In this document: one piece after another, positions 1-33,868 of the stretch
Numbering within the stretch: the stretch's first letter is position 1
Layout of the letters: every line of letters starts with the position of its first letter
NCBI GenBank assembly: GCA_012520355.1
Contig: JAAYOK010000206.1
Location: forward strand, 1 to 33,868
Length of the DNA: 33,868 nucleotides
Reading direction: 5' to 3'
Source: Bacillota bacterium
GTDB lineage: Bacteria > Bacillota > Limnochordia > Darwinibacteriales > Darwinibacteriaceae
Notes under the pieces: generated by a model
The model's input: only the letters and a program-made list of their open reading frames with translations
Database searches by the model: none
What the model was told of the DNA's origin: nothing
Made by a program: the position numbers and the translations under genes

Positions 1-2
1 GG

Positions 3-1283
3 ATTGTAATCGTCTACCAAGAAGTCGATACTGCCCTTGTACCCTATTTAACGGTAGCCGAGAATATCATGATGCACTCCATTATCAACGAGAACAAAGG
101 GCCTTTTGTGAACTGGAAACAGATTCGCTGTGAAGCCAGGAAGGCCGCTGAAATTGTTGGTCTTAGTGTTGATATGGACACACTCGTCAGTGAGCTTACC
201 CTCTGCGAAAAGCAAATGGTTCTCATTGGCCGGGCTGTCTATCAAGAGGCCAAACACCTCATTCTGGATGAACCAACAGCACCCCTCAGTGTGCAAGAAA
301 CGGAGCGTCTGTTTGACATCGTGCGGCGTTTGAAGGCTGAGGGAATGAACATCATTTTTATCTCCCATCGCTTAGACGAAGTCTTCAAGATTTGCGAACG
401 CATTACCGTGCTCAAAGATGGTCAGCTCGTGGGAACGTATCCAGCCGAGACCATGACCATCGATAGCGTTGTGGAGAAAATGCTCGGTAAAAAGATGCAA
501 AACGCCTTTCCTCAAATTGAGACCACACCCGGGGACGTTCTCTTCGAAGTCAAGGGACTTTCGGGCTCGGGAGGCATCAACAATGCCAGCCTCAAGGTCC
601 GGGCAGGCGAAATTGTAGGTATTGCCGGACTTGTGGGCGGTGGCAAGACGGAACTGAGCAAACTGCTCTTTGGTGAGGGGACCATTTCCTCAGGGGAGAT
701 CCTGCTTAAAGGCGAGAGCATTTCTTGTAAGACTCCGGCCCATGCCGTGAAAAGTGGTTTGGCCTTGGTGCCTGAGGAGCGGAGAAAAGAAGGGATTTTG
801 GTGCATGAAGCCATTGACACCAATATCACCTTGCCGACTCTGGGGAAATATTGCTCGGGTCCATTTATGAAGAAGCCTAAGATTAAGTCCGCAAGTCGTG
901 AGTGCATCTCCACGGTGGGAATTAAGACCCCCAATGAGAAGCAGCGCGTAGCTAAACTCAGTGGTGGTAACCAGCAGAAGGTATCCATTGGGAAATGGCT
1001 TTTGTCGGATGCAGAGGTCTTTATCTTCGATGAGCCAACAAAGGGTGTCGACATCGGTTCGAAGAGTGAGATTTACACATTGATCAAGGAATTAGCGCAG
1101 CAAGGAAAAGCTGTCATTTACGTCTCCTGCGAATTCGATGAAATACTAGGTCTAACTGACCGGGTTTATGTCATGTATAGCGGTACAACCGTGAAGGAAC
1201 TAATTACAGCGGAAACAACAGAATCAGAGCTGCTTTACTATTCAGCAGGAGGTGGGTTATGTGAAACAAGAACTGTCGGCTAA
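3..1283 (+). CDS. Sugar ABC transporter ATP-binding protein (RbsA/MglA type, two ABC domains), 5'-truncated by window edge
   Basis: Frame is open from base 3 (IVIVYQEVDTALVPYLTVAENIMMHS...), upstream of the listed ATG at 69; first-domain LILDEPTAPLS, second-domain GLVGGGKTE Walker A, LSGGNQQK signature, FIFDEPTKGVD Walker B. Confidence 0.93.
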   Translation: MVIVYQEVDTALVPYLTVAENIMMHSIINENKGPFVNWKQIRCEARKAAEIVGLSVDMDTLVSELTLCEKQMVLIGRAVYQEAKHLILDEPTAPLSVQETERLFDIVRRLKAEGMNIIFISHRLDEVFKICERITVLKDGQLVGTYPAETMTIDSVVEKMLGKKMQNAFPQIETTPGDVLFEVKGLSGSGGINNASLKVRAGEIVGIAGLVGGGKTELSKLLFGEGTISSGEILLKGESISCKTPAHAVKSGLALVPEERRKEGILVHEAIDTNITLPTLGKYCSGPFMKKPKIKSASRECISTVGIKTPNEKQRVAKLSGGNQQKVSIGKWLLSDAEVFIFDEPTKGVDIGSKSEIYTLIKELAQQGKAVIYVSCEFDEILGLTDRVYVMYSGTTVKELITAETTESELLYYSAGGGLCETRTVG

Positions 1284-2280
1284 TCAAGCCGCAACGAAGC
1301 AAAAATTCAATGTTTTTGATTTTCTCTACAAATATGGCACGGTCATCGTGATCATCGGGACCGTATTATTCTTTGCACTTACGTTGAACAACTTCTTCAC
1401 ATTCAGCAATATCTCTAACGTGTTCCGTTCGGTCTCGATTGTGACATTGATTGCCCTTGCGATCACAATGTCCCTAACTGTTGGAGGCTTTGACCTATCG
1501 GTGGGAGCCACAGCAGGATTTGCCAGCGTAATTGCTGCGAAGATGATGGTCATGTGGGAGATGCCAGCTTCCTATGCCATTATAGTTCCACTCGTGGTGG
1601 GCATGGTCATTGGAGGCCTTAATGCATTTTTAATTATCAAAATCAAGATATCAGACATGCTAGCCACTCTGTCCATGATGTTTGTACTCACAGGTGTCTC
1701 CATTACCTTCCAGAGCGGGTCGGCCATTTACAACTTTATGCCGATTCCCATCGTAGGAGGCATCGCCCCTGGTTTGATGCAACGGGCCTTCTTATATATC
1801 GGGCAAGGTACCGTTGGTCGAATTCCGGTTCCAGTGATTTTGATGTTAGTTGTGGTGGCTATCGCCCACGTCTTCCTCAACTATACCAAGTATGGACGCT
1901 ATATGTACATGACAGGTGGCAACAAAGAGGCAGCTAAGCTCTCTGGTATCCCTGTCAACAAGTACGTGATCTTAGCCTACATCCTATCTGGATTCTTGGC
2001 AGCCCTTGGTGGCTTAGTCCTAGGAGCAAGACTTGGCTCCGGTGAAGTCAACGCAGGTGCCCCTTATCTCATGGATGCGGTAGCCGCTGCCTATATCGGT
2101 TATTCCGTCTTAGGTATTGGTAAACCGAACGCCCTAGGTACTCTTTTGGGAGCACTCCTCATGGGTATCTTGCTCAATGGTCTAGTTATGATGGACTTCC
2201 CTTATTATTCGCAAGACATCGTCAAGGGTATCGTCCTCATCTTCGCCCTCGGTTTGACTTATTATAAACGGAAGGAGTAA
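1261..2280 (+). CDS. Sugar ABC transporter permease (RbsC family)
   Basis: Multi-TM protein with VGGFDLSVGATAGFASV and TGGNKEAAKLSGIPVNKY motifs; Shine-Dalgarno aggagg at about 1246 favours GTG at 1261 over 1252; overlaps the ATPase gene. Confidence 0.9.
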   Translation: MKQELSANQAATKQKFNVFDFLYKYGTVIVIIGTVLFFALTLNNFFTFSNISNVFRSVSIVTLIALAITMSLTVGGFDLSVGATAGFASVIAAKMMVMWEMPASYAIIVPLVVGMVIGGLNAFLIIKIKISDMLATLSMMFVLTGVSITFQSGSAIYNFMPIPIVGGIAPGLMQRAFLYIGQGTVGRIPVPVILMLVVVAIAHVFLNYTKYGRYMYMTGGNKEAAKLSGIPVNKYVILAYILSGFLAALGGLVLGARLGSGEVNAGAPYLMDAVAAAYIGYSVLGIGKPNALGTLLGALLMGILLNGLVMMDFPYYSQDIVKGIVLIFALGLTYYKRKE

Positions 2281-2285
2281 GTGTA

Positions 2286-3497
2286 GTGGATAAATATGTT
2301 GAGCTAACAACGGAAACGATTGTAGATTATGTGAACAGCAAGACCGATTTTTTTGCCAGTGATGCAGTGTATGAGTGTGAGGAAATCGGTGATGGTAATC
2401 TGAACTTGGTCTTTAGGGTCAAGGATACCAAGAACAACACAAGCGTCATCATCAAGCAAGCACTACCCTATGTCCGGGTTTCCGGTGGCGATTGGCCCAT
2501 GGACATCAACCGTGGTGCCATTGAAACCGCCGTCTTAGAGCTTCATTATGAACTGACAGACGGTTTGGTACCCAAGGTTTACTCCTTTGACAGAGATATG
2601 TACTGCGTGATCATGGAAGATCTCTATGATTACACCATTATGCGGACTGGTCTCTTGGAGTATAACAGCTATCCCAAGTTTGCCGATCAGATCACAGACT
2701 ATCTGGTCAAGACACTACTCCTCACCTCCGATGTAGTGATGGATCACAAAGACAAGAAAGAGCTGGTTAAGAAGTATATTAACCCCGAACTCTGTGAAAT
2801 TACAGAGCAGCTCGTCTATACGGAGCCCTTTAGAATTGGTGGCCGGAATGATATGGAAGACTTCCTTGTTGACTTCCAGAAAACAGAACTGGCTGAAGAT
2901 GAGGAGCTCAGCTTAGAAGTGGCTAAGCTTAAGTTTGACTTTATGAACAATGCTCAAGCTCTCCTCCACGGCGATGTCCACACTGGTAGTATCTTTGTCA
3001 ATCAAGAGAATACTCGGGTCATCGATCCTGAGTTTGCCTTCTATGGACCCATGGCTTACGACGTTGGTGCCTTGGTTGCCAACTTGATTATGAACTATAT
3101 TTCCACTTTGGCATGGTTGCCAGAAGGTGAGAAGCGCCAAAACCACTTGGACTACCTCTTAACAGCCACCAAGGACGTTGTCGATCTCTTTGCCGAGAAG
3201 TTCCTGAAGCTGTGGGATGAAGTCGTTACAGACGAAATGGCCAAGACGCCTGGTTTCAAAGAATGGTATCTGGAAGATGTCTTAGTTAACACCGCGGGCG
3301 TAGCAGGCTGTGAAATGATTCGCCGTTCTGTCGGTTTTGCCCATGTGAAAGATCTCGATTCGATTCCCGACGACACCTTGCGTGAAAAGGCTCTCAAGAC
3401 CAATATACTCCTGGCTAAGCACTTAATTAAGAATCGCCATGAGTTTACCACCGGTGCAGCATACCAGAAGGTGGTTAAGGAGATTACATTAGACTAA
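2286..3497 (+). CDS. mtnK: S-methyl-5-thioribose kinase
   Basis: 403 aa; MtnK-like N-terminus (IGDGNLNLVFRV...IIKQALPYVRVSGGDWPMDINRGAIE), LLHGDVHTGSIFV catalytic loop, VIDPEFAFYGPMAYDVG. Confidence 0.93.
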   Translation: MDKYVELTTETIVDYVNSKTDFFASDAVYECEEIGDGNLNLVFRVKDTKNNTSVIIKQALPYVRVSGGDWPMDINRGAIETAVLELHYELTDGLVPKVYSFDRDMYCVIMEDLYDYTIMRTGLLEYNSYPKFADQITDYLVKTLLLTSDVVMDHKDKKELVKKYINPELCEITEQLVYTEPFRIGGRNDMEDFLVDFQKTELAEDEELSLEVAKLKFDFMNNAQALLHGDVHTGSIFVNQENTRVIDPEFAFYGPMAYDVGALVANLIMNYISTLAWLPEGEKRQNHLDYLLTATKDVVDLFAEKFLKLWDEVVTDEMAKTPGFKEWYLEDVLVNTAGVAGCEMIRRSVGFAHVKDLDSIPDDTLREKALKTNILLAKHLIKNRHEFTTGAAYQKVVKEITLD

Positions 3498-3501
3498 GGG
3501 A

Positions 3502-4563
3502 GTGGATATGGTGAAGTTTATGACGACAATTCCGGCTCAGCTTAATGAGTCCAAAGATAAACTGGTGATCCTAGATCAAACCTTGCTTCCAGAGGAAGAG
3601 AAGTTCTTAGAACTAACTACACCGGAAGAAATCTGGGAAGCCATTAAGAAATTGCGGGTGAGGGGTGCACCAGCCATTGGTGTTGCCGCGGCTTATGGCC
3701 TTTACGTAGCTTCTTTAGCTATTAACACAGATTCGGCTGAGACCTTCCGCAGTGAAGTCCAAAACATCAAAGATTATTTGGCGAGCTCTCGTCCTACCGC
3801 TGTAAACCTCTTTTGGGCACTGGATCGCATGATGGCCCGTTTAGAGAGTGAAACAGGCACTGTGGCTGAGCTGAAAGCAGTCTTGCTGGATGAAAGTGAA
3901 GCCATCTTTACCGAGGATCAAGAAATGGGACGGGCCATTGGCGAGTTCGGTCTCTCTCTCCTGAAACCGGGTATGGGTTTGCTCACCCACTGTAATGCAG
4001 GTGGTCTCGCGACCTCAGGCTATGGAACAGCCCTAGCCCCCATGTATCTCGGACATGAAAAGGATTATAACTTTAAAGTTTATGCCGATGAAACAAGACC
4101 CCTTCTGCAAGGTTCACGCCTCACCGCCTATGAGCTTCACAAGGCAGGGATTGATGTCACCGTCATCTGTGATAACATGGCGGCCATGGTTATGAAAGAA
4201 GGCAAGATTGATGCAGTCTTGGTCGGTTGTGATCGGATCGCTGCCAATGGTGATACGGCGAACAAAATTGGTACCTCTGGTGTCGCGATTTTGGCCAAAG
4301 AGTATGGCATTCCCATGTATATCTTAGGGCCTACGTCCACCATTGACATGGAGACACCAACCGGTGCGGAAATCGAAATCGAGCTCCGTGATAGCGATGA
4401 GATCGGTATGGGCTTTGGTAAGAGAACTGCACCTGAAGCTGTGAAGACGTATAATCCAGCCTTTGATGTAACGGACGCGAAGTATATTGATGCCATCATT
4501 ACGGAAAAAGGAATTCTACGGGCTCCTTATACAGAGAGCATCCGCAAAGCGATGGAAGACTAA
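3502..4563 (+). CDS. mtnA: S-methyl-5-thioribose-1-phosphate isomerase
   Basis: 353 aa; VRGAPAIGVAAAYG, LTHCNAGGLATSGYGTALAP, DETRPLLQGSRLTAYEL, VGCDRIAANGDTANKIGT are hallmark MtnA/eIF2B-like motifs. Confidence 0.95.
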   Translation: MDMVKFMTTIPAQLNESKDKLVILDQTLLPEEEKFLELTTPEEIWEAIKKLRVRGAPAIGVAAAYGLYVASLAINTDSAETFRSEVQNIKDYLASSRPTAVNLFWALDRMMARLESETGTVAELKAVLLDESEAIFTEDQEMGRAIGEFGLSLLKPGMGLLTHCNAGGLATSGYGTALAPMYLGHEKDYNFKVYADETRPLLQGSRLTAYELHKAGIDVTVICDNMAAMVMKEGKIDAVLVGCDRIAANGDTANKIGTSGVAILAKEYGIPMYILGPTSTIDMETPTGAEIEIELRDSDEIGMGFGKRTAPEAVKTYNPAFDVTDAKYIDAIITEKGILRAPYTESIRKAMED

Positions 4564-4572
4564 GGATAAAGG

Positions 4573-4600
4573 GTACGCCTCGGTCGTTTCAGAGGCGTAC
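4573..4600 (+). promoter_or_regulatory. Perfect 9-bp inverted repeat (gtacgcctc-N10-gaggcgtac), possible terminator or attenuator after mtnA
   Basis: Arms 4573-4581 and 4592-4600; no T-tract follows, so intrinsic termination is uncertain. Confidence 0.5.
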
Positions 4601-4619
4601 TATGCCCATCTCTGATTAA

Positions 4620-4648
4620 TTGTTCAAGCGTTGAACAAAATTTCAAAT
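4620..4648 (+). promoter_or_regulatory. Putative operator for the BMC operon: TTGTTCAA-GCG-TTGAACAA plus adjacent TTTCAAAT
   Basis: Perfect 8-bp palindrome 4620-4638 immediately followed by a partial third half-site; lies in the 144-bp gap before the first BMC gene. Confidence 0.6.
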
Positions 4649-4707
4649 ATCAGAAGGGAATTCCACGTGGCTCACGAAGTGTCAATGTACGGGGAAGGAG
4701 GAAGCAA

Positions 4708-6135
4708 ATGGGGATTAAACAAGATGCCATTGAGGGTATCGTACGGGAAGTGCTACAACGCTTACAGACAGAAACTTCAAATTCACAAATCGCAAGTCCC
4801 AGGGTGGTGAGCTCCACAAACGGGATCTTTCAGACCATGGAAGAAGCCATTGCAGCCGCCAGCCGTGGTTATGAGAAACTAGGGGAAATTTGCTTGGAAC
4901 GCAGGGGCCACATGATTTCTGCCATGCGGGAGATTATTGAGGCCAATGCAGAGAAGCTCGCCCAGCTTTCAGTGGAGGAGACTGGTCTGGGCCGGGTGGA
5001 ACACAAACTGAAGAAGACCCTATTAGCAGCCAGGAAAACTCCTGGGATGGAGGTTGTCCGGCCCACATCGTTTTCTGGTGATCATGGTCTGACCTTGGTG
5101 GAGCAGGCTCCCTATGGTGTGATTGGTGCCATAACGCCATCCACAAATCCAAGTGAAACCATTATCTCCAACGGAATTGGGATGATTGCTGCAGGAAACA
5201 CCGTGGTCTTTAACTGCCACCCCAGCGCTAAGAGAGTATCGGCCATGACAGTTCGCCTGCTCAATGAGGCCATTACTTCAGTGGGAGGTCCTGCCAATTT
5301 GCTTTGCATGGTGGAAGAACCCACAAAAGCAAGTGCAGAAACGATGATGAAGGATGCCAGAGTACGGATGTTGGTGGTCACAGGTGGCCCAGAAATCGTC
5401 GACATTGCCATGAAGACTTCAGGCAAGAAAGTGATTGCGGCTGGACCAGGTAATCCACCAGTTGTCGTCGATGAGACAGCCAATCTTAAGCAGGCAGCCA
5501 AGGATATTGTAGATGGAGCGTCCTTTGACAACAATGTGTTATGTATCGCTGAAAAAGAGGTCATCGTCGTAGATGCGGTGGCAGATCAGCTCATGACACT
5601 CATGGAAGACCATGGGGCTTATCGCTTATCCAGAAGCCAGCTCGATCAACTCATGGAGCACATTGTGATCAGCTCCAATGGTCAGCCCTATGTGAACCGT
5701 AAGTTTGTCGGTAAGGATGTCCAGGTGATCTTAGGGTCCATTGGATTACAGGTTGGTTCGGATAAGCGCTTGGCCATTGCTGAGGTACCAGCGGATCATC
5801 CCCTGGTGTATCTTGAGCAATTGATGCCGGTTCTACCCATTGTGAGGGTGCCCTGTGTGGATCGGGCCATAGACCTTGCTTACCGGGCTGAACAAGGTAA
5901 TCATCATACAGCAGTGATGCATTCTCGCAATGTCGATAATCTGAGCAGGATGGCCAGGAAGATGAACACTTCGATCTTTGTGAAGAACGGACCTTCCTAC
6001 TCGGGTCTGGGCATGTTTGGTGAAGGTTTTACATCCTATACGATTGCCAGCCCCACGGGAGAAGGAGTTACATCGGCCGCCAGCTTTACCAGGCAGATTC
6101 GCTGCGTTCTCAAGGATCATTTTCGGATTATCTAG
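4708..6135 (+). CDS. CoA-acylating aldehyde dehydrogenase, BMC-associated (PduP/EutE-like)
   Basis: 475 aa; TPSTNPSETIISNGIGMIAAGNTVVFNCHPSAK, NNVLCIAEKE catalytic Cys region; N-terminal helix QDAIEGIVREVLQRLQ resembles an encapsulation peptide; SD ggaagg agg. Confidence 0.93.
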   Translation: MGIKQDAIEGIVREVLQRLQTETSNSQIASPRVVSSTNGIFQTMEEAIAAASRGYEKLGEICLERRGHMISAMREIIEANAEKLAQLSVEETGLGRVEHKLKKTLLAARKTPGMEVVRPTSFSGDHGLTLVEQAPYGVIGAITPSTNPSETIISNGIGMIAAGNTVVFNCHPSAKRVSAMTVRLLNEAITSVGGPANLLCMVEEPTKASAETMMKDARVRMLVVTGGPEIVDIAMKTSGKKVIAAGPGNPPVVVDETANLKQAAKDIVDGASFDNNVLCIAEKEVIVVDAVADQLMTLMEDHGAYRLSRSQLDQLMEHIVISSNGQPYVNRKFVGKDVQVILGSIGLQVGSDKRLAIAEVPADHPLVYLEQLMPVLPIVRVPCVDRAIDLAYRAEQGNHHTAVMHSRNVDNLSRMARKMNTSIFVKNGPSYSGLGMFGEGFTSYTIASPTGEGVTSAASFTRQIRCVLKDHFRII

Positions 6136-6148
6136 TAGGAGCTGAATT

Positions 6149-6775
6149 ATGATCGAAGATCTGGAACGAGTCGTACGAAGTGTAGTTGCCAGTTACTTAG
6201 GGCAGAGCCGGACCATCCCAGTGGGTGTGTCCAACCGCCATGTACACCTTTCGGTTCAGGCGAAAGAAGCACTCTTTGGTCCTGGTTACCAAAATGTAAT
6301 CATGAAAGAGCTGAGTCAGCCTGGGCAGTTTGCCATGAAGGAGACCGTAACTCTCGTTGGACCCAAGGGAATCATTGAAGGGGTGCGGATTCTAGGACCC
6401 GAACGGGCAGAAACTCAAGTGGAACTCATGGCAGGGGATACCTACAAGCTCGGGATACCTATGGTGATTCGAGACTCAGGGGATATAGAAAACACCCCAG
6501 GCCTTGCCTTGGTGGGGCCAGCTGGTGTCGTCAGGCTCGAGCGGGGAGTTATTGTAGCAAAGCGCCATGTTCACGCCAGTCCCAGTGAGGCGAAGGAACT
6601 GGGCATCGAGGATGGACAGCGGATTGGGTTAGCTACATCTGGGGCCAGGGCCTTAGAGTTTCGGGAAGTGTTGGTTCGGGTGAACCCTGACTATCGTTTG
6701 GAGTTTCACATTGACATCGAGGAAGCGAACGCGGCCCAATTGAAAAACGGTGATCTTGTCTATTTGAGTGAATAA
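6149..6775 (+). CDS. pduL: Phosphate propanoyltransferase/phosphotransacylase, PduL family
   Basis: 208 aa; PVGVSNRHVHLS and VAKRHVHASPSEA metal-binding motifs; N-terminal amphipathic helix IEDLERVVRSVVASYL. Confidence 0.94.
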   Translation: MIEDLERVVRSVVASYLGQSRTIPVGVSNRHVHLSVQAKEALFGPGYQNVIMKELSQPGQFAMKETVTLVGPKGIIEGVRILGPERAETQVELMAGDTYKLGIPMVIRDSGDIENTPGLALVGPAGVVRLERGVIVAKRHVHASPSEAKELGIEDGQRIGLATSGARALEFREVLVRVNPDYRLEFHIDIEEANAAQLKNGDLVYLSE

Positions 6776-6787
6776 AAGGGAGGAAAG

Positions 6788-7078
6788 ATGATGATGAAAG
6801 AAGCGCTAGGTTTAATCGAGACTAAGGGCTTTATTGCCGCCGTAGAAGGCGCAGACGCCATGGTCAAGGCAGCGAATGTCACGTTGGTTACCTGGGAGAA
6901 GGTCGGTAGCGGTTTAGTCACAGTTATGGTGCGAGGCGATGTTGGAGCTGTTAAGGCAGCGGTAGAGGCTGGCGTTAGTGCAGCTGAGCGTGTGGGCGAA
7001 GTAAAGAGTGTTCATGTAATTCCACGGCCACATGACAATGTCGAGAACGTAATTGAAGCATTTAACGAGGGAAGGTGA
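6788..7078 (+). CDS. BMC-H shell protein (hexamer)
   Basis: [58 protein letters not shown]. Confidence 0.96.
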
Positions 7079-7084
7079 GGTACT

Positions 7085-7387
7085 ATGTCAACTGAAGCAT
7101 TAGGCATGATTGAAACTAGAGGTTTAGTTGGTTGCATTGAGGCTTCCGATGCCATGGTCAAAGCAGCAAATGTGGTGCTTGTAGGCTATGTCAAGATCGG
7201 AACAGGACTCACCACCGCCTTAGTGCGTGGCGATGTCGCAGCAGTGAAGGCAGCAGTAGAAGCCGGTAGTAGCGCAGCTGAGCGTGTGGGAGAATTAGTC
7301 TCCAGCCACGTGATCGCCCGGCCTCATCAAGAGTTAAAGCGGATTTTCCCCATAGAGTTACCGAAAGCGAGTCCAGCAAAAAAATAG
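7085..7387 (+). CDS. BMC-H shell protein (hexamer), second paralogue with short C-terminal extension
   Basis: [58 protein letters not shown], extension [18 protein letters not shown]. Confidence 0.96.
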
Positions 7388-7404
7388 GGCTTTGAGGTGA
7401 TATC

Positions 7405-7701
7405 GTGATAATCGGTAAGATCGTTGGGAACGTTGTCTGTACGCAAAAAGATCCCAGCTTGGTTGGGCGCAAGATGCTGGTCGTTCAACCCGTCAACATA
7501 GAAACACTCGAGGATTCGGGTAGTCTCTTCGTTGCTTTGGATGGAGTCGGAGCCGGCGAAAATGAACTAGTCATGGTTGTCGGTGGTAGTTCCGCCAGAA
7601 TGGCAGATGGGATGGCTAAGGTGCCGGTGGACCGGAGTATTGTCGGCATCTTAGACTCCATTGAAGTTGGGGGCAAGACCATTTTCACCAAATCAGGGTA
7701 G
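7405..7701 (+). CDS. BMC-P vertex protein (EutN/CcmL/PduN family)
   Basis: GTG start; IIGKIVGNVVCTQKDPSLVGRKMLVVQPV, ALDGVGAGENELVMVVGGSSAR, VDRSIVGILDSI. Confidence 0.94.
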   Translation: MIIGKIVGNVVCTQKDPSLVGRKMLVVQPVNIETLEDSGSLFVALDGVGAGENELVMVVGGSSARMADGMAKVPVDRSIVGILDSIEVGGKTIFTKSG

Positions 7702-7732
7702 GGTCTGGATATCGGATGAAAGGACAGTCGCT

Positions 7733-9049
7733 ATGAGCATTGTGGAACTAGTGAAGAACGCAGGCGTCGTTGGGGCGGGAGGAGCAGGGTTTCCCACCCA
7801 TGTCAAAATCGATGCCAAAGCAGATATTGTCATCGCCAATGGAGCAGAATGCGAACCACTCCTGCAAAGTGACCAGCGCGCCATGGATTTATACACCGAT
7901 CAACTAATTGCGGGTCTGCGGCTGGTGATGCAACAAGTAGGAGCAGAGCGCGGGTTTATAGCGGTCAAAGAGAAACATCATGTCCTGGTGCAAAAAATCC
8001 GAGAATCCTTGGCAACAGAAACGTCCATGGAGCTCCTTCCCCTGGAGAACATGTATCCAGCCGGCGACGAGCATGTGCTGGTCAATTTAGCAACAGGACG
8101 GGTGGTCCCAGAAGGTGGGATCCCCCTCAATGTTGGTGTGGTTGTCACGAATGTGGCTACTTTGATCAATATCTACTATGCATCTCAAGGACAACCAGTT
8201 ATAGAACGCCTCGTGACAGTTATTGGGGAAGTAGCCAATCCAGCCGTTGTTCGAGTACCAATCGGGACTCCCGTCTCTACGATCATCAGCGCCCTTGGGG
8301 GTATGAAGAGTGATGATTGTGTGGTGATTAGCGGGGGTCCCATGATGGGGGAGATGTTGGCGGATCTCAATTCCCCCATTACCAAACTAACCAGTGGTCT
8401 GATTGTTTTACCTCGGAATCATAAAGTGGTTACGTTAAAAAGTCAGAAACCACAAAACCACTTCATCAAGGCCCGGTCCACCTGTTGTCAATGTAACTAT
8501 TGCACGTTAATGTGTCCGCGCTACCAATTAGGCCATAACTTAGAGCCACATAAGGTGATGCGTGCCCTTGGGGGGGCTATCGATGAACGCCTCGAGGACT
8601 TTACCCAAGCCTATCTCTGTTCGGAGTGTGGAATCTGCGGATTCTACGCCTGTGTCCACGAACTGATGCCGATTCAAATTAATCGTATGCTCAAGCAGCG
8701 ACTCCGGCAGGCACAGATCCCCAATTTGCATCAAAGGACGGATGTGGCCAAGAGAAATCCAGTGCTCCCCACGGGAATTCCTGCCGATCGTCTCCTGAGG
8801 CGAATTGGACTGGGAGCCTATGATGTAAAGACGCCCTTGGACGAGGTGCAGGTGACGCCTAAAGAGGTCATTCTCCCTCTTAGACAGCATATTGGAGCCC
8901 CAGCCGAGGCCAGGGTTCAAGTGGGGGATCGGGTAGCGCGAGGTCAGTTAATTGGCGAGATTCCAGCAGGAAGTCTCGGAGCCAGGATACATGCTAGTAT
9001 TTCTGGCGAAGTGGTTGCAGTCACCGATACCGTTGTTATTCGGGCCTAG
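7733..9049 (+). CDS. RnfC-like Fe-S flavoprotein, PduS family
   Basis: Internal ATG at 7733 gives a better N-terminus than 7661 (MSIVELVKNAGVVGAGGAGFPTHVK, IANGAECEPLL); 4Fe-4S motif CCQCNYCTLMCP and second CSECGICGFYAC; C-terminal barrel-sandwich-like region. Confidence 0.92.
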   Translation: MSIVELVKNAGVVGAGGAGFPTHVKIDAKADIVIANGAECEPLLQSDQRAMDLYTDQLIAGLRLVMQQVGAERGFIAVKEKHHVLVQKIRESLATETSMELLPLENMYPAGDEHVLVNLATGRVVPEGGIPLNVGVVVTNVATLINIYYASQGQPVIERLVTVIGEVANPAVVRVPIGTPVSTIISALGGMKSDDCVVISGGPMMGEMLADLNSPITKLTSGLIVLPRNHKVVTLKSQKPQNHFIKARSTCCQCNYCTLMCPRYQLGHNLEPHKVMRALGGAIDERLEDFTQAYLCSECGICGFYACVHELMPIQINRMLKQRLRQAQIPNLHQRTDVAKRNPVLPTGIPADRLLRRIGLGAYDVKTPLDEVQVTPKEVILPLRQHIGAPAEARVQVGDRVARGQLIGEIPAGSLGARIHASISGEVVAVTDTVVIRA

Positions 9050-9060
9050 GAGGGATCACA

Positions 9061-9606
9061 TTGGATTCGATTGGACTCATTGAGTTAAATAGCATTGCTG
9101 TAGGTTTTTATGCAGCTGACGCCATGGTCAAAGCTGCTTCTGTGAAGATTATTGAAGCTTTGCCCATTTGTCCAGGTAAATTTATGGTTTTGGTTGGAGG
9201 GGAAGTTGCCGATATTACGAACGCGGTAGAAGTAGGCGTGGAGGTAGCTGGCGATACCATCGTGGATAGCTTTATTATTCCCCGTGTTCATCCCCAAGTG
9301 TTTGGCGCCATTAATGCAGTAAGCCAGGTCCCTGCTATTCAGGCCTTGGGTATTGTGGAAACCTTCACCATTGCCTCTGGTATCATCGCGGCGGATGCCG
9401 CCGTGAAGGCAGCTGCCATCGATTTGGTGGAGATTCGCCTGAGCCGGGGGCAGGGCGGTAAAGCCTATTTTTCCCTCACTGGTGAAGTAGGGGCGGTTGC
9501 GGCGGCTGTTGAGGCGGCTGTGGATCGCATCGGCGATTCCGGGCTCTTGCTCAAGGCTGTGACAATCCCGTCTCCGCATACCGATTTAATGGACTTTCTT
9601 TACTAA
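9061..9606 (+). CDS. BMC-T trimeric tandem shell protein, PduT-like (Fe-S pore)
   Basis: TTG start; two BMC domains; ICPGKF loop as in PduT, whose Cys ligates a [4Fe-4S] cluster at the pore. Confidence 0.92.
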   Translation: MDSIGLIELNSIAVGFYAADAMVKAASVKIIEALPICPGKFMVLVGGEVADITNAVEVGVEVAGDTIVDSFIIPRVHPQVFGAINAVSQVPAIQALGIVETFTIASGIIAADAAVKAAAIDLVEIRLSRGQGGKAYFSLTGEVGAVAAAVEAAVDRIGDSGLLLKAVTIPSPHTDLMDFLY

Positions 9607-9625
9607 AGAGTGTGGGAGGGATGAC

Positions 9626-9913
9626 GTGGACTTTGGACGAGTAATTGGTAGAGTCGTGCTGACAAGGAAAGACCCTAAACTAGAGGGATTGAAGTTGTTA
9701 GTTGTCCAGCCCATCAATGAACATTATGAGGATCAGGGTCAACCTCTCATTGCCGTTGATTCTGTGGGAGCAGGGGCGAGCGAGACAGTCTGTTATACGA
9801 CCTCGCGGGATGCATCTTGGCCCTTTGGCGGAGAATCCCCCATTGATGCTTGTGTGACGGGGATCATAGATATCACTACGATCGATAAGACAATCGGAGT
9901 GGATGAGTCATGA
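9626..9913 (+). CDS. BMC-P vertex protein (EutN/CcmL family), second copy
   Basis: GTG start after gggaggg; DFGRVIGRVVLTRKDPKLEGLKLLVVQPI, AVDSVGAGASETV. Confidence 0.93.
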   Translation: MDFGRVIGRVVLTRKDPKLEGLKLLVVQPINEHYEDQGQPLIAVDSVGAGASETVCYTTSRDASWPFGGESPIDACVTGIIDITTIDKTIGVDES

Positions 9914-10176
9914 TGATAGGACGGGTTATTGGGAATGTTGTTTCCACCTGTAAGGATCAACACTTAGGTGGAAAAAAGCTACTTGTTGTGGATGTCACCG
10001 ACGAAGATGGTAAGCGAAAGTCGGTCATTGCCGTTGATGCGGTAGGGGCCGGGGTTGGTGATCGTGTCTTAGTGTTAGTCGAAGGAGGTTCGGCTCGTCA
10101 AGCCCTTGACGAACCCAAAGCTCCAGTGAATACAGCCATCGTCGGCATTATTGATTCTTTAACGGTTCATACGTAG
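9910..10176 (+). CDS. BMC-P vertex protein (EutN/CcmL family), third copy
   Basis: Overlaps previous stop; IGRVIGNVVSTCKDQHLGGKKLLVVDV, AVDAVGAGVGDRVLVLVEGGSARQ, NTAIVGIIDSL. Confidence 0.95.
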   Translation: MMIGRVIGNVVSTCKDQHLGGKKLLVVDVTDEDGKRKSVIAVDAVGAGVGDRVLVLVEGGSARQALDEPKAPVNTAIVGIIDSLTVHT

Positions 10177-10188
10177 GGGGAGAGAAGC

Positions 10189-10896
10189 ATGGTTTTCGAT
10201 GCAAGTATCGTGGATCTTGTAACAAAAATTGTGGCAGAAGTAACAGGGCCAAATCGCGGATTGAAGCGCTGTTTATGGATCGTGGAAGAGATGCCAAGGA
10301 ACAGATATATCCTAGATCATGCATCCGACCAGTTATCATCTAGCTATTCCATTGATATTTTGCCCTTTACCCCAGAGCTCCAAGATCCAGAAGGACTGTT
10401 ATACTCCTCCTATGGTAAGCTCTTAATCTGGTCTGATTTTTCGCCCCAGAGGGTGGCCGGTTATGATCTAGTTGTCTTATTCAACCTATCCTTAACGCGG
10501 GTTTCGAAAATCGCCCATCTCAACATCGATGATGAATTAACCGATCTCATCTTTCATTTCTTACAAACCAATGTTTCTATCTGGATGGATCGCTGGGACG
10601 AGCGCTATGAATACAAGAAGATGCGGCGCCCCTTGCAGGAAAAGGTTTTAAGTCTACTCGAGGTTTTAGAGGGTTATGGCATCGTCCAGCAGAATTTTGC
10701 CGACTTTGCCTGTGAAGGTGGGCCGGTGGATTGTAAGGAGCTACCTTCCACATTTATGGGAGTAGACGAAGTGAAGTTAGCTTTAAGGCAAGGTGCTCAG
10801 CCACAAGAACTGACAAAGAGCGGGAGGTTAACTCCCTTAGCCATAGATTATTTGAATGAGGTTGCTCGCAAGAGCAGAAATGAGGTGGAACGATGA
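10189..10896 (+). CDS. Uncharacterised BMC-associated protein, possibly flavoprotein-like
   Basis: 235 aa between BMC-P and aldolase genes, overlapping the latter; N-terminal helix DASIVDLVTKIVAEV resembles an encapsulation peptide; YDLVVLFNLSLTRVSKIAHLNIDD and LTPLAIDYLNE recall BMC flavoproteins (weak). Confidence 0.55.
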   Translation: MVFDASIVDLVTKIVAEVTGPNRGLKRCLWIVEEMPRNRYILDHASDQLSSSYSIDILPFTPELQDPEGLLYSSYGKLLIWSDFSPQRVAGYDLVVLFNLSLTRVSKIAHLNIDDELTDLIFHFLQTNVSIWMDRWDERYEYKKMRRPLQEKVLSLLEVLEGYGIVQQNFADFACEGGPVDCKELPSTFMGVDEVKLALRQGAQPQELTKSGRLTPLAIDYLNEVARKSRNEVER

Positions 10897-11699
10897 ACGA
10901 AAACGCAATTCGCAGAGAAATCGTCGAAGTGGGTAAGCGGCTCTTCCAACGAGACATGGTGGCGGCCAATGACGGAAATATCAGCGTCAGAGTTTCTGAT
11001 ACCACGGTTTTAATTACGCCCACCGGGGTTAGTAAAGGGTATATGGATACACAAAGCCTGCTGCGTGTGAATATTGCCGATGGCAAGGTGCTCAATGGTA
11101 ATGGGAAGGCGAGTTCAGAAACTCCCATGCATCTAACCATTTATCGCAATCGACCCGATGTGATGGCCGTCGTCCATGCACATCCTCCCACCGCTACAGG
11201 TTTTGCAGTAGCAGGAATCGCCTTTGACGACATTGCCTTACCTGAAGCGGTCCTCGGTCTCGGTAATGTTGCTTTGACCGATTATGCCACACCAACCACC
11301 AATGAGGTAGCCCAGGTGGTCTTGGATAAGATTAAGTGTAGTGATGTCCTACTCTTAGCGAACCATGGTGCCGTGGCAGTGGGTGATAGCCTAACCCAAG
11401 CCTACTTCCGTATGGAAAGTTTGGAGCAGGTGGCCAAGATTACGTTGACTGCTCGCCTGCTTGGTAATGTGAATCTGCTCAATACAGAGCAGCAAAGTAG
11501 GCTGTTTGACCTGCGTGAGAAAATGGGCTTGCGGGATTATTGTCTGTCCTGTAATAATTGTGGAAACTGCACCAATCCATCGGCTGTGGAAGAACATGTG
11601 GCGTCGCAAGCCAGCTCCAATGGAGTGCCAAGCGAAGCTATGATTCGGGAGATCGTAACTCGTATTTATACGGAGCTCTCTGCCAGGACTCCTCGTTAA
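10893..11699 (+). CDS. Class II (Zn-dependent) aldolase, FucA/AraD-like, probable BMC signature enzyme
   Basis: NDGNISVRV, TPTGVSKGYM, VHAHPPTATGFAV, LLANHGAVAVG motifs; C-terminal extension with CLSCNNCGNC and terminal helix SEAMIREIVTRIYTELS. Confidence 0.92.
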   Translation: MNENAIRREIVEVGKRLFQRDMVAANDGNISVRVSDTTVLITPTGVSKGYMDTQSLLRVNIADGKVLNGNGKASSETPMHLTIYRNRPDVMAVVHAHPPTATGFAVAGIAFDDIALPEAVLGLGNVALTDYATPTTNEVAQVVLDKIKCSDVLLLANHGAVAVGDSLTQAYFRMESLEQVAKITLTARLLGNVNLLNTEQQSRLFDLREKMGLRDYCLSCNNCGNCTNPSAVEEHVASQASSNGVPSEAMIREIVTRIYTELSARTPR

Positions 11700-11791
11700 G
11701 CGGAGTTTATCAGGGAAAGGATTTCTCGTAAATTGAGGCAGGGGTAGTGTGTTTGGGAGCGAATATGGAAGATAAGATTCGAGGGATGTAA

Positions 11792-12736
11792 ATGCAATTG
11801 ACATTCGAAGAGAATCGTCTTGATGTGGAAATTGCTTTTCGGTACTACTACGAGCAAAAGACCCAGGGGCAGATTGCCGCCGAGATGGGTTTGTCTCGAG
11901 TGAAGGTCCAAAGGATTCTTCAGAGATGTCTGAACTCTGGGATCGTACGCATTACTATCGAGGATCCACTCGTCAAGTGTATTGAATTAGAAAAAGGCCT
12001 GGTCGAACGTTTCGGACTCAAAGAGGCCCATGTGGTCATGACTCCCTCGAATGGGGTCTTTGCAGAACATCAGGTGGCTCTAAAAGGCGGAAGTGTGTTC
12101 GATAGCAAGCTGCGGGATGGAATTACCGTTGGCGTGGCTTGGGGCAGAATGGCGAATGCTGTGGCTAATAACCTGCGGCCCGATACTCCACGTAAAGTGG
12201 ATTTTGTCTCGGTTGTGGGAGGGCTTACTGCAAAGCAGTCTGTCAATCCTCTTTCCATCATCCATAAGTTGGGTGAGCTTTATGGGGGTGAGGTTTATTA
12301 CATTTCGGCACCTGCGGTCGTCGATGACCTAGAAGTAAAAGAGGCTATTTTGGGCGAACGTTCGTTAAAACGGGTCTTCCGAAAAATGAACGACATTGAC
12401 CTGACCTTTGTGGGGATCGGGAATGTGGCGGAGAGTTCAACTTTATCCCAAACAGGGTATTTATCCCCAGAGGAGCTGGCTGATTTTCGAGCCAAGGGAG
12501 CAGTGGGTGAGGTCCTCTTGTATCATTATGATATTGAGGGCAATATTATCGAGTCAGACTTTCACGACCGCCTCATCGGGATTGGCGTGGAGGGTTTGAA
12601 GAATATCGAAACGACGATTGGTGTGGCTAATGGAGCAGAAAAGGTCGCATCGATTATCGGGGCCATCCGTGGTGGATTCATCAATTGTCTCGTTACGGAT
12701 GAGGAGACGGCGGAATCTGTATTGGCCTATCCTTAA
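11792..12736 (+). CDS. SorC/DeoR-type sugar-binding transcriptional regulator
   Basis: N-terminal HTH (YYEQKTQGQIAAEMGLSRVKVQRILQRC), C-terminal sugar-binding region (GITVGVAWGRMANAVANNL, FVSVVGGLT, VGIGNVAESSTL, GVANGAEKVASIIGAIRGGFINCLVTDEETA). Confidence 0.93.
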   Translation: MQLTFEENRLDVEIAFRYYYEQKTQGQIAAEMGLSRVKVQRILQRCLNSGIVRITIEDPLVKCIELEKGLVERFGLKEAHVVMTPSNGVFAEHQVALKGGSVFDSKLRDGITVGVAWGRMANAVANNLRPDTPRKVDFVSVVGGLTAKQSVNPLSIIHKLGELYGGEVYYISAPAVVDDLEVKEAILGERSLKRVFRKMNDIDLTFVGIGNVAESSTLSQTGYLSPEELADFRAKGAVGEVLLYHYDIEGNIIESDFHDRLIGIGVEGLKNIETTIGVANGAEKVASIIGAIRGGFINCLVTDEETAESVLAYP

Positions 12737-12753
12737 CCTAAAGGAGTGGGATT

Positions 12754-14736
12754 ATGAAGTTACGGGCAAGATTTTTGTTGTTGGTTCTGGTACCAGTGAT
12801 TTTAGTCTTCAGTTCGATTGGGGGCTACGCAATTTATCGGTTTTACCAGCAGCAGACGGAAAGTGCCATGGAGCTTACGATTAATCTCTCGGAGAGCTAT
12901 GCTCAGGAGATTGAGGCAGAGCTGAATAAGGCGCTTGTGATCGCAGAGACGTTGGCGGTGACCGTGGCGAGCCAAGTGGATAAGGGACAGACCAATCGAG
13001 ATGTCCTAAATAATGTCTTGCATGATGTGTTAGAGGCGAATCACAACCTGCTGGGTATCTGGTTAGGTATGGAGCCGAACGCCTATGATGGAACCGACAT
13101 CTTCTATATGAATACCGAAAATCATGACGAAACGGGTCGCTTTATACCTTACTGGTATCGAGGGGAAGAAGGATTGGTCCTTACTCACCTCGAAGGTTAC
13201 CAGTCCTTAGGTGAAGGCGATTATTATCAACTGGCCCTAACCACGGGGAAAAAGCAGCTTCTAGAACCCTTTTACTATGAAGTGGGTGAGGAAAACGTCT
13301 TTGTTACCACCATTGCTGTACCCATCGTTTATGGAACTCGGATTATTGGTGTGGCCGGAGTAGATTTTGCCGTTGAGTATCTGCAGGGAATTACCGCCTC
13401 CTTACAAATCTATGAAAACGGATTCGGTAGGCTCTTAACGGAGACAGGTTTTGTCGTCTATCACCCAGACCAGGAACGGATCGGCAATATTGGTGAAGAA
13501 TTTGTGGCTGCTGAAGGGCAACAAATCCTTCTAGATGCTCAAGAAGATAGGATAACGTCGATGTGGACTGAATCCATCAGCCTGCAAACGGATACATATC
13601 AGACCTATGTACCCATTCGGGTGGGGGATATTGAATCGCGCTGGGTTTTTGGAGGAGTCGCGATTCAAACTGAGATGTTTGCCGGAGTTATGAACATTCT
13701 ATGGCGACTGGTTTTCGTGCTAGCCATCGGCTTTATCATTCTCGGTGTTACCATTCTGGCCGTTTCTGGCACAATCACTAGGCCCATTGCTGCTCTAAAC
13801 GCCTTTATTGAGAAGATCGCTGCCCTGGATTTACAGGCAAAACATCAAGAAATTATCGCTCCCTACTTGAAGCGAAACGATGAAGTAGGTACGATTGCCC
13901 GTGCGGTAGACTCCATGCAGCAGGCACTCATCGAGATTACCACCCAGATTCAAGATATCTCAGCCCGGGTGGCAACTAGGGGGCAACAAATTGCTGTTTC
14001 TGTGGGGGAAAACTCCGCCGCAATTGAAGAAGTAACCGCCTCCATGGGCGAGCTTGGTTCCAGTGTGGTCATGACCCGGGATCGTTCTGTACACATGGCA
14101 GATAGCGCCAAGGATGTTCAAGACTTGGCCCTGGGCGGCAATGAGCAGATGCATCAAACGCTACTCGCCATGGAGGAAATTGTCAAGCTTTCCCAGGAAT
14201 CTAAAGAAGCTTTAGCTACTCTCGCGGGGCAGGTCGCCACGGTAGAGGGTATTCTCCAGATTATTGGAGATGTGGCTGAACAAACCAATCTGCTAGCCTT
14301 AAATGCAGCTATTGAAGCTGCCCGTGCCGGTGAGTATGGTAGAGGATTTGCTGTCGTGGCCGATGAGGTCTCAGGTTTGGCGGAGCAAACCAGCAATTCT
14401 GTGGATGAAATCCGTCAAATGGTGAGGCAGCTCACGGACAATGCTACCATCTCCACACGGCTGATGGACGGAACCGAGGAGCAAATTCGAGTGGGTAGTG
14501 ATCTACTGGCCCGTACAGAACAGGCCTTCAACCAAATTACCGACAGAATCAATGTAATTGGCGATTTGGTGCGAGAACTTACCGCTGCTTTGGAAGATAT
14601 GAATGAACTTGGCAATTCTGTGGGAGCTGCCGCAGAAGAACAAGCGGCTTCCATGGGCGAAATTGCTCAAACCACAGAAGACCTTTCGAGCTTAGGGGAA
14701 GAGCTACAACGATTGGCCCAGCGTTTCATTGTTTAG
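12754..14736 (+). CDS. Methyl-accepting chemotaxis protein with extracellular Cache-like sensor domain
   Basis: N-terminal TM, about 270-aa extracellular region, second TM, HAMP ([20 protein letters not shown]), MCP hairpin [34 protein letters not shown]. Confidence 0.94.
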
Positions 14737-14756
14737 GTCAAAACCGTAACAAGATA

Positions 14757-14805
14757 GTAAAAAGGATGTGCGTCTTGGCAATCAAGCTGCACATCCTTTT
14801 TTTTA
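14757..14805. terminator. Intrinsic terminator between the converging MCP and rpiR genes
   Basis: aaaaggatgtgc (14760-14771) pairs perfectly with gcacatcctttt (14789-14800), followed by T-run; A/T-rich on both sides. Confidence 0.9.
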
Positions 14806-15666
14806 TTGAAGCTTTTCCACCACTGAACGGGCGGTCTTCTTGGTCAATTCCACCGCAGCGTCACCGAGTCGCAGGGCGACCCCTGTATAAAGTAGATCAA
14901 GCATATGAACCTGGGCAATCTTCGAGCGGAGAGAACCACCCTGAAGTGGATCTTCGGCGGAGCTGGTTAGAAGCACTAGATCGGATACTTCGGTGATGGG
15001 CGATTTCACGATATCTGTGACGGCGATGGTAAAGGCACCATTTTGCTTGGCCAGACGCATGCTATCTACCGTATCCTTGGTACTACCGGAGTGGGAGAAC
15101 CCGATGCAGACATCCTCTTTGGTAATATGGGCTGTAGCCATAATTTGATGATGGGCATCACTGAGGGCAAAGGACAACATCCCGATCCGTAAGAACTTGC
15201 TTTGGGCATCAAGTGCGGTGAGTCCCGATGTACCTACTCCCACCAGAAACAAATGCTTAGCCTGGATAATTCTATCTACAGCCTCGCTTAATGCCTTGGG
15301 GTTAACCAGGCGTGAAGTATCTTGCAGGGCACTGGCATTCATGGCTGTCACCTTTTCCACCAGAGTCTGAAACGAATCATCGGCCGTTAACATGCCGTGT
15401 ACGGTATGATCCTTTTTGGTGGCCAGTTCTAAGGCCAGGTTCAGCTTAAGATCCTGATAACCAGAAAACCCTACGGCTTGAGAAAAACGGATAATTGTGG
15501 CCTCGCCAACGCCGCAGCGCTCGCCTAATTGTGTTACGGAGAAATAAATGATTTCACTGGGGTGCTCCAAGCAATAGTCTGCTACTCTTTTTTCTGTTGG
15601 CGTCAAAGAGGGGTAAGCACTCTTGATGCGCGCTAGTCCTCCTGAGTTCTGCAGTTCGTGTATCAT
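14803..15666 (-). CDS. MurR/RpiR family transcriptional regulator (HTH + SIS)
   Basis: LTPTEKRVADYCLEHPSEIIYFSVTQLGERCGVGEATIIRFSQAVGFSGYQDLKLNLA; SIS domain FLVGVGTSGLTALDAQSKFLRIG, GFSHSGSTKDTVDS. Confidence 0.95.
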   Translation of the reverse strand: MIHELQNSGGLARIKSAYPSLTPTEKRVADYCLEHPSEIIYFSVTQLGERCGVGEATIIRFSQAVGFSGYQDLKLNLALELATKKDHTVHGMLTADDSFQTLVEKVTAMNASALQDTSRLVNPKALSEAVDRIIQAKHLFLVGVGTSGLTALDAQSKFLRIGMLSFALSDAHHQIMATAHITKEDVCIGFSHSGSTKDTVDSMRLAKQNGAFTIAVTDIVKSPITEVSDLVLLTSSAEDPLQGGSLRSKIAQVHMLDLLYTGVALRLGDAAVELTKKTARSVVEKLQ

Positions 15667-15722
15667 CTTTATCCACCTGACCTTCTAAGATAGATCTTCG
15701 CTCAACTACCGCCAGTTTCCTC

Positions 15723-15854
15723 TTATCGATCCCTAAACTGGTCCCAACCATAGAGCGCAGCTCCGATAATTCCCCCATCTTCACCTAAGGAACTTAAGAT
15801 TGCGAGGCGCGTGTTGGTGGTTCCAATATCGATGCCGATCAAGGAATTAACCAC
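15723..15854 (-). pseudogene. Remnant of a ROK-family sugar kinase with a large internal deletion
   Basis: 43-aa frame VVNSLIGIDIGTTNTRLAILSSLGEDGGIIGAALYGWDQFRDR*: ROK N-terminal ATP-binding motif IGIDIGTTNTRLAIL joined directly to a ROK C-terminus LGEDGGIIGAALYG. Confidence 0.75.
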
Positions 15855-15958
15855 CAGGGAGAGAAGTATAACGACACAGAAGCTTAGCAAGGGTCGACTA
15901 CATTTTTCTCGCCCTTCGTTATTCGTTAAAATGGAATTGTGCAGGAAGGAAGAGTACA

Positions 15959-16642
15959 GTGGATATACTAGAACGATTGCACAATGGACTCATTGTCTCG
16001 TGCCAAGCCCTAGAAGATGAACCTCTCCACGGCCCCATGTTCATGGCCGCTATGGCCCGGGCTGTCCAGTTAGGTGGGGCTGTAGGCATTCGCACCAATG
16101 GGGTAACAGAGGTTGAAGTGATCAAGAAAATGACGGGTTTACCCCTGATCGGTATCAAGAAAGTGACGAACGATGCAGGCCAAATGTGTATTACCCCAAG
16201 TTTCACCCATGCCCAGGAGCTCGCTTGGGCCGGTGCCGACATTGTAGCTGTTGATGTACGGAAAGAAAGACCCTTCGGCGAGCCCTTAGAAGAGCTTTTG
16301 CCCCGAATTCGCCAAGAGTTGAAGGTCCAGGTGATGGCCGATTGCGCCACCTTGGAGGATGCCCAGCTCGCAGCTGAAATTGGCGTGGATGTCTTAGCTT
16401 CGACCTTCGGTTTTCAGCATAATGAAATCGGGATTGAACCAGACTTTGCCCTCTTAGAAGGAATGATTGCCCTGGGCATTCCCGTGATTGCTGAAGGAGG
16501 TTTTTGGTATCCCGAGCAGGTAGTGAAAGCGTTCAAAATGGGTGCCTGGTCTGTGGTGGTAGGTAGTGCCATCACTCGACCTTTAGAGATTACCAAACGC
16601 TTTGTTCAGGCTTTAAAGAAGGAAGAAATAACCCAAGAGTGA
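15959..16642 (+). CDS. nanE: N-acetylmannosamine-6-phosphate 2-epimerase
   Basis: GTG start after aggaagga; LIVSCQALEDEPLHGPMFMAAMARAVQLGGAVGIRTNG, PLIGIKK, ADIVAVDVRKERP, VMADCATLEDA, VIAEGGFWYPEQV, VVVGSAITRP. Confidence 0.95.
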   Translation: MDILERLHNGLIVSCQALEDEPLHGPMFMAAMARAVQLGGAVGIRTNGVTEVEVIKKMTGLPLIGIKKVTNDAGQMCITPSFTHAQELAWAGADIVAVDVRKERPFGEPLEELLPRIRQELKVQVMADCATLEDAQLAAEIGVDVLASTFGFQHNEIGIEPDFALLEGMIALGIPVIAEGGFWYPEQVVKAFKMGAWSVVVGSAITRPLEITKRFVQALKKEEITQE

Positions 16643-16651
16643 TATAAACCT

Positions 16652-16695
16652 GGCCCCTTGGAGCGATGATTTCGCTGCAAGGGGCGTTTTGTTGA
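16652..16695. terminator. Terminator hairpin after nanE; copy 1 of a 34-bp direct repeat
   Basis: ggccccttg-g-agcga-tgatt-tcgct-g-caaggggc then gttttgtt; identical 34 bp recurs at 17557-17590. Confidence 0.88.
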
Positions 16696-16732
16696 AGTGG
16701 ACGATCTCTACTCTCTTTTTCGTTAGCGACAT

Positions 16733-16761
16733 TTGACTTCGTTCATCGTTCCCATTACACT
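16733..16761 (+). promoter_or_regulatory. Sigma-A-type promoter for the toxin-antitoxin pair
   Basis: TTGACT (16733-16738), 17-bp spacer, TACACT (16756-16761). Confidence 0.7.
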
Positions 16762-16791
16762 ATACGTAAGGAACCAAGTTTCCTTACGTAT
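16762..16791 (+). promoter_or_regulatory. Palindromic operator, probable autoregulatory site of the toxin-antitoxin operon
   Basis: ATACGTAAGGAA (16762-16773), ccaagt, TTCCTTACGTAT (16780-16791): perfect 12-bp arms directly after the -10. Confidence 0.75.
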
Positions 16792-16816
16792 GATTGTAAG
16801 AAAGGGGCATAGAATA

Positions 16817-17209
16817 ATGCTGGATATCCATGACAGACTGGAGAATGGATCTATGGAGATGAAGCGCATCAAGATTTCTTCTAAACGGCAAGTTACTATT
16901 CCCGCCAAGTATTACACGGGTCTTGGATTGGCCGATGAAGTCGATTGCATTTATACTGACAACATGCTCATTCTTTTGCCCGTGAAAAGCCACGACTCTG
17001 CTTTTTCTGAGGAGATTTTGGCAGACTTAATTGAACAAGGTTATGAGGGGAAGGACCTCTTGGAAGAGTTCAAGAAGGTAAACAAGCAAATTAGACCTGC
17101 TGTTGAACAGCTCATTAAGGAAGCTGATGCTTTAGCGAAGGCAGCATCGGTAGACTATAGGGATCGCACCGATGAGATATTTGGGTCCCATGGAGACTTA
17201 GAGGCCTAA
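16817..17209 (+). CDS. AbrB/SpoVT-type antitoxin
   Basis: ATG 16817 preceded by aaagggg; MKRIKISSKRQVTIPAKYYTGLGLADEVDCIYTDNMLILLP swapped-hairpin domain. Confidence 0.85.
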   Translation: MLDIHDRLENGSMEMKRIKISSKRQVTIPAKYYTGLGLADEVDCIYTDNMLILLPVKSHDSAFSEEILADLIEQGYEGKDLLEEFKKVNKQIRPAVEQLIKEADALAKAASVDYRDRTDEIFGSHGDLEA

Positions 17210-17211
17210 CT

Positions 17212-17505
17212 ATGTTGCCAGTTGTATATCTGCCACAGGCAGAGAAGTATTTTAAGAAACTAAAGGACAAACAACTCAAGAGCAAGTTCAAGTCCGCGAT
17301 CCTGAAAATCAGAGAAAAACCATCGATTGGGCAAGAAAAATCCGGAGATTTAAGGGGAATATTCGCCCTCGATGTCTATCATGCTGGCCAAAATTACGAA
17401 CTAGCCTATCGAGTCTCACAACTGGATGACGGGGAAATAGTTGTGATTATCTTGGCCGGGACCAGGCAGAACTTCTATAAGGAGCTTAAGCGATACCTCA
17501 CCTAG
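17212..17505 (+). CDS. RelE/ParE-type toxin
   Basis: 97 aa; YLPQAEKYFKKLKDKQLKSKFKSAILKIREKP...GDLRGIFALDVYHAGQNYELAYRV...VVIILAGTRQNFYKELKRYL; 2-bp gap from antitoxin. Confidence 0.88.
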   Translation: MLPVVYLPQAEKYFKKLKDKQLKSKFKSAILKIREKPSIGQEKSGDLRGIFALDVYHAGQNYELAYRVSQLDDGEIVVIILAGTRQNFYKELKRYLT

Positions 17506-17556
17506 TGTAAATAATCTCCCGGTTACCAGTTCTAAGAGATCAAACTTGACTTTGAA

Positions 17557-17597
17557 GGCCCCTTGGAGCGATGATTTCGCTGCAAGGGGCCTTTTTT
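17557..17597. terminator. Terminator hairpin after the toxin gene; copy 2 of the 34-bp direct repeat
   Basis: Same 34 bp as 16652-16685, followed by cttttttgc. Confidence 0.9.
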
Positions 17598-17632
17598 GCT
17601 ACTATACTTGTGCTGTCCGTTTCTGTAGGTTA

Positions 17633-19045
17633 CTAGTTATGTTTATAGATTTCCCAGCCAAGATATTTATCTAAAGCTTCCTCAATGGCCCGAGCGTGGT
17701 TACCTGGGTTAATGGCAACGTGATGTTCGAAGCCATGGTTGCAGATATGATGTAGCAAAGCTTGGAATCTCTCTACGTGGACAACACCGTGGCCTCCAAA
17801 GGTGTTTAGGGGATCGCCGGTGAGTTGCCCCTCTCCTACATAACCGCGGATTCGCCCATGTGTATCATCCGTAGAGATGCGAGCGAAGGTCAGTGCCCCT
17901 TGCTTCAGGCGACCACTCAGGGTTCCGTAGGTGTTTTCTTGCCCTAGGGTGCGGGCTAAAATTGGTGGGTAATCCATCTCTGCTGACTCGAAAAACTGCT
18001 CGGGGAAGTTACTGCAGTGGAAGAGGACTGCTTTATCCTCATCATCTCCGTAGTTGTTGTTCCAATCCACGAGTGCACTGGCTCGGCCAGAGGCAAGTTG
18101 TAAGATATACATGGAAATTGCGCCTGTCACATCGGTCTCGCAAGCACTGGGCATCAGCTGCGAAGACATCATGCTCATCAGGGTACATGGTGTAATCTGC
18201 ATATATTGTTCTAAGGCATTCCAACACTGTATGGCTGAGGCATTCAGATGATTACGGGACATCCAATCATCGAGGGCTACTCCGAATTTTGCCACACGAA
18301 GCAGGGCGTTTTCCGGCACCTTGGCAGTGGATATATAGGCTTCGATGGACTGTAATTTACTGCTTATTTCTTGACTAGCGTCATCAAGCTTTTCGGCGGC
18401 GCCAACAATTTCCAGTAGATCCACTGGCTCCACAGAAATTCCATTGGCCTCGAGGAGCTTTTCGCTGAAACGCACCGTGTTAAAAGCTGCTGGACGGGCA
18501 CCGACTAGGCCAATTCGCATTTTGGGCAAGCCATCAGTGATCCTGCAGATCGCTGCAAAGCGGTGTAGGTCAGAGCGAAATTCTGCCGACTTGGGATCCA
18601 CTGTATGCAAATCGGTGAGCGAGTATTTAAAACCATATTGTCTAAGGTTGTTACAGACAGACATTTTGCCGCAGAAACTGTCGCGGCGATTGGAAGGGTC
18701 CATCTGGTCAAGCTCATCGGGGTAGGCATGAACGAGGATTGGTACACGCAAGCCAGACATACGTATAGCTCCCACAACGGCTTTCTCATCACCAAAGTTG
18801 GGTAGCGTAATAATGATGCCGTCAATGGTATCTCTGTTCTCCCGCAATAACTCTGCACACTTGACAGAGTCTTCGTACGTCTTAACACTCCCATATTCCG
18901 TCGCATTAGTATCAAGAGAAATCGCATTGAACCCTTCATCAGCCAAGACATCGAGGACATTTTGGCGCCCTGCTAAACACAGTTCACCCGGGAAAAAATC
19001 ACGGTTCCCCACAATTACGGCGAAGGTAGTCTTTTTCATCCCCAT
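17633..19045 (-). CDS. L-fucose/L-arabinose isomerase-like sugar isomerase family protein
   Basis: 470 aa; VIVGNRDFFPGELC, LVGARPAAFNTVRFSEKLLEANGISVEPVDL, CETDVTGAISMYILQLASG, HCSNFPEQ, H-rich C-terminus VAINPGNHARAIEEALDKYLGWEIY. Confidence 0.8.
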   Translation of the reverse strand: MGMKKTTFAVIVGNRDFFPGELCLAGRQNVLDVLADEGFNAISLDTNATEYGSVKTYEDSVKCAELLRENRDTIDGIIITLPNFGDEKAVVGAIRMSGLRVPILVHAYPDELDQMDPSNRRDSFCGKMSVCNNLRQYGFKYSLTDLHTVDPKSAEFRSDLHRFAAICRITDGLPKMRIGLVGARPAAFNTVRFSEKLLEANGISVEPVDLLEIVGAAEKLDDASQEISSKLQSIEAYISTAKVPENALLRVAKFGVALDDWMSRNHLNASAIQCWNALEQYMQITPCTLMSMMSSQLMPSACETDVTGAISMYILQLASGRASALVDWNNNYGDDEDKAVLFHCSNFPEQFFESAEMDYPPILARTLGQENTYGTLSGRLKQGALTFARISTDDTHGRIRGYVGEGQLTGDPLNTFGGHGVVHVERFQALLHHICNHGFEHHVAINPGNHARAIEEALDKYLGWEIYKHN

Positions 19046-19068
19046 CTCCCTCTCTAATTTTCTTCAAG

Positions 19069-20562
19069 TTATTTAACCCATCCTAACGAACGTTGGACTG
19101 CCTCGTGCCAGCTCCCCACAAAGTGCTGCATGTTCGGCAGATCCTGCTCAGGATAGTAATACTTCTCTAAACTAGCCTTGTGCATCGCTTCAATGTCCCT
19201 GGTGTTCCACATCCCAGCCATCAGCCCCGCCAGATATGCTGCTCCTTGTGCAGAAACTTCGTGATTCGAACTCGTTGCTAAGGGGCATTGGAGGAGATCG
19301 GCTTGGAGCTGCATGAGATACCCATTGCGGGAAGCACCTCCACCGCAGAAGATCATCTCAGTATCGATCTGGTACGCTTCTCTAAAGGACGTAAACACGT
19401 CATACACTTGCAATGCAATTGCATCTAAAGCGGCTCGCACAATATGTTCTGGCCTCGTACCTCCTGTCAGCCCGATTAAGAGCCCACGAGCATTGGGATC
19501 CCACCAGGGTGTACCTAGACCAGAAAAGGCAGGAACAAAGTAGACTCCACCAGTATCTCTGACGCTCTTGGCCATAGCTTCTGTCTCGCTGGAGTCAGAA
19601 AATAGGTCCAGACTGTCCCGGAGCCATTCAATGCCCGTTCCCGTTGCGTGGATAATACCCTCCACAGCGTATGTTATCTTATCATGGAATTGCCAGGCAA
19701 TCGTTAGGCCCAATCCCTCTTTGATATCGATAGCAGACGAGCCGATGTTCATCAAGACAGAGGAACCAGTGCCATAAGTGACTTTGCCCATGCCCTCTTT
19801 GAGGGCCCCTTCGCCAAATAGGGCGGCTTGGGAATCACCAATCATGGCCAGAATGGGAATTCCATCAGGGATATCGACTAAGCCTCGGGTTGTTCCAAAA
19901 TGATCCCCGCTTTTCTTAATCTCTGGTAATAAGCTACTCGGGACTCCAAAAATCTCGCAGAGTTTTTCGTCCCAGGCTAATGTATAGATATTCATCAGCT
20001 GGGTACGGGAGGCATTGGTTACATCTGTGGCATAGGACTGACCTTGTGTCAGATTCCATAAGAGCCAACTGTCTACTGTACCTAAGCAGAACTTTTCCTT
20101 ACTACCAAGCTGTTCTAAGATCCACGCCATCTTTGTTGCGGAAAAATAGGGGTCAATGGGCAGTCCTGTTAGTTTGAGAATAAGGGGTTCTAGTCCATCG
20201 CTACGTAGTTTTTGGCAAGTGTCGGTGGTGCGTCTGCATTGCCAGACGATGGCTGGCATTAGGGGTTCGTTGGTTATTCGATCCCAGGCCACCGTTGTTT
20301 CACGTTGGTTACTAATGGCAAGGGCTTCGATAGAGTAATCCGCAGCGAGACAAAGTTTAGCAACCTCCCGCAACGTCTCGTAGGTGCTTTGCCAGAGAAC
20401 AGCCGGATCTTGTTCGACCCATCCAGGCCTGGGATAAGCAATGGAGAGAGTACGATAGGCCCGAAAAATAACCCTCCCGGCTGAATCAAATGCCACAGAG
20501 CGGGTTCCTGTTGTTCCCTCGTCGATGGCAATAATGCATTTCTTGGCCACGGCTCTGAACAC
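19069..20562 (-). CDS. FGGY-family carbohydrate kinase (GlpK/XylB-like)
   Basis: IIAIDEGTTGTRSVAFD, PGWVEQDPAVLWQST, AIVWQCRRT, VTYGTGSSVLMNIG, FVPAFSGLGTPWWDPNARG, IFCGGGASRNGYLMQLQADLL. Confidence 0.92.
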   Translation of the reverse strand: MFRAVAKKCIIAIDEGTTGTRSVAFDSAGRVIFRAYRTLSIAYPRPGWVEQDPAVLWQSTYETLREVAKLCLAADYSIEALAISNQRETTVAWDRITNEPLMPAIVWQCRRTTDTCQKLRSDGLEPLILKLTGLPIDPYFSATKMAWILEQLGSKEKFCLGTVDSWLLWNLTQGQSYATDVTNASRTQLMNIYTLAWDEKLCEIFGVPSSLLPEIKKSGDHFGTTRGLVDIPDGIPILAMIGDSQAALFGEGALKEGMGKVTYGTGSSVLMNIGSSAIDIKEGLGLTIAWQFHDKITYAVEGIIHATGTGIEWLRDSLDLFSDSSETEAMAKSVRDTGGVYFVPAFSGLGTPWWDPNARGLLIGLTGGTRPEHIVRAALDAIALQVYDVFTSFREAYQIDTEMIFCGGGASRNGYLMQLQADLLQCPLATSSNHEVSAQGAAYLAGLMAGMWNTRDIEAMHKASLEKYYYPEQDLPNMQHFVGSWHEAVQRSLGWVK

Positions 20563-20570
20563 CTCCCTAC

Positions 20571-21518
20571 TTAAGAATTGGACTCTAAGAAATCTCTTGT
20601 CCGTTGGGCAATTCCCTCAGCAGTCAGCCCATATCGTTCGCGCAACTTCTCTGCTGGTCCCCCTACGCTAAATTCGGAGGTTCCTATTCTAAGAATCTTT
20701 AATGGGTGATGTTCACTGAGCGCGGAGGAGATTGCGTCGCCGAGTCCACCATGAATGGAATGCTCCTCGACAGTAATGGCGACCCTACCGCCAGATGCAG
20801 CTTTCACTACTCCCTTAACATCTAGGGGAGATAGGGTGCTAACATTAACCACTCCTGCCTCCACTCCTTGCTTGGCTAAACTTTGGGCAGCTTCTAGCGC
20901 ACGAACAACCATAGCCCCACAGGTAAAGATAGTACAGTCAGATCCGGTACGGAGCGTGCGCGCCTTGCCTATCTCGAAGGTTCCAGGCATCCCTAAGTCA
21001 ACGGGGACTTTCGTCCGGTAAAGACGCAAGTACGCCGGTCCATCGAGTTTAAGCAATGCTTGCATAGCCTCTTTTGTTTCCTTATGATCGGCCGGAATAA
21101 TGATTGGGAAGTTGGGCAAAGCCCTTAAGACACCTAAGTCTTCCAGTGCGTGGTGTGTGGCCCCCAGAGCTCCATAATCAAGACCGGTTGTGTTGCCCAC
21201 AAGCTTGACATTGTGAGCGGAATAGACAATATCATTCTTGATTTGCTCTAGGGCTCGATAACTAAGAAAGCATGTTGCCGAACAAACCCAGGGCTGTTGC
21301 CCAGCGGCGGCAAGGCCCGCGGCAAAGCCAACCAAGTTCTGCTCTGCAATACCGACATTAAATAGTTTCGAGGGATATCGGGCAGCGAATTCGGCCAGAC
21401 GCGAGGAACTGAGGGAGTCATTAACCACAGCGCTAATTCGCTCATTGTTTTCAGCGGCAAGTGCTAGTTCTCTGACAAATACATCGCGGACATCACTCAC
21501 TGGAACTCCCCCTTTCAA
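20571..21518 (-). CDS. Transketolase C-terminal subunit (split transketolase)
   Basis: RYPSKLFNVGIAEQNLVGFAAGLAAAGQQPWVCS, GATHHALEDLGVLRALPNFPIIIPAD, VEEHSIHGGLGDAISSALSE. Confidence 0.94.
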   Translation of the reverse strand: MKGGVPVSDVRDVFVRELALAAENNERISAVVNDSLSSSRLAEFAARYPSKLFNVGIAEQNLVGFAAGLAAAGQQPWVCSATCFLSYRALEQIKNDIVYSAHNVKLVGNTTGLDYGALGATHHALEDLGVLRALPNFPIIIPADHKETKEAMQALLKLDGPAYLRLYRTKVPVDLGMPGTFEIGKARTLRTGSDCTIFTCGAMVVRALEAAQSLAKQGVEAGVVNVSTLSPLDVKGVVKAASGGRVAITVEEHSIHGGLGDAISSALSEHHPLKILRIGTSEFSVGGPAEKLRERYGLTAEGIAQRTRDFLESNS

Positions 21519-22368
21519 TCTTCACTAGTAGTTCAGCACGAGCCAGCTCATATTCAGATTCAGACGGGACCTTGTGGTGCCATTTGGATTGGTTTTCGAT
21601 AAAAGAAACACCACGCCCCTTGGTTGTATTAGCGATAATTGCCCGTGGGGCACCATGCGTGCAGTTTCTAGGAGTAAATGCTTCCATTAGGGCACCATGG
21701 TCGTGGCCATCTACTTCCGACACATCCCAGGCAAAGCTTCGGAACTTTGCGCTCAGATCTCCCAGCGCCAAGGTACTGTCCACAAAATCACCCTGTTGCA
21801 ATCCGTTTCGGTCAATGATGGCAGTGAGATTGGCGAGTTGCATGTGGGATGCCAACATGATAGCTTCCCAGTTTGAACCTTCCTGAAGTTCCCCATCACC
21901 GATCAACACATAGACATTGGGTACGATATCTCCATGATCTTGCTGGCGTAAAGCGGCGGCCATACCCGATGCGACGGACAAACCATGCCCCAAAGCGCCT
22001 GTATTATGTTCTACTCCTGGCGTTTTCAAGCGATCTGGATGGCCCATCAGCCTCGTCTCATATCCTTGATAGGTGTCGAGCCAATCTTTTGGTATGAATT
22101 CGCGAGCTGCAAGGGTTGCATAAAGTGCTCCAGCAGCATGCCCCTTACTGAGGACAAACCTATCTCTTGTAGATAATTTGGGATTTGCCGGATCGATCCT
22201 CAGAGTAGAAAAGTAGAGGACGGTCAAAATATCTAGACAGGAAAAGTCTGGTGCAATATGTCCTTGTTTGGCTTTATATGTCATTTCCAGTGACATTAAC
22301 CGGGATTTGTTGCTTTGCACCTGAAGAAACGTCAGGACATCTTGAAACTTGGATCCACTGTTGCCCAT
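21493..22368 (-). CDS. Transketolase N-terminal (TPP-binding) subunit
   Basis: FVLSKGHAAGALYATLA, GALGHGLSVASGMAAALR, VLIGDGELQEGSNWEAIMLASH, IIDRNGLQQ; 26-bp overlap with C-terminal subunit. Confidence 0.95.
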   Translation of the reverse strand: MGNSGSKFQDVLTFLQVQSNKSRLMSLEMTYKAKQGHIAPDFSCLDILTVLYFSTLRIDPANPKLSTRDRFVLSKGHAAGALYATLAAREFIPKDWLDTYQGYETRLMGHPDRLKTPGVEHNTGALGHGLSVASGMAAALRQQDHGDIVPNVYVLIGDGELQEGSNWEAIMLASHMQLANLTAIIDRNGLQQGDFVDSTLALGDLSAKFRSFAWDVSEVDGHDHGALMEAFTPRNCTHGAPRAIIANTTKGRGVSFIENQSKWHHKVPSESEYELARAELLVKIERGSSSE

Positions 22369-22418
22369 CCCAACACCTCCTTTATAATTTTTAATGGCGA
22401 ACTAGCTTTAAGGCAATA

Positions 22419-22432
22419 GTTCTTTTTTGAAC
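22419..22432. promoter_or_regulatory. Putative operator GTTC-N6-GAAC upstream of the transketolase genes
   Basis: gttcttttttgaac; same half-site geometry recurs at 23393-23406. Confidence 0.4.
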
Positions 22433-22622
22433 GTCTAGTTCCTTCTTTGTTTCAAAATGTTTTTTTGGAACCCCTTTCTCGACGTAAGGCTGAAGGAGAT
22501 TGGGTTATTCAGCAGAATCCTTACATTGGGATTCAATTCTTTGATCTTGAATAAAGAATAAGCATGTAACAAGATTGGAACAAGCAGGCCTATAATTACG
22601 ATATCTAATAGGAGTGGTTCTA

Positions 22623-23384
22623 TTGTTAGCGTTTGAACGCACCCAAGCGATCTTGAGGATTTTGCGTGACAACAAAATGGCGTCAGTACGTGAGTTGGCC
22701 GAGGAGTTCGGCGTATCTGTCGTCACGATCCGGCGCGATCTGGAGCGTTTGGAAAACGATGGTTTGGTATTGAAAAAGCACGGTGGTGCAGTGTTGCTCG
22801 ATCACAATATGGAAACAGGACTCCAGCTAAGTGAACGAGAGCAACTCTACCGGAGGGAAAAGAAGTTGATTGGCGAAGCCGCAGCAAGGCTCGTGAAGCC
22901 CGGTACTTCAGTCATTCTTGATGAAGGTTCGACTTGCCTTGAGGTGGCCCGAGCACTACGTAACGCGACCGATATTACGGTCATAACAAATGGGCTTAGG
23001 GTAGGGGCTGAGCTTCTGGGCACCGGCGTTAACTTGATTTTAGTGGGCGGCGTTACGGATCATCAAAGTGCGATGCTTTATGGACCCGAAACAGAGAGGG
23101 TCTACAAGAGTCTCCGTGCAGACATTTATTTTATGGGTCTTGATGCTTTTTCGGAAGTTGACGGCATTATGGATGCCAGCGTCCTACAAGTTAGTCTTAA
23201 GAACGTGAAGGTCAACGCCGTCCAGCGAGTGATCGGTGTGGCTAATGGAGCAAAATATGGCAAGCGGGCCATGTCGCTGATTGGCCCTTTGAGTCTCTTA
23301 GATGCTCTTGTAACCGAGGGGCCTGTGGATGCCGAACTGAGAGAATGCTTGGCTCGGCATCGCATTGAGTGTATTGAAGCCTAA
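22623..23384 (+). CDS. DeoR/GlpR-family transcriptional regulator
   Basis: TTG start with aggag 9 nt upstream; RTQAILRILRDNKMASVRELAEEFGVSVVTIRRDLERLENDGLVLKKHGGAVL; DEGSTCLEVARAL, ITNGLRV. Confidence 0.94.
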   Translation: MLAFERTQAILRILRDNKMASVRELAEEFGVSVVTIRRDLERLENDGLVLKKHGGAVLLDHNMETGLQLSEREQLYRREKKLIGEAAARLVKPGTSVILDEGSTCLEVARALRNATDITVITNGLRVGAELLGTGVNLILVGGVTDHQSAMLYGPETERVYKSLRADIYFMGLDAFSEVDGIMDASVLQVSLKNVKVNAVQRVIGVANGAKYGKRAMSLIGPLSLLDALVTEGPVDAELRECLARHRIECIEA

Positions 23385-23392
23385 ATTTTTAT

Positions 23393-23406
23393 GTTCTAAC
23401 AGGAAC
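23393..23406. promoter_or_regulatory. Putative operator GTTC-N6-GAAC upstream of the DUF2291/rbsACB genes
   Basis: gttctaacaggaac, same geometry as 22419-22432. Confidence 0.4.
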
Positions 23407-23607
23407 AAAAGCAAACCAAAAAGATCTAAAAAGTTCAAAATGAAAGAAGGAAATCGCTGAGCTGTAGAGTATATCTTTCTTAAGGAATTAACAAGGAGTT
23501 AGTAACCATGTCAAAGAAGGGGACGATGTTAGGGGAATTGGAAGGTGATTGTGTCTGGGTTGCGCGTCAGGGATTTTGAAGGAGAGGAGAGAGTGGCATT
23601 GTCGATG

Positions 23608-24282
23608 AAGATAGTTGTGCAAGGGTCTAATGGTCACATGCGTACAAGGCACCTATTTGTGGTACTTATACTCGGGATCCTTTTTTTGAGCGGATGTACG
23701 ATTGCTACAGTTAGACCCATCGATCCGATAACAGGGAAAGCCATAATTGAGCAGCAAGTATTTAGCGCAGCAGATTATGTGGAGCAAAGGTGGGAGAGCC
23801 AAGTCTTGCCTTACGCACAAGCTGAAGCTGTTCCCTTCGATGTTCTCCTTGAAGGTCTTCGTACCGATAGGGAATCTACAGAGCAGAAGTACGGAGTACG
23901 GGAGGGAACCAATGCCTATAATTTCTTAGTCACTGGCACTGGAACCGTGCTTGAAGTTGATACTAGTTCCCTGATGGGGCTCTTGCATGTGGAAATGGAA
24001 GGCATAAACGATGCACCAAGGGTCAGTTTGCAAATTGGCCCTGTAATTAGGGGAACCGCTCTACGTGATGCCGTTCCATTCATTGACTTTGACCAATTCA
24101 CAAATCAGATAGAGTTTGCGAATGTATCAAACCAGCTACACATGAGGGTTCGAGAAGATGTCTTATCCGGCTTTGGCAAAGAAGAAGCTGTGGGCAAAAA
24201 GATCACCTTCTATGGCGCTTTTACGCTTGATTCTTTAGATGTCTTTACAATCACCCCAGTTAATTTAAGGGTAGGTGATTAG
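23608..24282 (+). CDS. DUF2291 family predicted lipoprotein associated with ribose-type ABC transporters
   Basis: Lipobox signal MRTRHLFVVLILGILFLSGC; body VRPIDPITGKAIIEQQVFSAADYVEQRWES...; start uncertain (23545, 23608 or 23638). Confidence 0.78.
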   Translation, partial: KIVVQGSNGHMRTRHLFVVLILGILFLSGCTIATVRPIDPITGKAIIEQQVFSAADYVEQRWESQVLPYAQAEAVPFDVLLEGLRTDRESTEQKYGVREGTNAYNFLVTGTGTVLEVDTSSLMGLLHVEMEGINDAPRVSLQIGPVIRGTALRDAVPFIDFDQFTNQIEFANVSNQLHMRVREDVLSGFGKEEAVGKKITFYGAFTLDSLDVFTITPVNLRVGD

Positions 24283-24283
24283 T

Positions 24284-25855
24284 ATGATGGCTCGTGCGGA
24301 CCAAAAGGATCAGCTCGATGTTGCTTTAGAAGCGCGCAGCATTACCAAGGTTTATCCTGGAACAGTGGCCCTCGATGACGTAGACTTTCGGATCCACCGA
24401 GGTAAGGTCAACGTTTTGATCGGCGAAAACGGTGCGGGTAAGTCGACCTTGATGAAGATTTTGGCAGGCGTGGAACATGCTACTGCTGGGCACCTGTATT
24501 TAGACGGGGAGGAGGTTATTATCCAATCCCCCCAGCAGGCGGTGAAGCATGGTATCGGTATTATTTTTCAAGAGCTTAATCTCTTTCCCAACCTCAGTGT
24601 AGCCGAGAACATCTTTGCAGCTAATGAGATTAAGTCCAAACTGAACATCATTGATCATGCTAAGCAGGAAGAAACCACTCGTACTTTGCTCCAACGGCTT
24701 GAGCGGAACATTGCACCCCGTGCCTTAGTAGAAACCCTTCGGATCGGGGAGCAACAACTGGTGGAGATCGCTAAGGCGTTGGCTTTGGACGTGAAAATCT
24801 TGATTATGGATGAACCCACATCATCCCTGAGCGTCAACGAGACCGAGGTGCTGTTCCGAATTATCGAGCAACTCAAGAGCCAAGGCGTATCCATTGTATA
24901 CATATCACATCGCCTTGATGAGTGTATCCGTATGGGCGACTATTTTACTGTCCTGCGTGATGGTAAGCTTGTGGCTGAGTGTACCAAGAGTGAAGTGTGT
25001 CTCTCTTGGATTGTGGAAAACATGTCTGGTCGCAAACTAGATTCAGTAGCCAATAGAGAAGCGTATGACATGACCCAGGAAGTTCTTAAAGTGAGCAATC
25101 TTTCCCTCCCTTCCTCGGTTGACAAAAATCGGTATCTCGTCAATAATGTGTCCTTTTCTCTCCATGCTGGTGAGATTATCGGAATTTATGGCCTAGTTGG
25201 GGCAGGCCGAACAGAGCTGATGGAATGTCTGATGGGGCTCCACCCAAGCGCAACCGGTTCGATTGTACTTGATGGCGAGGAAATATCGCATTTACGTTTG
25301 GATCAAAGGCTCAGAAAAGGAATTACCCTGATACCTGAGGACCGACAAAGACAGGGATTGGTTCAGAAACTGTCAGTGGAAGACAATATTACACTGGCAA
25401 ACTTGAAGGAATATCTCAAGCGATTTTATCTGTCTCGCGCAAAAGAAATAGCGGATGTAAAGACTATGGTCAAACATCTATCGATTAAGGTTTCCAACGT
25501 AAAGCAAGGGATTACATCGTTAAGTGGTGGAAATCAACAGAAGGTTGTAATTGCGAAAAACCTTCTGACGGAACCAAAAGTTCTGTTGATGGATGAACCC
25601 ACGCGGGGAATTGACGTTGGTGCTAAGAATGAAGTCTTTCAGATCATGAATGAGTCGGCTGATCGCGGTCTAGGAATCATCTTTGTCTCTTCGGAACTTG
25701 AAGAGATTACGCGGATGGCTGATCGAATTATTGTCATGTCTGAGGGCGATGTGACAGCCGACTGCAGGCGTGGTGAGATCACCGAGTCCGAGTTAGTCCA
25801 GGCATCTGTAGCTAGTCGGGAACGAAAAAGGAGGGAAGCCAATGAATCCGCTTAA
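24284..25855 (+). CDS. rbsA: Ribose-type ABC transporter ATP-binding protein (RbsA family)
   Basis: LIGENGAGKSTLMKILAGVEHATAGHLYLDGEEV, LIMDEPTSSLSVNE, GLVGAGRTELMECLMG, LSGGNQQKVVIAKNL, LLMDEPTRGIDVGAKNE; ATG 24284 or 24275. Confidence 0.95.
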   Translation: MMARADQKDQLDVALEARSITKVYPGTVALDDVDFRIHRGKVNVLIGENGAGKSTLMKILAGVEHATAGHLYLDGEEVIIQSPQQAVKHGIGIIFQELNLFPNLSVAENIFAANEIKSKLNIIDHAKQEETTRTLLQRLERNIAPRALVETLRIGEQQLVEIAKALALDVKILIMDEPTSSLSVNETEVLFRIIEQLKSQGVSIVYISHRLDECIRMGDYFTVLRDGKLVAECTKSEVCLSWIVENMSGRKLDSVANREAYDMTQEVLKVSNLSLPSSVDKNRYLVNNVSFSLHAGEIIGIYGLVGAGRTELMECLMGLHPSATGSIVLDGEEISHLRLDQRLRKGITLIPEDRQRQGLVQKLSVEDNITLANLKEYLKRFYLSRAKEIADVKTMVKHLSIKVSNVKQGITSLSGGNQQKVVIAKNLLTEPKVLLMDEPTRGIDVGAKNEVFQIMNESADRGLGIIFVSSELEEITRMADRIIVMSEGDVTADCRRGEITESELVQASVASRERKRREANESA

Positions 25856-26906
25856 ATCAAATTCTCCTAAGTTGGCAACTGGTAGTCCTACGTCTGTGCG
25901 TCTCTTATTGCTTCAACTGAGGGCATTCCTTGCTCTAATCGTCCTTGTTGTTACATTTGCCATTTTAATGCCCAATAGCTTCTTGCATGTAAATAACCTT
26001 GTGATTTTGACGAAGCAAGTGGCCATTAATGCAATTTTAGGAATAGGGATGACATTCGTTATTCTCACCGGAGGTATTGATTTGTCTGTGGGATCCATCG
26101 TTGGTTTAACAGGCATGATCGCCGGAGGGTTGATTCACGAAGGTCTCTTATTACCGTATTTCTCTGTATCCGTGTTTTTCAACATCTGGATTGTGATGTT
26201 CATTGCATTGGTTGTAGGGGTGCTACTCGGGGCAATTAATGGGCAATTGATTACCAAGTTCAACGTACCTCCGTTTATTGCCACACTCGGAGTAATGTAC
26301 ATGGCACGGGGAGCGGCTTTGCTCCGTTCTAATGGCAGAACATTCCCTAATCTAGTCGGACATGAGACCCTGGGAAATCAGGGATTCGAGCTCCTCGGGC
26401 AGAGTACTTTCTTGTACTTGCCCTATCCGATTTGGATCATGATTGTGCTGGCCCTAGTGGCGGTCTTCATCTCGAAAAAGACACCTTTTGGTCGTAATGT
26501 CTATGCTGTAGGGGGCAACGAACAGGCTGCGCACTTGTCTGGTATTAGGGTGAACAGAGTGAAGCTCGTCACTTATATGCTATCCGGCTTCTGTGCTGCC
26601 ATTGTGGGCTTAATTATTACCTCACAGCTTGTGGCGGCGCATCCTGCCACGGGAGAAGCATTCGAAATGAATGCCATTGCAGTTGTCGTTCTCGGTGGGA
26701 CTTCCCTTGCAGGTGGTAGGGGTACCATAGGAGGAACCCTGATCGGTGCTTTTGTGATCGGTGTTCTCAACAATGGATTGGTCTTGATGGGTGTGACACA
26801 GTTTTGGCAGACAGTTATCAAGGGACTCGTGATTGTGCTAGCAGTTGTCATCGATCAGTTGCAACAGAGGGCGCAGAAGCAAGCGATGCTCCAATCGGCA
26901 GATTGA
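25842..26906 (+). CDS. rbsC: Ribose-type ABC transporter permease (RbsC family)
   Basis: GMTFVILTGGIDLSVGSIVGLTGM, PFIATLGVMYMARGAALL, AVGGNEQAAHLSGIRVNRVK, VVVLGGTSLAGGRGTIGGTLIGA. Confidence 0.95.
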   Translation: MNPLKSNSPKLATGSPTSVRLLLLQLRAFLALIVLVVTFAILMPNSFLHVNNLVILTKQVAINAILGIGMTFVILTGGIDLSVGSIVGLTGMIAGGLIHEGLLLPYFSVSVFFNIWIVMFIALVVGVLLGAINGQLITKFNVPPFIATLGVMYMARGAALLRSNGRTFPNLVGHETLGNQGFELLGQSTFLYLPYPIWIMIVLALVAVFISKKTPFGRNVYAVGGNEQAAHLSGIRVNRVKLVTYMLSGFCAAIVGLIITSQLVAAHPATGEAFEMNAIAVVVLGGTSLAGGRGTIGGTLIGAFVIGVLNNGLVLMGVTQFWQTVIKGLVIVLAVVIDQLQQRAQKQAMLQSAD

Positions 26907-26996
26907 TCGCAAACGAGAAGTCTCTTACGGGGGGTGAGACATGGGGAACTCGATCAGGATGTGACTGGGAAAGGTAATACTTACATGAAAAAATAA

Positions 26997-27962
<966 letters not shown>

Positions 27963-27970
27963 AGAGAAGT

Positions 27971-28009
27971 AACAAAACCCTCTTGACCAGGTGTCAAGAG
28001 GGTTTTGTT
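27971..28009. terminator. Bidirectional intrinsic terminator between rbsB and the converging rbsD-like gene
   Basis: aacaaaaccctcttgac-caggt-gtcaagagggttttgtt: perfect 17-bp stem, 5-nt loop. Confidence 0.93.
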
Positions 28010-28025
28010 TGACTAAATCCAAATG

Positions 28026-28424
28026 TTAGAAGAGGACGCCGGCGACCAAGATGATATTACTGTAAGGAGTAAACTCGCCTGTTCGAACAACAGCCTTAGC
28101 TCCTTTGATGATCTCTTGAAACTCTGCATGGGGAACAGCATGTAGGGGAATATCCTTCGGCCACATGGCACTGAATGCTTGATGCATCTGAGGCGAGACC
28201 TCTGCTTGTTCTGTGTCAATGATCGCCTTTTCAACGTGCAGCTCTTCTAAGACTGTTTCTAAGGTTTCTAAAAAGCTGGGAACTCCATTTTTCAGGGCTA
28301 AATCGACAAACTCAACTCCGGGTGGAACTGGTAGGCCGGCATCACCGATTATCAGCATTTCCCCATGGGCCATGGTGGCGATGATCCGGGACAATTGAGC
28401 ATGTAAGACACCGATTTTTTTCAT
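28026..28424 (-). CDS. RbsD/FucU-family sugar mutarotase (D-ribose pyranase-like)
   Basis: MKKIGVLHAQLSRIIATMAHGEMLIIGDAGLPVPPGVEFVDLAL; VRTGEFTPYSNIILVAGVLF. Confidence 0.93.
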   Translation of the reverse strand: MKKIGVLHAQLSRIIATMAHGEMLIIGDAGLPVPPGVEFVDLALKNGVPSFLETLETVLEELHVEKAIIDTEQAEVSPQMHQAFSAMWPKDIPLHAVPHAEFQEIIKGAKAVVRTGEFTPYSNIILVAGVLF

Positions 28425-28438
28425 CACTGAACACTCCT

Positions 28439-29194
28439 TTACAATAAGCTCGCTACCCACGCTACCGCCTGATACCACAAGCGGCCGTAGTGCTTCCAGC
28501 TCACAAATTCTGGAGGTCCCCAGTGGGGTCCGCAATCAGAGGCAAATACGAGACTCCGACCCTGACCGTATTGGCCAACAGCCATGAAAACATCATCGCC
28601 ACAACGGGCTAGAACCGTTGTATCTGGTCTTTCCTTCAGCTGATTGTATCCGAGAAAATGAGGCCATGGCTCTTTCAGGCCAGAGAAAATTGGATGTTCT
28701 GGTATGCTCAGATCAATCTGGGCACCCTCGGGCACTTCCACTCGATCGTCGCCATCCACCATCATTGCAGGTAAGACTTCAGCTAGTGGTGTGCGCTGGT
28801 AACGAGCTACAGCATTGATGCCTGAAAAGGACATATAACCACCGATCATGATCAAGCCTCCGCCATCTTCTACGTACTGTCTTAATAGCTCTAAGCGGTT
28901 TGGCGTCTTCTGGGATGAGCTAAAGGTCTCTGGATGCAAGTAAAGAGTGTTTGACCCAATGTCACTGAGTAAAATCGCATCATACGCCCGTAAAGCTTCT
29001 AGACTCGTTGGGAACTCCCTTGGTGCTAGATGATTTGGCAGAAAGTCAACTTCACAGCCATGGGCTTTTAGACCATCAATCAACCACCTACCGCCTTCGC
29101 CATACTCGGTGGTCGTAAACTCATCGAAACCTTTCATGTGTACAGAGTGAATGATCCAACTTTCACCGGCTAACAATACCCTTGGGCCAGCCAT
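28439..29194 (-). CDS. Glutamine amidotransferase-like/ThuA-like protein
   Basis: MAGPRVLLAGESWIIHSVHMKGFDEFTTTEYGEGGRWLIDGLK, YVEDGGGLIMIGGYMSFSG, GRSLVFASDCGPHW. Confidence 0.75.
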   Translation of the reverse strand: MAGPRVLLAGESWIIHSVHMKGFDEFTTTEYGEGGRWLIDGLKAHGCEVDFLPNHLAPREFPTSLEALRAYDAILLSDIGSNTLYLHPETFSSSQKTPNRLELLRQYVEDGGGLIMIGGYMSFSGINAVARYQRTPLAEVLPAMMVDGDDRVEVPEGAQIDLSIPEHPIFSGLKEPWPHFLGYNQLKERPDTTVLARCGDDVFMAVGQYGQGRSLVFASDCGPHWGPPEFVSWKHYGRLWYQAVAWVASLL

Positions 29195-29250
29195 TCGACA
29201 AAACCTCCTTTAACTAAAGAGCACGTAGAACTAAGGAAAACGACAGAAAC

Positions 29251-31032
29251 TTAACGATACTGCTTGCGACCGAAAATCTTGGCGATTATCGCAGGATCTA
29301 CCTTAACTTGACGATCGTAGGTCAATAAACCATTGACTTCTTGCATGACGTCGGTGAGCTGGGTGTAACAGAATCCACAGATTTCTTCCTCTTCCTCGAG
29401 CATGGTTACGAGTTGATCAATACGTTCTACCATGTCGTCGTAGCTCTCTGCATCTTCACCGTAGCCCCAACCTTCAGCTTGTTGTTCTTTTACCTTGACT
29501 CCGCCGAACTCGGTGACCATGATGGGCTGACCAGTGTACTCGTAGCCATCGAGGAGCATGGGCAGTCTGTTTGTGAAGGAGCGGGCGTGACGGTCCTCTT
29601 TAAAGGCAGCATAACTTTCTTTCAGGCCCTTGGCATCTTGATTATAGTCATGGATGGCGATGATATCTGTAATGGCCATCTGCCAACCATCATTGCCCAC
29701 AACGAGCCTGGTTGTATCCAGCGATTTCGTTAGGTAATACAGGGTATTCATATGGTTCGCGAGCCTCGGGTCTTTACTACCACTGACAAGCTGATCTACG
29801 CCCCAGGACTCATTGACAGGAACCCAAGCCATAACCGATGGATAGTTGTAGTGTTCAACCACAAGTCTTTGCCATTCATCGGTCATGTTGAGGGAAACCT
29901 CTTCGTCATAGAAATAGCAGGCAGCCATCTCACACCAGGTCAGTAAGCCCAGCTGGTCGCAGTAATAATAGTAGTAGGGGTCTTCGAATTTCTGATGCTT
30001 GCGGGCCCCGTTAAAACCAAAGGCCTTGGTCATTTCCACATCGTACTTGATCTCATCGATACTCTCTGGCGTATAGATGCCCCGAGGCCAAAAACCTTGA
30101 TCGAGAACCATGCGCAGGTAATAGGGTTCATTGTTCAAATGGATCTTGCCATTTTTCACACTGATTTGGCGCATACCCACATACGTCTTGACCTCATCGA
30201 GGAGCTTTTCATCTTGGAGCACACGAAACTCTAGATCATATAGATGGGGCTCTTCTGGCGACCAAAGCTTAGCTTCGGGAATCGCGATGGTAAAACCTCC
30301 ATCATTGCGGGGGATTAAATCGCCATATCTGTGATGCCGCCGGGCTACTTCCACAGAAGTCTCACTTATGACTTGGCCTTTCTCCTTCACGGTAACTTTT
30401 AGGGTAACAGGCTCCGAGAAGTTGTTAAGCCAGTAATGCACTTTGACAGTGTCGTTTTCAATGTTGGGTTCTAACTTCACATGGTCGATACTGGTTGTTC
30501 CCACAGCTTCGAGCCAGACAGATTGCCAGATTCCAGTCACCGGGGTATACCAACAAGCCCAGCAACCTTCAGCCCGGGCCGTCTGCTTACCCCTAGGTTG
30601 ATTGATACTGGGGTGGTCTTCCACCCTGATAGTGACCTGGTTCTCTCCTTCGACTAGGTAATCGGTAATATCGAACTTAAAGCCTACATACCCACCCTTA
30701 TGGGTACCCACATATTTTCCATTTACCCAAACCATAGTGAGGTAATCAACTGCATTAAAGTTGAGCACCACCCGATCATCTTGCCAATCACTGGGAATGC
30801 TAAAGGAGCGCTGATACCAAACCACCGGATGGATTGTGGTATCATGGATGCCACTTGCTTCTGATTGGTAGGCAAAGGGAACGATGATCTGCTGCTGCTT
30901 GATGGTATCCTTGTACCACTCCTGCAAGACCCCTTGATTCTCATCATCAAACGCGAAATCCCATTGTCCATTAAGGGTGATCCAACGATCTCGAACAAAT
31001 TGCGGTCGTGGATACTCTGAACGTTGTAACAT
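29251..31032 (-). CDS. Glycoside hydrolase family 2 enzyme
   Basis: 593 aa; LNGQWDFAFD, YQRSFSIP, GIWQSVWLEAV, acid/base VPVNESWG, nucleophile region IMVTEFGGV. Confidence 0.9.
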   Translation of the reverse strand: MLQRSEYPRPQFVRDRWITLNGQWDFAFDDENQGVLQEWYKDTIKQQQIIVPFAYQSEASGIHDTTIHPVVWYQRSFSIPSDWQDDRVVLNFNAVDYLTMVWVNGKYVGTHKGGYVGFKFDITDYLVEGENQVTIRVEDHPSINQPRGKQTARAEGCWACWYTPVTGIWQSVWLEAVGTTSIDHVKLEPNIENDTVKVHYWLNNFSEPVTLKVTVKEKGQVISETSVEVARRHHRYGDLIPRNDGGFTIAIPEAKLWSPEEPHLYDLEFRVLQDEKLLDEVKTYVGMRQISVKNGKIHLNNEPYYLRMVLDQGFWPRGIYTPESIDEIKYDVEMTKAFGFNGARKHQKFEDPYYYYYCDQLGLLTWCEMAACYFYDEEVSLNMTDEWQRLVVEHYNYPSVMAWVPVNESWGVDQLVSGSKDPRLANHMNTLYYLTKSLDTTRLVVGNDGWQMAITDIIAIHDYNQDAKGLKESYAAFKEDRHARSFTNRLPMLLDGYEYTGQPIMVTEFGGVKVKEQQAEGWGYGEDAESYDDMVERIDQLVTMLEEEEEICGFCYTQLTDVMQEVNGLLTYDRQVKVDPAIIAKIFGRKQYR

Positions 31033-31081
31033 GAACTTTCATCCTCTCAAAGTGTTATGTACTGTGTTGTGCTGTGCTGGA

Positions 31082-31918
31082 TTATCCTTTTAACCCACTG
31101 AAGGCAATTCCCTCAATGAATTGTTTTTGGAACAACATAAAGACGACTAAGACAGGGAGGGTGGCAATAAAGGCACCTGCCATCTGGATTCCATACTCTC
31201 GTCCGTAGTAGCCCACCAGCGTTGATAAACCGATGGGAAGGGTATACATGTCATTGGATGAGATGGCAATCAAAGGCCACATGAAATCATTCCAGGTCCA
31301 GACAAATGTCAGGATACCTAAGGCTGACAAGGACGGTTTGGCCAAGGGTAAGACAATTTGGAAGAAGATGCGATAACGGCTGCAACCATCAATTAAGGCC
31401 GCTTCTTCTAAATCCAAGGGCAGGGATAGGAAAAACTGACGAAGCATGAAGACTCCAATGGCCACACCCAGCCTCGGCAGTGCTAGAGACAGATGAGTGT
31501 TCAGGAGCGACATTTCGTTGAGTACAAAAAAGAGAGGAATCATGGTTACTTGGGCTGGAACCATCATAGTGGCAATGACGGTTAGAAAAAGGATATCCCG
31601 ACCAGGAAACTTGATGCGGGCAAAGGCATATCCAGCCATGGAATTGATTAAGAGCACTGTTACAGTTGTGCCAACGGCCACCACAACACTGTTAAAGATC
31701 CAGCGAAACAGATCTGCCCTTTGCAGTACACCCTTGTAGTTATCCAGTGTAAAGACCTCTGGAATCCAGTGGGGGATAGCTTGCATGACCATGGATTCTG
31801 GTTTAAAGGATGTAGAAATCATCCACAAAACAGGTAGAATCCAGATGACTGCTACGAGCGTAATTACGATGGCCCCCAGGTTCTGGCTGATTCTATTCAT
31901 AAGCTTCGATTTCTTCAT
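31082..31918 (-). CDS. Carbohydrate ABC transporter permease (MalG-like)
   Basis: WILPVLWMISTSFKPES, EAALIDGCSRYRIFFQIVLPLAKPSL EAA motif, TFVWTWNDFMWPLIAIS. Confidence 0.95.
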   Translation of the reverse strand: MKKSKLMNRISQNLGAIVITLVAVIWILPVLWMISTSFKPESMVMQAIPHWIPEVFTLDNYKGVLQRADLFRWIFNSVVVAVGTTVTVLLINSMAGYAFARIKFPGRDILFLTVIATMMVPAQVTMIPLFFVLNEMSLLNTHLSLALPRLGVAIGVFMLRQFFLSLPLDLEEAALIDGCSRYRIFFQIVLPLAKPSLSALGILTFVWTWNDFMWPLIAISSNDMYTLPIGLSTLVGYYGREYGIQMAGAFIATLPVLVVFMLFQKQFIEGIAFSGLKG

Positions 31919-31922
31919 GCTC

Positions 31923-32807
31923 CTACACCTCCTTTGAACCCATGATTTTCCATTGGATGAGGGTCAAGATCAACATAATGGCAAAGAGAACATAGGCCAT
32001 GGCTGAAGCATAACCCATCCGGAAATAACGGAATCCTTGTTCATAAAGGTACTGTACCATGGTCCGGGTCTTGCCATAAGGTCCTCCACCGGTCATGACG
32101 TATACCTGGCCGAAGATTTGAAACGAAGAGATAATTTGCATGATGATGACAAAAAACATCGTGGGTCGTAGCATGGGAATTGTGATCTTAAAGAAGCTCT
32201 TGATTCCATCCGCTCCGTCAATTTTCGCCGCTTCATATAATTGCTCAGGTATATCTTGAAGTGCTGCCAAAAAGACAATGACATTAAATCCAACCGTCCA
32301 CCAGATGGTGGCCAGAGCCACCGCGGGCATGGCGGTGGATGCTTCGGTGAGCCAGCCCATGGCAGAAAGGCCGAGCTTACCTAGGTAATAGTTGACGAGT
32401 CCATAGTTCCGCTGCAACATCCAGCGCCAAATCGCACCCACAATCGAGACCGTTAATAGGTAGGGAAAAAAGATCATGCCCCGGGCCATGGATCGTCCCC
32501 GGAATTTCTTGTTGAGCCCTGTGGCAAAGAGGAGACCTAGGATAACCAGGGGTGGAGTACTAAGAACAACGAAGTAGACTGTGTGCCAAAGTGAATCCCA
32601 AAAGGTACCGTCATTCCATAGGGTTACGTAATTTTTTACACCAATGTACTTGGGGGCGCCGAAAATCCCCCATTCGTGGAAACTCATGTAGAGACCTTGG
32701 ATTAAGGGATACAAAACGACAGTAAACAAAAAGAGCAAATAGGGTAGGAGAAATACGTATCCGGCTATCGTATCCGCTGTTTTTGCTTTCAAACGCCAAG
32801 CTTTCAC
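31923..32807 (-). CDS. Carbohydrate ABC transporter permease (MalF-like)
   Basis: AGYVFLLPYLLFLFTVVLYPLIQGLYMSFHEW, LYEAAKIDGADGIKSFFKITIPMLRPT EAA motif. Confidence 0.95.
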   Translation of the reverse strand: MKAWRLKAKTADTIAGYVFLLPYLLFLFTVVLYPLIQGLYMSFHEWGIFGAPKYIGVKNYVTLWNDGTFWDSLWHTVYFVVLSTPPLVILGLLFATGLNKKFRGRSMARGMIFFPYLLTVSIVGAIWRWMLQRNYGLVNYYLGKLGLSAMGWLTEASTAMPAVALATIWWTVGFNVIVFLAALQDIPEQLYEAAKIDGADGIKSFFKITIPMLRPTMFFVIIMQIISSFQIFGQVYVMTGGGPYGKTRTMVQYLYEQGFRYFRMGYASAMAYVLFAIMLILTLIQWKIMGSKEV

Positions 32808-32868
32808 GAGTTATCACGCCTTTCCAGAGTGAGGAGAGTGTGGCGCATAGGCACCACACTCTGGTAGA

Positions 32869-33729
32869 TTAGCGAATTAAGCTGCCGATGACCTGTTCCA
32901 TGGTGCGGAGTGCATCTTCAACGGATTTGGCGCCGGCGACTGCAGCTTGGACTTCTTCCGATACGGTTGTTTCGATCTCTAGGATGTTAATATCCTGAGG
33001 CAAGAAGGCCGCAGTTTCAGCTTGAGCTGCATAGTCAGGACGATAGGGCAGTGCCTGGAATTCAGCACTATCCAATACGGATTGTCTGACAGGAATGTGA
33101 CCAGCCAAAGCCCATTGGTAGGAATTCGCTGTCATCCAGTCGACGAACTCGATGATGGCATCCATCTTCTCGGTGGCAATTGGTCCACGCTGTACTGGAA
33201 TGATGAAGCTGTGGGAGTTGGCCCAGCCGGCATCGATGTCATACAGATTTGGATAAGGTACTACGCCAAAGTTGAGGCCTTCAATCTGCTCGAAATAGCC
33301 AGTAGCCCATACTCCGTTGATGTGCAAAGCGGCATCGCCTTGGGCGAAGAGTGCAACAGATTCATCATAGTCAACGACGAGCTGTGGATAGTCGAGGGGA
33401 ATCGAAGCCCACCAAGTGAGGGTTTCAAGAGCCTCAGGGCTGTTGACCAAGACAGTGTTACCTTCAAAGAGGTCGCCGCCAGCTTGTTTCAGCAAAGCAA
33501 ACCAGCCTCTGTAGCCGCCTCCGCCTGCATACTCTAGACTGAGAGGATAGTGACCTGCGTCGTGAATCTGATCAACGAGGGCCCGGAAATCAGCTGGGTT
33601 ATCAGGGTTCTCGAACTCGCCTGCAGCGTTAAGTAGGCCAAGCTCACCAAGGATGTCCTTATTGTAGGGGTTGCTGAACAGACAGATATCAGCAACACAA
33701 AACCCAGTTTTGGTTGGGAAATAGCCAAC
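32869..33729 (-). pseudogene. Extracellular sugar-binding protein of the ABC transporter, N-terminal part missing
   Basis: Read by hand, the frame is open upstream of the listed start to an in-frame TAA at 33730-33732: VGYFPTKTGFCVADICLFSNPYNKDILGELGLLNAAGEFENPDNPADFRALVDQ...LLKQAGGDLFEGN; no signal peptide or N-lobe start. Confidence 0.72.
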
Positions 33730-33868
33730 TTAAAAAATGGGCAAGAAGAATTCGGAGCTTGCGCTCCAAGTTCAACACCAACAGTTGCATGGCAATAACA
33801 GTCTCACAGGTGTCCTGGAGCCGTGTCATGACTAATCCAAGTCCGTAAAAGCGTTTGCCCTCTCCGAA
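33689..33868 (-). mobile_element. C-terminal fragment of a DDE (IS5/IS1182-like) transposase, truncated by window edge
   Basis: Minus-strand frame from the edge: FGEGKRFYGLGLVMTRLQDTCETVIAMQLLVLNLERKLRILLAHFLSWLFPNQNWVLCC*; the FGxGKRxYGLxx(I/V)xxxLQxTxExxIAxxxLVxNL pattern is typical of transposase C-termini. Confidence 0.6.

Follow-up and report, generated by a model that had tools for sequence, protein, structure and literature searches.

The window (the whole stretch of DNA analysed, 33,868 nucleotides) encodes a class II aldolase in which the catalytic domain is followed by a cluster of regularly spaced cysteines and a C-terminal helix that resembles an encapsulation peptide (EP), and the gene belongs to an operon that includes bacterial microcompartment (BMC) shell genes. 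The conservation of cysteines is specific to the tails of BMC-linked aldolases, and CxxC-type clusters recur on unrelated BMC cargo. The interpretation that we favor, with a probability of about 0.55, is that the aldolase is the aldehyde-producing signature enzyme of a DHAP-shunt BMC, and that its tail is a composite cargo module, likely metal-binding, which serves the organelle and not aldol cleavage.

Class II aldolase and its catalytic domain

The following features are recognized in the aldolase gene.

10893..11699, + strand: class II aldolase with a C-terminal Cys cluster and an EP-like helix, 268 aa (ORF; PF00596; FucA/DrdA/YgbL fold by Foldseek)
10914..11447, + strand: Aldolase_II domain with putative metal ligands E76, H95, H97 and H158 (Pfam)
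11541..11570, + strand: Cys cluster C217-x2-C220-x2-C223-G-x-C226, i.e., CxxCxxCGxC (ORF; CxxCGxC common to 12 BMC-linked aldolases)
11634..11687, + strand: C-terminal helix, probable EP, residues 248-265 (AlphaFold2 helix; EP pattern)

The ATG of the aldolase ORF overlaps the stop codon of the upstream gene (ATGA), and the frame is unbroken up to the TAA. The Pfam profile Aldolase_II (PF00596) covers residues 8-185 with an E-value of 8.6e-49. The residues E76, H95, H97 and H158 show no variation in the alignment of 71 relatives, and their spacing is identical to that of E73, H92, H94 and H155, which we take to be the metal ligands of FucA. The AlphaFold2 model (71 aligned sequences, mean pLDDT of 89.6) consists of an ordered core, a linker of low confidence (approximately residues 211-247, including the Cys region) and a confidently predicted helix, 248-265, with a pLDDT of 93 for residues 251-260. 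A Foldseek search started with this model identifies YgbL, fuculose-phosphate aldolase and DrdA, each with the probability of 1.00. The protein is a class II aldolase of the FucA/DrdA fold, and the combination noted in the preliminary description, namely such an aldolase with four regularly spaced tail cysteines (C217, C220, C223 and C226) and a C-terminal helix, is confirmed by the ORF, the PF00596 match and the model. None of the fuculose or DHAP-shunt aldolase family models scores above its cutoff for this protein; among these, the FucA equivalog models of NCBIfam give 82.6 vs 400 (TIGR01086) and 123 vs 250 (NF040649). Therefore, the assignment of the substrate rests on operon context.

Gene neighborhood and predicted pathway

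The genes around the aldolase are listed below.

69..2280, + strand: sugar ABC transporter ATPase and permease, upstream of mtnK (PF00005; ribose-type permease families below cutoffs)
2286..3497, + strand: MtnK, methylthioribose (5-deoxyribose) kinase (TIGR01767, 465 bits vs cutoff 275)
3502..4563, + strand: MtnA, methylthioribose-1-phosphate isomerase (TIGR00512, 428 bits vs cutoff 279)
4708..6135, + strand: CoA-acylating aldehyde dehydrogenase (AldDH) with an N-terminal EP-like helix (NF011927, 665 bits vs cutoff 403)
6149..6775, + strand: PduL-type phosphotransacylase with an N-terminal EP-like helix (PF06130, 237 bits)
6788..7078, + strand: BMC-H shell protein (ORF sequence type; homologous to shell genes in related BMC loci)
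7085..7387, + strand: BMC-H shell protein (same evidence)
7405..7701, + strand: BMC-P (pentamer) shell protein (ORF sequence type; homologues in related BMC loci)
7661..9049, + strand: PduS/RnfC-like flavo-Fe-S oxidoreductase, start probably near 7733 (PF01512, RnfC_N, Fer4_17, SLBB)
9061..9606, + strand: BMC-T (PduT-like) shell protein (PF00936, two matched stretches; TIGR02526, 131.8 bits, below cutoff 250)
9626..9913, + strand: BMC-P shell protein (ORF sequence type; homologues in related BMC loci)
9910..10176, + strand: BMC-P shell protein (same evidence)
10189..10896, + strand: protein weakly similar to TIGR02536 (BMC-associated, unknown function) with an N-terminal EP-like helix (23.5 bits, below cutoff)
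11792..12736, + strand: sugar-binding transcriptional regulator of the DeoR/LsrR type, downstream of the aldolase (PF04198; NF053881 below cutoff)

The metabolosome gene set is complete in the window, with shell genes, AldDH, PduL and the putative aldehyde-generating aldolase; AldDH, PduL and BMC-T were called by Pfam, and the other shell genes by ORF sequence and homologues in BMC loci. By eye, the EP pattern is also discernible in three other proteins of the operon, each time N-terminally: AldDH, PduL and the 10189-10896 protein, the last of which is translationally coupled to the aldolase.

The same operon contains mtnK, mtnA and the class II aldolase, that is, the gene set of the DHAP shunt, a route that yields DHAP plus an aldehyde from either 5-deoxyribose or methylthioribose (PMC6079011, PMC10986504). 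This context suggests that the DHAP shunt is encapsulated here and that its probable substrate is 5-deoxyribose or methylthioribose. In the predicted pathway, MtnK and MtnA would act in the cytosol to give 5-deoxyribulose-1-phosphate (or 5-methylthioribulose-1-phosphate); inside the compartment, the aldolase would cleave this phosphate to DHAP and acetaldehyde (or methylthioacetaldehyde), and the aldehyde would be converted to an acyl-phosphate by AldDH and PduL. Because no alcohol dehydrogenase is recognized in the operon (among the window ORFs examined, a subset of which was profiled), we propose that the electrons of NADH would be disposed of by PduS together with the BMC-T shell protein; a role of PduS and PduT in carrying electrons through the shell has been proposed (PMC6325248).

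In the window, mtnK and mtnA (2286-4563) head a complete metabolosome operon (4708-11699), a probable DHAP-shunt organelle. Aldolases of the same family adjoin mtnK/mtnA in five loci lacking BMC genes (L029, L042, L107, L186 and L188), and no BMC genes are found near MtnK at 19 further MtnK loci from 18 other Bacillota genomes sampled. MtnK is present in 1 of the 73 genomes of the class, and the contig could be misbinned, yet its GC content is even throughout (0.47-0.51). The L041 locus is near the window in AldDH (60%) and in the first BMC-P (62%), and mtnA and mtnK are absent from its 6.6-kb contig.

Cysteine cluster and probable encapsulation peptide in the aldolase tail

Apart from C149 in the core, the only cysteines of the aldolase are C217, C220, C223 and C226, all within DYCLSCNNCGNCTNP. 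At the core Cys frequency of the relatives (1.04%), a protein of this length would contain the pattern C..C..C..C about 3e-6 times by chance. The shorter pattern C..C..C is found, among the window ORFs of at least 80 aa, only in the aldolase tail and in the two Fe-S motifs of PduS. Chance or a frame error as the source of the tail is ruled out by this expectation, the continuous ORF and the presence of the tail in relatives.

C220, C223, G224 and C226 make up CxxCGxC, with which the [4Fe-4S] motif of ferredoxins begins and which holds its first three cysteines. The fourth ferredoxin ligand, in xxxCP, has no counterpart, with no Cys following position 226 in the window aldolase, and the upstream C217 is a candidate for this role.

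The EP pattern h..hh..hh..h is present in the C-terminal helix. The hydrophobic moment of this helix by itself, 0.23, is equaled or exceeded in 59% of shuffles, and the assignment as an EP is based on that pattern, its occurrence in relatives and the operon context. The pattern is found in 47 of the 59 tails of BMC-linked relatives, the window included (mean for shuffled sequences, 1.1), vs none of the 8 relatives that are not linked to BMC. Together with the metabolosome operon, these counts support the earlier proposal that the helix matches encapsulation peptides and that this aldolase is probably the signature enzyme inside the compartment. The helix would package the aldolase into the shell.

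Conservation of the tail among aldolase relatives

The homologues were collected by scanning contigs with the core peptides VA[AS]NDGNI and [TCI]TPTGVSKG, such that the sample is unbiased towards Cys tails; BMC linkage was determined by scoring the flanks against the BMC proteins of the window, and removal of relatives with more than 90% identity in the core left 59 non-redundant BMC-linked aldolases. All BMC-linked aldolase genes encode tails of at least 36 residues. At least one tail Cys is present in 58 of the 59 proteins, at least two in 46 and at least three in 34, the single Cys-free tail being that of L123. Cysteine accounts for 167 of the 2505 linker residues (6.7%), compared with about 1.0% in the core, and for none of the 1062 residues in the final 18 positions. 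The control regions from the same BMC loci, i.e., the N-terminal extensions of AldDH and PduL, contain 1 Cys in 995 residues and 6 in 613, respectively. Aldolase tails without BMC linkage are short and mostly Cys-free (2 Cys in 162 residues in the 8 relatives, each with at least 4 kb of flank).

In the phylogenetic tree, several Cys-less aldolases that are not BMC-linked or are of unknown context nest among the BMC-linked, Cys-bearing ones (e.g., L050/L054/L056/L070 and L126-L128). Taken together with the linkage counts, this nesting indicates that the cysteines travel with encapsulation and not with catalysis. In Moorella mulderi, the tail of a non-BMC paralogue (L079, 10001-10723) ends in HPGCTGYGG, as though it had lost the Cys/EP module by truncation.

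A part of the tail cysteines in aldolase catalysis is disfavored inasmuch as relatives outside BMC mostly lack them, and cargo proteins other than aldolases possess them. The preliminary description had considered the cysteines unexpected in a Zn aldolase; because their position is beyond the catalytic domain and cargo proteins of other kinds have them as well, they do not amount to an unusual metal site of the aldolase. The conservation in BMC-linked homologues on which that description made its case depend holds for the Cys region (58 of 59) and fails for the exact motif CxxCxxCxxC, the fourth Cys at the same period being found in the window only among the aldolases collected.

Metal-binding potential of the cysteine cluster

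The Cys motif differs by clade, the variants being CxxCGxC, C-x9-CHxCGx(1-2)C, two cysteines or a single one. In the GRM5-like Clostridia, with C-x9-CHxCGx(1-2)C, three Cys columns are conserved in 13 of 13 sequences and the fourth in 11 of 13 (mean for other filled columns, 0.68); in the Acidobacteriota, two widely spaced Cys columns are conserved in 10 of 10 (0.64); and in the CxxCGxC group, which was selected by the motif itself, three are conserved in 12 of 12 (0.45). CxxCGxC is common to the window and 12 non-redundant BMC-linked aldolases, and C, C, G and C are invariant in the motif alignment of 14 sequences. Mapping of this motif on the aldolase tree requires about 13 changes, the same as with shuffled labels, so that its clustering is no better than chance, and repeated gain or loss is therefore indistinguishable from an ancestral motif that was often lost. 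The window aldolase has no supported nearest relative on this tree.

In the reading that we favor, the tail is a ferredoxin-like Cys cluster placed directly ahead of the EP helix, the two forming one composite cargo module. The cluster would most likely hold a small metal centre, more probably [4Fe-4S] than Zn, and we put the chances that a [4Fe-4S] centre is bound as roughly even. Its fourth ligand could come from C217, a neighbouring subunit or a partner. Such a centre might fix the fold of the tag, make the assembly of the cargo core subject to redox or O2 gating, or pass electrons towards PduS/PduT. Since tails with just one or two cysteines are common among BMC-linked aldolases, and one tail has none, the cluster is not essential everywhere.

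In an alternative that we regard as doubtful, although worth consideration, the cysteines would form a structural knuckle around zinc (or, as in rubredoxin, iron), without any redox role, and this knuckle would stiffen the stretch that joins the aldolase to the EP. CxxCG is also a zinc-knuckle signature; the search of PDB with the motif profile returns, in the same listing, LIM, ribosomal and CPxCG zinc proteins as well as a miniaturised rubredoxin; and the conserved His in the GRM5-like C-x9-CHxCGx(1-2)C is compatible with Zn. However, the third Cys, at the CxxCGxC spacing, corresponds to the ferredoxin arrangement, and the best PDB match is a ferredoxin, albeit a weak one (E-value of 0.023). 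Furthermore, PduS is encoded in every CxxCGxC locus with sufficient flank (10/10, vs 16/28 of the others; Fisher p of 0.016, kinship ignored), an association that is suggestive of a link between the motif and PduS.

Another alternative is that the cysteines are free thiols, which either form disulfides between subunits or cargo proteins, and thereby set the assembly of the core, or reversibly capture the aldehyde product. The wide variation in Cys number and spacing, the existence of tails with one or two cysteines and the two widely spaced cysteines conserved in Acidobacteriota suit thiols better than a fixed metal site, but we consider this reading unlikely because the spacing of CxxCGxC or CHxCG is strict in several clades and on unrelated proteins, and the tails richest in Cys belong to lineages of strict anaerobes, in which disulfides are less expected. 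Finally, the possibility that the cysteines are an incidental, unselected trait of a low-complexity linker, for which one could cite the otherwise variable length and sequence of the linker and the loss of Cys in L123, is disfavored as very improbable by the Cys content (6.7%, whereas similar extensions on the other cargo encoded in these loci have 0.1 to 1%), the full conservation of Cys columns amid varying neighbours and the recurrence on unrelated cargo.

Cysteine clusters and putative encapsulation peptides on other cargo proteins

Inspection of the BMC loci, as opposed to a preset test, reveals Cys clusters next to EP-like helices on PduL, and also in a DeoC-family aldolase and in a mini-protein. 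In PduL of L060, L077 and L091, CxxCGxC comes ahead of the N-terminal EP-like helix; in L092, CxxCxxCxxC is located ahead of this helix; and in L043, a Cys-rich linker follows it. In L146, a DeoC-family aldolase encoded in a BMC locus combines an N-terminal EP-like helix with CEGCGKC ahead of the DeoC domain; by eye, the long N-terminal region of this protein resembles the 10189-10896 protein of the window. In four Acidobacteriota BMC loci, a mini-protein contains little more than an EP-like helix joined by a linker to C-x7-CxxCGxC; no such gene follows the BMC-P genes in L078 and L088, two further loci with sufficient flank. The positions are as follows.

L060 69-887, L077 7319-8056, L091 1910-2659, L092 2578-3384, L043 6879-7565: PduL with a Cys cluster or Cys-rich segment by an EP-like helix
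L146 13003-14445: DeoC-family aldolase with an N-terminal EP-like helix and CEGCGKC
L067 11900-12265, L082 12010-12408, L106 11909-12265, L108 7716-7964: mini-protein with EP and C-x7-CxxCGxC, directly after BMC-P genes

Thus, the Cys cluster combined with an EP looks like a portable cargo module that is separate from aldolase catalysis. A broader hypothesis, which we put forward tentatively and with the odds somewhat against it, is that metabolosomes share a portable Fe-S (CxxCGxC-type) and EP module, independently attached to class II aldolases, PduL, DeoC aldolases and the mini-protein. In this hypothesis, the module would cooperate with PduS and with the Fe-S pore of shell proteins of the PduT type, either relaying electrons in the lumen or acting as a switch that makes assembly sensitive to oxygen.

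Implications

Encapsulation peptides have been described as short helices on flexible linkers (PMC8217296). The recurring Cys-plus-packaging tag suggests an additional, undescribed and probably metal-binding part of the building or wiring of these organelles. Should a metal site prove to be conserved in the linkers of many cargo enzymes, the redox state or Fe-S assembly may govern how cargo is loaded or how the core is formed. The cluster may also hint at how electrons leave organelles without an alcohol dehydrogenase, a point that is still open for PduS/PduT (PMC6325248). In engineering, a tag may be incomplete if the Cys cluster is left out when it is copied. With mtnK and mtnA in a metabolosome, both the radical-SAM by-product 5-deoxyribose and its toxic aldehyde would be disposed of within an organelle.

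Class II aldolases with C-terminal EPs in BMC (PMC8217296) and GRM5 aldolases (PMC3557285) are already known. In the openly available literature searched, no paper deals with both microcompartments and 5-deoxyribose, and neither a Cys motif beside an EP nor an mtnK-mtnA metabolosome is described. Within the same scope, no account was found of an organelle for the DHAP shunt of 5-deoxyribose or methylthioribose. The Cys/EP module is possibly general.

Comparison with known systems

DrdA/Ald2, the 5-deoxyribulose-1-phosphate aldolase of Bacillus thuringiensis (PDB 6btd/6btg; PMC6079011), has the same fold as the window aldolase (Foldseek probability of 1.00, 29% identity), retains the putative metal ligands and has the same partner genes, mtnK (drdK) and mtnA (drdI). 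Unlike the window aldolase, DrdA lacks the Cys/EP tail and BMC. In the pairwise alignment, L116 of the window protein faces a Tyr of DrdA; LPE or MPE with the invariant E118 is a trait of the window aldolase family.

The 2[4Fe-4S] ferredoxins (CxxCGxCxxxCP) have the first three cysteines and the Gly in common with the window tail; their fourth ligand, in xxxCP, is missing there, and the upstream C217 is present instead.

In the SPU metabolosome (DeoC and RpiB; PMC8217296), acetaldehyde is the expected product, as it is for the window, and the aldolase class differs. The BMC locus with the CEGCGKC-containing DeoC protein, L146, has the AldDH closest to that of the window in the sampled Bacillota (57%), with no match to mtnK or mtnA.

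The class II aldolase of the ACI-type BMC (Acidobacteriota; PMC8217296) resembles that of the window in having a C-terminal EP and conserved tail cysteines, and differs from it in that these are two and widely spaced, with the EP and CxxCGxC mini-protein added in four loci; PduS was not found in the flanks available for the ACI-type loci.

Compared with the GRM5 fucose/rhamnose BMC (Cphy_1177; PMC3557285, PMC6325248), the window operon has mtnK and mtnA, and no glycyl radical enzyme is found among the window ORFs tested by profile. The Cys spacing of the GRM5-like relatives, C-x9-CHxCGx(1-2)C, is also different. Nevertheless, the fuculose-phosphate aldolase of GRM5 is, as proposed for the window protein, a class II aldolase that serves as the aldehyde source in a BMC, and in the GRM5-like relatives a Cys-rich linker likewise leads to a C-terminal EP.
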